DNA from: Flavobacteriales bacterium BRH_c54 | GTDB taxonomy: Bacteria > Bacteroidota > Bacteroidia > Flavobacteriales_E > Vicingaceae | NCBI GenBank assembly: GCA_000961845.1 | Contig: LADZ01000031.1 | Location: forward strand, 1 to 54,849 | DNA length: 54,849 bases | Direction: 5' to 3' | Part shown: positions 1 through 54,849 of the stretch, piece by piece | Layout of the letters: every line of letters begins with the position of its first letter | Numbering within the stretch: position 1 is the first letter of the stretch | Position numbers and translations under genes: made by a program | The notes under the pieces: model-generated | Told to the model about the DNA's origin: nothing | Databases searched by the model: none | What the model saw: the letters and a program-made list of their open reading frames with translations, nothing else

Positions 1-1
1 G

Positions 2-508
2 GCAGGAATACCGATGTTAGCAGAAGGACAAGCCCTACTGTCAACAACAGCAAAAGTAAGCTTGAGAGTATCGAGAAGGTACACCAGTTTTACCACAGCC
101 TCAACCACCAACAATGGCTTGCCAATGTATGGATTTGATATGACAGGATTAGAAACGATAAAAGGCAATGCAGACTTATTAAAAGATTCAGTATTAGCCA
201 TGATAAACGTAGTGCCGAATCCATACTATGCTAATTCAGCCTATGAAACAGGTAAGTTAGATAATAGAATAAAAATAATTAATCTACCGGAAGAATGTAC
301 GATATCTATTTATAATGTAAACGGAACATTAATGAGAAGATTCAATAAAGCTGATCCGAAAACAAGTTTAGATTGGGATTTGAAGAACTTTGCAGATGTG
401 CCGGTAGCAGGAGGGGTGTATCTAATACATGTAGATGTACCCAATATAGGAGAAAGAACGCTTAAATGGTTCGGTGTTATTAAACCTACTGACTTAAATG
501 GGTTTTAG
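2..508 (+). CDS. C-terminal part of a large exported Bacteroidota protein (5' end outside window)
   Basis: The reading frame is open from base 2 and ends with TAG at 506-508, so only the last ~168 residues are visible. The first ATG at 14 is internal, because the frame continues upstream without a stop. The tail contains 'VVPNPYYANSAYE', 'ISIYNVNGTLMRRF' and 'GGVYLIHVDVP', then ends in 'KWFGVIKPTDLNGF'. I know this arrangement from the C-termini of very large secreted or surface proteins of Bacteroidota. It resembles a T9SS sorting tail (PNP motif, beta strands, GxY near the end), although the last strand is not the usual lysine-rich one. The function of the missing N-terminal part cannot be judged. 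A strong terminator follows directly. Confidence 0.75.
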   Translation, partial: AGIPMLAEGQALLSTTAKVSLRVSRRYTSFTTASTTNNGLPMYGFDMTGLETIKGNADLLKDSVLAMINVVPNPYYANSAYETGKLDNRIKIINLPEECTISIYNVNGTLMRRFNKADPKTSLDWDLKNFADVPVAGGVYLIHVDVPNIGERTLKWFGVIKPTDLNGF

Positions 509-515
509 TTAAGCA

Positions 516-571
516 AAAAAGCAATTAGGGTATGGAGGTTAAACCTCCACCCTCCGTACCCTTTGCTTTTT
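516..571. terminator. Strong bidirectional rho-independent terminator
   Basis: A 12-bp stem (527-538 with 551-562, one G-U pair) is extended by a perfect 9-bp A/T-rich outer stem (516-524 with 563-571), with a two-base bulge at 525-526 and a 12-nt loop. The outer arms provide a T tract on both strands. It can therefore end the exported-protein gene on the left and the minus-strand tadA transcript on the right. Confidence 0.85.
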
Positions 572-611
572 ATAAAAGCATAATTTATATAAAATAGTTA
601 AACAGTAAGGT

Positions 612-1058
612 TTAATTCCTCTTTTTCTGAAAAAACCTTTGAATTAACTGAGCGGATTCAGTTTCTAAAATACCTTTTATCACTTGTGTTTTAGGATGTA
701 AAAGTGAAGGAGAAATTCGTTCAAAGCCTCTTTTTTCATCGCTCGCAGCAAAAACTATTTTTTTGAGCTGTGTCCAATAGCTTGCTCCGGCACACATTAC
801 GCATGGTTCTAGCGTTACATAAAGCGTACATTCATTTAAATATTTTCCACCTAAAAAATCGGTTGCAGAAGTAAAAGCCAACATTTCTGCATGAGCAGTT
901 ACATCGTTTAGTCTTTCAGTCATATTATGAGCTCGGGCAATAATTTTATTGTCGCAAACAATTACTGTCCCAACAGGAATTTCATCTTCATTAAAAGCTT
1001 TTTGAGCTTCCTTAAAGGCTTCCTTCATAAAATATTCATCAGAGAAAACAGATAACAT
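612..1058 (-). CDS. tadA: tRNA-specific adenosine-34 deaminase TadA
   Basis: A zinc-dependent cytidine/adenosine deaminase fold of 148 residues. It converts A34 to inosine in the wobble position of tRNA-Arg. The zinc and proton-shuttle signature is intact: H56-A-E58 in 'TAHAEM' and P85-C-V-M-C89 in 'EPCVMCAG'. The C-terminal half ('DEKRGF', 'GILETESAQLIQRFF') aligns with TadA rather than with cytidine or guanine deaminases, although in this phylum the family is often labelled only 'nucleoside deaminase'. The ATG overlaps the pssA stop by one base (TAATG), so the two genes are probably translationally coupled. Confidence 0.88.
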   Translation of the reverse strand: MLSVFSDEYFMKEAFKEAQKAFNEDEIPVGTVIVCDNKIIARAHNMTERLNDVTAHAEMLAFTSATDFLGGKYLNECTLYVTLEPCVMCAGASYWTQLKKIVFAASDEKRGFERISPSLLHPKTQVIKGILETESAQLIQRFFQKKRN

Positions 1059-1816
1059 TAGTTGGTAACTTGCTTGTTAGGACTTAAAAAATAATGAGCA
1101 ATAATCGACCAAACAACATATATAATTACAATTATTGGCATGGCGGCTATGTTGGTAAAAATTAATAATCCCAACCAAAGTAATACAAAAGAAAAAGGCA
1201 ATTTGTTGTCAGCCCATTTCATAGACTTAAATTTTAGAGCAAACATGGGTATTTCAGCTACTAATAAAAATGAAAATACAACTCCAAATCCAAGTATAAT
1301 TAAAGGGTTAGAAACAATTGGTTGCACAATGCCCGAAACATCTATTACCATTGGTAAATCAGGAAAAAGATAAAGCAATATGCAAAAGATAAAAAAGTTA
1401 GCGTTAGCCGGAGTTGGTAATCCGTAAAAAGTAGTAGATTGCCTTGTGTCGTTGTTAAATTTTGCCAATCTGAACGATGAAAAAACAGGAATAATAAAAG
1501 CAATATACATTAACCAAGGATATTGTGTAAGTAATTCCACGGGTTGATTTTGGTTAAGAACTTTTACATATTGATATAATATTAAACCGGGAGCCAGTCC
1601 AAAAGAAATCATATCTGATAGTGAATCTAAGTCTTTACCAATACCCCCAGAAACGTTTAACATTCTAGCCGCAAAACCATCAAGAAAATCTAAAGCAGAG
1701 GCAATAATCAATAAATAACATGCTATTGCTAAATCGCCTTCAAAAGCTTTGACAATTGCTAAGCAGCCGCATAATAAATTGCCTGTGGTTATTAAGTTTG
1801 GGATATGTTTCTTCAT
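1058..1816 (-). CDS. pssA: CDP-diacylglycerol--serine O-phosphatidyltransferase
   Basis: An integral membrane enzyme that makes phosphatidylserine, the precursor of phosphatidylethanolamine. The CDP-alcohol phosphotransferase signature is complete: D46-G47-x2-A50-R51-x8-G60-x3-D64-x3-D68, numbered from the ATG. About seven hydrophobic segments follow. I start at the ATG at 1816 ('MKKHIPNLIT'), which is where the family normally starts; a TTG eight codons upstream is open but adds nothing conserved. The length of 252 residues is typical. It is the first gene of a pssA-tadA pair. Confidence 0.88.
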   Translation of the reverse strand: MKKHIPNLITTGNLLCGCLAIVKAFEGDLAIACYLLIIASALDFLDGFAARMLNVSGGIGKDLDSLSDMISFGLAPGLILYQYVKVLNQNQPVELLTQYPWLMYIAFIIPVFSSFRLAKFNNDTRQSTTFYGLPTPANANFFIFCILLYLFPDLPMVIDVSGIVQPIVSNPLIILGFGVVFSFLLVAEIPMFALKFKSMKWADNKLPFSFVLLWLGLLIFTNIAAMPIIVIIYVVWSIIAHYFLSPNKQVTN

Positions 1817-1980
1817 ATCAAATTTTGATTTTGGCTCCAAAAATAACTAATAATAACGCTAAAAATAATAGAAAGGCAATTTAATTGTTTTAAACAGAAA
1901 TGAACACAAAACAATAAAAAAACAGAAATCATGTTAATTGCTTACAAATTATTAATTTTATCCTTTAAAAAATTATTTTT

Positions 1981-3081
1981 TTGGTAAACAGACTCCTTAT
2001 ATTAGCTTTACTATTACTCACTTTTGAAGGTTTTTCGCAAACTTCTGCACCAAAATATAGTAATGAATTTTTAGCTATAGGTGTTGGTGCAAGAGCTTTA
2101 GGAATGTCTAATTCACAAGTGGCATCAGTAAATGGAGTTACTTCAGGTTATTGGAATCCGGCAGGATTAACTCAACTTACAGGTGATTTTCAGGTGGATT
2201 TAATGCATGCAGAATATTTTGCAGGAATAGCTAAATACGATTATGGAGCCTTTGCTACAAAAATTGATAGTGTAAGTGCTTTTGGGTTTTCTGTAATTCG
2301 TTTTGGTGTGGATGATATTCCCAATACCACTCAATTAATTGATGCCAACGGGAACATAGATTATGACCGAATATTTTCTTTTTCCGTAGCTGATTATGCT
2401 TTTCTTTTTTCTTACGCAAGAAAGTCTAAAATTGAAGGATTAAGTTATGGAGCAAACGTAAAAATAATTTATCGTCAGGTAGGAGATATGGCTAAAGCAT
2501 GGGGTTTTGGTTTTGATGCTGGAGCTCAATATTTCACCAAAAATAAATGGGCTTTTGCCATTATGGCAAGAGATGTTACTTCTACGTTTAATGCGTGGAG
2601 TTTTTCGTTAGATCAAAATACCATTGATGTTTTTGAAGCTACAGGCAACGAAATTCCTGATAATTCAATAGAAATTACGCTTCCAAAAATTATTTTAGGA
2701 ATAGCAAAAAGTGCTAAAATCAGTAACAAATTTGGTGTACTTGGAGAAGTAAACTTCGATTTATCAACAGACGGAAAAAGAAATGTGCTGATTACAGGCA
2801 AACCTTTTAGTGTTGACCCTCATGCGGGAATTGAAGCCAATTATAGTCAGCTGATATTTTTAAGATTGGGCGTGGGTAACATCCAAAAGACAACCGATAT
2901 TTATCAGGCAGACCAAATTTCGTGGCAACCTAATTTTGGTATTGGCGTTAAGTTTAAAGGAATTAGTTTAGATTATGCATTCACAGATATTGGTGATCAG
3001 TCTGAAGGACTTTATTCAAATGTGTTCTCATTAAAGTTTGAAATCAATAAAAAAATAGTTACTGCTGAAAGATTTAACTAA
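1981..3081 (+). CDS. porV2: PorV/PorQ-family outer-membrane protein, probably PorV2
   Basis: A 366-residue protein with an N-terminal signal peptide ending near 'EGFSQ', followed by the PorV/PorQ family start 'FLAIGVGARALGMSNSQVA', 'GYWNPAGL', and then alternating beta strands of an outer-membrane barrel. PorV proteins ferry cargo at the outer membrane in type IX secretion. The initiator is TTG at 1981: an in-frame stop lies at 1966-1968 and no ATG precedes the signal peptide. The ATG at 1931 is in another frame and runs into a stop. The gene directly precedes a PorU-like C25 peptidase, the pairing I know as PorV2/PorU2. The family is clear; the PorV2 subtype is inferred from context. Confidence 0.75.
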   Translation: MVNRLLILALLLLTFEGFSQTSAPKYSNEFLAIGVGARALGMSNSQVASVNGVTSGYWNPAGLTQLTGDFQVDLMHAEYFAGIAKYDYGAFATKIDSVSAFGFSVIRFGVDDIPNTTQLIDANGNIDYDRIFSFSVADYAFLFSYARKSKIEGLSYGANVKIIYRQVGDMAKAWGFGFDAGAQYFTKNKWAFAIMARDVTSTFNAWSFSLDQNTIDVFEATGNEIPDNSIEITLPKIILGIAKSAKISNKFGVLGEVNFDLSTDGKRNVLITGKPFSVDPHAGIEANYSQLIFLRLGVGNIQKTTDIYQADQISWQPNFGIGVKFKGISLDYAFTDIGDQSEGLYSNVFSLKFEINKKIVTAERFN

Positions 3082-3156
3082 TAGGATAATTTTCAGTTAG
3101 TTATTTTTTGTAATTTTATAACACCTTAAACTAAAACAACAAAAAATTACTTCCCA

Positions 3157-6100
3157 TTGAAAAACATCAAAAAAATAGTATTTTACCTTGTTTGTACAAC
3201 TATTTTTTTAGCAAGTTTTCTTTCGCTTAAAGCTCAGCCTTTCAATAACAGTTGGATTAATTATAATCAACAATATTTTCAGTTTAAAATTGCCGAAACA
3301 GGTATTTACAGAATTGATTCTACAACGCTTTTTAATGCAGGAATTCCTTTAAGTGCTATTAACCCTCAAAACTTTCAACTATTTGCCAGAGGGCAAGAAA
3401 TTCCAATTTATATTGAAGGAGAAAATGATGGAATTTTTAATCAAAATGATTTTATAGAATTTTATGCTCAGCGTAATGACGGTTGGTTTGATGAAGGACT
3501 TTATGGAAGTGCAACAGACCATCCCAATCCTTATTATAGCTTAACAACAGATACTATTTCTTATTTCCTTACATGGAATAGCTCAACAGCCAATAATAGA
3601 ATTATTGTAGAAACGGACACCAACTTTTCGGCATATACGCCAATAGCTTATTTTACCAAAGAAAATGTTGAGTTCTATACTGCAGGAAATGGAACTTCCA
3701 ACCCTTATTATGATGGAGAAACGATAAACATTGGAGGAAGTGGTGTTTCGCTTTTTGGTTATGCTTCTACAGAAGGTTGGTTCGATTTGCCTTATAATTT
3801 AGGAGGATCTACCACTAAAAACATAAATTCTAAAGAAGTATATACTGCCGGACCAAATGCCAAACTAGAGGCTGTAGTACTAGGACAGTCAGATGCTAGC
3901 AATATATCAGGAAACAATCAACATCTTAGAGTTGCCGTTGCTGGTCAGCAATACGATTCTATTTTTAAAGGGTATAAAAAAATTGATGTGTTGATGAGTT
4001 TAGCTCCCAATATGTTAGGAACAAATAATACTTCGGTTACTTTCTCGAGTATAAACAGTTTAGGAGCTTCTGTTGCCAGACAAGCAGTTTCGTATGTTAA
4101 ATTACGTTATCCGCATTTGCCAACCATGGAAAATTCAACGGTTTTCGATAATTTTTTTATTGAAGACAATACCTTTCAATCTAAATCTTATTTACGATTT
4201 TCTGATTTTAATCCTTCTGGAGATGTGCTTTTTTATGATTTAACCAACGGGAAGAAAATAACCGTGGTGCAAGATTCAGGCTTTTTTAAATGTTTAATTC
4301 CAAACGCTAACTATAAAGAATGTTACTTAACTTCTGATGGGCAAGTAAAAAATGTTGCAGCTCTTAGTCCGATTAATGGTACAGGCTTCTTTACAGATTA
4401 TGCTGCCAATCCTATTGATACCGCTTTTTTAATCATTACCCACCAAAGTTTATTAAGTGGAGCAACAGATTATGCTAATTACAGACAAAATCCTGCTTTT
4501 AATGTTAATCCACAAAATCCTGCAATTTTTACTGTGGGAGAAATTTACCATCAATTTTCTTATGGTATTGAAAAACATCCGTTAGCAATAAGAAGTTTTC
4601 TGGATTATTTATTAAATACATGGCCGACAAAACCTAACTATTTGTTTTTATTAGGAAAATCTGTTAAGTCAAAAGAATGTAGAAAAAATACACAAAATTA
4701 TCAGAATTGCTTAGTGCCTTCTTATGGAGAACCGGCTTCTGACAATATGATAACAGCAGGCTTGGGTGCCAGTTTGTTTTCAACAGCCATTCCTACAGGA
4801 AGGTTGGCAGCAAGAAACGATATGGAAATTGCTTGGTATTTAAACAAGGTGCAACAACATGAAAATCCTGTATTGGGTAATAATGGCGAAACAGAATGGA
4901 TGAAAAAAGTACTTCATTTTGCTGGTGGAGTAAATGCAAGTGAACAAAATACCTTTCAAACTTACTTAAACAGTTATAAAAATATTATTGAGGATACTTT
5001 ATTTGGTGGAGATGTAACTACCTTTACCAAAACTACTACAGCTCCAATTCACATTACTTTATCAGATTCTATTAAGAGTTTAATAGGCAATGGTGTTGCT
5101 ATGATGACATTTTTAGGTCATGCCTCAGCAACAGGTGGTTTTGATCAAAATATTGATGATCCACACCTTTGGCCTAATCAACAAGGAAGGTATCCGTTGT
5201 TAACAGGGTTGGCTTGTTACGCAGGAGATATTCATTTGCCCGGAGCAAATAGCACTAGCGAAGAACATGTTATTATTGATAACAGTGGGGTAATTGGTTT
5301 TGTTTCTTCTGTAGATTTAGCTACTTCTTTTGCCTTAAACAAGTTTGCTAATGAGTTTTATAAGAATATTTCCTACAAAAATTATGGAAAAAGTATAGCA
5401 GAGCATATTCAAAGTACTACTGCGTATACCACACAGTCAACAGGAGCAAGTATTAAAAACTTTGATAATGCAACAGCTCTTAATATCACCTATCATGGAG
5501 ATCCAGCGGTAAAATTACATACCTTTGAAAAACCTGATTATATGATTAATCAGGCATCAATTAGTTTTAATCCGAGTATTGTTACTTCCGCTATAGATTC
5601 TTTTCAGGTAAATGTAATTGTAACGAATTTAGGTAAAGCTATCGACACCACTATAATTTTAAGCCTTACTAGAGATTATCCAAACGCCAATTTTTCTGAT
5701 ACTACTTATCTAAAATCTATTGCAGCTCCGCATTATAAAGACACCTTTACTTTTAAACTTCCTGTAGATGTTATTAGAGGAATGGGAATGAACAACTTTA
5801 CCATTATGGTAGATGCTCCACCAATTAATATTGATGAACTTGATGAAAATAATAATGTAGTTACCAAGCAATTAAATATTCGTTCGGATAATATTTTACC
5901 TGTTTATCCTTATCATTTTTCTATTGTTCCTAATCAGGGGATAACCCTTAAAGCATCAACCGCATTTCCTTTTCAAGCTCCTGCAGATTATGTTTTTGAA
6001 GTAGATACAACAGATTATTTTAACAGTCCGATTAAGGAAAGAGTTACTTTATTCAGTCAGCCCGGAGGAGTGGTAACATGGACGCCCAACCTTTTACAAA

Positions 6101-8253
6101 ATATGCCTGATAGTATGGTTTACTTTTGGAGAGTAAGTAAGGATTCGTCTTCAACAGCTAGTTATAACTGGCAAATACGTTCTTTTCAATACATTCAAAA
6201 CAAAGAGGGTTGGCAACAAGAGCATATCTTCCAATTTGAAAATAATCCTATGCAATTGGTAGGATATAGCCGACCAAACAGGTTGTTTAGTTTTCAGAAT
6301 AAAGTAAGTACCTTAAGAGCAGTTACAGATGGAGCGATAGGAAGTACAACCGTAAATGGACCAACCAATTGGTCGGAAGGTTCAATTCCTTCTTATTTTA
6401 TAGATCAACAAAGAATTGCAGGAAATGGTTGGGGAGCAAATAGTGCGATTCATGTAACTGTTTTAGATACCATTTCTTTTGATTATTGGAAACCGTTGGA
6501 AATGAATATGGGACAACTTAATATTCCCGGTTCAAATCCAAATCAGGCGCCATCTAAATTTTTTATTTTCCAAAATGGAGACCCTGCTCAAATGAATGCG
6601 TTGGCAAACATGCTTACAGATAGTGTTCCTAATGGATATTATGTATTAATGTGGTCGTGGTACTGGAATTTCTTTTGGAGCTATGCACCACTTCCAACCA
6701 ATGTAAATACTGCTCTGACTAACCTTGGAGCAACACAAATTCCAGCAGCTCAAGATAGTTTGCCTTTTGCTTTTTTTGTTAAAAAAGGAACGCCTACTTC
6801 CGTAGTTGAAAGTGTTGGTTCAAGCATTACAGAAAAAGGTGTTCAAGTAAGTGCTACTATTACTGGCTCGGCCAATTTTGGAAATATATTTTCCCCGCCA
6901 TTAGGACCTGCCGTCAGCTGGGATTCTCTATCTTGGCGGATGACTCCATTGGAAAATCCTTCAAAAGATAGTACGGTGCTCAATGTTTTTGGGATAGATA
7001 ATAATGGCAATGAAACCTTATTGATTAGTAATCTACCAACAGATTCGGGAGATATTAGAATTACCAATCAAATAAATGCTAGTCAATATCCTTACTTAAA
7101 ATTAAACGCCCATATAATGGATGATTCGTTGTTTACAGCACCGCAATTACATAGGTGGCAAGTAACGTATGAAGATATTCCTGAAGCGGCTCTTTCTCCA
7201 AACATTTACTTTACTTTTTATAATGATACCGTGTATGAAGGTGAAAAAATAAGGCTTTCTATAGCTGTAAAAAATATTAGCCGACATAATATGGACAGCT
7301 TGTTAATTGCTTTTAATGTATTGAATAAATTCAACCAAGTAATTCCTATAAATTATCCCAGACAAGCACCATTATTGGCAGATAGTGTAATGATTGTGAA
7401 TTTAGAATTTTCAACACAAGGAATGGCAGGCATAAATAGTTTGCTTATTGAGGTAAATCCGAATAACGACCAATTAGAAAAACACCATTTTAATAATTTG
7501 GCAGAAATTCCTTTTTATGTGCATGATGATAAAATCAACCCGCTGTTAGATGTTACTTTTGATGGAACACATATTTTAGATGGAGATATTGTTTCGCCAA
7601 AACCTGAAATTGTAATTGAGTTGAAAGATGAAAACTTGTTTTTAGCCTTAAACGATACTGCCGATTTTGCTGTGTGGATTACCTCGCCCGATGGGGTTGA
7701 AAAAAGAATTTATTTTAACGGTAACGGACAAGAAATCATGCAGTTTATTCCTGCTTCTTTACCAAAAAACAGTGCTAAAATTATTTATCCGGCTTATTTT
7801 GATAAAGATGGACAATATAAACTGAGAGTTCAAGCCAATGATGTATCTAAAAATGAATCGGGAAGTAATGATTATTTAATTGGTTTTGAGGTAATTCATA
7901 AGTCAACTATTACCAACATTGTTAATTACCCGAATCCGTTTACTACATCAACACGTTTTGTGTTTACACTAACGGGCAGCCAAGTACCAGACATTTTTAA
8001 AATTCAAATTATTACCATTACCGGAAAAGTAGTGAGAGAAATACATAAAGAAGAATTGGGTAACATTAAAATAGGCAGAAATATTTCAGATTTTGCTTGG
8101 GATGGTACCGACCAATATGGCGATAGGCTTGCCAACGGACTTTATCTTTACAGGGTGATTACCAAAATTAACAATAGCGATATTGAACACCGAGAGACAA
8201 GTGCCGACAACTACTTTAAAAAAGGATACGGTAAAATGTATTTGTTTAGATAA
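3157..8253 (+). CDS. porU2: Type IX secretion C25 cysteine peptidase, PorU/PorU2-like sortase
   Basis: A 1,698-residue secreted protein with a signal peptide in the first ~27 residues. The gingipain (C25) peptidase domain spans roughly residues 420-780. The likely catalytic dyad is H655 in 'FLGHASATGG' and C687 in 'GLACYAGDI', with 32-residue spacing like that of gingipains. Ig-like, CARDB-like and repeated beta-sandwich segments follow. The end carries 'NYPNPFTTSTRFVFTL' and 'WDGTDQYGDRLANGLYLYRV', a FlgD-Ig-like tail. PorU removes sorting tails and attaches cargo to lipopolysaccharide. This protein is several hundred residues longer than classical PorU, which fits PorU2. The start is TTG at 3157, 75 bases after porV2. 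It converges on mnmA with a two-base gap. Confidence 0.78.
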   Translation: MKNIKKIVFYLVCTTIFLASFLSLKAQPFNNSWINYNQQYFQFKIAETGIYRIDSTTLFNAGIPLSAINPQNFQLFARGQEIPIYIEGENDGIFNQNDFIEFYAQRNDGWFDEGLYGSATDHPNPYYSLTTDTISYFLTWNSSTANNRIIVETDTNFSAYTPIAYFTKENVEFYTAGNGTSNPYYDGETINIGGSGVSLFGYASTEGWFDLPYNLGGSTTKNINSKEVYTAGPNAKLEAVVLGQSDASNISGNNQHLRVAVAGQQYDSIFKGYKKIDVLMSLAPNMLGTNNTSVTFSSINSLGASVARQAVSYVKLRYPHLPTMENSTVFDNFFIEDNTFQSKSYLRFSDFNPSGDVLFYDLTNGKKITVVQDSGFFKCLIPNANYKECYLTSDGQVKNVAALSPINGTGFFTDYAANPIDTAFLIITHQSLLSGATDYANYRQNPAFNVNPQNPAIFTVGEIYHQFSYGIEKHPLAIRSFLDYLLNTWPTKPNYLFLLGKSVKSKECRKNTQNYQNCLVPSYGEPASDNMITAGLGASLFSTAIPTGRLAARNDMEIAWYLNKVQQHENPVLGNNGETEWMKKVLHFAGGVNASEQNTFQTYLNSYKNIIEDTLFGGDVTTFTKTTTAPIHITLSDSIKSLIGNGVAMMTFLGHASATGGFDQNIDDPHLWPNQQGRYPLLTGLACYAGDIHLPGANSTSEEHVIIDNSGVIGFVSSVDLATSFALNKFANEFYKNISYKNYGKSIAEHIQSTTAYTTQSTGASIKNFDNATALNITYHGDPAVKLHTFEKPDYMINQASISFNPSIVTSAIDSFQVNVIVTNLGKAIDTTIILSLTRDYPNANFSDTTYLKSIAAPHYKDTFTFKLPVDVIRGMGMNNFTIMVDAPPINIDELDENNNVVTKQLNIRSDNILPVYPYHFSIVPNQGITLKASTAFPFQAPADYVFEVDTTDYFNSPIKERVTLFSQPGGVVTWTPNLLQNMPDSMVYFWRVSKDSSSTASYNWQIRSFQYIQNKEGWQQEHIFQFENNPMQLVGYSRPNRLFSFQNKVSTLRAVTDGAIGSTTVNGPTNWSEGSIPSYFIDQQRIAGNGWGANSAIHVTVLDTISFDYWKPLEMNMGQLNIPGSNPNQAPSKFFIFQNGDPAQMNALANMLTDSVPNGYYVLMWSWYWNFFWSYAPLPTNVNTALTNLGATQIPAAQDSLPFAFFVKKGTPTSVVESVGSSITEKGVQVSATITGSANFGNIFSPPLGPAVSWDSLSWRMTPLENPSKDSTVLNVFGIDNNGNETLLISNLPTDSGDIRITNQINASQYPYLKLNAHIMDDSLFTAPQLHRWQVTYEDIPEAALSPNIYFTFYNDTVYEGEKIRLSIAVKNISRHNMDSLLIAFNVLNKFNQVIPINYPRQAPLLADSVMIVNLEFSTQGMAGINSLLIEVNPNNDQLEKHHFNNLAEIPFYVHDDKINPLLDVTFDGTHILDGDIVSPKPEIVIELKDENLFLALNDTADFAVWITSPDGVEKRIYFNGNGQEIMQFIPASLPKNSAKIIYPAYFDKDGQYKLRVQANDVSKNESGSNDYLIGFEVIHKSTITNIVNYPNPFTTSTRFVFTLTGSQVPDIFKIQIITITGKVVREIHKEELGNIKIGRNISDFAWDGTDQYGDRLANGLYLYRVITKINNSDIEHRETSADNYFKKGYGKMYLFR

Positions 8254-8255
8254 TT

Positions 8256-9350
8256 CTAATTATTATCAATAAAACCACCGCCAATAAGGTCGTTGCCATC
8301 ATAAAAAACAGCCGATTGCCCTGGAGCTACACCTTGTACATCTTCAAAAAACTCAATTTTTATTCTGCCATCTTCTAGCGGAACTAAATTACTCAATTTA
8401 CCTTTATCTTTATAACGGATTTTGCTAAGTGCCTCCATTTCGTTGGTAATTTGCTCGTATTTTATAATGTTCGGATTACGTACAAAAACTTCTTTTTTCT
8501 TTAAATCTTCTTTTGTTCCCAACACCACTTGGTTGTTTGCAGCATCAATTTTTACCACATAACGTGGGTCACCAAAAGCAAGCTCTAAGCCTTTTCGCTG
8601 ACCAATAGTATAAAACGGATAACCCTTGTGTTTCCCAAGTACATTGCCTTCGGTGTCTAAAAAATCTCCGCCATCTACTTTTGCTTCTAATCCATCTACT
8701 CTTCTTTTTAGGAAACCTCTATAATCATTATCGGGAACAAAACAAATTTCAAAACTTTCGTTTTTCTTTGCTAACTCTTTATAACCTCTGTCAAATGCCA
8801 TTTGGCGAATAGTTGGTTTGTCCATTCCGCCCAGAGGGAAAATAGTTCTTGCTAAACTTTCTTGAGAAAGTCCCCACAATACATAAGATTGATCTTTGTT
8901 TTCATCCAACCCTTTAGAAATAATATACCTGCCATTTTCCTGACGGATTTGAGCGTAATGTCCTGTGGCAATAAACTCACAACCTAATTGATCAGCTCTT
9001 CTTAAAAGTGCATCCCATTTAATATGGGTGTTGCATAAAACACAAGGGTTTGGTGTTCTTCCTGAAAGGTATTCATCAACAAAATTATCTATAATAAAAT
9101 CGCCAAATTCCTTACGGATATCTAAAATTATATGATGAAAACCGTTTTCTACAGCCAACATTCTAGCATCATTAATATCATCTAAGCTGCAACAGCCAGT
9201 GGTTTTTCTTGCTCCTCCAGAAGTAGCATAGTCCCATGTTTTCATGGTCATTCCTATTACTTCATATCCTTGTTCGTGTAGTAACAAAGCAGCCACAGAA
9301 CTGTCAATCCCTCCGCTCATTGCCACCAGCACTTTTCCTTTTTTACTCAT
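8256..9350 (-). CDS. mnmA: tRNA-specific 2-thiouridylase MnmA
   Basis: Thiolates U34 of tRNA-Lys, -Glu and -Gln in the cytoplasm. The N-terminal PP-loop 'SGGIDSSVA' binds ATP. The catalytic cysteines are C103 in 'TPNPCVLCNTHIKW' and C203 in 'FEICFVPDNDY', matching C102 and C199 of the E. coli enzyme. The C-terminal part contains the usual 'YTIGQRKGL' segment and the beta-barrel domain. The length of 364 residues is normal, and the ATG lies at 9348-9350. The 'TTGCCSLDD' insertion after the PP-loop is common in this phylum. It is probably co-transcribed downstream of the repeat-protein gene, 23 bases away. Confidence 0.95.
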   Translation of the reverse strand: MSKKGKVLVAMSGGIDSSVAALLLHEQGYEVIGMTMKTWDYATSGGARKTTGCCSLDDINDARMLAVENGFHHIILDIRKEFGDFIIDNFVDEYLSGRTPNPCVLCNTHIKWDALLRRADQLGCEFIATGHYAQIRQENGRYIISKGLDENKDQSYVLWGLSQESLARTIFPLGGMDKPTIRQMAFDRGYKELAKKNESFEICFVPDNDYRGFLKRRVDGLEAKVDGGDFLDTEGNVLGKHKGYPFYTIGQRKGLELAFGDPRYVVKIDAANNQVVLGTKEDLKKKEVFVRNPNIIKYEQITNEMEALSKIRYKDKGKLSNLVPLEDGRIKIEFFEDVQGVAPGQSAVFYDGNDLIGGGFIDNN

Positions 9351-9373
9351 TTGTTTTTTGTTTATTGGTAGGT

Positions 9374-10132
9374 TTAGTTTTGTTTGAATAAATCCTCAAA
9401 CTCTAAATAATCTTTTTTTTCTTTTTTTATGGTATCGGTATTGATAATCATATCGTCTTTGTTGGCATCAATTCGTCTTCCATAATTATATTCTACTTTC
9501 TTTTTGGTTGTGCCGTCTTCATTATAATATAACCAAATTCCATGTTTTACATCTTTAGCATATTTACCAGCTAGCTGCATTAGTCCATTTTCATAATAGT
9601 AAACTCCTTTGCCTTCTAACCTACCTTTAATATAAATATGGTGAGATTTTATTTTACCATTTTCATAGTAAGTTTTCCAGTCGCCTTCTTCAATATTGTT
9701 GGTATAGTTTTTTTCTTCTGCAACATTACCGTTAGGATAATAAACTTTCCAATTCCCATCTCTTATCCCACTTACATAAAACTCTTCAGATAAAACATGT
9801 CCAGTAATACTGTAATAGGTCCACAAACTGTCTTTTTCCTGATTTTCATATTTTCCAGTAGATTTTAATTCTCCTGTTTTGTAATAAAAGTTGGCATAAG
9901 AACCATTTTTTAAATGATGCACTTTCATGCTTAGTTTGCCTTCATCATTATAATGCAAAAACATTCCAGTTGGCTTATCATTTTTAAACTGACCTTTGTA
10001 TCTAAGGTATCCTGTTGGATGATATTTTTCCCAATAACCTTGTTTTTTGCCGTTGGCATCCACTTTATTAGTGTCTTGAGCAACAGCTAAAGTGGTTAAT
10101 AACGCTAATATAATTGTAATGATTAGTTTCAT
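9374..10132 (-). CDS. Exported MORN/YwqK-like repeat protein
   Basis: A 252-residue protein with a signal peptide ('MKLIITIILALLTTLAVAQ'). It is followed by about eight tandem repeats of ~23 residues of the type G-x-W-x2-Y-x3-G-x(4-6)-Y, for example 'GNWKVYYPNGNVAEE' and 'GDWKTYYENGKIKSHH'. This is the MORN-variant repeat of the 'YwqK family antitoxin' proteins, abundant in Bacteroidota. Despite that database name there is no toxin partner here, and its role is unknown; a periplasmic or surface location is likely from the signal peptide. Its ATG overlaps the TGA of the upstream universal stress gene (ATGA, 10129-10132), so the two are translationally coupled. Confidence 0.8.
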   Translation of the reverse strand: MKLIITIILALLTTLAVAQDTNKVDANGKKQGYWEKYHPTGYLRYKGQFKNDKPTGMFLHYNDEGKLSMKVHHLKNGSYANFYYKTGELKSTGKYENQEKDSLWTYYSITGHVLSEEFYVSGIRDGNWKVYYPNGNVAEEKNYTNNIEEGDWKTYYENGKIKSHHIYIKGRLEGKGVYYYENGLMQLAGKYAKDVKHGIWLYYNEDGTTKKKVEYNYGRRIDANKDDMIINTDTIKKEKKDYLEFEDLFKQN

Positions 10133-10992
10133 TTGTTTTTTTGTTCAAATTTCTTTTGAGGCAACACACTCATAACGGGGATTTCAGATTTATTAATGAT
10201 GGCTTGAGCTTTAGAGCCTATAAATAATTCTTTAAAATCGTTTTCTTGTTGAGTCATTATTAAAATTAAATCAGCAGCAATGTCTTCAGCATAATCGAGC
10301 AAAGCACTTACTAATTTTTTCTTACCTTTTTCTATAGGGATTAACGTTGTTTCACATTTAATATTTTCTTTTTCTATCACTTCTTTCACTTCATTAATCT
10401 GCTCTTCAAGTTTTGATAGCACTTCATTTTTGTCAGACAGAATAATAGAAGCCACATTAATCTGTGCATTGAACAGTTTGGCTAATTTAATGCCAATGTT
10501 CACTTTGTCAGTTGTTGCTTTTGTTAAATCTAACGGGAGCAAAATCTTTTTACATCCTTTTTGGTGCTTCTTTCCTTTAATGGTAATTACTGGGCAAGGA
10601 GAAGTTTTTACCACTCGTAAAGAGTTAGAGCCAATAAATTTGCCTCTTGCAGCTCCTTGAGTTCCCATTACTATCATTTTTGCTTTGATAGCTTTAGCTG
10701 TTTTTACAATTTTATTATAAACGGAACCTTTGGTAAGCAAATAAGAAATAGGCACGCCACTTTCTTTAGAGGAATCTTCAGCTAAGGTTTTTAGGTTTTT
10801 TTCTACCGCTTCTTTTAATCCACTTACTTCCGAAAAAAATACTTTTATTACTGGATTAAGTTCTTCTAATACATAAAGCAAAACAATTTCAGCATCCTGA
10901 ATTTTAGCAAGATTGTAAGATTGTTTCAATGCAATTAACGATTGTTCTGAAAAATCTATTGGAACTAATATTTTGTTTTGTTTAGTCTTCAT
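10129..10992 (-). CDS. Universal stress protein with two UspA domains
   Basis: 287 residues holding two Usp alpha/beta domains (about 5-140 and 147-282). The first keeps the ATP-binding stretch 'MGTQGAARGKFIGSNS' and the 'CPVITIK' strand. The second is weaker ('MTQQENDFKELFIGSKAQ'), so only the first domain clearly looks able to bind nucleotide. Tandem Usp proteins are cytoplasmic stress or energy-state proteins whose exact role varies. It begins five bases after prfC ends and overlaps the next gene by four bases, so it sits in the middle of a prfC-usp-repeat protein-mnmA run. Confidence 0.88.
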   Translation of the reverse strand: MKTKQNKILVPIDFSEQSLIALKQSYNLAKIQDAEIVLLYVLEELNPVIKVFFSEVSGLKEAVEKNLKTLAEDSSKESGVPISYLLTKGSVYNKIVKTAKAIKAKMIVMGTQGAARGKFIGSNSLRVVKTSPCPVITIKGKKHQKGCKKILLPLDLTKATTDKVNIGIKLAKLFNAQINVASIILSDKNEVLSKLEEQINEVKEVIEKENIKCETTLIPIEKGKKKLVSALLDYAEDIAADLILIMTQQENDFKELFIGSKAQAIINKSEIPVMSVLPQKKFEQKNK

Positions 10993-10997
10993 AATAT

Positions 10998-12596
10998 TTA
11001 ATTTGAGGCTAATTCTTTTTTAAATTCAGAAGTAGTATGGAAAGTTATTTCGGGGTAATCAGCTTGTGCACTTTGTAATAAAAAGGCACTTTGAGCTAAG
11101 AAAACATCATTTCCATCTTTATCTATAGCAATGTACTGACTTTTTCGCATTTTAAATTCTTCTATTTTTGCCTCATTGTCCGAAGTCATCCAACAAGCTT
11201 TATGCAAGCTTTTAGCTTCAAACTCTGCCGATGCTCCATACTCATGTTTTAAACGATGTTGAATAACCTCAAATTGTAATTCTCCAACTGTACCAACAAT
11301 TTTTCTGTTACCCGGTTGTTGAATAAATAACTGAGCCACACCTTCATCCGTAAGTTGCTGAATACCTTTTTCCAGCTGCTTGGTTTTCATTGGGTCTTTA
11401 TTAATAAGCTCCTTGAAAATCTCTGGAGAGAAACTTGGAATTCCTTGGAATTCTATTTTTTCTCCTTCGGTAAGCGTATCGCCAATTTTAAAATTTCCCG
11501 CATCATATAAACCAATTACATCACCCGGAAAAGCTTCATCAATTACGCTTTTATCCTGAGCCATAAAACTGGTAGGATTATTAAATCTTAATTTTTTATC
11601 CGTAGCAACATTGTAGTAAAACTTATTTCTTTCAAACGTTCCCGAACAAATTCTTAAAAAAGCAATTCTATCTCGGTGTTTAGGGTCAAGGTTAGCGTGA
11701 ATTTTAAAAATAAACCCTGTAAAATTAGGTTCTGTAGGTTCTACCATTCTTATGTTGGTTGCTCTGCTTCTTGGGCTTGGAGCAATTGCTAAGAAAGTAT
11801 CTAACAATTCCTGTACACCAAAATTGTTAAGGGCACTACCAAAAAATACGGGAGCCAATTCTCCTGCACGATATTTTTCTACATCAAATGCATCATAAAC
11901 TCCTTCAATAAGCTCTACATCTTCTCTTAGTTTTGGAGCGTCATCTTCAATTATTTCATCCAATAAAGGATCATTTAGGTCTTTAATGCTTACAATCTCT
12001 CTTTCAATTTTTGTTTTATTGGAATCAAATAAATTCAGGTGTTTTTCATATAAATTATAAACCCCTTTAAAAGTTGCCCCAATACTTATGGGCCAGCTTA
12101 AAGGTCTTACTTTTATGTCTAAAGTAGTTTCAATTTCATCTAACAAATCAAACGGATTTTGACCTTCTCTATCCATTTTGTTGATGAAAACAATAACGGG
12201 CGTATCTCTCATTCTACAAACTTCCATTAACTTTTTGGTTTGAGCTTCCACACCATTGGCACAGTCAATAACCAAAATAACGCTATCTACGGCTGTTAGT
12301 GTTCTGTAAGTATCTTCAGCAAAATCTTTGTGACCAGGAGTGTCTAGAATATTGATTTTAGTGTCTTTATAATTAAAAGCCATTACGGAGGTGGCAACAG
12401 AAATTCCTCTTTGCTTTTCAATTTCCATAAAATCGGAAGTAGCAGTTTTCTTAATCTTATTAGATTTTACAGCTCCTGCCGTTTGTATCGCACCACCAAA
12501 TAACAATAATTTTTCGGTAAGCGTTGTTTTCCCCGCATCGGGATGACTAATAATGCCAAAAGTTCTTCTTTTTGCTATTTCTTTCTCTAAACTCAT
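10998..12596 (-). CDS. prfC: Peptide chain release factor 3 (GTPase)
   Basis: Recycles RF1/RF2 from the ribosome after peptide release. 532 residues, close to the 529 of E. coli. The GTPase motifs are complete: G1 '[12 protein letters not shown]', G3 '[12 protein letters not shown]' and G4 'FINKMDR'. The RF3-specific C-terminal region ('[22 protein letters not shown]') separates it from EF-G and LepA. The ATG lies at 12594-12596, only four bases downstream of a TANNTTTG-type -7 box. It forms the left border of the defence island. Confidence 0.95.
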
Positions 12597-12600
12597 GCTG

Positions 12601-12608
12601 CAAAATTA
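12601..12608 (-). promoter_or_regulatory. Candidate -7 box of prfC
   Basis: On the minus strand TAATTTTG matches the Bacteroidota TANNTTTG box and ends four bases before the prfC ATG. No TTG was found at the proper -33 distance. If used, the transcript would start at or next to the ATG and be nearly leaderless. Confidence 0.4.
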
Positions 12609-12690
12609 GTTTTTTTTTGTGGATAGACAGCTTCCGATAAAGGGTTTGTAAAAACTGCCAACTACGCACCCTTTAACCCCCTATAAACAG

Positions 12691-12720
12691 TTGGTTAAAT
12701 TAAAATAAATGTTATATTTG
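12691..12720 (+). promoter_or_regulatory. Promoter of the Hachiman operon
   Basis: TTG (12691-12693), then exactly 19 bases, then TATATTTG (12713-12720). This is an almost ideal match to the Bacteroidota -33/-7 consensus (TTG-N19-TANNTTTG). It lies about 90 bases upstream of the hamA ATG and leaves an untranslated leader of roughly 80 bases. Confidence 0.65.
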
Positions 12721-12809
12721 TTGGGTATAAGAAATACTCATGCAATTAACATAAAGCGTTGCGGAAATAAAGAAGTCATACTAAATCAACTGCAAAATAA
12801 ACAGACAAT

Positions 12810-13726
12810 ATGGATTTTGAAATACTAATCAATAATACTTTTTCAGACATAAACTCTGATAAAACTATATTTCCTGTTGCAAACAAGAATGTTATTAGTA
12901 TGATAAATAGTTTTGAAGCTACAGAATGGAGGTACAATCATTTTCAAAATTTCATTTGGGACAATATCGCTGAAACATCATTATCGCATAGAGAAAGAGA
13001 AAGTCTAGTGAATAACCATCATTCTTTATTAACCTATGCAGCAAAAAATTTAAGACTTTCTGATAAATTAGGCGATATTAGTAAAGGAAGTGAAATTGCG
13101 GAAATTGTTCTATACGCTATAATGAAACATCATTTCAATGCATTACCTGTAGTTCCAAAAATATTTTACAAACAAAATGCCCAAGACAATGCTAAAGGAG
13201 CCGACAGCGTGCATATAATTATAGAAAACGATACTGATTTTTCTATTTGGTTTGGAGAAGCAAAATTTTATAACAGCATTGAAGATGCTAGAATACCTGA
13301 AATAATTACGTCCATAGAAAATCTTTATTAACTGAAAAACTCAAAAAAGAGAACAGTATAATAACGAATTTGCCTGATATTGATTCATTGATTGGTAATG
13401 AGACTTTAAGAAATTCAATCAAAGCAGCACTTTCCCCAAGAGAATCCATAGATTTAATAAAGCCCAAACTGCATATTCCTATATTGCTATTATATGAATG
13501 TACTATAACACAAAAACAGAGTGTGGTTTCGGATTACTATAAAAATGAATTAATTGAATACCATAAAAATAGAGCAGAATCATTTTTCAAAAAACAATTG
13601 AGCAAAATTGGGGGCATACCACACTATTCTGAAATCAAATTTCATTTGATTTTATTTCCTGTTCCTCTCAAAAAAACAATTGTAGATAGGTTTGTTTCAA
13701 TGGCTGACTTTTATAAAAATTCTTAA
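12810..13726 (+). pseudogene. hamA: HamA (DUF1837) nuclease subunit of a Hachiman defence system, split by a frameshift
   Basis: The first frame (12810-13331, 173 residues) contains 'KGSEIAEIVLYAIM', then 'AKGADSVHI' and 'FSIWFGEAKFYNS'. These match the DUF1837 PD-(D/E)xK-like core, with D132, E150 and K152 as likely catalytic residues. It stops at 13329-13331. The rest of the domain continues in the -1 frame ('LTEKLKKENSIITNL' onward) to the stop at 13724-13726. That frame is closed by a TGA at 13298-13300, so the break lies within 13301-13331, an A/T-run-rich stretch. Restoring one base would give a protein of about 305 residues, normal for HamA. It may be a mutation or a sequencing error; the catalytic core lies before the break. 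hamB starts three bases after the stop. Confidence 0.75.
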
Positions 13727-13729
13727 TCA

Positions 13730-15856
13730 ATGGAAATCTTTGACACTTGCCATCTAATTAATAATTACTTAATTGAAAACGAAGAGGTTCAGGCTAGAAA
13801 TGAATTAATTAAACTATTGGATTACCATGAAAGAAATGAAATTGAATATTCACCATTAGTGAATCATTTAATTCGTGAAACAGGTTTATATCCTTATCTA
13901 AAAGTGGACACAGCTAATTGGGAGGACAGATTTGTATATGAGATATTCAAAGTAGATATAGGAGGCAAACAAGCTACATTACATAGAGAACAATCGTCAT
14001 TATTAAAACGATTAGTTAATGGAGAGAATATTGCTGTAAGTGCTCCAACAAGCTTTGGAAAAAGTTTCGTTATTGATGCTTTTATTTCATTAAAAAATCC
14101 AGATAATGTAGTAATAATTGTGCCCACAATAGCTTTAACAGACGAAACCCGTAGGCGTTTGTACAAGAAATTTGCTCATAGGTATAAAATAATTACAACT
14201 ACTGAAGTAGAACTTGCTGATAGAAACATCTTTATTTTCCCGCAAGAAAGGGCAATGAATTATGTAAATAAAATTGACAGTATTGATATATTAATAATTG
14301 ATGAGTTTTATAAAGCAAGTTCTGTTTACGATAAATCAAGGTCTCCTTCTTTGTTAAAAGCAATCATCAAATTAGGTTTCAAATCAAAACAAAAATATTT
14401 TCTAGCTCCTAACATTACTTCAATTGGTGCTAATGTATTTACTAAAGATATGGTGTTTGAGGATAAATTAGGATTTAGTACAGTTTATCTTGAACGATTT
14501 GAACCATACAAAGAAATTGAAGGAGATAGAATTCAAAAAGAACTTCAAAAAGGTGAAGTTCTTCTAGAAATTCTTGAAGAAACAAAAACGAAATCGCTTA
14601 TTTACGCAGCGTCTTATCCTCAAATTGATAAAGTTTCAAACCTATTAAATGAACATCTACCAATTTCAGACAAGCCTTTATTGGTTGAATTTGCCAATTG
14701 GCTTACCATAAATTATGGTGCTAATTGGAAGCTAACTAATCTTGTCAAAAGAGGTGTAGGAATTCATAACGGACAATTGCACCGTTCCATAAGTCAAATT
14801 CAAGTAAAACTATTTGAGGAGCAAGCAGGTTTAAATAACATTATTTCTACTTCATCAATAATTGAAGGTGTAAACACATCTGCAGAGAATGTTATTATTT
14901 GGCGAAATCGAAAAAGTGGAGGAAACAGCATTTTAGATAGTTTTACCTACAAAAATATTATAGGCAGAAGTGGTAGAATGTTTAAGTATTTTATTGGTAA
15001 AATTTATTTGCTAGAACCACCACCGCAAGAAGGGACAACTCAACTTGATATTCCATTTCCCGATACAATTTTAGGAGATTTGGATGAAAATGTATATAGT
15101 TCAAGTTTAGATAATGAACAAATCGCCAAAATTGTAACTTTTAAAAATGAAATGTATGAAATACTAGGAAAGGAAACATACGATAGGCTTTTAAAAGAAA
15201 ATATATTCCAATCCAATAATTCGGAGTTTATAAAAGAGACAGCAAAACAAATGAAATCTAATCCAGAAGATTGGAATGGTCTTTCGTACTTAAATTCAAA
15301 TGAACCCGAATCATGGGACAGGCTTCTCTGGAAAATTATCAGTTTACAACCAGGAGAATGGGGTGACGGTCCTTATGGAATTCAACACAAAAAATTTGTG
15401 GAATTTGTTAAAGTTTTAGTTGAGAATTGGGGTAGTACAATTCCTGAACTATTAGATGAATTGGATGAATTTGATATAGATATTGAACAATTTTTTAAAT
15501 TGGAAAGAACGGCTGCATTTAATTTATCATCCTTAATTAGCGACATAAATATTCTTCAGAAAGAAATAATTGATAACGGAACGGACGTCTCACCATTTGT
15601 TTCTCGAGTATCACACGCCTTCTTGCCTTCAGTTGTATATCAACTTGAAGAATACGGACTGCCAAGAATGATTTCAAGAAAACTTCACCAGAATGGTGTG
15701 ATTAATTTTTTGGATGATGGTTTGAATATTCATAATACAATAGAAATATTCCATGAAATGGGAAAGGAAAATGTTTTTTCATTTGAGTTTTTGGATTCAT
15801 TTGATAAATATATTATTGATTATTTTTATGATGGAATTACTATAAATCAAAATTAA
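13730..15856 (+). CDS. hamB: HamB, SF2 helicase of a Hachiman defence system
   Basis: A 708-residue superfamily 2 helicase. Motif I is 'SAPTSFGKS' (K111), motif II 'DEFYKAS' (D191-E192, an unusual DEFY box), motif V lies around 'SSIIEGVNTSAENVII' and motif VI is 'IIGRSGRM' (412-417). In Hachiman systems HamB scans or unwinds DNA and controls the HamA nuclease. The ATG at 13730 lies three bases after the hamA stop, and the downstream unknown gene begins one base after the hamB stop, indicating one transcript. The C-terminal ~250 residues have no motif I can name. Assignment rests on the helicase motifs plus the adjacent DUF1837 gene. Confidence 0.78.
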   Translation: MEIFDTCHLINNYLIENEEVQARNELIKLLDYHERNEIEYSPLVNHLIRETGLYPYLKVDTANWEDRFVYEIFKVDIGGKQATLHREQSSLLKRLVNGENIAVSAPTSFGKSFVIDAFISLKNPDNVVIIVPTIALTDETRRRLYKKFAHRYKIITTTEVELADRNIFIFPQERAMNYVNKIDSIDILIIDEFYKASSVYDKSRSPSLLKAIIKLGFKSKQKYFLAPNITSIGANVFTKDMVFEDKLGFSTVYLERFEPYKEIEGDRIQKELQKGEVLLEILEETKTKSLIYAASYPQIDKVSNLLNEHLPISDKPLLVEFANWLTINYGANWKLTNLVKRGVGIHNGQLHRSISQIQVKLFEEQAGLNNIISTSSIIEGVNTSAENVIIWRNRKSGGNSILDSFTYKNIIGRSGRMFKYFIGKIYLLEPPPQEGTTQLDIPFPDTILGDLDENVYSSSLDNEQIAKIVTFKNEMYEILGKETYDRLLKENIFQSNNSEFIKETAKQMKSNPEDWNGLSYLNSNEPESWDRLLWKIISLQPGEWGDGPYGIQHKKFVEFVKVLVENWGSTIPELLDELDEFDIDIEQFFKLERTAAFNLSSLISDINILQKEIIDNGTDVSPFVSRVSHAFLPSVVYQLEEYGLPRMISRKLHQNGVINFLDDGLNIHNTIEIFHEMGKENVFSFEFLDSFDKYIIDYFYDGITINQN

Positions 15857-15857
15857 T

Positions 15858-16187
15858 ATGACACTAGAAGATTTTAAAAGGGATTTCTGCTTTAAAGTAG
15901 AGATATTAAATCAAGGAAACATTAACTTTATAATTACAACGGTTGCAATAAGGCGTCAGAACAACCAAGTAGTTGATAAGGTGAAAACTACAATTGATAT
16001 TCAGGAAACAACTAATTGGATTGTTGATAGCAACTCGATGGCTTCTATAACATCTTGGAATTGGGATAAATTGCTTGATGAAACAAAAAGAGCACATTTA
16101 GACTATTTTGCACAAAGAGCGCCTATTGATGATTGGTATCCTTTAAACAAAATTGAGAATCCTGACATTTCAAATTTATATTGTTAA
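15858..16187 (+). CDS. Small unknown protein of the Hachiman operon
   Basis: 109 residues starting with ATG one base after hamB ends, so it is almost certainly co-translated with it. I do not recognise the family. It has no signal peptide, membrane segment or cysteine motif. The N-terminal half looks beta-rich ('CFKVEILNQGNINFIITTVAIRR'). The C-terminal half is rich in Trp and acidic residues ('SWNWDKLLDETKRAHLDYF', 'APIDDWYPLNK'). Canonical Hachiman has only hamA and hamB, so this is either an accessory subunit, a regulator or an unrelated passenger. Confidence 0.6.
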   Translation: MTLEDFKRDFCFKVEILNQGNINFIITTVAIRRQNNQVVDKVKTTIDIQETTNWIVDSNSMASITSWNWDKLLDETKRAHLDYFAQRAPIDDWYPLNKIENPDISNLYC

Positions 16188-16334
16188 TACTTATAAAAGA
16201 AGAACGAAGGAATAACAGGACTTATTAAAAGTGGCGGTTTAGTGGTATTAAGTTCGCAGCTAAATTATGTCCTATGTTCGGAAATTTATACTGATTACTT
16301 ATGTTCTATATAATAAACAAAGCTCAAAAATTAT

Positions 16335-16342
16335 TATCTTTG
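16335..16342 (+). promoter_or_regulatory. Candidate -7 box of the cytosine methyltransferase gene
   Basis: TATCTTTG matches TANNTTTG and ends four bases before the ATG at 16347, the same spacing as at prfC. No convincing -33 TTG was seen. The rest of the 159-base gap (16188-16346) holds no gene; TATGTTC occurs twice about 28 bases apart, of unknown meaning. Confidence 0.35.
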
Positions 16343-16346
16343 AAAA

Positions 16347-17384
16347 ATGATAAGATTAGATAATAAAAATTTAATTGAATATAAATTTATCGACCTCTTT
16401 GCGGGGATTGGAGGGTTTCATTTAGCTTTAAATTCTTTTGGTGCAGAGTGTGTTTTTGCTTCAGAGTGGGATAAATATGCAGCTGAAACATATGAGAAAA
16501 ATTTCAACTTAAAACCCCATGGAGATATTACGGAAATAGACGAAAAAGATATATCAAATCATGATATTTTGTGTGGAGGTTTTCCTTGTCAGGCATTCTC
16601 AATTGCAGGTAAACAAAAAGGATTTGAAGATACAAGAGGGACATTGTTTTTTGATATTGCCAGAATAGTAAATCATCATAAACCAAAAGTTTTATTTTTA
16701 GAAAATGTTAAAAATTTAGTCAGACATGATGAAGGTAAAACATTAAAAACAATTATTAAAACATTAGAAGAATTACAGTATAGTGTTTTTACCAAAGTTT
16801 TAAATTCAAGTCATTTCGGATTGCCACAAAACAGAGAAAGGATATACATTGTTGCCTTTCATAATTCAATAGAATCGACATCTTTTAGGTTTCCTAACCC
16901 CCCAAATGAGCCTGTTTGTTTAGAATATATTTTAGAAAATGAACCAAAAAATGCAAAAATAATTGAAAGAGACGATATAGAAATTTATAAGAATTATACG
17001 GTTTCAAAATCTTTATTTTCTGAAATGGAATTACTTAATAAACCTATTCAAATAGGCAAAGTAAATAAAGGTGGACAAGGAGAAAGAATTTACCATGTTT
17101 TAGGTCATGCGATTACACTTTCTGCTTATGGTGGAGGAGTAGGTTCAAAAACCGGATTGTATTTAGTTAATGGAAAAATCAGAAAACTTTCTCCGAGAGA
17201 ATGTGCAAGAGCTCAAGGATATCCTGATGATTACATAATAAACCCTATTGACACTCAGGCATACAAACAGTTTGGAAATAGTGTTTCTGTAAATGTTTTA
17301 CAGCATATTCTTACAGAAATAAGTAAAGTATTAGAAAAGAATAAAGTGATAAATATTAATAAAACTGAATTTGTATATGCGTAA
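16347..17384 (+). CDS. DNA (cytosine-5-)methyltransferase, M.HhaI-like (predicted GCGC)
   Basis: 345 residues with all C5-methyltransferase motifs. They include the AdoMet loop 'FIDLFAGIGGFHLAL', the catalytic 'GGFPCQAFSIAGKQKGFED' with C81, 'FLENVKNLVRHDEGKTL', 'QNRERIYIV' and the C-terminal 'QAYKQFGNSVSVNVLQ'. The sequence follows M.HhaI almost collinearly as I remember it, including the same Cys number. The target-recognition stretch 'KGGQGERIY' ... 'AITLSAYGGG' ... 'KTGLYLVNGKIRKLSPREC' is also shared. This makes GCGC the likely target, protecting host DNA against the endonuclease that follows. It overlaps the endonuclease gene by eight bases. Confidence 0.92.
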   Translation: MIRLDNKNLIEYKFIDLFAGIGGFHLALNSFGAECVFASEWDKYAAETYEKNFNLKPHGDITEIDEKDISNHDILCGGFPCQAFSIAGKQKGFEDTRGTLFFDIARIVNHHKPKVLFLENVKNLVRHDEGKTLKTIIKTLEELQYSVFTKVLNSSHFGLPQNRERIYIVAFHNSIESTSFRFPNPPNEPVCLEYILENEPKNAKIIERDDIEIYKNYTVSKSLFSEMELLNKPIQIGKVNKGGQGERIYHVLGHAITLSAYGGGVGSKTGLYLVNGKIRKLSPRECARAQGYPDDYIINPIDTQAYKQFGNSVSVNVLQHILTEISKVLEKNKVININKTEFVYA

Positions 17385-18129
17385 AGAACAAATTTTGGGT
17401 TCACAAACCGCAAAAAATGGTTTTTTGAATGAAGATGATATCATTAAGAAGTTTAATGATTGGAAAAAAGATGAAGATGCACAGAAGTGGTTAGTAATAA
17501 TGGAATATCAACTTGACGAAATTGAATATGTTAAAGCGGTTAAGTTGAGTGGGTTTAAAACAGATGTGCAAGTTCAGGTAACCATAAAATTAAAAGAAGC
17601 AATTGACGCACAAAATTTACAAGTTAAATTAGTGAGTAATCCTAAAGGATTTAATCAAATTGATAAAAGATGGGTTGATAAATATGTTGAAATGTGGGAT
17701 ATACCAACACAAATAGTATCGATATTTAAGAGATATACAGGAGAAGAAGAACCAAACATCAATAATCCGAAAGATAAACGCAGAATGTTTGCTAATGAAT
17801 TTACAGAACAAGAACAAAATCAAATTCTTTCGTGGTTAAATAAAAATAAGTCTTTAATTGTTTCAGATATTTTAAAAGGACGTGGTCAGTTTTCAGCAGA
17901 GTGGATGTTAGTTGCTCAAAAAATTAAAGAAAATTCGAGATGGATTTTAAAACCAATGAATTTTTGTTTAAATCATTTTGGAAATGGAGAAGTTGAAATG
18001 ACAAAACAAGGGAATTTTAAAATAGGAAGAATAACAATGCAAAGAAAAGGTGGAGATAATGGTAGAAAAACTGCTAGAATGCTACAGTTTAAGATAAATC
18101 CAGCAGAATTGTTTGAAGCAGAATCATAA
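17377..18129 (+). CDS. Type II restriction endonuclease, R.HinP1I-like (predicted GCGC)
   Basis: 250 residues from the ATG at 17377; a TTG two codons earlier is also open. The sequence tracks R.HinP1I (247 residues, cuts G^CGC) along its length: 'GSQTAKNGFLNE', 'KAVKLSGFKTDVQVQV', 'NLQVKLVSNPKGFNQIDKRW', 'NNPKDKRRMF', 'DILKGRGQFSAEWMLVAQK' and 'TMQRKGGDNGRKTARMLQFK'. The PD-(D/E)xK-type catalytic residues D62, Q81 and K83 of HinP1I correspond to D63, Q82 and K84 here, with the same Q replacing the usual acidic residue. The reading frame is intact. The gene overlaps the methyltransferase, so the methylase is translated first. No controller protein gene is present. Confidence 0.92.
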   Translation: MRKEQILGSQTAKNGFLNEDDIIKKFNDWKKDEDAQKWLVIMEYQLDEIEYVKAVKLSGFKTDVQVQVTIKLKEAIDAQNLQVKLVSNPKGFNQIDKRWVDKYVEMWDIPTQIVSIFKRYTGEEEPNINNPKDKRRMFANEFTEQEQNQILSWLNKNKSLIVSDILKGRGQFSAEWMLVAQKIKENSRWILKPMNFCLNHFGNGEVEMTKQGNFKIGRITMQRKGGDNGRKTARMLQFKINPAELFEAES

Positions 18130-18252
18130 TAGAAATGATTTGTTGTGCAAGTTTTTTTCTAAATCCACTATGGGTTATTAATAAGTTTTAAGCTCCCCAA
18201 AAGTTTAAAAACATCTTCCACTAATTTACTGCTGTTCTACTAAGAAAATTAC

Positions 18253-18260
18253 TACTTTTG
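18253..18260 (+). promoter_or_regulatory. Candidate -7 box of hpt
   Basis: TACTTTTG matches TANNTTTG and lies 19 bases before the hpt ATG. No clear -33 TTG was found. The remaining 150-base gap after the endonuclease gene holds no gene and no recognisable attachment site. Confidence 0.4.
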
Positions 18261-18279
18261 CAATCCAATTTTCATAAAA

Positions 18280-18819
18280 ATGGGTAAGATAACAATTAAG
18301 GATAAAACCTTTAAACCATACATTTCTGCTGAGGAGCTGCAAACTTCCATAAGTAAAGTTGCTAACGAAATTAATATGCACTACAGTGGTAAATCGCCTA
18401 TTTTTATCGGAGTACTAAATGGTTCGTTTATGTTTATGAGCGATTTATTGAAAGAAATCAACCTGCAATGTATGGTTTCTTTTGTAAAGTTAGCTTCTTA
18501 TGAAGGAACTACTACTACAGGAAAAGTAAACGAGTTAATAGGATTAAATGAAGATATAGAAGGACAAGATATTATTTTGGTAGAAGACATTGTAGATACC
18601 GGAAATACCTTGGTTAAGTTGTATGAAATTTTACAAAATAAAAAAGTAAATTCTATAAAAATTGCTTCATTGCTATTTAAACCTGAAGCTTATCACAAAC
18701 CTTATCCGATTGACTATATAGGCAAAGAAATTCCAAATGCTTTTGTGTTGGGCTACGGGTTAGATTATGATGGTTATGGCAGAAATCTCAGTTCAATTTA
18801 TGTGTTGGATGAACAATAG
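18280..18819 (+). CDS. hpt: Hypoxanthine phosphoribosyltransferase
   Basis: Salvages hypoxanthine (and usually guanine) with PRPP to give IMP/GMP in the cytoplasm. 179 residues with the type I PRTase signature 'VEDIVDTGNT' at 101-110, preceded by 'SFVKLASYEGTTTTGKV', the flexible loop with its Ser-Tyr pair. The C-terminal 'VLGYGLDYDGYGRNL' holds the purine-binding aromatic region and Asp. ATG at 18280. It opens an hpt-adk-obgE run and marks the right border of the defence island. Confidence 0.92.
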   Translation: MGKITIKDKTFKPYISAEELQTSISKVANEINMHYSGKSPIFIGVLNGSFMFMSDLLKEINLQCMVSFVKLASYEGTTTTGKVNELIGLNEDIEGQDIILVEDIVDTGNTLVKLYEILQNKKVNSIKIASLLFKPEAYHKPYPIDYIGKEIPNAFVLGYGLDYDGYGRNLSSIYVLDEQ

Positions 18820-18864
18820 AATTAGATATTAAGTTAGTTTAAAATTATAAAAAACCAAAAAGAT

Positions 18865-19440
18865 ATGTTAAATATAGTATTATTTGGTCCTCCGGGGGCA
18901 GGAAAAGGAACACAAGCAGCAAAATTAGTTGATAAATACAGTTTAGTACATTTATCAACGGGAGATATTTTTAGAGCCAACATTAAAGGCGAAACAGAAT
19001 TAGGTAAATTAGCTAAAAGCTATATGGATAAGGGAAATTTGGTTCCTGATGAAGTTACTATTAGTATGTTAGAGGCAGAGGTAGATAAAAATCCACAAGC
19101 TAAAGGGTTTATTTTTGATGGTTTTCCGAGAACTACACCACAAGCAGAAGCGTTAGATAAATTTTTGACTTCAAAAAACACAGCTATCTCTATTATGTTA
19201 GCGTTGGATGTTCCAAAAGAAGAATTAATAAAACGTTTGTTAGAAAGAGGAAAAGACAGTGGAAGAGCAGATGATTCAGATGAAAGTATTATTGCTAATA
19301 GAATTAAAGTATATAACGAACAAACTGCTGTAGTGGCTGATTTTTATGCTGCTCAAAACAAATTTGAAAAAATTAATGGTGTAGGAAGCATTGAGGAAAT
19401 TTTCAATCGTTTGTGTTCAGCTATCGATAACGCTAATTAA
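18865..19440 (+). CDS. adk: Adenylate kinase
   Basis: Interconverts ATP + AMP and 2 ADP. 191 residues with P-loop 'GPPGAGKGT' (8-16), the AMP-binding segment 'HLSTGDIFRANI', 'DGFPRTTPQAEAL' and the short LID region 'RLLERGKDSGRADDSDE'. The short LID without a zinc-finger insert makes it the compact form usual in this phylum. ATG at 18865, 45 bases after hpt. Confidence 0.95.
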   Translation: MLNIVLFGPPGAGKGTQAAKLVDKYSLVHLSTGDIFRANIKGETELGKLAKSYMDKGNLVPDEVTISMLEAEVDKNPQAKGFIFDGFPRTTPQAEALDKFLTSKNTAISIMLALDVPKEELIKRLLERGKDSGRADDSDESIIANRIKVYNEQTAVVADFYAAQNKFEKINGVGSIEEIFNRLCSAIDNAN

Positions 19441-19498
19441 ATATTAGAGATTAGAAATTAAACTTCAAACCTCAAACTTTTAACTTTTAAACTAACCA

Positions 19499-20497
19499 AT
19501 GTCCAACTCCAACTTTATAGATTACGTAAAAATACACTGCACTTCAGGAATGGGAGGTAGAGGTTCGAGGCATTTTAGAAGGGAAAAGTATGAACCTAAA
19601 GGTGGTCCTGACGGGGGAGATGGTGGTAGAGGCGGACACGTAATTGTGAAAGGCAATAAAAATCTATGGACTTTATTGCATTTAAAATACAAACGACATA
19701 TAAAAGCCAAGCATGGTGAAGATGGAAGTAGTTCTAGAAGTACAGGTGCTGAAGGGGAAGATGTTTATGTAGAAGTTCCGTTAGGAACAATTGCCAAAGA
19801 TGGTGAAACAGGAGAGGTTTTATTTGAAATTACGCAAGATGGCGAAGAGCAAATCTTACTTAAAGGAGGTAGAGGTGGGTTAGGAAATGCTCATTTTAAA
19901 TCTTCGACTAACCAAGCTCCAAGATATGCACAACCTGGAGAAGAAGGTCAGGAAGCATGGAAAATATTAGAATTAAAAGTATTAGCGGATGTTGGTTTGG
20001 TTGGCTTTCCTAATGCCGGAAAATCAACATTATTGTCGGTGCTTAGTGCTGCAAAGCCTGAAATAGCCAATTACCCTTTTACTACCTTAGTGCCTAATTT
20101 AGGAATTGTTTCTTACAGAGATTATCGTTCTTTTGTGATGGCAGACATCCCTGGAATTATTGAAGGAGCTCACGAAGGTAAGGGTTTAGGAATTCGATTT
20201 TTACGACACATAGAGAGAAATGCGGTATTGTTATTTTTAATTTCTGCTGACAGCAAAAATATTAATGAAGAATACGAGATTCTATTAAATGAATTAAAAG
20301 CGTATAACCCGGAATTATTAGATAAAGACAGAATATTAGCCATTTCTAAATCTGATATGTTGGATGATGAACTAAAAGATGAAATTGAAAAAGACTTACC
20401 GGAAGTACCTCATTTATTTATTTCTTCTGTTGCCCAACAAGGCTTGCTAGAACTTAAAGATTTACTTTGGAAGTATATTAACAAGGGAGAAGAGTAA
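19499..20497 (+). CDS. obgE: Ribosome-associated GTPase Obg/CgtA
   Basis: A late 50S assembly and stress-linked GTPase of 332 residues. Residues 1-158 form the glycine-rich Obg fold ('[16 protein letters not shown]', '[13 protein letters not shown]'). The G domain follows, with G1 'GFPNAGKST' (169-177), switch I '[12 protein letters not shown]' and G3 '[16 protein letters not shown]'. The G4-like motif is 'SKSD'. It lacks the extra C-terminal OCT domain, as is common in Bacteroidota. ATG at 19499. Confidence 0.95.
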
Positions 20498-20503
20498 GAA
20501 AAT

Positions 20504-20537
20504 GCCACGAATACACTAGTATTAATATATTCGTGGC
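20504..20537. terminator. Stem-loop between convergent obgE and paaZ
   Basis: A perfect 10-bp inverted repeat (20504-20513 with 20528-20537) with a 14-nt loop sits seven bases after the obgE stop and 24 bases from the paaZ stop. There is no long T tract, so it is a likely but not classical bidirectional terminator. Confidence 0.55.
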
Positions 20538-20560
20538 TAATAACCTTACAAACTAACTAT

Positions 20561-22606
20561 CTATTCTTGATTTTTAAATTTCACCATTGTTAAGATAGTA
20601 GCTAAAGCAACTGTTTCCCCTGTTTCATCATACACATCTACTAAGAATTTTACAATTCCTTTTTTAATGTCGTTTTCATCTTTTTTCTCTTGAGAGATTT
20701 TTTCCTTAGCAGTGAATCTAACGCCAATGGTCATTCCCGGATAAACAGGTTTTACAAATCTACATTCATCCAACCCATAGTTTAACAAAACAGGACCTTT
20801 TTTGCCATCAACAAATAAACCTGCTGCTTTTGATAATACCCAATATCCATGAGCAACATTTCTTTCAAAAATAGTTCCTTCTAAAGAAGTCGCATCTACG
20901 TGAGCGTAAAAATGATCACCACTAACGTTCGCAAAGTTCACAATGTCCGCATCAGTAACGGTATGTTTTCTGGTTACCACCGTTTCACCTATTTGAATTT
21001 CTTCAAAATACTTTTGGAAAACATGTCTATCAAATTCTGTTTGTTCAGCACCGTATTGGTATTGGTTGGTAACTTTTGTAATCATTGTTGGAGAACCCTG
21101 AATAGCAGTACGTTGTAAGTAATGCAAAATACCACGTTTTCCACCCATTTCTTCACCGCCTCCGGCTCTACCCGGTCCGCCATGGGTAAGCAACGGCATA
21201 GGAGATCCATGTCCGGTACTTTCTTTAGCACAAGCAGCGTTTAATATCAAAATTCGTCCGTGCATACAAGCCGCACCTAACACAAATTCTTTAGCAATTT
21301 TATCATCATTGGTAACAATGGAACAAACTAGAGAACCTTTGCCCATATTGGCTAATTCAATGGCTTCATCTAATGTTTTGTAGGGGATTATAGTAGATAC
21401 CGGACCAAATGCTTCTATGTTGTGGCAATCGGTATTGGTAAAAGGATTTTCGTTTAAAAATAAGATGGGCGATAAGAAAGCGCCTTTACTTTTGTCAGCT
21501 CCGGTAACTTCAAAATTATCTACATCTCCAAAAACAATTTTTTGACTGGCAGAAAGTTGAGCTACTTTTTCTTTTACTTCTTTTACTTGCTCTAGTCCTG
21601 CCAAAGCACCCATTCTTACCCCTTCTACAGCAGGATTTCCAACTACTGTTTGAGCCAATCTTTTTCCTAAAGCAATTTGTACATCTTCCACTAATTTTTC
21701 TGGAACAATAATTCTACGAACAGCCGTACATTTTTGTCCGGCTTTTACTGTCATTTCTCGTTGTACTTCTTTTATAAATAAATCAAATTCTTCCGTTCCA
21801 GGAATAGCATCCTCACCTAAAATACTTGCATTTAATGAATCAGCTTCCATATTAAATGGGACAGCTTCTTCTAATAAACGAGGATGTGCTTTAAGCATTT
21901 TTCCGGTTGAAGCAGAGCCTGTAAATGTAACCACGTCTTGGTTGGTAACATGGTCTAAAATTCCATTGGCAGAACCACAAATTAATTGTAATGCTCCTGC
22001 TGGAAGTATGTTGGAGTCGATAATATCTTTCACCATTGCTTCGGTCAGGAAAGAAGTTAATGTTGCCGGTTTAACAATAGCTGGAACACCGGCCATTAGG
22101 TTGACAGCAATTTTTTCCAACATTCCCCAAATAGGAAAGTTAAATGCATTAATATGGATGGCAACACCTTGCTTAGGAACCATAATATGATGACCTATAA
22201 AAGTGCCATTTTTAGAAAGTGGAGCAGTTTCTCCATCCACATAAAATGGCTCGTCAGGAAATTGTCTTCTAAGACTGGCATTAGCGAATAAATTACCAAT
22301 GCCACCTTCAATATCTATCCAACTATCTACTTTTGTAGCACCTGTTTTAGCACTTACTTCGTAGTATTTTGTTTTCAAGGTTAAAAGATGCATGGCCAAA
22401 GCTTTTAGCATCAGTCCTCTTTCCTGAAAAGTCATTTTTCTAAGAGTTGGACCGCCAACTTTACGAGCATAATCCATCATAGCTGCAAAATCTAAACCTT
22501 CGCTTGAAGCAGTAGCAATTTGTTCGCCTGTAATGGCATCAAATAATGGTTTTTCTTTACCTGAGCCTTCTACCCATTGTCCTTGAGCGTAATTTTGTAG
22601 TTTCAT
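20561..22606 (-). CDS. paaZ: PaaZ: oxepin-CoA hydrolase / 3-oxo-5,6-dehydrosuberyl-CoA semialdehyde dehydrogenase
   Basis: A bifunctional 681-residue enzyme of aerobic phenylacetate breakdown that opens the oxepin ring and oxidises the resulting aldehyde. The N-terminal aldehyde dehydrogenase domain (1-~510) has general base E254 ('NMEADSLNA') and nucleophile C293 ('AGQKCTAVRR'), equivalent to E256 and C295 of E. coli PaaZ. The C-terminal MaoC-type hydratase (~530-681) has D564 and H569 in 'SGDHFYAH', with the same spacing as E. coli D561/H566. Both active sites are intact. It lies about 9 kb from paaE-paaABCD and is transcribed alone, ending against obgE. Confidence 0.94.
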   Translation of the reverse strand: MKLQNYAQGQWVEGSGKEKPLFDAITGEQIATASSEGLDFAAMMDYARKVGGPTLRKMTFQERGLMLKALAMHLLTLKTKYYEVSAKTGATKVDSWIDIEGGIGNLFANASLRRQFPDEPFYVDGETAPLSKNGTFIGHHIMVPKQGVAIHINAFNFPIWGMLEKIAVNLMAGVPAIVKPATLTSFLTEAMVKDIIDSNILPAGALQLICGSANGILDHVTNQDVVTFTGSASTGKMLKAHPRLLEEAVPFNMEADSLNASILGEDAIPGTEEFDLFIKEVQREMTVKAGQKCTAVRRIIVPEKLVEDVQIALGKRLAQTVVGNPAVEGVRMGALAGLEQVKEVKEKVAQLSASQKIVFGDVDNFEVTGADKSKGAFLSPILFLNENPFTNTDCHNIEAFGPVSTIIPYKTLDEAIELANMGKGSLVCSIVTNDDKIAKEFVLGAACMHGRILILNAACAKESTGHGSPMPLLTHGGPGRAGGGEEMGGKRGILHYLQRTAIQGSPTMITKVTNQYQYGAEQTEFDRHVFQKYFEEIQIGETVVTRKHTVTDADIVNFANVSGDHFYAHVDATSLEGTIFERNVAHGYWVLSKAAGLFVDGKKGPVLLNYGLDECRFVKPVYPGMTIGVRFTAKEKISQEKKDENDIKKGIVKFLVDVYDETGETVALATILTMVKFKNQE

Positions 22607-22840
22607 ATGTAGATATTTATTTGTTTTTTATTTGTCATATGGAATATGCCAGTTTATCTTTATTCTTGTTGGTGTGTTTTTGCTCGTGGCTATTTCATAA
22701 CTATATAGTTCTTTTATTTTAGGTCAGTAAAATTAATAACTGTTTATAAACCTACCATTATATTTTGGTAAAAATTAGGAAACCTCTATTTATGTGGTAG
22801 AATTAGTAGGGTAACAAAAGCTTTTTCTTTTGGTGTCATT

Positions 22841-22872
22841 TTGTCATAACTCATAAAAATTGGCTAATTTTG
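22841..22872 (+). promoter_or_regulatory. Promoter of the miaB operon
   Basis: TTG at 22841-22843, 21 bases, then TAATTTTG at 22865-22872, matching the Bacteroidota -33/-7 consensus. It lies 20 bases before the miaB ATG. The rest of the 286-base gap (22607-22892) holds no gene and should also contain the paaZ promoter on the other strand, which I could not pinpoint. Confidence 0.6.
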
Positions 22873-22892
22873 TAGTTCTTTAAAAAATAAAT

Positions 22893-24335
22893 ATGGAATT
22901 AGGAAATAAAGTAATAGATGAGGCTGTTCAAGGTTCTGCGACCTTATTAGCAGATACAGATAAAACCAACAATAAAAAAGTTTATATTGAAAGTTATGGC
23001 TGTCAGATGAATTTTTCTGATAGTGAAATTGTTGCTTCTATTTTAGCTGAAAGTGGTTATGGTACTACCAATAATTTGGAAGAAGCAGATGTGGTGTTGG
23101 TAAATACTTGTTCGATTAGAGAAAAAGCTGAACAAACAGTAAGACAACGATTAACGGTTTTCAATAAAGAGAAAAAGAAAAAACCGGAGTTGGTAATTGG
23201 TGTGCTAGGTTGTATGGCAGAGCGATTAAAATCACAATTATTAGAAGAAGAAAAAATTGTTGACATAGTGGTTGGTCCCGATGCTTACAGAGATTTACCC
23301 AATTTAGTAGCTCAAGTGGACGAAGGTAAAAAAGCGGTAAATGTTATCTTATCTAAAGAAGAAACTTATGGAGATATTAGTCCGGTAAGGTTGTTAAGCA
23401 ACGGGGTTACGGCATTTATTTCCATTACCCGTGGTTGTGATAATATGTGTACTTTTTGTGTAGTGCCTTTTACCAGAGGAAGAGAAAGAAGTAGAAATCC
23501 TGAAAGTATTTTAAAAGAAGCTCAAGATTTATTTGATAGGGGTTATAGAGAGGTTACTTTGTTAGGCCAGAATGTAGATTCTTACTTGTGGTATGGTACA
23601 GAAGGATTGAAAAAATATTATGAAAATTTATCGGAAGAAGAAAAAGCTCAAAGCATCAATTTTGCTCAATTGATGGAAAAAGTAGCTCAAATTAGTCCGA
23701 AGTTGCGAGTGAGGTTTTCTACTTCACATCCTAAAGATATGACAGATGAATTTTTGCATGTGATGGCTAAATACGATAACATTTGTAATTACATTCACTT
23801 GCCTTTTCAGAGTGGAAGTAACAGAATTTTAGAAATGATGAATAGAGGATATACTAGAGAATGGTATATGGATAGAATTGATAGCATTAGAAAAATTGTT
23901 CCTGATTGTTCTATTTCTGCTGATATTATTGCAGGTTTTTGTTCGGAGACAGAAGAAGATCATCAAGATACACTATCATTAATGGACTACGTAAAGTACG
24001 ATTTTTCTTACATGTTTAATTATTCTGAAAGACCTAATACACAAGCTCAACGTAAGTTTAAGGATGATGTTCCTCAAGAAGTAAAAAGTAGAAGGTTACA
24101 AGAAATTATAGATAAACAAAGTGCCCATTCATTAGAAAGAAACCAAGCTTATGTTGGTAAAACATTTGAAGTGTTGGTAGAAAAAAAATCTAAACGCTCT
24201 GATAATGAATTGGCAGGAAGAACTTCTCAAAACACAGTGGTGGTTTTTCCTAAAGAAAATTACAAAGTAGGCGATTATGTAACTGTTTATATAGAAGATT
24301 GCACAGGAGGAACATTGTTAGGGAGAGCGATATAA
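22893..24335 (+). CDS. miaB: tRNA-2-methylthio-N6-dimethylallyladenosine synthase MiaB
   Basis: A radical-SAM methylthiotransferase acting on i6A37 of tRNA, 480 residues. The N-terminal UPF0004 domain supplies the auxiliary cluster cysteines C37, C73 and C107. The radical-SAM cluster is C182-x3-C186-x2-C189 in '[18 protein letters not shown]'. A TRAM domain ends the protein ('[21 protein letters not shown]'). 'FTRGRERSR' is the MiaB-type signature, separating it from RimO and MtaB. It is followed by the sigma-54 activator gene after 19 bases. Confidence 0.95.
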
Positions 24336-24354
24336 GTTAAAAGGTTTAACCATT

Positions 24355-25608
24355 ATGGATACACAACAAATAAAACAGCGTTTTGGAATTATTGGTAGCT
24401 CGCCAATGTTAGATAGGGCTATAAACATAGCTGCTCAGGTAGCAGTTACTGATTTATCTGTTTTAATTACAGGAGAAAGTGGAGTAGGGAAAGAAGTAAT
24501 GCCTCAAATTATTCATCAATTAAGTGCCAGAAAACACAATAAATATATTGCTGTAAATTGTGGTGCAATTCCAGAAGGAACTATAGATTCTGAACTTTTT
24601 GGACATGAAAAAGGTGCTTTTACGGGAGCTCATGAAGCTCGTAAAGGGTATTTTGAAGTAGTTGATGGAGGTACCATATTTTTAGATGAGGTTGGTGAAT
24701 TGCCTTTACCTACACAAGCCAGATTATTAAGAGTGTTGGAAACAGGTGAATTTATTAAAGTAGGTTCATCAAAAGTACAAAAAACTGATGTTAGAATCGT
24801 TGCTGCAACTAATGTAAAATTACCCGAAGCAGTTAAAAAAGGTAAGTTTAGAGAAGATTTATATTACCGATTAAATACAGTGCCGATAGATTTACCTCCG
24901 ATACGAGAACGAAAAGAAGATATACATTTATTATTCAGAAAATTTGCTTCAGATTTTGCAGGAAAATACCGTATGCCAAGTGTTCAGTTAACACCTGATG
25001 CTGTTGAGTTGCTTATTAACTATCGTTGGCCGGGAAATATTCGTCAGTTAAAGAATGTGACTGAGCAAATATCAGTAATAGAAAATAATAGGGAAATTTC
25101 AGCCAATATTTTAGCTAATTATTTGCCATTAGATAGTAATACCTCTCAATTACCAACATTGTATAAAGGGGATACTTCAGATATGTCTGAAAGAGATATT
25201 TTGTATAAAGTGTTGTTTGATTTAAAAGATGATGTGAATGAGTTGAAAAAATTGGTTTTCGGGATTATTAGCAATGGAAATACAAAACAACCGTTGGTTT
25301 CCGATTCTGAAGAAAATACTTCCATGATAAACAGCATAAAAAGATTATATGCTAAAAGTGATGATTTAGATACGGAAAAACCTTTATCCGCAGAAGTGTA
25401 TAAACCTCAAATTATCAATCCTGAAGATGATTTTTCTGACCATGAGGAAGTGGAAGAAGAATCTTTATCTTTGGCTGATAAAGAAAAAGAAATGATTGTT
25501 AAAGCATTGAGAAAACACAATAATAAGCGAAGAAAAGCTTCTGAAGAGTTAGGTATTTCTGAAAGAACACTTTACAGAAAAATTAAAGAATACGATATTA
25601 ATGAATAA
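24355..25608 (+). CDS. Sigma-54 interacting AAA+ transcription activator without a sensor domain
   Basis: 417 residues. The AAA+ domain starts almost at the N-terminus, with Walker A 'GESGVGKE' (40-47), the sigma-54 contact loop 'GAFTGA' (87-92) and Walker B 'GGTIFLDEVGE' (D111-E112). A Fis-type helix-turn-helix closes the protein ('ALRKHNNKRRKASEELGIS' and 'RTLYRKIKEYDINE'). There is no receiver, GAF or PAS domain. An acidic, low-complexity linker (~280-370) separates the two domains. Activity must be set by expression, a partner or the linker. The gene overlaps lptE by eight bases, which suggests a link to envelope or LPS control, but this is inference. Confidence 0.9.
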   Translation: MDTQQIKQRFGIIGSSPMLDRAINIAAQVAVTDLSVLITGESGVGKEVMPQIIHQLSARKHNKYIAVNCGAIPEGTIDSELFGHEKGAFTGAHEARKGYFEVVDGGTIFLDEVGELPLPTQARLLRVLETGEFIKVGSSKVQKTDVRIVAATNVKLPEAVKKGKFREDLYYRLNTVPIDLPPIRERKEDIHLLFRKFASDFAGKYRMPSVQLTPDAVELLINYRWPGNIRQLKNVTEQISVIENNREISANILANYLPLDSNTSQLPTLYKGDTSDMSERDILYKVLFDLKDDVNELKKLVFGIISNGNTKQPLVSDSEENTSMINSIKRLYAKSDDLDTEKPLSAEVYKPQIINPEDDFSDHEEVEEESLSLADKEKEMIVKALRKHNNKRRKASEELGISERTLYRKIKEYDINE

Positions 25609-26107
25609 AAAACACCATTATATTGTTCTTGCCTTTCTCATGATATTTTTTTCATGTAAAGTAGATTATTCTTTTACTGGAGCCTCTATTGCTCCTGAAA
25701 TAAAAACCTTTTCTGTAAAAACGTTTCAAAATTATGCTCCTTTAGCTAATCCAAACTTAAGTCAGACTTTTAGTGAAGCCTTGAAAGATGTATTTGTTTC
25801 TCAAACCAGCTTACAAATGTTGCCTGCTAATGGCGATTTGCAATTTGAAGGAAGCATAACAGGTTATACCATAACACCAAACGCTATTCAAGGTGACCAA
25901 ACAGCGGCAACTAACAGACTTTCTATAACTGTTAATGTAATTTTCACTAATACCAAAGACGATAAACAAAGCTTTGAAAGAAGCTTTACCCGTTATGCCG
26001 ATTTTGAATCATCCATTAATTTAACTACCATAGAAGATGACCTCATTAAGGATATTAATGGTCAGTTAACGCAAGATATTTTTAATAATGCTGTTTCAAA
26101 TTGGTAA
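25601..26107 (+). CDS. lptE: LptE-like LPS-assembly lipoprotein
   Basis: 168 residues with a lipoprotein signal peptide ('LAFLMIFFSCK', lipid-bearing C19). The mature part has the LptE-type pattern 'YSFTGASIAPEIKTFSVKTF', a long amphipathic segment, and the alternating beta strands 'LQFEGSITGYTITPNA' and 'RLSITVNVIFTN'. LptE plugs the LptD barrel in the outer membrane and helps deliver LPS to the surface. Homologues in this phylum are very divergent, so the call also rests on the known neighbourhood with miaB and the sigma-54 activator. ATG at 25601 inside the end of the activator gene. Confidence 0.8.
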   Translation: MNKKHHYIVLAFLMIFFSCKVDYSFTGASIAPEIKTFSVKTFQNYAPLANPNLSQTFSEALKDVFVSQTSLQMLPANGDLQFEGSITGYTITPNAIQGDQTAATNRLSITVNVIFTNTKDDKQSFERSFTRYADFESSINLTTIEDDLIKDINGQLTQDIFNNAVSNW

Positions 26108-26125
26108 AATAAATACAACTCATCA

Positions 26126-26578
26126 ATGCAACAAATTTTATCATTACTTATATTTTCCAGCATATTTCTTAGTTGTTCATCAACAAAATCGGGCTCAGAT
26201 ACAGTTGTTAAAAATAAAACAAATAATAGCGAAATGAAATATTGTGTTGGTAGAGGGGGAGGTTTTACAGGTGATTTTGAAGAGTATATGTTGCTTGAAA
26301 ACGGTAAGGTTTATAAAAGAGATTTTGTTTATGAAAGAGATGTTTTTTACAAACAACTTTCTGCATTAGATACAGAGTATTTTCTAACTAAAATTGATGA
26401 GTTAAGTTTGTATGGCGAGGATATTAATCAGCCCGGGAATATGTCTTATTATTTAGAAATTCGTCAAGGAAATAATACGATTAATAAAATTATTTGGGGA
26501 GCACATTCTTATTACCCTCCGAAGCAATTAGAAGCTTTTCATAAAGAGTTTTTTGCGAAATTAAAGCAGCAAGACTAA
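26126..26578 (+). CDS. Small lipoprotein of unknown function
   Basis: 150 residues with a lipobox ('SSIFLSCSS', C17). The mature part is globular: 'MKYCVGRGGGFTGDFEEYML', 'LENGKVYKRDF' and 'YYLEIRQGNNTINKIIWG'. I do not recognise a named family, although similar short lipoproteins that begin with a glycine-rich 'GGGFTG' stretch and an 'ENGKVYK' strand occur in Flavobacteria. It follows lptE after 18 bases and is probably in the same transcript. No catalytic motif is visible. Confidence 0.7.
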   Translation: MQQILSLLIFSSIFLSCSSTKSGSDTVVKNKTNNSEMKYCVGRGGGFTGDFEEYMLLENGKVYKRDFVYERDVFYKQLSALDTEYFLTKIDELSLYGEDINQPGNMSYYLEIRQGNNTINKIIWGAHSYYPPKQLEAFHKEFFAKLKQQD

Positions 26579-26596
26579 TTGAAATAACCGTTCAAA

Positions 26597-26827
26597 CTAC
26601 TTCACCTTCTCTACCTTAATTATTTTTACGGGGCAAGCTTTTGCGGCATTAACATTGGCGATGTATTCATCATCGCCAACTACTACATTGTAGAAACCTC
26701 TTTTTTCTTTACTGCCAATTAACGTGCATTTACCATCTTTTTTAGACATACGCCAACGGTCGTAAGCTATTTCAACGCAATAATTGCAGCCTATACACTT
26801 TTCTCTTTGGTGGGTAATACGAATCAT
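26597..26827 (-). CDS. Small [4Fe-4S] ferredoxin
   Basis: 76 residues with one C11-x2-C14-x2-C17 triplet and a distant C65-P in 'AAKACPV', which together bind a single [4Fe-4S] cluster. A further C34 may be free. The electron-carrier role follows from the fold. Its ATG overlaps the TGA of the upstream U32-family gene by four bases (26824-26827), so the two are translationally coupled and the ferredoxin may serve that enzyme or its cluster. Confidence 0.88.
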   Translation of the reverse strand: MIRITHQREKCIGCNYCVEIAYDRWRMSKKDGKCTLIGSKEKRGFYNVVVGDDEYIANVNAAKACPVKIIKVEKVK

Positions 26828-28059
26828 TCGGCAGGAATTACTTTATATAATTTATCTGATGGTCGAATAATTTCATCAATAGGAGTAGAGAAGTTTACTC
26901 CTTTTTCAACTTTTTCTACTGACTTATCATCTACTCGAAGTTCTTTAACAGTAGTTTCAATAACTCCTGTTGTGGGGCCGGTAATTAATATTTTGTCACC
27001 AACACTTAACGAGTGTGTTTCAATTCTAAATTCAGCAATATTAATTTTAGGGAAATACTTAATGCCTTGACCCAAGAATTTTTTTCTGGTAGTAGCTTGC
27101 GAACCATGTCCTTCCGACCATTCTCCCAATTCCTGACCTAAATAATAACCATCCCAAAAACCTCTGTTGTAAACTGTTGCTAAGCGTTGGTTCCAACCTT
27201 CAATTTTTTCTTTGGAATAAGTGCCATCTAAATATGCGTCAGCAGCTTCTCGGTAGCACTCAGTAACTGTTTTAACATATTCTGGAGCTCTTCCTCTTCC
27301 TTCAATTTTTAATACTTTTACGCCAGCATTAATAATATCATCAATAAATCCAATGGTACATAAATCTTTTGGAGACATTATGTATTCATTGTCAATTAAT
27401 AGTTCATTTCCTTCTTCATCTTTCACTTCGTAAGTTCTGCGACAATTTTGTACGCAAGCACCTCTGTTGGCAGAAGAATTATTGGTGTGTAAACTTAAAT
27501 AACATTTTCCTGAAACAGCCATACATAATGCTCCGTGAGCAAAAATTTCTATTTCTACCAAGTTTCCTGAAGGTCCTGTAATATTTTCTTTTTTAATGCC
27601 GTCTGTAATACTTTTTACTTGAATTAAACTAAGCTCTCTTGCTAATACCATTACATCAGCAAAATGCGAGAAAAATTTAATAGTTTCTAAGTTGGTAACA
27701 TTGGTTTGTGTAGAAATATGCACTTCAAAACCGATTGAAGAAGCATAATTAATTACCGCTTGATCGGAAGCAATAACAGCAGTTATACCTGCAGCTTTTG
27801 CTTTATCAACAATACGTTTCATTAACGATAAATCATGATCGTAAATAATGGTATTTAAAGTCAAATAAGAACGAACATTATTGCTATTGCATGTTTCTGC
27901 AATTTTTTCTAAATCGTCAAAAGTAAAATTGTTGGCAGCTTTTGCTCGCATGTTTAGTTGTTCTATCCCAAAATAGATAGAGTCTGCTCTTCCTTGTATG
28001 GCAGCCATCAGCGATTCAAAAGAACCAGCCGGAGCCATTATTTCTATTTGTTTGTTCAT
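26824..28059 (-). CDS. trhP: U32-family tRNA uridine-34 hydroxylase (TrhP/YegQ-like)
   Basis: A 411-residue protein of the peptidase U32 group, whose studied members are Fe-S hydroxylation enzymes rather than proteases. The cluster ligands are visible as C179 ('AHGALCMA'), C186 ('SGKCYLS'), C202 ('NRGACVQN') and C234 ('SPKDLCTI'), a spacing like that of UbiU (169/176/193/232). The N-terminal TIM-barrel part and the 'GRGRAPEYVKTV' segment agree with YegQ, which makes 5-hydroxyuridine at tRNA U34 from prephenate. The C-terminal beta-barrel extension is present. Exact substrate is inferred from family similarity. Confidence 0.82.
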   Translation of the reverse strand: MNKQIEIMAPAGSFESLMAAIQGRADSIYFGIEQLNMRAKAANNFTFDDLEKIAETCNSNNVRSYLTLNTIIYDHDLSLMKRIVDKAKAAGITAVIASDQAVINYASSIGFEVHISTQTNVTNLETIKFFSHFADVMVLARELSLIQVKSITDGIKKENITGPSGNLVEIEIFAHGALCMAVSGKCYLSLHTNNSSANRGACVQNCRRTYEVKDEEGNELLIDNEYIMSPKDLCTIGFIDDIINAGVKVLKIEGRGRAPEYVKTVTECYREAADAYLDGTYSKEKIEGWNQRLATVYNRGFWDGYYLGQELGEWSEGHGSQATTRKKFLGQGIKYFPKINIAEFRIETHSLSVGDKILITGPTTGVIETTVKELRVDDKSVEKVEKGVNFSTPIDEIIRPSDKLYKVIPAE

Positions 28060-28218
28060 TAGTTTACCTACTGTAGTTTAAAAATGCGAAGTTACTACAT
28101 TTTAGCTTTAGATTAATAATTATTAAGATTCATTCTAAAGAGTGTTTATTATGTTGACAATCATATTTATACTATTAGTTTTTTTTTTATAGCTTTGTGA
28201 GAACAAAAACAAATTATT

Positions 28219-29529
28219 ATGAAAGTAAAATACCTTTTCACTTTAGTATTAACAATAGCATTAGTTTTTAATACTTACGCTACTACTTATACATCAACTC
28301 AAAATGGTGATTGGACAAACCCTGCTACTTGGACACCTTTTGGAGTTCCAATTCCGGGTGATGATGCAATTATCAATCATACGGTAATGTTAAACACTAG
28401 CTTTGCTTATACTTCAGGATCTATTACGGTAAATGCTACAGCTAGTTTGGTGCAAGATAACTCTTCTAGAGATATATGGTTAAACGGAGCAAGTGCGACA
28501 TTTACTAATAACGGAACAACCACTATAAGAAATTTGCTATTGAGTGACGGAACGTTTACTAATGCTGGAGTTTTAACATTTAATTCAGCAGCAAACTTTA
28601 TTACTATGGATAATCCAGGAGGTATTAATTGTATTGATAGTTTGTACAATGATGGAACGATTAATAACAATGGAGTTATTAATGTGGTAACTTTTTACAA
28701 CAATGACTTGATGAATAATTATGGTACTATTCAAGGTTTATCCACTGTGGTAGATAGTTTGTGGAATGAAGGCGATTTTTTTAATTTTTTAGGATCAACC
28801 TTGTTAGCAGATAGTGCTACCAATAATGGAAATTTTACCAATAATGGTAGCATTCAGTTTTTTCAGTTTACCAATTCTGTTAATGGCATTTTTGTAAATG
28901 ATGGTTCGCTGAGTTTTACTGATATGACCAATATGGGAGATTTTACTAATAATAGTACGCTAACAGGCTCGAATAGTATGTGGAATAATGAAGTTTTTGA
29001 TAACTCAAGTACAGGACAAATAACTTTAACAGTTAGTTTTTTAAATGCAGATACCGTAAATAATACCGCAAGTTTCAATAATGATGGTAGTTTTGATATA
29101 GGAGATAGTTTTTACAATTTCAACACGATTACGGGGACTAGTTCAGGATCTTTTACTGTTCAAGATTCTTCAGTAAATTTTGGCACCATGTCAGGAAGTT
29201 TTGATTTTTGTGATGCAACACCTCCGGCTACAGCTCCATTTGTAGATTTTAATTTTGGAACAATTGCCCCAACAATAACTTATTGTACAGTAAGTATTGC
29301 AGAAAATATAGGCAAAACCAACATTTCTTTTTACCCTAATCCAACCAAAGGTATGGTGTTTTTTGGAGAAAAATATCAACTAGAAATTTATAATGCGGTT
29401 GGGCAACAACTAATAAATAAGTATACCAATCAAGTAACTCTGGAGAATTACACATCAGGTATTTATCTTTTAATAATAAAAGATCAAAATGGAAATGTTC
29501 TTCAAAAAGATAGGTTAGTTAAAGAGTAA
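28219..29529 (+). CDS. T9SS-exported beta-repeat protein with C-terminal sorting domain
   Basis: 436 residues: a signal peptide (~1-21), then 'NGDWTNPATWTPFGVPIPGD', which looks like the start of a G8-like/right-handed beta-helix region. About 280 residues of short Asn/Gly/Thr-rich repeats follow ('FTNNGTTT', 'FTNAGVLTFN', 'NNDGSFDIGDSFYN'), spaced ~18-24 residues. The type A sorting tail is clear: 'ISFYPNPTKGMVFF', 'YQLEIYNAVGQQL', 'YTSGIYLLIIKDQNG' and the basic end. The protein should cross the outer membrane by the T9SS and be released or anchored at the surface. Function is unknown; an adhesin or polysaccharide-binding role is plausible. Confidence 0.82.
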   Translation: MKVKYLFTLVLTIALVFNTYATTYTSTQNGDWTNPATWTPFGVPIPGDDAIINHTVMLNTSFAYTSGSITVNATASLVQDNSSRDIWLNGASATFTNNGTTTIRNLLLSDGTFTNAGVLTFNSAANFITMDNPGGINCIDSLYNDGTINNNGVINVVTFYNNDLMNNYGTIQGLSTVVDSLWNEGDFFNFLGSTLLADSATNNGNFTNNGSIQFFQFTNSVNGIFVNDGSLSFTDMTNMGDFTNNSTLTGSNSMWNNEVFDNSSTGQITLTVSFLNADTVNNTASFNNDGSFDIGDSFYNFNTITGTSSGSFTVQDSSVNFGTMSGSFDFCDATPPATAPFVDFNFGTIAPTITYCTVSIAENIGKTNISFYPNPTKGMVFFGEKYQLEIYNAVGQQLINKYTNQVTLENYTSGIYLLIIKDQNGNVLQKDRLVKE

Positions 29530-29537
29530 GAGGATTC

Positions 29538-31274
29538 TTAAATTCCCTTCACATCAATAAACAACTCATCCAATTGTTTTTTATCAATGGTTGCGGGAGC
29601 ATCTATCATTACATCCCTACCGTTATTGTTTTTCGGGAAGGCAATAAAATCTCTAATGGTTTCTTGTCCGCCAAATAATGCACACAACCTATCAAAACCT
29701 AAAGCAATACCTCCGTGTGGTGGAGCTCCGTATTCAAACGCATTCATTAAAAAGCCAAACTGTGCTTGAGCTTCTTCTTTGGTAAAACCTAACAAATCAA
29801 ACATTCTGGATTGTACTGCTCTATCGTGAATACGAATAGAACCACCGCCTATTTCAGTTCCGTTTAATACTAAATCGTAAGCATTAGCCCTTACTTTTCC
29901 GGGGTCGGTTTCCAATAAATGTAAATCTTCTGTTTTTGGAGAAGTAAAAGGATGGTGCATCGCATGGTAGCGACCACTTTCTTCATCCCACTCCAATAAT
30001 GGAAAATCATATACCCATAATGGAGCATATTCATTAGGATTTCTTAAACCTAATTCGTTGGCAAGATGCAAACGTAAATCGTTCATTTGTTTTTGGGTTG
30101 CAGCCAAATCACCACTTAATACCAATATTAAATCGCCTGCTTTGGCATTGCATTTTTCTGCCCATGCTTTTAAATCTGCTTCACTATAAAATTTATCTAC
30201 TGAAGATTTATAAGTACCATCTTCATTGCAACGCAAATAAACTAATCCTTTTGCTCCAACCTGAGGTCTTTTTACATAGTCTGTTAGCGCATCTAATTGT
30301 TTTCGGGTAAAAGAAGCACAGTCTTCGGCAACAATAGCAATCACCGTTTCAGCACTATCAAAAACATTAAAACCCTTGTTTTTGGTGACATCATCAATAT
30401 AATTAAACGTCATCCCAAAACGAATGTCGGGTTTATCGCAACCATAATTTTTCATGGCATCAGCATAACTCATTCTTGGGAAAGCCTTTAATTCAATATT
30501 TTTAACTTTTTTGAAAAGGTAATCCATCATTCCTTCAAAAGTGTTTAAAATATCTTCTTGCTCCACAAAAGCCATTTCACAGTCTATTTGTGTAAACTCC
30601 GGCTGACGGTCGGCACGTAAATCTTCATCTCTAAAGCAACGCACAATTTGATAATAACGGTCGTAGCCACTTACCATTAGCAATTGTTTAAAGGTTTGTG
30701 GTGATTGAGGTAAAGCGTAAAATTGCCCGGGGTTCATTCTGCTCGGCACTACAAAATCTCTTGCTCCTTCGGGAGTAGATTTAATTAAGTAAGGTGTTTC
30801 GATTTCTAAGAAATCGATAGCATCTAAGTATTTTCTAACTTCAATGGCTAATTTATGTCTCAATTCCAGGTTTTTACGCACCGGATTTCTTCTTAAATCT
30901 AAATAACGGTATTGCATACGTAATTCCTCACCACCATCAGTTTTATCTTCGATGGTAAAAGGTGGAGTTTTACTTTTGTTGAGTAAGGTAAATTTCTCGA
31001 CAATAATTTCAATTTCTCCTGTGGGAATGTTGTTGTTTTTGCTTTCACGTTCAATTACTTTTCCTGTAATTTGTATTACATCTTCTCTACCTAGCGATTT
31101 AGCAGTTTTGGTATGTTCTTCACCAAACACCAGCTGAGTAATACCATAGCGATCACGTAAGTCAACAAAAGTCATGGCGCCAAGCTCACGAGTTTTTTGT
31201 ATCCATCCACAAAGGGTAACTACTTCATTAACATTGCTCAAACGCAATTCTCCATTGGTGTGTGTTCTGTACAT
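29538..31274 (-). CDS. aspS: Aspartyl-tRNA synthetase
   Basis: A class II synthetase of 578 residues. The N-terminal OB-fold anticodon-binding domain ('[20 protein letters not shown]') is followed by motif 2 '[16 protein letters not shown]', the bacterial GAD insertion (~290-410) and motif 3 '[10 protein letters not shown]'. The GAD insert and length show the bacterial type. Whether it is discriminating or also charges tRNA-Asn cannot be read here with certainty. It converges on the T9SS-exported protein gene with an eight-base gap and no visible terminator. Confidence 0.95.
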
Positions 31275-31355
31275 AACGCTTCAATAAAATTTAGATTGCG
31301 AAATTAAACAATTAAGCAAGAAAGTAGTTATGGAGAGAAATAAAATTTGGAGATT

Positions 31356-31388
31356 AGACCTAACAGGTTCCCAAAACCTTTTAGGTTT
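31356..31388. repeat. Imperfect palindrome downstream of paaE (AACCTnnnAGGTT type)
   Basis: AGACCTAACAGGTT (31356-31369) faces AACCTTTTAGGTTT (31375-31388) across a five-base loop; 13 of 14 positions pair, one as G-U. It lies just after the paaE stop and before aspS on the minus strand. Palindromes of this type are scattered between genes in many Bacteroidota genomes. It could act as a terminator or be a short mobile repeat. No second copy was seen in this window. Confidence 0.55.
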
Positions 31389-31394
31389 AAAAAA

Positions 31395-32462
31395 TTATAT
31401 CACATCATAATCTATCACTAACTTATCTGAAGCCGGGTGAGCTTGACAAGTTAAAATAAATCCTTCGGCTACTTCTTCGTCAGAAAGAGCATAATTCATT
31501 TCCATAGTAGCTTTTCCTTCAATAATTTGGGCTTTACAAGTGCAACATACCGCACCTTTGCAAGAAAAAGGAGCATCAGCACCTTGTTCAATAGCAGTGT
31601 CTAAAATAGTTGCTCCTTTGCTATTCAAATCAAATTCAAACTCTTCGCCATCCATAATTACCGTTACATGGCTTGTTCCTTCGTAAGAAGAATCAGGCGC
31701 TGTTTGTTCTAGTGAATCCGCTTTTTTAACGGGAGTAGTAAACAATTCAAAATGAATTTTTTCATCAGCAACGCCCATCTTTTTAAAGGTTTCGTTTACT
31801 GTGTTTATCATGGCTTCCGGTCCACAAATATAAAAACCATCAGCTTTTAGTATTTCTAAATTTAGTTTAATGAAGTCGTTCATTTTCTGCTCATCAATTC
31901 TCCCACATTGAATAGGATCTAATTGTTTGGCAGCACCTTCATCGTATGTAAAATGTACTTTAAAATTAGCAGGATGATTAGTAGTTAATTTTTCTAACTC
32001 TTGTTTAAAAATAGTATTTTCTTCATTTACATTACCATAAAAGAGAGTGAATTTTCCTCCTGCTTTAATTACTGATTTCAACAAGGAAAAAACAGGGGTA
32101 ATTCCACTACCTGCAGCTACACCAACTATATTGGCAGTATGGTTTTTAGCTACAAAATTTCCAGCAGGAGGCATTACTTCTAATGTATCACCTACTTTCA
32201 ACTCATTGTTTAAAAAACCAGACATTTTCCCATTATCTATTTTTTTTACACCAATTCTTATTTCTTCTTCAAAAGGCGTACTACAAATAGAATAAGACCT
32301 TCTAATATCTTCACCATTAACAATTCTTTTAATTGTAACATATTGTCCGGACTCAAATACAAACGTATTTTTTAAATCGGCAGGAAGTTCAAACGCAATA
32401 GAAACTGCTTGAGAAGTTTCTTTTCTAATATCTTTAACTTTTAGGGTGTGAAAATGACTCAT
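31395..32462 (-). CDS. paaE: Phenylacetyl-CoA 1,2-epoxidase reductase subunit PaaE
   Basis: 355 residues from the ATG at 32462 ('MSHFHTLKVKDI'); an upstream TTG adds ten unconserved residues. A ferredoxin-NADP reductase module has the flavin motif 'RRSYSICS' and the NAD(P) motif 'GVAAGSGITPVFS'. It is followed by a plant-type [2Fe-2S] domain, 'SCKGAVCCTCKAQ' (C-x4-C-x2-C) plus 'LTCQAHP'. PaaE passes electrons from NADPH to the PaaABC oxygenase. It is divergent from paaABCD, unlike the single paaABCDE operon of E. coli. Confidence 0.93.
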   Translation of the reverse strand: MSHFHTLKVKDIRKETSQAVSIAFELPADLKNTFVFESGQYVTIKRIVNGEDIRRSYSICSTPFEEEIRIGVKKIDNGKMSGFLNNELKVGDTLEVMPPAGNFVAKNHTANIVGVAAGSGITPVFSLLKSVIKAGGKFTLFYGNVNEENTIFKQELEKLTTNHPANFKVHFTYDEGAAKQLDPIQCGRIDEQKMNDFIKLNLEILKADGFYICGPEAMINTVNETFKKMGVADEKIHFELFTTPVKKADSLEQTAPDSSYEGTSHVTVIMDGEEFEFDLNSKGATILDTAIEQGADAPFSCKGAVCCTCKAQIIEGKATMEMNYALSDEEVAEGFILTCQAHPASDKLVIDYDVI

Positions 32463-32489
32463 TCTTTCTGTTTTTCTTTTTAATTCGGG

Positions 32490-32497
32490 CAAAAGTA
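32490..32497 (-). promoter_or_regulatory. Candidate -7 box of paaE
   Basis: TACTTTTG on the minus strand, 27 bases before the paaE ATG. A TTG at the expected -33 distance is not clear. It shares the 197-base intergenic region (32463-32659) with the paaA promoter, so a regulator bound here could act on both directions. Confidence 0.4.
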
Positions 32498-32622
32498 ATA
32501 TTATTTCGCAAAATAAGAAGATATTAAAATAAGGGACTAAATGAAATTACTAAAAATTTAGTGAATTTGTTAAAAAAATCTTCAACTGACAAAAATCAGC
32601 TATTTGTTGATTATTTTTTCGT

Positions 32623-32630
32623 TAAATTTG
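32623..32630 (+). promoter_or_regulatory. Candidate -7 box of paaABCD
   Basis: TAAATTTG matches TANNTTTG and ends 29 bases before the paaA ATG. Two TTG triplets lie upstream at 32604 and 32607, somewhat closer (13-16 bases) than the usual spacing. I saw no clear PaaR/PaaX-type palindrome in the gap. Confidence 0.4.
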
Positions 32631-32659
32631 GGCAACCAAATAAAAACATATATAACAAT

Positions 32660-33601
32660 ATGGATGAACAACAAAAATTAGATGCGTTTCAGGCGAAAAT
32701 TGATGCAGAAATTAAGATAGAACCAAAAGATTGGATGCCTGAAGAATATAGAAAACATTTACAACGTCAAATTTCTCAACATGCTCATTCGGAAGTTATT
32801 GGAATGCAGCCGGAAGGTAATTGGGTGTTGAGAGCTCCTACTTTAAGGGCTAAGGTAGTGTTGTTGGCAAAAATTCAGGATGAAGCCGGACATGGACAAT
32901 ACTTATATGCAGCAGGTGAAACGTTGGGAAAAAGTAGAGATGAGTTTATTGAAGAATTGCAGACTGAAAAAGCAAAATATTCCAGTATTTTTAATTACCC
33001 AACATTAACTTGGGCAGATATGGGAGCTGTAGGTTGGTTAGTTGATGGAGCTGCTATTGTAAATCAGGTATCCTTACAAAGAACTTCTTATGGACCTTAT
33101 GCTAGAGCGATGGTAAGAATTTGTAAAGAAGAAAGTTTTCACCAAAGACAAGGGTATGAAATTATTGCCCACATGGCAAAAGGAACACCTGAACAAAAAG
33201 CTATGGCCCAAGATGCGTTGAATAGATTATGGTGGCCATCATTAATGATGTTTGGTCCGCATGATGCCGATTCTCCAAATTTAGGGAATGGTGTGAAATG
33301 GAAAATAAAACGTGAAACGAATGATGAATTGCGTCAGAAGTTTATCGATAAAACGGTTCACCAAGCAGAAGTAATTGGGTTAACTATTCCCGATCCGGAT
33401 TTAAAATGGAACGAAGAAACAGGTCATTACGATTATGGTAAAATTGATTGGGATGAGTTTTGGAATGTGGTAAAAGGTAATGGACCTTGTAATAAACAGC
33501 GTTTAGAACATCACAAAAGAGCTCATAACAATGGTAAATGGGTAAGAGAAGCAGCTTTGGCTTATGCCCAAAAACAAAAAGCAAAACAAATGGTGGCGTA
33601 A
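32660..33601 (+). CDS. paaA: Phenylacetyl-CoA 1,2-epoxidase catalytic subunit PaaA
   Basis: A bacterial di-iron oxygenase of 313 residues that epoxidises the aromatic ring of phenylacetyl-CoA. The carboxylate/His iron ligands appear in '[11 protein letters not shown]' and '[13 protein letters not shown]', the two E-x2-H motifs of the four-helix bundle. I start at the ATG at 32660 ('[11 protein letters not shown]'). A GTG 33 codons upstream is open but lies ahead of the -7 box and encodes unconserved sequence. First gene of paaABCD. Confidence 0.95.
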
Positions 33602-33669
33602 TCCATCCAACACTCTCCAAAAGGAGAACCTTATTTAAGAATTATAATTTTAGAAAAAAATAAAGATTT

Positions 33670-33966
33670 ATGGATAATATTAAAGATAATCAAGGAGATG
33701 TTTGGGAAGTTTTTGTACAAAGCAAACCAGGGTTGCCTCATAAACATGCGGGCAGTTTACATGCAACAGATAAAGAAATGGCATTGCAAAATGCTAGAGA
33801 TTTGTACACTAGAAGAAACGAGGGAACATGTATTTGGGTAGTACCTTCAAATTTTATAGTTTCATCATTGCCTGAAGATAGCGAATCATTTTTTGATCCT
33901 TCAGACGATAAAATTTACAGACATCCTACGCATTATGTTATGCCGGAAGGAGCGAAGCATATTTGA
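33670..33966 (+). CDS. paaB: Phenylacetyl-CoA epoxidase subunit PaaB
   Basis: A 98-residue structural subunit needed for the active complex. It shows the PaaB pattern 'WEVFVQSKPGLPHKHAGSLH', 'DKEMALQNARDLYTRR' and 'IWVVPS'. ATG at 33670, 68 bases after paaA. Length is typical. Confidence 0.95.
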   Translation: MDNIKDNQGDVWEVFVQSKPGLPHKHAGSLHATDKEMALQNARDLYTRRNEGTCIWVVPSNFIVSSLPEDSESFFDPSDDKIYRHPTHYVMPEGAKHI

Positions 33967-34018
33967 GTTCCAGGTTAGCTTCCTAAACTATTTATTGATT
34001 TAAAAATTACAATATTAT

Positions 34019-34780
34019 ATGATGACACAACAAGATGCATTGATAAATTACTGCTTAAGATTAGGAGATTCTAGTTTAATATTAGGACAAAGAATGGCCG
34101 AATGGTGTAGCAATGGACCTACATTAGAAGAAGACATTGCACTTACCAATGTTTCTTTAGATTTATTCGGACAAGCTAGAACCATGTTGGCTTATGCTGC
34201 TAATTTAGAGGGTAAAGGCAAAACAGAAGATGATTTAGCTTATAGAAGAAGTGAAAGAGAATATTACAACACCTTACTCTCAGAAAGACCTAACGGACAT
34301 TTTGGTGATACTATTGCCAGAAATTTTTTGCATGATGCATTTTTGTATCATTTATATACTGCGTTAAAAAATAGTAAAGATGAAACTATTGCTGCTCATG
34401 CTGCAAAGTCTATTAAAGAAATTGCTTACCATTTACGTCATACTGGTGAGTGGGTAGTGCGTTTGGGTGATGGAACTGAAGAAAGTCACCAAAAAATTCA
34501 ACAATCTTTTGATGATTTATGGATGTTTACCGGAGATTTATTTGAGATGAACGAAGTTGACGAACTCTTAATTAAAGCAGGAATTGCAGTAGATTTGAAT
34601 GAAGTAAAGAAAAATTGGGACAGTACGGTAAACGAAGTACTACAACGAGCTACTTTACAACGACCAAAAGACGATTACATGCAAACGGGCAGATTGCAAG
34701 GAATGCACTCAGAATATTTAGGTCATCTACTTACTGATATGCAATATTTGCAAAGAGCATATCCTGATGCTACTTGGTAG
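34019..34780 (+). CDS. paaC: Phenylacetyl-CoA epoxidase subunit PaaC
   Basis: A ferritin-like subunit of 253 residues, structurally like PaaA but without a functional iron site; it pairs with PaaA. Recognisable segments are 'LRLGDSSLILGQRMAEWCSN', 'DLFGQARTMLAYAA' and 'KEIAYHLRHTGEWVVRLGDG'. Two ATG codons lie in tandem at 34019 and 34022; either may be used. It is 52 bases after paaB. Confidence 0.94.
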   Translation: MMTQQDALINYCLRLGDSSLILGQRMAEWCSNGPTLEEDIALTNVSLDLFGQARTMLAYAANLEGKGKTEDDLAYRRSEREYYNTLLSERPNGHFGDTIARNFLHDAFLYHLYTALKNSKDETIAAHAAKSIKEIAYHLRHTGEWVVRLGDGTEESHQKIQQSFDDLWMFTGDLFEMNEVDELLIKAGIAVDLNEVKKNWDSTVNEVLQRATLQRPKDDYMQTGRLQGMHSEYLGHLLTDMQYLQRAYPDATW

Positions 34781-34798
34781 TTTTTGTAGTAATAAGAT

Positions 34799-35302
34799 AT
34801 GAACCTCAAAGAAAAATATACCGAACAAGAAGTTTGGGACATGATAGCTCAAATTCCTGATCCGGAAATTCCTGTTATAACCATTGAAGAATTAGGTGTT
34901 TTAAGAAAAGTTGAGGTATTGCCTGAAAAAGTTGTTGTAACCATTACTCCTACCTACACCGGTTGTCCCGCCATGAAAATGTTTGAAGATGATATTATAA
35001 AAACACTTCATGATAACGGTATTGAAAATGTAGAAATTAAAATGGTTTATACTCCTGCATGGACAACTGATTGGATGAGTGAGGCAGCTATGCAAAAACT
35101 CAAAGATTACGGAATTGCTCCCCCTGTAAAAGGCACTCAAGACAAAGGCGTATTATTTGGTTCAGCTCCTAAAGAGGTTCAATGTCCTCAGTGTGGTTCA
35201 AAAAATACCGAGCTTAAAAGTCAATTTGGTTCTACAGCCTGTAAAGCTCTATATCAATGTAAAGATTGTTTAGAGCCTTTTGATTATTTTAAATGCATCT
35301 AA
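34799..35302 (+). CDS. paaD: PaaD, Fe-S maturation-type protein of the phenylacetate epoxidase
   Basis: 167 residues with an N-terminal MIP18/DUF59 domain ('IPDPEIPVITIEELGVLR', 'PTYTGCPAM') and a C-terminal zinc ribbon. The ribbon has Cys pairs in 'VQCPQCGSKNT' and 'YQCKDCLEPFDYFKCI'. PaaD is required for phenylacetate use and is thought to help install iron or Fe-S centres in the complex. Last gene of the operon, 18 bases after paaC; the next gene is unrelated. Confidence 0.92.
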   Translation: MNLKEKYTEQEVWDMIAQIPDPEIPVITIEELGVLRKVEVLPEKVVVTITPTYTGCPAMKMFEDDIIKTLHDNGIENVEIKMVYTPAWTTDWMSEAAMQKLKDYGIAPPVKGTQDKGVLFGSAPKEVQCPQCGSKNTELKSQFGSTACKALYQCKDCLEPFDYFKCI

Positions 35303-35435
35303 CTTTTATTTTAGGATTATGATTTTCAATAGGTTTTTGTAATTTACAAATACCTTATCTGTTTTGTATTTTTATTTTCAGTAATTAAATTCGCACAACG
35401 AAATTTTAAATTAACTTTTATAAAAATAACAAACT

Positions 35436-36776
35436 ATGAAATTATTTAACAAGCTTTTTGCATTATTTTGTTTGGCAGGCATAACATCTCTATCTGTTCA
35501 AGCTCAACAGCAAGTAGATAAATGTGGATTTAATCATGCAGTAGAATATTTAAATCAGAAAAACCCTTATTACAAACAACAAATTAATGATGCTTATCAG
35601 CAATGGGTAATAGAGGCGAATGCTAAGCAAAATAAAAATGATAAGTCAATTTATGTTGTGCCTGTAGTTTTTCATGTTGTATGGAATTCCAATAATCCAC
35701 AAGAAAACTTAGATGATAGTGTATTAATTGAGCAAATTAATGTTCTTAATGAAGATTTTAGAAGACTAAATGCGGATACTGTAAATATGAGGTCTGGGTT
35801 TGCTCCTGTTGTAGGAGATGCACAAATTGAATTTCAACTGGCTTGTAAAGATCCAAATGGAAATGCTACCGATGGGATTGTAAGAGTACAGACATCTACG
35901 ACTTTTGGTGGAGGTTTTTTACCTGATATGGCATCTATTGCTAAAATACAAAATACTAGCCAAGGAGGATCTGATGCATGGAATACCTCAGAATATTTGA
36001 ATATTTGGGTGGGTGATATTAATGGAGGTAGTGCAACCCCATCATTGTTAGGTGTTGCAACTCCACCGGCAGGGTTGTCTAATTGGCCGGCAAACTCTAT
36101 TCCACCAGAATTGACCGATGGTGCTATTATTCATTATAGTGCTTTTGGAAGAAATAACCCGGTAGCAATGACTGCAACTGTGATTAATGGGAGGACTGTT
36201 ACTCATGAAGTTGGACATTATTTAGGTGTTAGACATACTGCTGAAAATACCTTTGGAGGACTTTTTGGGAGTATTTGTGGAGATGATGATGGTTTAACGG
36301 ATACACCAAACTGCGATCAATCTCAACAAGGTTGTAATGCTACCAGAAATTCTTGCACAGATGCTATTCCCGGAGTTGGTGATTTGCCTGATATGGTGGA
36401 AAACTATATGGATTATTCTGATCAGGATTGTCAGAATAGTTTTACTACCGGACAAATAAATATTATGAGAAGTGTATTACAAAATGAAAGAAATGGATTA
36501 TTGACTTCTCCTGCTCTTTCTAATTGTGTAGTTGGTGTTGAGGAAAATAGTTTTGCTGATAAAGTAACTGTTTACCCAAATCCCTCAACAGGAATTATCA
36601 ATATTTCTTCTACTGAAAATGAAGATTTAAAAATTACTTTTTATAATGGTCTCGGACAGGCTATACAGCCGGTTGTATTAGGCAAAAATCAATATCAAAT
36701 TAACAAACAAGGAATTTACTTTGTAAATATTCAATCTAAAACAGCTTCGGTTACACAAAAAATTATTGTTAAATAA
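35436..36776 (+). CDS. Secreted pappalysin-type (M43) zinc metalloprotease with T9SS sorting tail
   Basis: 446 residues. A signal peptide ends near 'LSVQAQQ'. The zinc site is H257-E-V-G-H261-Y-L-G-V-R-H267, and the Met-turn follows in 'VENYMDYSDQDC'; both define the M43B family. Several Cys in the catalytic domain should form disulfides. The end is a type A sorting domain ('VTVYPNPSTGIINIS', 'LKITFYNGLGQ', 'NKQGIYFVNIQSK'). It is therefore exported by the T9SS and likely degrades proteins outside the cell. A rho-independent terminator follows. Confidence 0.92.
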   Translation: MKLFNKLFALFCLAGITSLSVQAQQQVDKCGFNHAVEYLNQKNPYYKQQINDAYQQWVIEANAKQNKNDKSIYVVPVVFHVVWNSNNPQENLDDSVLIEQINVLNEDFRRLNADTVNMRSGFAPVVGDAQIEFQLACKDPNGNATDGIVRVQTSTTFGGGFLPDMASIAKIQNTSQGGSDAWNTSEYLNIWVGDINGGSATPSLLGVATPPAGLSNWPANSIPPELTDGAIIHYSAFGRNNPVAMTATVINGRTVTHEVGHYLGVRHTAENTFGGLFGSICGDDDGLTDTPNCDQSQQGCNATRNSCTDAIPGVGDLPDMVENYMDYSDQDCQNSFTTGQINIMRSVLQNERNGLLTSPALSNCVVGVEENSFADKVTVYPNPSTGIINISSTENEDLKITFYNGLGQAIQPVVLGKNQYQINKQGIYFVNIQSKTASVTQKIIVK

Positions 36777-36805
36777 TATAGTTAGCAAGATTTTAATAAG
36801 AGAAG

Positions 36806-36830
36806 ACAGGACGGAAGTCCTGTTTTTTTA
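36806..36830 (+). terminator. Rho-independent terminator of the metalloprotease gene
   Basis: ACAGGAC-GGAA-GTCCTGT: a perfect 7-bp stem with a GGAA tetraloop (GNRA type), followed by a run of seven T. The T run reaches the stop codon of the convergent ubiX gene. Confidence 0.85.
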
Positions 36831-37385
36831 TTCTCCCCAACGATAAGATTTGCTGTTGAATCCAATTAAATCAATTACTCGGTCAACTACAGTTTTAGCA
36901 ACTGCTTCTATAGTGCTTGGTTGGCTATAAAATGAGGGGGTTGCAGGACAAATAATGCCTCCAGCTTCTGTTACCGTTTTCATGTTATTGATATGAATGA
37001 GGTTGTAAGGTGTTTCTCTGGCTACTAAAACCAACTTTCGTCTTTCTTTTAAAATAACATCAGCAGCTCTGGTTAGTAAATCATTGGAAATTCCGTTGGC
37101 AATTCTACCTAGCGTTCCCATAGAGCATGGAATTACCACCATAGTATCGTATTTTGCTGAACCCGAAGCAAAAGGAGCGTTAAAATCATTTTTATGATAA
37201 AAAGTAAATGGAAAATCAGAAAAATTTTCATTATTAAGTTCATGTTGCCAAACAGTTTTTGCATTGTCAGACATAATTACACCAACTTCAATATTTTCTT
37301 GTTGCGATAAAAATTTCAGCAATAATTCGGCATAAATAGCACCCGAAGCACCTGTAATAGCTATAATAATTTTTCTTTTTTCCAT
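36828..37385 (-). CDS. ubiX: Flavin prenyltransferase UbiX-like
   Basis: 185 residues. It makes prenylated FMN, the cofactor of UbiD-type decarboxylases. The flavin-binding start 'IIIAITGASGAIYAELLLKF', the middle 'VVIPCSMGTLGRIANGIS' and 'ERRKLVLVARETPYNLIHIN' are characteristic. No ubiD partner is present in the window, so the decarboxylase it serves is unknown. ATG at 37383-37385, three bases after the PorT-like gene ends. Confidence 0.92.
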   Translation of the reverse strand: MEKRKIIIAITGASGAIYAELLLKFLSQQENIEVGVIMSDNAKTVWQHELNNENFSDFPFTFYHKNDFNAPFASGSAKYDTMVVIPCSMGTLGRIANGISNDLLTRAADVILKERRKLVLVARETPYNLIHINNMKTVTEAGGIICPATPSFYSQPSTIEAVAKTVVDRVIDLIGFNSKSYRWGE

Positions 37386-37388
37386 AGC

Positions 37389-38021
37389 TTAGTTTTTACC
37401 GATTAATTGATAGCGAATGCTAAAGTTCAGATCAACATTGTACCAACCTCTGTTAAATAACTTATTTAAAAAGCCTATATTTTGATCTAAGTTGTTGAAA
37501 TCTCTGATAGGAACCAATGAGTTTTTAGTTCTAAAGTTGACAATAAAATTATCATTAATATGGTATTCCAATCCTAATACTCCGCCAATATCTGCACTTT
37601 TAAAAGGATAAGGATTTTGTTGAATATTTACTTCACCAAATTGGTCTTCCATTTTTACATTTAGCAAGTAACCGTAATACCCACCTAATTCAAAAAAGAA
37701 AGATTTGTGTCGGTACCTTACTACTAATGGAATTTCTAAATAATTTAGACGTAAGTTAAATGATCTAAAATCGCCTTCAGCTGGGTCGGGAACTTTCCTA
37801 GCTCCTTTACCAATATAATAAATTTCAAACTGCATAGAAACATGATCTGAAAAATCGGTATTGGTGAATGCACCAAGTATTAATCCCGGTTTTTTGTACC
37901 CACCATAACCATCTCCCTCTACTTGAGCAGCACTAACGCCTAAAATAGCTCCTGATTTAAAAGTTTGTGAAAAACCATTAAACCCAATAAAAATAAGTGC
38001 TATTAAAAGTAGTTTCTTCAT
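37389..38021 (-). CDS. PorT-like outer-membrane beta-barrel protein
   Basis: 210 residues from the ATG at 38021 ('MKKLLLIALIFIGFNGFSQ'), which starts a clear signal peptide; a TTG 12 codons upstream is less likely. The mature protein is made of amphipathic beta strands ('LRLNYLEIPLVVRYRH', 'FFFELGGYYGYLLNV') and ends in a barrel-type strand, as in the PorT/outer-membrane beta-barrel family. PorT itself is a T9SS assembly factor, usually next to ubiE. Whether this is true PorT or a paralogue cannot be settled here. It lies between purD and ubiX. Confidence 0.75.
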   Translation of the reverse strand: MKKLLLIALIFIGFNGFSQTFKSGAILGVSAAQVEGDGYGGYKKPGLILGAFTNTDFSDHVSMQFEIYYIGKGARKVPDPAEGDFRSFNLRLNYLEIPLVVRYRHKSFFFELGGYYGYLLNVKMEDQFGEVNIQQNPYPFKSADIGGVLGLEYHINDNFIVNFRTKNSLVPIRDFNNLDQNIGFLNKLFNRGWYNVDLNFSIRYQLIGKN

Positions 38022-38058
38022 TTGAATTTTAAGTTGATAACTGTTAAAGTTAAACAAA

Positions 38059-39345
38059 TTAATTTTTATAGGCTAGCAGGTCTTGTCCGATATCTTTTCT
38101 GTAGTACTTCTTTTCAAACTGAATTTTTTCCGCATTTTTAAAAGATTTTTCCAATGCCTCTTCTAAAGAATTGCCAAATGAAGTAACGGCAATAACTCTT
38201 CCGCCATTGGTTACTACTTGGTTGTCTTTTATTGTTGTTCCTGCATGGAATATAGTGCTTTCTTCAATATTTTCTAATCCAGTTATCATTTTTCCTTTTT
38301 CATAAGCTTCGGGGTATCCACCAGATACTAACATTACTGTTGTAGCTGTTTGAGGATTAATTTTTATTTCTTTTTCGTGGAGGGTTTGAGTAGCTACTCC
38401 ATAGAATAAATCTAACAAATCAGACTCAATTCTTGGAATCACCACCTCTGTTTCCGGGTCACCCATCCTAACATTATATTCAATTACAAAAGGATTTCCG
38501 TTGTTGTTCATTAAGCCAATAAAAATAAAACCTTTGTAGTTAATATTTTCTTTTTTTAAGCCTTCAATAGTTGGCTTTACAACTTGTTCTTCTACTTTAG
38601 ACAAGAAATTTTCATCAGCAAAAGGAACAGGAGAAATAGCTCCCATACCACCCGTGTTTAAGCCTGTGTCGCCTTCTCCAATTCTTTTGTAGTCTTTGGC
38701 TGCGGGTAATATTTTATAACTATTGCCATCGGTTAATACAAATACAGAAAGTTCTATGCCTGATAAAAATTCTTCAATAACTACTTTGGCAGACGCTTCA
38801 CCAAATTTTTTGTTGCTAAGCATTTCTGTTAATTCGTTTTTAGCTTCGTTTAAATTATCTAAAATTACTACACCTTTTCCTGCTGCTAAGCCATCAGCTT
38901 TTAAAACGTAGGGAGGGGATAATGTTTCCAAAAAGGTTAATCCATTATCTAAAGTTGCTGCGGTAAAAGATTGGTATTGAGCGGTAGGTATATTGTGTTT
39001 AATCATGAATTTTTTAGAAAATTCTTTACTGCCTTCTAATTCTGCACCATCTCTTTGTGGACCAATAATACCAACATTTTTAAGTTCTTTATCCGCAAGG
39101 AAAAAATCGCAAATGCCATTTACTAGAGGATCTTCAGGACCAACAACTACCAATGAAATATTGTTTTCCAATACTACTTTTTTTATTGTATCAAAATCAT
39201 TTACATTTACATTTAAATTAGTGGCAAATGACGCTGTTCCCGCATTTCCGGGAGCTACAAAAAGTTTTGTTAGTAGTTTACTTTCATTAATTTTCCATGC
39301 CAACGCATGTTCTCTTCCTCCTGAACCTAAAACCAATACATTCAT
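38059..39345 (-). CDS. purD: Phosphoribosylamine--glycine ligase
   Basis: An ATP-grasp enzyme of purine synthesis (step 2), 428 residues from the ATG at 39345 ('MNVLVLGSGGREHALAW'). Typical segments are 'NVLVLGSGGREHAL', 'VGPEDPLVNGI', 'VLKADGLAAGKGVVI', 'GGMGAISPVPF' and 'EYNVRMGDPETEVVIPRI'. A TTG nine codons upstream overlaps a TATTTTTG -7-like box (39370-39377) and is rejected as start. Confidence 0.95.
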   Translation of the reverse strand: MNVLVLGSGGREHALAWKINESKLLTKLFVAPGNAGTASFATNLNVNVNDFDTIKKVVLENNISLVVVGPEDPLVNGICDFFLADKELKNVGIIGPQRDGAELEGSKEFSKKFMIKHNIPTAQYQSFTAATLDNGLTFLETLSPPYVLKADGLAAGKGVVILDNLNEAKNELTEMLSNKKFGEASAKVVIEEFLSGIELSVFVLTDGNSYKILPAAKDYKRIGEGDTGLNTGGMGAISPVPFADENFLSKVEEQVVKPTIEGLKKENINYKGFIFIGLMNNNGNPFVIEYNVRMGDPETEVVIPRIESDLLDLFYGVATQTLHEKEIKINPQTATTVMLVSGGYPEAYEKGKMITGLENIEESTIFHAGTTIKDNQVVTNGGRVIAVTSFGNSLEEALEKSFKNAEKIQFEKKYYRKDIGQDLLAYKN

Positions 39346-39404
39346 TGTTACTTTTTTTGATTTGAAGTGCAAAAATAAGTAAAAAGAAAAGATAAAATTT
39401 TGAA

Positions 39405-40097
39405 TTATTCAGCAAAACGATAACCTCTACCTTTAATGGTTTTGATGATGTTTTCTCCTACTTTTTCTCTGATTTTTCTGATGTGTACATCAATAATTCT
39501 AGGGTTATTATTGTCTGTATTTTCCCAAACAGAATGGTAAAGTTCATCTCTAGTAAAAATTCTTTTAGGATTGCTTATGAGAAGGTAAAGTAATTCAAAC
39601 TGTTTTTTTTGAAGAGAAATTTCTTGGTTATCTTTTTCAATTAAATAACTTTCTCTGTTTACTTTTATAGAGTTGTGGTAAATATTCGATTTTGATTTGT
39701 TTTTTGCTATGGTTTTTCTTTTTAGTAAAGCATCTATCTTTTTTAATAACAATTTAGGCTGTATGGTTGGAGTAATAAAATCATCAGCTCCTGCTTTGTA
39801 AGCTTCTACCTGAATGTATTCTTGAGTTTCTTCAGATACAAGTAGCACACTAGTGTTTTCAAATTTAGTTTTAATGATTTCGCAGATTTCTATTCCATCA
39901 AATTGAGCAAGTTGCAGTTCCACTAAAAAAACATCATATTGCTTTTGGGTAATAAGTTCTATGGGCGTATTTTCAGTAATAATAATAGTAGCAATGTTAA
40001 CTTTTTTCTCTTTAAGAAATGCTTGAGTACTTTTTAGCTTTTTTTCATTGCTGGTAACAATAGCAATAGAGGGTAATATGTGGTTAGGATTTAACAT
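39405..40097 (-). CDS. OmpR-type response regulator with a degenerate receiver domain
   Basis: 230 residues: a receiver-like domain (~9-125) joined to a C-terminal winged-helix DNA-binding domain ('RDELYHSVWENT', 'RIIDVHIRKIREKVGENI', 'KGRGYRFAE'). The receiver lacks the usual N-terminal acidic pair. The phosphorylated Asp position holds Glu (E60 in 'YDVFLVELQLAQFDG'), and the conserved Lys of 'ITKP' is missing ('DDFITPTIQPK'). It therefore probably cannot be phosphorylated in the normal way. No histidine kinase gene is nearby. DNA binding should be intact. ATG at 40097; it lies 112 bases downstream of folA and 59 bases upstream of purD. Confidence 0.85.
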   Translation of the reverse strand: MLNPNHILPSIAIVTSNEKKLKSTQAFLKEKKVNIATIIITENTPIELITQKQYDVFLVELQLAQFDGIEICEIIKTKFENTSVLLVSEETQEYIQVEAYKAGADDFITPTIQPKLLLKKIDALLKRKTIAKNKSKSNIYHNSIKVNRESYLIEKDNQEISLQKKQFELLYLLISNPKRIFTRDELYHSVWENTDNNNPRIIDVHIRKIREKVGENIIKTIKGRGYRFAE

Positions 40098-40209
40098 TAA
40101 CTCAAAAGTAGAACTACTTTGTTTTTGTTGAGTTAAGCTAACTTTATCGACTTATTAAACCTTTTTAATCTTAATGTTAATGAGATAACTTTAAGTTAAT
40201 ATTGTTTGG

Positions 40210-40716
40210 TTAAATTCTAGAATAAACACAAAAACTAAAATCATAAGCATGTTTTTCGTCTTTGGGATGATGTTCTTCACTTATTTTTTGCCATTTTTTA
40301 GTGTCTATTTCAGGGAAAAAGGTGTCGCCCTCAAAAGCATGGTGTACATGAGTGATGTACATTTTATCTACTAAACCTTTATCTAACGCTTCTTTATAAA
40401 TTTGTCCGCCACCAATAATAAAAACTTCTGTTTCATTATTTTTTTTTGCAAATTCAATAGCAGCCTCTAAAGAATTATGAATCACACAATTTTCTTCCGT
40501 AAAATTATTTTTTCGGGTAAGCACTATGTTGGTTCTATTAGCCAACGGGCGAAATTTTTCGGGAATAGAAATATAATTCTTTCTACCAGTAATAATATGA
40601 TGGTTCAGGGTAGTTTGTTTAAAAAACTGCATGTCTTTAGGCAGATGCCAAATAAGGGTGTTGTCTTTACCAATAACATTATTTTCGGCAACAGCCACAA
40701 TAAGCGATACTATCAT
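40210..40716 (-). CDS. folA: Dihydrofolate reductase
   Basis: Reduces dihydrofolate with NADPH. 168 residues from the ATG at 40716 ('MIVSLIVAVAENNVIGKDN'). This ATG overlaps the TGA of the upstream M61 gene (ATGA, 40713-40716), so I prefer it to an in-frame ATG five codons earlier. Conserved parts are 'AENNVIGKDNTLIWHLPKDM', 'IITGRKNYISIP', 'NIVLTRK' and 'EVFIIGGGQIYKEAL'. No trimethoprim-type replacement is evident. Confidence 0.93.
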   Translation of the reverse strand: MIVSLIVAVAENNVIGKDNTLIWHLPKDMQFFKQTTLNHHIITGRKNYISIPEKFRPLANRTNIVLTRKNNFTEENCVIHNSLEAAIEFAKKNNETEVFIIGGGQIYKEALDKGLVDKMYITHVHHAFEGDTFFPEIDTKKWQKISEEHHPKDEKHAYDFSFCVYSRI

Positions 40717-42485
40717 AGTTGCATTAGCCATTTTTCGTGTAACCTTTTCATTTCGTCTGTGGCACTTTCAGCTTTAAAAATATAATACCTAATAACGGTT
40801 CTAGGCTTCATAGGAATTTTTATGCTCTGAATAATATTGTCTCTACTGATTAAAATGTCGAGCATATCACCTTCTTTTTTGTTTTCAGTTATTTCGTCAT
40901 AATTATCCGAAAAGCGATAGTTATCTATTGCCAATATTTCGTCATTAACATTTAAACCGCCATCGTAAGCAGCAGAATTTCTATAAACTGTTCTTATGGT
41001 ATTTCCAGAGAGAGAGACTCCTAAGCTTAAATTGTTTTCTATTAGTGGCTCTACCTGAAAGCCAACATAACTAAATAGAGTAGGGTAGTCGAATGTTTCA
41101 GTACCATTAATATATTTTGCATAAAAATCATCTAAATTTAATCCGTTAACTTCTTCCAACGTTTTTTTCATTTCTTCGGGAGTAAATCCTCTGTTTTCTT
41201 GTTTGTAATACTTATTGTAAAGGAGTTTCATTACATCATCCAATGATTTTTTTTCTTTGGTATTTTTAATAATCATTAAATCGAACATATTAGCAACCAC
41301 ACTTCCTTTAGTATAATAGGAAATAGTAGTGTTGTAGCTATTTTCAGTTGGTCGGTATGCTTTTATCCAAGCATCAAAACTAGCATGAGCTACCGGTTGG
41401 ACTTTATTTCCAGGTTGGTTTTCGATACTATTAATAGAAGATGAGAATTTACTTAAAATTTCCTCTTCGGTGTAAAAACCTGCTCTGTAAAGCAGTAATT
41501 CATCATAGTAACTGGTAAAGCCTTCCATTACCCAAAGTAGAGAAGTATAATTTTCGTTAGAATAATCAAAAGGTCCTAATTCAATAGGTCTAATTCTTTT
41601 TACATTCCACAAATGAAAATATTCGTGAGCAACCAAACTTAAAAAGCCTTTGTAAGCAGAACCACTGTATGTCCATCTGTTTACTTGCAACGTGGTAGAG
41701 CTGAGGTGCTCTAGTCCGCCACTTCCTCTGGTAAGATTATGAATAATAAAAGTATATTCTTTGTTGGGATTCTCACCAAAAACATTGGTACAAGCTTCCA
41801 CTACTTTTGCCATGTCTTTTTTTAGCGTATCGATGTTATAATTTCCTTCGCCATACATTGCTACATGATGAAGAACTCCCGCAGCAGTAAAGTCAAAAGT
41901 TACATGATTGCCAATTTCAAAAGGAGCATCTACTAATATGTCATAGTTTTCGGCTACATAAACAAAACCTTTTTCGCCTTTAGCTTTAGGTAAAGCAGTG
42001 CTTACTTTTTTCCAGTCTTTATAAGGATGTATGGTTACTTTAGAAATTTCTTTTTGAGCAGGTTGATGCGCCATAAATATGCTTGTACCATTAAAATAAC
42101 CATGAGAAGCATCTAAAAAACTTGTTCTTACACTCATTTCGTAAGCATAAACTTTATAAGTTACAGTAATATCAGATTTGTTGTTAGAGGCAATACGCCA
42201 AGTGTTTTTATTAATTTTTTCTATGTTTAATTCTTTAGCATTTTGTTTGGCAGAAACAGCTTCAACACTTTTAGCAAATTCTCTAATTAAGTAAGAACCG
42301 GGAGCCCAAGTTGGCATATAAATATCAATTTCATTTTCCTGATGATTTTTAATAGTCATCTTTACTTCGAAGTAATGGGTATGTGGTTCGCTCATGCTTA
42401 CTTCATAATCTACAGTAGCAGCTTGATTTTGAAGGGTTAATAGTAATGTGGAAATGATGATTAATAGTACTGATAAGTGCTTCAT
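40713..42485 (-). CDS. M61 family (glycyl aminopeptidase-like) metallopeptidase with PDZ domain
   Basis: 590 residues with a signal peptide ('SVLLIIISTLLLTLQNQAA'). An N-terminal beta domain is followed by the thermolysin-like M61 domain, with zinc motif H287-E-Y-F-H291 in 'SLVAHEYFHLWNVKRIRP', and a C-terminal PDZ domain (~480-580, 'GLNVNDEILAIDNYRF'). The family cleaves N-terminal Gly or Ala peptides; a periplasmic location is expected. It is translationally coupled to folA, with no obvious functional link. Confidence 0.9.
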   Translation of the reverse strand: MKHLSVLLIIISTLLLTLQNQAATVDYEVSMSEPHTHYFEVKMTIKNHQENEIDIYMPTWAPGSYLIREFAKSVEAVSAKQNAKELNIEKINKNTWRIASNNKSDITVTYKVYAYEMSVRTSFLDASHGYFNGTSIFMAHQPAQKEISKVTIHPYKDWKKVSTALPKAKGEKGFVYVAENYDILVDAPFEIGNHVTFDFTAAGVLHHVAMYGEGNYNIDTLKKDMAKVVEACTNVFGENPNKEYTFIIHNLTRGSGGLEHLSSTTLQVNRWTYSGSAYKGFLSLVAHEYFHLWNVKRIRPIELGPFDYSNENYTSLLWVMEGFTSYYDELLLYRAGFYTEEEILSKFSSSINSIENQPGNKVQPVAHASFDAWIKAYRPTENSYNTTISYYTKGSVVANMFDLMIIKNTKEKKSLDDVMKLLYNKYYKQENRGFTPEEMKKTLEEVNGLNLDDFYAKYINGTETFDYPTLFSYVGFQVEPLIENNLSLGVSLSGNTIRTVYRNSAAYDGGLNVNDEILAIDNYRFSDNYDEITENKKEGDMLDILISRDNIIQSIKIPMKPRTVIRYYIFKAESATDEMKRLHEKWLMQL

Positions 42486-42674
42486 TTGTTTTATGCTTTA
42501 ATAAGAAATACTAAATATTGTTAAAAGTAAAATTAGCTAATAATATTTAGTAAAAAAAGTGGTTTTAAATAACTATATTTACACTACAAAATTGAAACAT
42601 ATTAGATAAATAAAAAGTATAAGGCTGTTATAAACTGAACTGGCAAACTTTTAAAAATATAAAACTAACTAACT

Positions 42675-42869
42675 ATGAGAAAAAGTAAACTTGAATATGC
42701 AAAAACCATTTTGAAGAAAGTGAGTTTTGATATCAAACTATTTAGAAAAGAATTGGCAAAATCATATCAATATCTAATGGAAGATGAAATAAAGGAATTA
42801 ATGAATTGGGTAGAGAAAAATTTTGGTCAGCAATATTGTCTCACACCTATTTACGTTAAAAATAATTAG
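42675..42869 (+). CDS. Small conserved-looking hypothetical protein
   Basis: 64 residues, highly charged and probably all alpha-helical ('KTILKKVSFDIKLFRKELAK', 'LMEDEIKELMNWVEKNF'). It has no signal peptide or metal motif. Short proteins with 'FRKEL.K....L..EE...L..W' are common in Flavobacteria and unnamed. ATG at 42675 with an A-rich, SD-less leader. It sits in front of the cold-shock gene but has its own spacing of 95 bases. Confidence 0.65.
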   Translation: MRKSKLEYAKTILKKVSFDIKLFRKELAKSYQYLMEDEIKELMNWVEKNFGQQYCLTPIYVKNN

Positions 42870-42929
42870 TTTTTTAATTACTGTTTTTCAAATAATTAAG
42901 CAAAAATAATTTTCTATGCTTTTTTTGTA

Positions 42930-42937
42930 TAAATTTG
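42930..42937 (+). promoter_or_regulatory. Candidate -7 box of the cold-shock gene
   Basis: TAAATTTG matches TANNTTTG and lies 27 bases before the cold-shock ATG; no good -33 TTG was seen. The leader is too short for a long CspA-type thermosensing 5' UTR unless transcription starts further upstream. Confidence 0.4.
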
Positions 42938-42964
42938 CTTTTTATAAATTAATAATTTTTTACA

Positions 42965-43156
42965 ATGAAAAACGGTACAATTAAATTTTTTAATGATGAA
43001 AAAGGTTGGGGATTTATTACTCCAGAAGACGGAAGTAAAGATATCTTCGTTCACCATTCATCTAGTAATCAACCATTAAATGAAGGCGACAACGTTTCTT
43101 TCGATATCGAAGATAGCGATAGAGGACCAAAAGCCATTAATGTGCAAGTTCAATAA
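42965..43156 (+). CDS. Cold-shock domain protein (CspA family)
   Basis: 63 residues forming a single cold-shock OB fold that binds single-stranded RNA/DNA. RNP1 is 'KGWGFI' and RNP2 'DIFVHHSS'. The rest ('GTIKFFNDEKGWGFITPEDG', 'VSFDIEDSDRGPKAINVQ') matches the family from end to end. ATG at 42965. Followed by a strong terminator. Confidence 0.94.
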   Translation: MKNGTIKFFNDEKGWGFITPEDGSKDIFVHHSSSNQPLNEGDNVSFDIEDSDRGPKAINVQVQ

Positions 43157-43181
43157 GAAATATATATTTTTTATTATTACT

Positions 43182-43215
43182 AAAAAACCCATCGATTTAA
43201 TCGATGGGTTTTTTT
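43182..43215. terminator. Bidirectional terminator between the cold-shock gene and the polysaccharide cluster
   Basis: A 14-bp perfect stem (43182-43195 with 43201-43214, core CCCATCGA/TCGATGGG) with a five-base loop. A run of A on the left arm and of T on the right gives a T tract on both strands. It ends the cold-shock transcript and the long minus-strand glycan operon, whose last stop is at 43219. Confidence 0.9.
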
Positions 43216-43218
43216 ATT

Positions 43219-44325
43219 TTATTGGGTTGGGGTTATACACGTTTCAAAAACTTTTTCAAGGTTTTCTACCATTCTTTCTTCAGTAAAGTAGGTTTTGTAT
43301 TGCATTTTTGAATAGTTAGAAAGTTCACTTCTTCTATTTTTATCGGTTAATAAAGTTTCTAATTTTTCAGCAATAGCAGTAGGATTTTCAGAAGGAACAA
43401 TAAAACCATTTTTACCATCAATAACAGATTCTATTATTGCACCTTGGTTGGTAGCAATAATAGGAAGACTATTTGCCATAGCCTCTACAATTACCCAAGG
43501 GTGTCCCTCGGGCATTTTCGGACAAAAAACAAAAACATCACTATTAGCAAACAACTGCATTTTTTCTTTACCGCTTTGTGGGGGTAATATGGTAACATTA
43601 TTCAATTGATGTTTTTCAATAAAATTCAAACATTTGTTTTTAAATTGTTTATTGTCCCAAGCTCCGGCAGCAGTTAATTGAAAATTGCTAATGTTCTTTT
43701 CTTTGAGTAGTAAAACAGCTTTTAAAATGTCATCAAAACTTTTAGATGGCAAAAAGTTGGCAAAATACAATACATTTAACTCATGGTTGTTTCTTTTTTC
43801 AATATGATAATTTGCTCCATTAGGTACTACAAAAATGCTTTTATTGGGATAAAAACTTGAAAATAAATATTTTAGATTGTTACCTAAAACAATTACACCA
43901 TTGGTGTTTTTAAGTGTTTTTTTTACGAAAAAGTTAGTGAATGAGTTGGCTGAGTTAAGCCAATTTTTAAAATTACTTCCTCTTAGTTGAATTATTACTT
44001 TTTTGTTTTTCCACTTTGCTAATAGTATAAATGGGGCATCTTTAATAAACCCCATAGTGGTTTGGCTAATGGGAACTAAAATTAAGTCAGGTTGGTATTG
44101 GTTTATTTTTTTCAGAAAATGAAAATACATCTGAATACTTTTCCACGCTTTATTAAAACTCCACTTTCCCATAGAAGCCACATCAGCATTAATTCTTGTA
44201 TCGAAATGAATTAAATTAAACTTGTTTTTAAGTTCGGAATTTAAAATTAACTGAGTAGCAATAGCGGGGCCTATAAAAGGAGGAGGAAGCTTTCCTAATA
44301 TAAAAACTGTAGGTTTATTATTCAT
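43219..44325 (-). CDS. GT4-family glycosyltransferase
   Basis: 368 residues with a GT-B fold. The N-terminal acceptor domain starts 'VFILGKLPPPFIGPAIATQ'. The C-terminal donor domain has 'LYFANFLPSKSFDDILKA' and the E-x7-E region 'PEGHPWVIVEAMANSLPIIA'. It likely adds a sugar from a nucleotide donor to a lipid-linked glycan at the inner membrane. It is the last gene of the cluster and overlaps the ligase-like gene by eight bases. The sugar cannot be inferred. Confidence 0.88.
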   Translation of the reverse strand: MNNKPTVFILGKLPPPFIGPAIATQLILNSELKNKFNLIHFDTRINADVASMGKWSFNKAWKSIQMYFHFLKKINQYQPDLILVPISQTTMGFIKDAPFILLAKWKNKKVIIQLRGSNFKNWLNSANSFTNFFVKKTLKNTNGVIVLGNNLKYLFSSFYPNKSIFVVPNGANYHIEKRNNHELNVLYFANFLPSKSFDDILKAVLLLKEKNISNFQLTAAGAWDNKQFKNKCLNFIEKHQLNNVTILPPQSGKEKMQLFANSDVFVFCPKMPEGHPWVIVEAMANSLPIIATNQGAIIESVIDGKNGFIVPSENPTAIAEKLETLLTDKNRRSELSNYSKMQYKTYFTEERMVENLEKVFETCITPTQ

Positions 44326-45583
44326 TAATTACTTTTTTCGAAATCATTTTAAAAGGTAATGCTATATAGGCAAAAATACACATCATCATATACACAAAAG
44401 GCGGGTAATACGTTGGAACAACACTTACAGAGTATAGTAAAATAATAGCTAACAAACCATAAGCTAAAAACCGCTGGGCATAACCTGTTTGTTTGGCTCT
44501 TTTAAAGAAAGAAAATAGTACTAATAGATAAGCATATAAACCAAAATATCCGCTTAAAAATAAAATTCTAACATAATCGCTATGAGAACCAACTCCAACA
44601 AAATGATAAGAATATTTTAGCGTAAAAGGATAACCGAAAAATTGGACAAATATATTTTGGTCGGTAAATATTCCTGCCATGTATTCCCATCGGCCAACGC
44701 GTCCGTGTAACAGTTTGCTAGATTCTTGTTCTCCCTCAAAAACAGCTACATCGGTTTCTAACAATGGGGTAACTTTTTTTTCAATTATGGGTTGTCCAAA
44801 AAATATAAATAAGCTAAATAACATTAATGAAATACCAAAAGCTGCAGCTTTGTTAGTTTTAAAATTATACACTAAAAACAATAATAAAATTAATACGAAA
44901 ATAGTGTATGAGGCAATATGATGAATATTTACTAAGGCTAGTAGAGCAAAGGCAGTTACAATTAATAAAGTTCTTAATCTTTTTCTCATCGGAACTAATT
45001 TTCTTTTGGAGAAGTAAAAATAACAAGCAATTAAAAAGCTAAATAACAGGTAAATGCCATAGCTTACTACATCGCCAAAACTACCTTGTATTCTGCCCAT
45101 CCCTCTACTTTCTTCTACTCTAATAGGGTTGATAACTACTTCATACATTAGAATTCCGGCAACAAAAATGGAGGAATAAAGAAAAGTGGTAAGTATTCCA
45201 TCCAAATCTTCTTTGGATTGTATAAACCTTCTGGCAAAAAAGTACATGTAAACAGGTAAAGAGAGTTTTAACAAATATTCAAACGATTCCATAGAAAGTG
45301 GATCGAACACAATTACAAAGAATGTTCCGAGCAAAAGAAAAAATGAAAAAAATCGCATGTGTCGGTCTAATTTTGTTGAAGCCGGTTTTTTTGTTTTTGT
45401 TAAAACATAGATTACCATTAATGGAGTTAGTACTCCTGCAATATACAAAGGGGATAAAAAAGGCGAAATATCTTTTAAAAAATATAAATTATCAATTATT
45501 GGTCGGACTAAAACCAATAAGATAAACCACTTGAGTATCCAAGGTTTTGATTTTAGCCATATTTTCCATTGATTAAACTTCAC
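44318..45583 (-). CDS. O-antigen ligase/polymerase-like membrane protein (Wzy/WaaL type)
   Basis: 421 residues with about 11-12 hydrophobic segments and a large periplasmic loop (~270-330). The loop is followed by 'FVGVGSHSDYVRILFLSGYFG', the typical Wzy_C/O-antigen ligase stretch. It should polymerise or ligate surface glycan. The initiator is GTG at 45581-45583, overlapping the end of the upstream GT4 gene by 11 bases. Polymerase and ligase cannot be separated from sequence alone. Confidence 0.82.
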   Translation of the reverse strand: MKFNQWKIWLKSKPWILKWFILLVLVRPIIDNLYFLKDISPFLSPLYIAGVLTPLMVIYVLTKTKKPASTKLDRHMRFFSFFLLLGTFFVIVFDPLSMESFEYLLKLSLPVYMYFFARRFIQSKEDLDGILTTFLYSSIFVAGILMYEVVINPIRVEESRGMGRIQGSFGDVVSYGIYLLFSFLIACYFYFSKRKLVPMRKRLRTLLIVTAFALLALVNIHHIASYTIFVLILLLFLVYNFKTNKAAAFGISLMLFSLFIFFGQPIIEKKVTPLLETDVAVFEGEQESSKLLHGRVGRWEYMAGIFTDQNIFVQFFGYPFTLKYSYHFVGVGSHSDYVRILFLSGYFGLYAYLLVLFSFFKRAKQTGYAQRFLAYGLLAIILLYSVSVVPTYYPPFVYMMMCIFAYIALPFKMISKKVINE

Positions 45584-46715
45584 TATGCAATAGTATTTTT
45601 TTTGCCAAGTTCTGATAGTTAAACTTTTTGGCTAAAGTAATGCGTTCTTCTCGGTTTTTTGTTACTGAAGTTTTTATTTTATGAATATCTTTCGTAGTTA
45701 ATTCATTAAAATAACTGCCGTTTTTCTCGTTCAGAATATGTTTTACATTGTTTTGTTGTGGTAAAAATAAATATAATCCGGTAGCTAACGCTTCAAAAAT
45801 AGAAATAGCTACTCTGGTAAAAATGCCTATATCAGCAGCATTGTAATATTTTCTGACTTTTCCAGCATTCAGAAAAGGTAATGTTTTAATTTTAGCAGAG
45901 TATGTTTTTTGCTGAATATAATTTTTCAAATTTTCTCCGTAATTATCATTATGAAAACCAATAATAAGATAAGTAACGGATATGTTATTTTGATTACACT
46001 CATCAATAATATCAATAATTTTTTCTAAGTTTTTTTCTGGGACAACCCTTGTTGCCGTAATAATTAATAGTTCATCGTCTGGCAGATTTAGCTCTTTTCT
46101 TTTAGATGTTCTCTCTTCTTCATTGAAGAAAAACATATTTTTATCAAACCCAAGAGAAATTTCTAGACTTTTTTGATGAAGCTGAGTTACTAATTTCGGA
46201 TTGATAAACTGAGCAATAATATGGTTGGTAGAAGGTGTATAAGGAAATAGTGCTGCCGACTTTTCTATGGCTAATTCATACACTTTCTTTTTCAAAATAA
46301 TTTGTATGAGTTTGTTTTTTAGCTTTTTAAATCCATAAGTTTTGGCGTAAGTTTCTTCATTATCACCCAATAAGGTAACAATTTTATAGGCTGGATTTTT
46401 TTGTTCGTAAATGGGCTGAGGAAACAATTTCCCCACACCAATACATATCACTAATTCAGGGTTAAATTTATTTATCTCGGGAACTAATTTCTTAGCCTTT
46501 ACCATTTGTCCAAGCGTAAAATCTGCTTGGAGTCTTTCAATTTTGTAGGGAGAATTTTTGTCATCAATAGAGGTTAACATTCCTACATAGGTAGGAATCG
46601 ATGAAGTTGTAAAAACAATAACATTGTGGTTTAGTTGATGTAGAGCATTTGCCAAATGAACTTCAATATATCCCATATTAGGAATAAAATGTCCACAAAC
46701 AATAGCTATCCTCAT
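45573..46715 (-). CDS. GT4-family glycosyltransferase
   Basis: 380 residues. It starts 'MRIAIVCGHFIPNMGYIEVHL' (acceptor domain). The donor domain contains 'ITATRVVPEKNLEKIIDIID' and 'GIFTRVAISIFEALATGLYL', where the first Glu of the usual E-x7-E is not obvious. ATG at 46713-46715. The 70-base gap upstream is the largest break inside the cluster and could hold an internal promoter, though no clear -7 box was found. Confidence 0.84.
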   Translation of the reverse strand: MRIAIVCGHFIPNMGYIEVHLANALHQLNHNVIVFTTSSIPTYVGMLTSIDDKNSPYKIERLQADFTLGQMVKAKKLVPEINKFNPELVICIGVGKLFPQPIYEQKNPAYKIVTLLGDNEETYAKTYGFKKLKNKLIQIILKKKVYELAIEKSAALFPYTPSTNHIIAQFINPKLVTQLHQKSLEISLGFDKNMFFFNEEERTSKRKELNLPDDELLIITATRVVPEKNLEKIIDIIDECNQNNISVTYLIIGFHNDNYGENLKNYIQQKTYSAKIKTLPFLNAGKVRKYYNAADIGIFTRVAISIFEALATGLYLFLPQQNNVKHILNEKNGSYFNELTTKDIHKIKTSVTKNREERITLAKKFNYQNLAKKILLHSEV

Positions 46716-46785
46716 AGTGATGTATTTATTTTAACTGCAAAGTACACAAAGTTTATTGTAAAATAAAGCATTGAATTATTAAAAA

Positions 46786-48705
46786 TTAGTGAGATATAGC
46801 ATTATTATACCATTTTATCACAGAATAAACCCGCCAAAATTCGCTTAAGTGTGTTGCGTTTGAAAAGTCTTGATTACACAATTTTAATAAATAATCTTTA
46901 TCAATAATGTCAGGTGTTTTTAGCTCTTTTAGTTCCTTTGTTAGTGTATTCATCATTTCATTTTTCCATTCTTGTTGAGGTGTAACAAAACCTTTTTTAT
47001 CTTTACGCCAAACAATTTCATTGGGTAATTTATTGTCCAAAATTTTTCTTAAAATAAGTTTTGTCCATCCGCCATTAATTTTTTCGTTGGTTGGTAATGC
47101 TCTAATAAAATTTACCAAACGGTGGTCTAAAAAAGGCACTCTAGACTCAATTGAGAAAGCCATGGAATTTCGGTCTTCATAACGAAGTAACTCATACATT
47201 CCAAATTGTATACTTAAATTGGTGTGTTGACTAAATGTTTTTCCTCCTCTTTTAGGAACTTCTAAACTTAATTCTTTCAGTGATTTTTCTTTAATAAAAG
47301 CGTAACTATGTCTTTCTGTAGCTCTTAATTTTTGTTGTAATTTTTCGGGAAGGTAGTAATAAGCAGCTCTTAAAACAGCCATTTTAACCGCAGGAGTAAA
47401 GTTTTTTCTTAATAAATAATATTGTTTAAAGAACTGAATAAATTTCATTTTTTTTAAAAGTTCAATCAGTTGTAGTCCTGCAAAATTGTAGTAACCACCC
47501 AGTATTTCGTCAGCACCTTGTCCATCTAACAAAACTTTTACCTGATGTTGGTTGGCAGACTTCATAACTTCCCATTGAGCAAAAATGGAAGTAGAACCTA
47601 TTGGCAAATCTTGATGATAAATTATTTTATCTAAATCTTTGAGAAAAGTTGCAGCATTAGGATAAGTGTAATGGTCGGTAACATTTTTTAATGAATTGGC
47701 AACTATTTTAGCATAATTTGATTCATCAATAGTTTTGTTTTGATAAGCAGCAGTAAATGTTTGCATTTTTTTGTCGCCTAATTGCTGAGCAGCATAATGA
47801 ACAATAGCACTTGAATCTAAGCCACCACTTAGACAAGAACCAATTTCCACATCTGAACGCAAATGAAGCATAATGGAATCGTTAAATAATTCTTCAAATT
47901 GTTGGGTTAAATTTTGGGTGTTGGTAAGTGTATCAACGGCATTATCCAACGAAAAATAATTTTGTTTTTTTATCGATAAATCGCTTAAATCAATTTGGTA
48001 ATTACAACCCGGTTCAAGATCAATAATGTTTTTATATAGATTTTGATATGGTTGATGAGTTGTTCCGTAAGCTAAATAAGAACCTAAGTTTTCGTCAGAA
48101 ATACTTTTATCCACTTTTGCCAAAGGAAGTAAAGCTTTAATTTCGGAGGAAAAAGCAAAAAAATCTGCTGTTTTATAAAGGTATAAAGGTTTTATACCAA
48201 ATCTATCACGTGAAAGGAATAACTTTTTTTCATCATGTTGATAAATAGTAAAAGCCCACATACCCACAAATTGGGTTACACAAGTTGCTCCCCATTCTAT
48301 AAAAGCGTTTAAAACTACTTCGGTATCACTTTCCGATTGAAAAACATAGCCTTTTTGTTGAAGGACTGAACGAATTTCTTTGTAATTATAAATTTCTCCA
48401 TTAAAGGTAATAGAAAAATTTTCATTTTCGGCACAGATGGGTTGATGTCCGTTTACTGAAACATCAATAATAGAAAGCCTTCTGTGCAGCAATATTAAGT
48501 TTGCTTGAAAGTCGCTTTCTTCAATATGCTCAATATCAGAAAGCGTTTTTATGGTGTCGTTTCCACGGAATGTTTTAACAGCATCTTCATTTGCTAGCAA
48601 AAAACCTTCATCATCAGGTCCACGATGTTGTAAAATGTGTGACATTAAAACAGCATCTGCTTTAGTCGCTCCATTTTTATCGTAAATTCCTGCTATTCCG
48701 CACAT
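46786..48705 (-). CDS. asnB: AsnB-type glutamine-dependent amidotransferase (asparagine synthase family)
   Basis: 639 residues. The Ntn glutaminase domain starts 'MCGIAGIYD' with nucleophile C2, then 'HRGPDDEGF' and 'FNGEIYNY'. The synthase domain has the PP-loop 'CLSGGLDSSAIV' (S293-S299). Both halves look active. Copies inside glycan clusters are often thought to amidate a sugar acid or other glycan carboxylate instead of making free asparagine; that is inference here. It overlaps the upstream GT4 gene by 13 bases. An ~25-residue insertion around 42-66 precedes 'LLHRRLSIID', as in other cluster-linked copies. Confidence 0.9.
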   Translation of the reverse strand: MCGIAGIYDKNGATKADAVLMSHILQHRGPDDEGFLLANEDAVKTFRGNDTIKTLSDIEHIEESDFQANLILLHRRLSIIDVSVNGHQPICAENENFSITFNGEIYNYKEIRSVLQQKGYVFQSESDTEVVLNAFIEWGATCVTQFVGMWAFTIYQHDEKKLFLSRDRFGIKPLYLYKTADFFAFSSEIKALLPLAKVDKSISDENLGSYLAYGTTHQPYQNLYKNIIDLEPGCNYQIDLSDLSIKKQNYFSLDNAVDTLTNTQNLTQQFEELFNDSIMLHLRSDVEIGSCLSGGLDSSAIVHYAAQQLGDKKMQTFTAAYQNKTIDESNYAKIVANSLKNVTDHYTYPNAATFLKDLDKIIYHQDLPIGSTSIFAQWEVMKSANQHQVKVLLDGQGADEILGGYYNFAGLQLIELLKKMKFIQFFKQYYLLRKNFTPAVKMAVLRAAYYYLPEKLQQKLRATERHSYAFIKEKSLKELSLEVPKRGGKTFSQHTNLSIQFGMYELLRYEDRNSMAFSIESRVPFLDHRLVNFIRALPTNEKINGGWTKLILRKILDNKLPNEIVWRKDKKGFVTPQQEWKNEMMNTLTKELKELKTPDIIDKDYLLKLCNQDFSNATHLSEFWRVYSVIKWYNNAISH

Positions 48706-49832
48706 AGTTCTTGATAGATTGCTGTTAGTTTATTGCCAAAGGTAGTTATTCCAAATTTTTTAGTCGTTTCTTCACTAATATTGCTAGAATTGTACTGATT
48801 GTAGTTGTTGATCATTTGCAACATTCCTTCATAAATAGCATTTACATCATCTGGATTTATTAAGATACCATTAGTTTCACTTACAAATTCTTTTGGAGCT
48901 GTTTGGTTGGTACAAACCACAGGAACGCCACAGCATAATGCTTCTGCGACTACTAATCCAAAGGTTTCGTGGCGACTAGGGAAAACCAAAAAATCAACTG
49001 TTTTTAATGTTTTGGCAATTTCTGATTTAGTTAGCATACCTTTCATTATTACCTTGTTTTGAAGCTGATTTTCTTCAATATATTTTTCAATGGCTATTTT
49101 TTCTTCGCCATCTCCAACTATTTTTAATTCATAATCAGGATGTATTGAAAGTAGCCGGTGAAAAGCTTTTAATGTTCTTAATCCACCTTTAAATTCATCT
49201 AGCCTACTTACGAAAGCAATTTTATTAAATAGAATGTTTTCAGGTTTGGGTTTAAAAACAATATCATTTACAGGGTTGTACGTTACTATAATTTTATTTT
49301 CAGGAATATTTAGTTTAAGAACTTCTTGTTTTTGATGCTCACTAACCACCAACACTTTATTCGCTTTTTTTCCTACAAACCTTGCTATTTTGGATAAAAT
49401 GGGATGTTGAGCAATTCTAGAAAATGGTCCTGTATGTTCAGTAACTACAAATGGAATTTTTAATTTTTTACTAATAAAATAAGCCAGCAAACCATTTAAT
49501 ACTAATCCGTGAGCGTGAATAATATTGGTTGATTTAAAAGTAACTCCATATTGATAGCCTTTCCAAAACCATTTTAAATATAAAAGCGGTTTCGTCCATT
49601 TGGGTAGATTCCTTTTACAAACCACCACTCTGGTTAGTTTAAATTTATTTTTATACAATTCACTAAAACAACCTTTTTGCTCTCCTCTTAAGCGAATGTA
49701 AAGTGTTTGTGTATCAACATTTGAGTGAATTGCCAATAAATAATCTTCAATAAAGACACCTTTCATATTTCCTTCAAAATCTGGAAATAGTTCGGGTAAA
49801 ATAAGTGCTTTTATATGTTGGGGATTATTCAA
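48693..49832 (-). CDS. GT4-family glycosyltransferase
   Basis: 379 residues. The acceptor domain includes 'HIKALILPELFPDFEGNMKG' and 'NIIHAHGLVLNGLLAYF'. The donor domain contains 'FVSRLDEFKGGLRTLKAF' and the E-x7-E motif 'SRHETFGLVVAEALCCGVPVV'. The start is TTG at 49830-49832, which overlaps the TGA of the methyltransferase gene as TTGA. The next in-frame ATG is 22 codons later and would remove the first strand, so TTG is preferred. Confidence 0.88.
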   Translation of the reverse strand: MNNPQHIKALILPELFPDFEGNMKGVFIEDYLLAIHSNVDTQTLYIRLRGEQKGCFSELYKNKFKLTRVVVCKRNLPKWTKPLLYLKWFWKGYQYGVTFKSTNIIHAHGLVLNGLLAYFISKKLKIPFVVTEHTGPFSRIAQHPILSKIARFVGKKANKVLVVSEHQKQEVLKLNIPENKIIVTYNPVNDIVFKPKPENILFNKIAFVSRLDEFKGGLRTLKAFHRLLSIHPDYELKIVGDGEEKIAIEKYIEENQLQNKVIMKGMLTKSEIAKTLKTVDFLVFPSRHETFGLVVAEALCCGVPVVCTNQTAPKEFVSETNGILINPDDVNAIYEGMLQMINNYNQYNSSNISEETTKKFGITTFGNKLTAIYQELCAE

Positions 49833-50551
49833 TTTTTTTGAAATAGATAAATGTAATCACTTCCAAGTTTTGCGTTTTTATTATTGCCAACAGATCCAAA
49901 CCATTTTCTGGTTAGTTCATATTTTTTTTCGTTGGAAAATAATTTTGAAAGTCCAACAAAAGATTGGTTGTATCTAAATTTGGTTTTACAAGTAAACCCT
50001 GCTTTTTTAAAGCTGTTTTCCACCAATTTTGCAGGAACTTTGTTAAGCTGATATTTGTCTTTTCCTACTAACCTTCTTACACCTAAATAAAATCTTATTA
50101 ACCGACTGTAATTATGGTCGTAATTGGTATTTTGGATAATAATATGTCCTTTTGGTTGCACTAAAGATTGTATATAAGTTAAGAATTTCTCCACATCATC
50201 AACATGAGCTAGAATACCTAAGGAAATAACTAAATCAAATGTTTCGGGTTGGAAGTTAGTATCGTAAATATCACTTCTTAGGAAAGAAACATTGTTGGAT
50301 GCCTGTTTTGTGGCAATTTCTTTTGCCAATTTAATCATGTTTTCAGAAAAGTCTACCAAAGTTAACTGCTTGAAATTTTTGCTATTTTTTAGGGAGATAT
50401 AACCATTTCCGCATGGCATATCCAATACATTGTTAAATTCAAGGTTTTTAATAAAATCAGAAACGGTTTCAGTTCTAATTTTTATGTTGTAATCGTAATT
50501 AAAATAAATATCGGTTTGCTCAAAAAATTTCTTTACTTCTTCTTTCTTCAT
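49829..50551 (-). CDS. Class I SAM-dependent methyltransferase
   Basis: 240 residues with the Rossmann-type AdoMet loop 'NVLDMPCGNGYISL', the acidic strand end 'LTLVDFSENMIKLAKEIA', 'LRSDIYD' and 'FDLVISLGILAHVDDVEKF'. Substrate unknown; the position between glycosyltransferase genes suggests a glycan or sugar-linked group. It is coupled to the next gene by a four-base overlap. ATG at 50549-50551. Confidence 0.85.
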   Translation of the reverse strand: MKKEEVKKFFEQTDIYFNYDYNIKIRTETVSDFIKNLEFNNVLDMPCGNGYISLKNSKNFKQLTLVDFSENMIKLAKEIATKQASNNVSFLRSDIYDTNFQPETFDLVISLGILAHVDDVEKFLTYIQSLVQPKGHIIIQNTNYDHNYSRLIRFYLGVRRLVGKDKYQLNKVPAKLVENSFKKAGFTCKTKFRYNQSFVGLSKLFSNEKKYELTRKWFGSVGNNKNAKLGSDYIYLFQKN

Positions 50552-50567
50552 GCGTTCTGTTTGTTTT

Positions 50568-51371
50568 TTACTTCCACTTATTAATCAATCTTTTCTCGTT
50601 CCATTTTGTTAATCCAAATATGCGAATAAAGAAATTAAAAACTATCCTAAAAAGCGTTTTAATTTTACATTTCAACACCAAACGTTTCATTTCTTTATCG
50701 TAAGGAGATCCGTGTAAAACAAGTATTTTGTAGCCTTCTTTATAAGATTGGCAATTGATACTACTAATACCATCTACTCTGAAAATCGTTAGTGGTTGAG
50801 GAATGTATTCAAATTTTATGTTGTTTTTGTAGGCTCGGTATATAAAATCATAATCGGCAGACAACTTGTATTTTTCGTTGAAATTGCCAATTTTTTCATA
50901 CACGGTTTTTTTTACAAAAGTAGCGGGATGGAAGATAGGCATTGTTCTTTCTATAAGTGAAATGTTTGGAACAACTTCTTTTAGGTAATCTTTATTTTGA
51001 ATGGTTCGTAGTTTCACCATGTTACCATAAACAATATCAGATTGAGAAGTTGAAAAAATGTCAACAACTTGTTGTAAGGTGTTTTCAAAATAATAATCAT
51101 CGGCATTAAGAATGCTAATTATTTCTCCTTTTGTCAATGCCAATCCTTTGTTCATAGCATTATAAATTCCGCTATCTTTTTCAGAAATAAAATGAGCTAT
51201 TTTGTCTTCATATTTTTTAATTATGTTTAATGTATTATCTGTTGAGTCCCCATCAATAATAATATATTCGATATTAGAGTAAGTTTGATTCAGTACGCTA
51301 TTTATAGTTTGTTCAATGTGTTTTTCACCATTGTAAACTACTGTTATTATGGAAACTAGTGGATTGTTCAT
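50568..51371 (-). CDS. GT2-family glycosyltransferase
   Basis: 267 residues with a GT-A fold at the N-terminus: 'LVSIITVVYNGEKHIEQTIN', 'SNIEYIIIDGDSTDNTL' and the metal-binding 'ISILNADDYYF'. 'LSADYDFIYRAY' supplies the likely catalytic base region. The subgroup resembles WcaA-type transferases of exopolysaccharide clusters. ATG at 51369-51371. A 52-base gap separates it from the acyltransferase upstream. Confidence 0.9.
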   Translation of the reverse strand: MNNPLVSIITVVYNGEKHIEQTINSVLNQTYSNIEYIIIDGDSTDNTLNIIKKYEDKIAHFISEKDSGIYNAMNKGLALTKGEIISILNADDYYFENTLQQVVDIFSTSQSDIVYGNMVKLRTIQNKDYLKEVVPNISLIERTMPIFHPATFVKKTVYEKIGNFNEKYKLSADYDFIYRAYKNNIKFEYIPQPLTIFRVDGISSINCQSYKEGYKILVLHGSPYDKEMKRLVLKCKIKTLFRIVFNFFIRIFGLTKWNEKRLINKWK

Positions 51372-51423
51372 TTTTGTTGTTGCCCGCAGAATTTTAATAT
51401 CTAACTCCTAATCTCTATATTTT

Positions 51424-51981
51424 TCAAGTTCGTTTTTTTAAAAGTTTTAGTGGATTACCACCATAAATTCCGTAAGGTTCCAACTCATCGTTTTTTGTTA
51501 CCAATGAATTACTTCCAATGAAAGCACCTTTAGGGATTGTTGCTCCCATTAACACTACACACCCTGCACCAACACCGGTATCTTCGTCTATATTAATTGC
51601 TTCAGAAATATTTCCTTGTAAACGATAAGGTTGGTCTTTTGTCATTTCATGAAAACTACCTCTTATACTTACATTTTCGGCAATAGCCGACCATTTTCCT
51701 AATCGAATTAATGTTAGTGTACTTAGTAGAATGTTATCAGCAATTAGAACATTATCTTCAAATATTAGTTTTCCCTCATTACCAATTTCAAAAGTTACAT
51801 TTTTTCCTATAGTTACGTTATTGCCTATAATAATATTTTTTTTAGGAATAGTTCTGAAAGTTGGAAATTGTAAGCATTTAAACTTTTTACCCACCTTGCA
51901 ACCATGTAATAAAAGGTAGATTTTTAACCATTTTCCTTTATATCGGTAAATCATGTTTTTTAAAGCTGCTTCTAAATACAT
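51424..51981 (-). CDS. Hexapeptide-repeat (LbH) acyltransferase
   Basis: 185 residues with left-handed beta-helix hexads ('IIIGNNVTIGKNVTFEIG', 'NVLIADNILLS') and the closing 'GAGCVVLMGATIPKGAFIGS' and 'GIYGGNPLKLLKKR'. These are typical of maltose/galactoside/virginiamycin-type O-acetyltransferases. It probably acetylates a glycan or sugar. The catalytic His region of classic family members is in 'RGSFHEMTKD'. ATG at 51979-51981; it starts two bases after the upstream gene ends. Confidence 0.86.
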   Translation of the reverse strand: MYLEAALKNMIYRYKGKWLKIYLLLHGCKVGKKFKCLQFPTFRTIPKKNIIIGNNVTIGKNVTFEIGNEGKLIFEDNVLIADNILLSTLTLIRLGKWSAIAENVSIRGSFHEMTKDQPYRLQGNISEAINIDEDTGVGAGCVVLMGATIPKGAFIGSNSLVTKNDELEPYGIYGGNPLKLLKKRT

Positions 51982-51983
51982 TG

Positions 51984-52844
51984 TTAATTTAATTCTGTAG
52001 TGGTATAAAAATTAGGCGTTTCCATTCCTACTTTTAATTTAACGTAACCTTGTGCAATTCTTACAAATATAAACCCTTCTTTTTCTATTTCTGAAAATTC
52101 CCATTTGCTAAGGTAATGTTTTTCATTAGCACTGCTATATTTTCTTAGTATAATATTGTCATTTTCTCCCCACGACCAATCTTTAGGGACTACCACTTCA
52201 TTTTTTATGCTGCTAAAATTAAAAAAATCAGGAACTAAACCTTGTAAAGCCATACGAATTTCATAATCATGGTCTTCGTAACCAATAGCAGGAAAACGTT
52301 CATCAAACCAACCAACTTTTTTTATGATGGATTTATCAATAAGGTAGTGACTATAGCTTTGATTGATAATTCCAAAATTACTACCTAAAATGCCAGAGCT
52401 TTCTATTTCTTTTCTAAATGAGTTACTGATAGAAATATCATCATTTAGTAAAAACACTTTTGGCGAATTTGCTTTTAAAATTATCTGATTCCAGAGTTTG
52501 CAAAGTCCTTGTGGTTCGTTATAAGTAAAAAAAGTAATGTTTTTAAAAGGAGTAAGGAAATGATGAATTTTTTCGAGATAATTTTTTTGTTCTTCTTGGT
52601 TATGAAAACCATTTACAGCAACCACCATTTGTGTATCGGGAAAAAGATGGTTGAGGTGCAGAATTAAAGGTTTTAAATAGGAATCGAAACGTTCTTTGTA
52701 GGTAGTAATTCCTAAGGTATAGTTTTGATGAGTTGGTTGCATATCGTTGTTCTTTTTACAATTAACGAACACCCAACTTTTTTTGATGAACCACCACTTG
52801 ATATTATTTAGTAAAACAGCTGATAATCGTAAAACTTTTCCCAT
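51984..52844 (-). CDS. Probable GT-A (GT2-like) glycosyltransferase
   Basis: 286 residues. The core from ~40 on reads like a GT-A transferase: 'YTLGITTYKERFDSYLKPLI', 'QMVVAVNG', and the DxD-like 'KVFLLNDDISISNSFRKEIE'. 'GWFDERFPAIGYEDHDYEIR' is the region that holds the base and acceptor residues in GT2 enzymes. The first ~34 residues are basic/hydrophobic and not family-like, so translation may begin at Met35 ('MQPTHQNYTL'). I do not recognise a closer family. Confidence 0.72.
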   Translation of the reverse strand: MGKVLRLSAVLLNNIKWWFIKKSWVFVNCKKNNDMQPTHQNYTLGITTYKERFDSYLKPLILHLNHLFPDTQMVVAVNGFHNQEEQKNYLEKIHHFLTPFKNITFFTYNEPQGLCKLWNQIILKANSPKVFLLNDDISISNSFRKEIESSGILGSNFGIINQSYSHYLIDKSIIKKVGWFDERFPAIGYEDHDYEIRMALQGLVPDFFNFSSIKNEVVVPKDWSWGENDNIILRKYSSANEKHYLSKWEFSEIEKEGFIFVRIAQGYVKLKVGMETPNFYTTTELN

Positions 52845-52847
52845 GCG

Positions 52848-53996
52848 TTAGCTAATTCTTTTCAATAAAGGTTCAATAACCTTATCCCAACAAAAATAAT
52901 CAAGAACTCGTTGGTGAGCAGCACTTATATTCTTTTCTATTAACAACTCATTGGTAGTTATTTTTTCTAACACTTTACTTAATTTTTTAGTGTCATTTGG
53001 CACTACAACTTCTCCGTGTTTAAAGTTGTTTGAAATATATTCAAAACTTGACATTCCTGTAGTCCCAACAAGGTAGTTGCCAAAATACAGAGCTTCAATA
53101 AAAGCTATTCCAAAAGATTCTTTAGGAGATGAAAGACAAAATATTTTTGAACGATTATAATATTCATAAAGTTTTTTTCTATCGGTAATACTGCCTGTAA
53201 GCTCAATTTTATCTTTTAATTTAGGGTGATGAACCATCCAACCATCCACCAATTGTTGAAATTCAGGAGTAACTTCTCCCACTAAAATTAGCTTCCAATT
53301 AGGTAAATTAGCTTGCATAAATGCTTCTAAAAGCAACACATAATTTTTATCAGGAGCTCCAATTCTGCCAACAGACAAAATAATATTTTCTTTTTCTTGA
53401 TAGGTTTTTATGATAGGAAAATTTGCAGCAGCAAACTGGCAATTTATACCGTTTGGCATTAAAAAAACGTTGTTGGTTAATTCAGGGAATTTAGTTTTAA
53501 TTAGTTCAATAGCAGTAGGGTTTTCGGCAGAAATAGCAGTAAGTTGCTTTAGAAATTGTTTTACTTTTCGCTGGTGAAACCATTGAAAAATTTTCTTTTT
53601 GGAGTAGACAATCTCACTCTTCAGCATTTCATTTACTACATCCATTTTAAGATAAATTTTACCTTTCGGATTTAATTTTTTGTAATGTAATCCATAGTAA
53701 ACACTTTCTTTGGTAAGGTGAAACAAATGCAACACATCAATATTCTGAGCATGTTGTTTCAAATAATTTAGAACCGCTTTTTCTAAAAAAAGTGTTTTGC
53801 CTTGTGGCTCAATAAAATCAATGGTTAGGTGAGAACATTCACTTGCTAACAAGGTGTATTCTTTGCTATTTTTATAACAAACCAGTTTAGCATTAAACTC
53901 CTTATTTTTACCAACAGCATTAGCAACCTGACCTACATCTTTTATGAGATGAACATTTTCTGTATATGGAAATATGGTTACAAAATTTGTTTTCAT
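52848..53996 (-). CDS. GT4-family glycosyltransferase (first gene of the glycan operon in view)
   Basis: 382 residues, GT-B fold. Donor-domain motifs are 'NIILSVGRIGAPDKNYVLLL', 'GSITDRKKLYEYYNRSKIF' and the E-x7-E region 'SPKESFGIAFIEALYFG'. ATG at 53994-53996. It ends three bases before the next gene starts. The 110-base gap upstream separates it from the divergent TylF-type gene and should contain both promoters. Confidence 0.88.
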   Translation of the reverse strand: MKTNFVTIFPYTENVHLIKDVGQVANAVGKNKEFNAKLVCYKNSKEYTLLASECSHLTIDFIEPQGKTLFLEKAVLNYLKQHAQNIDVLHLFHLTKESVYYGLHYKKLNPKGKIYLKMDVVNEMLKSEIVYSKKKIFQWFHQRKVKQFLKQLTAISAENPTAIELIKTKFPELTNNVFLMPNGINCQFAAANFPIIKTYQEKENIILSVGRIGAPDKNYVLLLEAFMQANLPNWKLILVGEVTPEFQQLVDGWMVHHPKLKDKIELTGSITDRKKLYEYYNRSKIFCLSSPKESFGIAFIEALYFGNYLVGTTGMSSFEYISNNFKHGEVVVPNDTKKLSKVLEKITTNELLIEKNISAAHQRVLDYFCWDKVIEPLLKRIS

Positions 53997-54106
53997 TGAA
54001 GTACAAAAATCGAATAAAATTAAAGAACTTGCTAATTTTTACGATATAATGAACGCTCTTAATATTTATAATTTATATTTGTCATCAATATAAATTTAGA
54101 TAGACA

Positions 54107-54849
54107 TTGACAACAACAGAACAACATTACATACAATTATTAAAAGAAACATTAATTGATAAAGACAATGCTGTAAGGTATCAGTTAACTCCACTTGCTC
54201 CCGGACAAGGATCATTCTTAAAAAGAGTGGCAATCAATCTTTTAATTAATACCCTATCTAAAAAGAACTTAATTATAACAGGGATTAATAAAAATGGGCT
54301 AAAACAAAGAGAGATAGGTTTAGGGTGGCCAATTAATGGTTACACTATGATAGGATTAAAAAGATTGAATAATATTCAGTTTTGTATTGAAGAGGTAATT
54401 AAAAACAAAGTAGAAGGAGATTTTATTGAAACCGGTGTCTGGAGAGGTGGAGCTTGTATTTTTGCGAAAGCTTTGTTTGAAATATATAATGAAAACAGGA
54501 AAGTTTGGGTGGCAGATTCTTTTAAAGGATTGCCAAAACCTAATACTACTCTATACCCTGAAGACGAAGGTGATGATTTGTATTCTTTAGAACAATTAAG
54601 AATATCTAAAGAACAAGTAATGAATAATTTTAAACGATTTGATTTACTTGATGATAATGTTAAGTTTTTAGAGGGTTGGTTTAAAGATACTTTGCCAACT
54701 GCTCCAATAGAAAAATTAGCTATTGTGAGATTAGATGGCGATATGTACGAATCTACAATGGATGGATTAAACCATCTTTATCACAAACTTTCTTCAGGAG
54801 GTTTTATCATTATAGATGATTATGGTGTTATTCCAGCTTGTAAAAAAGC
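54107..54849 (+). CDS. TylF/MycF-type O-methyltransferase, cut by the window edge
   Basis: The frame is open from an in-frame TAG at 54101-54103 to the end of the window (~247 residues seen), so the 3' end is missing. Translation probably starts at TTG 54107. The AdoMet site is 'GDFIETGVWRGGACIFAKAL', followed by 'KVWVADSFKGLPKPN', 'AIVRLDGDMYESTMDGLNHL' and 'FIIIDDYGV', where the Asp residues bind the metal. This is the macrocin O-methyltransferase (TylF) family, which methylates sugar hydroxyls. Its place beside the glycan operon suggests a methylated sugar in the surface polymer. A TATATTTG -7-like box lies at 54074-54081 with no good -33 element. Confidence 0.85.
   Translation, partial: MTTTEQHYIQLLKETLIDKDNAVRYQLTPLAPGQGSFLKRVAINLLINTLSKKNLIITGINKNGLKQREIGLGWPINGYTMIGLKRLNNIQFCIEEVIKNKVEGDFIETGVWRGGACIFAKALFEIYNENRKVWVADSFKGLPKPNTTLYPEDEGDDLYSLEQLRISKEQVMNNFKRFDLLDDNVKFLEGWFKDTLPTAPIEKLAIVRLDGDMYESTMDGLNHLYHKLSSGGFIIIDDYGVIPACKK

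What the first reader, a model, noticed from the sequence alone, without database searches (positions are those of the whole stretch)
12810..16187. Hachiman-type defence locus with a frameshifted hamA and an extra third gene
Seen: a DUF1837-like D...ExK core (D132, E150, K152) directly upstream of an SF2 helicase with a DEFY motif II, under a near-perfect Bacteroidota promoter. Known: HamA (nuclease) plus HamB (helicase) form Hachiman. hamA is broken, yet the catalytic core lies before the break and hamB is intact. The system may be dead, phase-variable, or working with a 173-residue HamA plus a separately made C-terminal piece.
Basis: partly seen in the sequence, partly recalled or inferred. 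Interest (0 to 1): 0.72.

Follow-up and report, generated by a model that had tools for sequence, protein, structure and literature searches.

The report
Hachiman phage-defence locus, nuclease gene broken
This is an ordinary two-gene anti-phage system (Hachiman) in a bacterial genome whose DNA-cutting gene carries a single-base frameshift, so the system is probably switched off; an uncharacterised small third gene rides with it.

Summary
12810-13331 and 13370-13726 are two halves of one HamA, out of frame with each other. 13730-15856 is a full-length HamB; 15858-16187 is a third gene with no known family. In the 14 relatives that hold both hamA halves, hamA is one unbroken frame; this copy is a base short. 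The break follows the D-GExK active site and removes about 132 of 305 residues, including the part that maps by offset to E. coli HamA 159-199, reported essential for defence. No slippery heptamer, no run over 4 bases in the 31-nt overlap, and only TTG/GTG starts for a C piece of useful length: phase variation and programmed frameshifting are not supported. No clear decay since the break: it is recent, or an assembly error that I cannot exclude. Hachiman shares a 5.6-kb island with a HinP1I-like R-M pair at a prfC-hpt junction that is empty in one same-genus genome and holds other restriction-modification genes in another. The third gene lies inside the unit in three loci, has its own transfer history, and recurs near some other defence genes. 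Its function is unknown.

The parts
12624..18212 (.). Exchangeable defence island between prfC and hpt (Hachiman unit plus type II R-M)
   Evidence: G002 joins window 12623 to 18213 with about 40 other bases between; G004 holds an HTH gene, an N6-methylase gene with an HSDR_N part and a Methylase_S gene there
12691..12720 (+). Bacteroidota-type promoter-like match TTG-N19-TATATTTG, 89 nt before the hamA start
   Evidence: consensus recalled; weak (about 2% by chance in the intergenic stretch)
12810..13331 (+). hamA, N-terminal part (173 codons) with the complete D132...G149-E150-A-K152 motif, ending at a frameshift-caused TAA
13301..13331 (+). 31-nt overlap of the two hamA reading frames, where the break must lie
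   Evidence: no X-XXY-YYZ heptamer, longest run 4 bases; spacing 47 nt here, 48 nt in the eight relatives measured
13370..13726 (+). hamA, C-terminal remainder, frame open from 13301, first common start codon TTG at 13370, only ATG at 13700
13730..15856 (+). hamB, intact SF2 helicase of 708 aa
   Evidence: PADLOC HamB2 1.3e-234; PDB 8zue_B 1.6e-56
15858..16187 (+). ORF3, 109-aa third gene starting 1 nt after the hamB stop; no known family
   Evidence: no match in PADLOC or NCBIfam up to E 1, best Pfam E 0.035 (under cut-off), best PHROGs E 0.1; homologues
16347..17384 (+). C5 cytosine DNA methyltransferase (neighbouring type II R-M)
   Evidence: PF00145 4.8e-102
17371..18129 (+). R.HinP1I-like restriction endonuclease
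   Evidence: PF11463 2.6e-88, profile 1-208 of 208; PADLOC REase_II 1e-114

Best explanation
A horizontally acquired Hachiman locus (PADLOC HamA2/HamB2 models) whose hamA has recently lost its reading frame by a one-base change, leaving hamB intact. [quoted passage not shown] coli Hachiman; inferred here from homology). Here only a 173-residue HamA with the catalytic residues but without roughly the last 132 residues would be made, so the system most likely gives no defence. HamB may also be made less well, because hamB begins 3 nt after the hamA stop codon and ribosomes now leave hamA about 400 nt upstream (inference). Shown: the break in this assembly, the intact relatives, the family membership, the island. 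Inferred: loss of function, horizontal origin and effect on HamB.
For: Both hamA pieces and hamB match Hachiman models. 14 of 14 relatives holding both hamA parts have them in one frame, giving 305-312 residues from the start of the match; the 15th, L004, is cut by its contig end. In 395 genomes of the window's own phylum, none of the 18 HamA match rows outside the own genome has a stop inside. C-piece dN/dS against six relatives is 0.062-0.089; 0.046-0.119 in the nine relative pairs computed. At sites invariant in seven close relatives, the window has 3 of 171 (N), 3 of 118 (C) and 7 of 708 (HamB) private changes, against 0-2, 0-2 and 2-9 in its four nearest kin. A model of the intact relative L010 puts two strands and several helices after residue 174 and matches E. 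coli Hachiman structures 8zue_A (Z 13.8, rmsd 4.5, 244 aligned) and 8vx9_A (Z 10.1, rmsd 4.9, 211 aligned) over nearly its full length. PMC12278908 (sections 8, 9, 13 read) reports HamA 159-199 as a HamB contact region essential for defence; setting E150/K152 against E138/K140 puts the break near E. coli residue 161.
Against: No reads, expression or phage data. The structure model has mean pLDDT 62. The mapping to E. coli numbering is by offset from the active site, not by a residue alignment. Lack of clear decay in the C piece would also fit a C piece still in use or an assembly error. It is not perfectly clean: against L001, the window has about twice the hamA dN/dS (N 0.054, C 0.087) of the L001-L007/L008/L010 pairs (N 0.023-0.032, C 0.046-0.051), while hamB does not; the rise is in both pieces and the counts are small.
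Confidence: 0.74

Rival explanations
1. The frameshift is an assembly or sequencing error and the strain has a working Hachiman system.
For: No clear decay of the C piece; one genome per species is held and read depth cannot be seen.
Against: All 41 other window ORFs tested run in one frame in G002 and/or G004, and there is no run longer than 4 bases in the overlap.
Confidence: 0.15
2. A two-piece HamA works: the N piece carries the active site and a C piece made by re-initiation, or by a low level of frameshifting, completes the fold.
For: The catalytic motif lies whole in the N piece; the C frame is open for 141 codons with no clear relaxation.
Against: No slippery heptamer and no long run; the only common starts for a C piece of useful length are TTG/GTG, the first 38 nt past the stop; no relative examined is split.
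Confidence: 0.06
3. Phase-variable hamA switched by slippage at a repeat.
For: Some defence genes are phase-variable (general knowledge, recalled).
Against: Longest run in the 31-nt overlap is 4 bases; no other genome of the same species was available to show the other phase.
Confidence: 0.03
4. The locus has been co-opted: HamB and ORF3 now act without HamA.
For: hamB and ORF3 are intact; some ORF3 homologues sit near other defence genes.
Against: In E. coli, deleting HamA abolished defence (PMC12278908, section 9); a recent break leaves little time for a new role.
Confidence: 0.02

Closest known systems
Escherichia coli HamAB (Hachiman; PDB 8vx9, 8vxy; PMC12278908)
   Same: HamA nuclease with D-ExK motif and SF2 helicase HamB; a model of an intact close relative of this HamA matches 8vx9_A at Z 10.1
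   Different: This hamA is frameshifted; a third gene follows hamB; a HamA profile from this clade finds no HamA chain in the PDB by sequence at E up to 1
E. coli Hachiman structure 8zue, chain B named Anti-bacteriophage protein B
   Same: Best PDB sequence match to HamB (1.6e-56) and best fold match to the HamA model (Z 13.8)
   Different: Its chain A is 531 residues, with the HamA-like part at 275-537 of the entry's numbering; HamA of the relatives here is a lone domain of about 305 residues
Hachiman with added genes, e.g. HamMAB nuclease-protease pairs (PMC12799240; passages and section 5 read)
   Same: Extra gene beside hamAB; such additions are gained repeatedly by different systems
   Different: ORF3 is 109 aa, matches no nuclease or protease family, and HamA here keeps its D-GEXK motif

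Membership tests
Hachiman (HamA-HamB) | HamA / DUF1837 domain protein | tested here: met
   Both pieces over the Pfam HamA cut-off (130.5 and 54.7 bits against 25)
Hachiman (HamA-HamB) | D...(G)ExK nuclease motif in HamA | tested here: met
   D132, G149, E150, K152; invariant in the 14 relatives aligned
Hachiman (HamA-HamB) | hamA as one intact gene | tested here: not met
   Frame broken between 13301 and 13331; intact in 14 of 14 relatives. The locus is filed as a broken member, not as a working system
Hachiman (HamA-HamB) | Adjacent SF2 helicase of the HamB type, full length, with helicase motifs | tested here: met
   PADLOC HamB2 over 18-719 of 721; motifs
Hachiman (HamA-HamB) | HamA fold like solved HamA | tested here: met
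   Tested on the intact relative L010, not on the window protein: Z 13.8 and 10.1, model pLDDT 62
Hachiman (HamA-HamB) | Anti-phage activity, DNA-damage-triggered DNA degradation | not testable with these tools
   Needs a bench test
Nuclease-protease Hachiman (HamMAB) | MBL nuclease plus trypsin-like protease fused to HamA | tested here: not met
   The genes beside this hamAB are ORF3 and an R-M pair; the hamA frame holds no further domain
Type II restriction-modification (HinP1I-like) | C5 methyltransferase with R.HinP1I-type endonuclease | tested here: met
   PF00145 4.8e-102 and PF11463 2.6e-88

The most novel reading that the evidence does not exclude
ORF3 is a small, exchangeable accessory protein (a regulator, inhibitor or trigger) that different DNA-acting defence systems pick up repeatedly as a last gene. 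It sits inside the Hachiman unit in three loci with signs of separate history, directly behind a type IIG R-M gene in another genome, and near restriction-type genes in two more.
Probability: 0.25. Interest if true: 0.5.

Novelty: new member of a known kind. Interest (0 to 1): 0.3.

Why it matters
It looks like a defence system caught soon after losing its nuclease in an exchangeable prfC-hpt island; two of its 15 relatives have broken hamB instead, which fits a cost of carrying Hachiman. The unnamed third gene gives a concrete, testable candidate for a shared accessory component of defence systems. Otherwise the locus is ordinary.

Tried and rejected
Programmed -1 frameshifting and transcriptional slippage: scanned the 31-nt overlap, no canonical heptamer, longest run 4. 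Structured RNA: Rfam, no match up to E 1 in 12500-18400. sigma-70-type promoters: 39 found against 32.6 +/- 6.7 in shuffles, no signal. Terminators: 2 found, 1.8 expected. ORF3 by structure: AlphaFold2 on 3 sequences gave pLDDT 60.8; Foldseek best E 1.1, not used. ORF3 by family: of 9 members scanned in Pfam, only the window's has any match up to E 0.1 (0.035, under cut-off); best PDB sequence match E 0.062; none in phages, plasmids or viral contigs. Hachiman on plasmids: no DNA match. HamA by sequence in PDB: none for the N piece up to E 1, and only a neck protein at E 0.72 for the 14-sequence profile.

Integron-cassette idea: sharp unit ends at GTTATGC and GCATAAC in relatives, and one L001 stretch folds like an attC (z -1.56, 17 of 200 shuffles as good). 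Against it: the window's own 3' stretch folds no better than shuffles (z 0.07); in 8 genomes the integron-integrase model finds only matches under its cut-off (best 3.6e-38), and such matches also ring in all 14 control genomes; the exact 14-base 3'-end motif occurs once in each of 2 of 10 genomes, at the units themselves; the loop motif occurs once in the own genome. Left as a lead only.

Literature: 'Hachiman' with 'frameshift' and 'pseudogene' gave one paper, on Xylella, seen as a listing only. Searches were seen as listings and abstract starts only and are not used as evidence.

Full report
Observation. The N-terminal 173 codons of hamA end in a TAA at 13329-13331. The rest of hamA is open in another frame from 13301 to 13726; its first common start codon is a TTG at 13370 and its only ATG is at 13700. 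Pfam HamA matches the N piece (1.2e-37, profile 2-126 of 230) and the C piece (1.7e-14, profile 146-230), both above the curated cut-off. PADLOC's HamA2 model gives 4-174 and 192-308 of 308 for the two pieces, and its HamB2 model covers 18-719 of 721 in HamB at 1.3e-234. The catalytic residues D132, E150 and K152 are present, as are HamB's APTSFGKS, DEFY and NIIGRSGR. DEFY is usual in this clade: 15 of 15 relatives show it, L014 after its change of frame.

The break. HamB found 15 relatives in genomes of other species. In 14 of them both hamA parts are held, in one frame, giving 305-312 residues from the start of the match; L004 starts inside hamA. Codon 171 and the start of the C piece are 48 nt apart in the eight relatives measured and 47 in the window. 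In a sample of 395 genomes of the window's own phylum (unnamed by the tool; I take it to be Bacteroidota), 18 genomes have HamA, the own one included; none of the 18 match rows outside the own genome has a stop inside, though some of those matches cover only part of the profile. HamB itself (E up to 1e-50) occurs in 1 of 100 relatives searched, the own genome, and close copies (up to 94% identity) lie in other genera, so I infer horizontal transfer.

Is it an artefact? Of the 49 window ORFs of 100 aa or more, 6 lie in the island and 2 overlap other genes on the opposite strand; the other 41 were compared with two same-genus genomes. All 41 run in one frame in at least one of them (31 found in G002, 40 in G004); for one of them, 31395-32492, both relatives carry a stop in the aligned stretch, which I did not follow. 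So frame breaks are not common in this window, but I cannot see reads.

Could it still work? The overlap of the frames is 31 nt (13301-13331); it has no X-XXY-YYZ heptamer in frame and no run over 4 bases. This speaks against programmed frameshifting and slippage-based phase variation. dN/dS of the C piece against L001, L002, L007, L008, L010 and L013 is 0.062-0.089 (window against L003 gave no dS), and 0.046-0.119 in the nine relative pairs computed, those that begin with L001 or L007. Set only against the L001-L007/L008/L010 pairs, window pairs with L001, L007, L008 and L010 have higher hamA values in both pieces (N 0.053-0.056 against 0.023-0.032; C 0.069-0.087 against 0.046-0.051) but not in hamB (0.037-0.050 against 0.046-0.070). 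Private changes at sites invariant in the seven other copies are 3 of 171, 3 of 118 and 7 of 708 for N, C and HamB in the window, and 0-2, 0-2 and 2-9 in L001, L007, L008 and L010. A slight relaxation of hamA is possible; strong decay is not seen. So the break is recent, or the piece is still used, or it is an error.

In E. coli Hachiman, HamA contacts HamB by residues 30-63, 102-117 and 159-199, the last described as essential for defence, and removal of HamA helix-loop-helix motifs blocks function while cells stay viable (PMC12278908, sections 8, 9 and 13). Setting E150/K152 against E138/K140 places the break near E. coli residue 161. A model of the intact relative L010 (mean pLDDT 62) fits 8zue_A (Z 13.8, rmsd 4.5, 244 aligned) and 8vx9_A (Z 10.1, rmsd 4.9, 211 aligned) and puts two strands and several helices after residue 174. 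I therefore think the N piece does not fold or bind HamB properly and the system is off; this is inference.

Decay elsewhere. Of the 15 relatives, two have broken hamB in these assemblies: L014 (frame change near codon 31) and L015 (in-frame stop at codon 597 of the matched frame). Breaks in either gene fit a cost of carriage; ectopic Hachiman is described as mildly toxic (PMC12278908, passage in the discussion).

The island. In G002 the window's 12623 and 18213 are joined with about 40 other bases between. In G004 the same junction holds an HTH gene, an 884-aa gene with N6_Mtase (4.4e-24) and HSDR_N_2 matches, and a Methylase_S gene (6.2e-21). The other three same-genus genomes are not informative: G001 and G003 have prfC but no hpt beside it in the stretches fetched, and G005 gave only short matches. 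So prfC-hpt is, on two comparisons, a site of exchange of defence genes. The window's island carries hamA-hamB-ORF3, then a C5 methyltransferase and an R.HinP1I-like endonuclease.

The third gene. ORF3 starts 1 nt after hamB's stop. Homologues of 55% identity follow hamB directly in L001 and L002 and were not found in the other 13 relatives' stretches. L001 and L002 differ by dS 0.22 in ORF3 and 1.87 in hamB, and ORF3 dN/dS is 0.14-0.27 in the three pairs, so ORF3 is under constraint and has been exchanged apart from hamAB. In L001 and L002 it lies between hamB and the same unit end (GGCGAAGGCATAAC) that follows hamB directly, with small changes, in L007, L008 and L010, so it is inside the unit. 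Profiles found it in 2 of 395 genomes of the phylum sample and 6 of 395 of the class sample, own genome included in both. Of nine members aligned, three follow hamB; one follows a type IIG R-M gene by 37 nt (L066); one abuts a gene weakly like Stk2 (4.8e-10 over about 100 residues) with a type I R-M gene three genes further upstream (L068; this member is only 22% identical to the window's); one lies about 690 nt from an HSDR_N gene (L033); and three (L064, L065, L067) have no defence gene that I recognised, with only some of their neighbours profile-searched. No family or fold was found. This is a lead, not a demonstrated component.

Verdict. The third gene is the part worth a test.

Noticed in passing
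L001 2932-6378, L007 4032-7152, L008 4032-7152, L010 4033-7152: In these relatives the hamAB unit has sharp ends: homology begins within a base of GTTATGC (GTTATGT in L008) 47-48 nt before hamA and, among L007, L008 and L010, stops 11-36 nt past GCATAAC or a near copy; beyond that the flanks do not align. This looks like an integron-type cassette, but no integron integrase over the cut-off was found and the window's own 3' stretch does not fold better than chance.
   Followed up: partly
L014 5001-7084 and L015 5001-7091: hamB is broken in two relatives: a frame change near codon 31 in L014 (Acinetobacter sp. ANC 3789) and an in-frame stop at codon 597 in L015 (Neisseriaceae MAG).
   Followed up: partly
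L011 7146-11301 and L012 7147-11302: Behind hamB lie a 367-aa gene with a weak metallo-beta-lactamase match (2.2e-4, just under cut-off) and a protein of about 1030 aa with a weak trypsin-like match (4.7e-4, under cut-off) (L011 only; L012 by likeness), resembling the nuclease-protease pairs of PMC12799240, here beside a HamA that keeps GEAK and is not fused to the protease.
   Followed up: partly
window 16347-18129: Intact C5 methyltransferase and R.HinP1I-like endonuclease share the island with Hachiman; recognition site not tested.
   Followed up: partly
L030 12312-16346 (G004): The same prfC-hpt junction in a same-genus genome holds an HTH gene, an N6-methylase gene with an HSDR_N part and a Methylase_S gene.
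   Followed up: partly
window 31395-32492: This ORF aligns over its full length with two same-genus genomes that each carry a stop in the aligned stretch; probably an over-extended TTG start.
   Followed up: no
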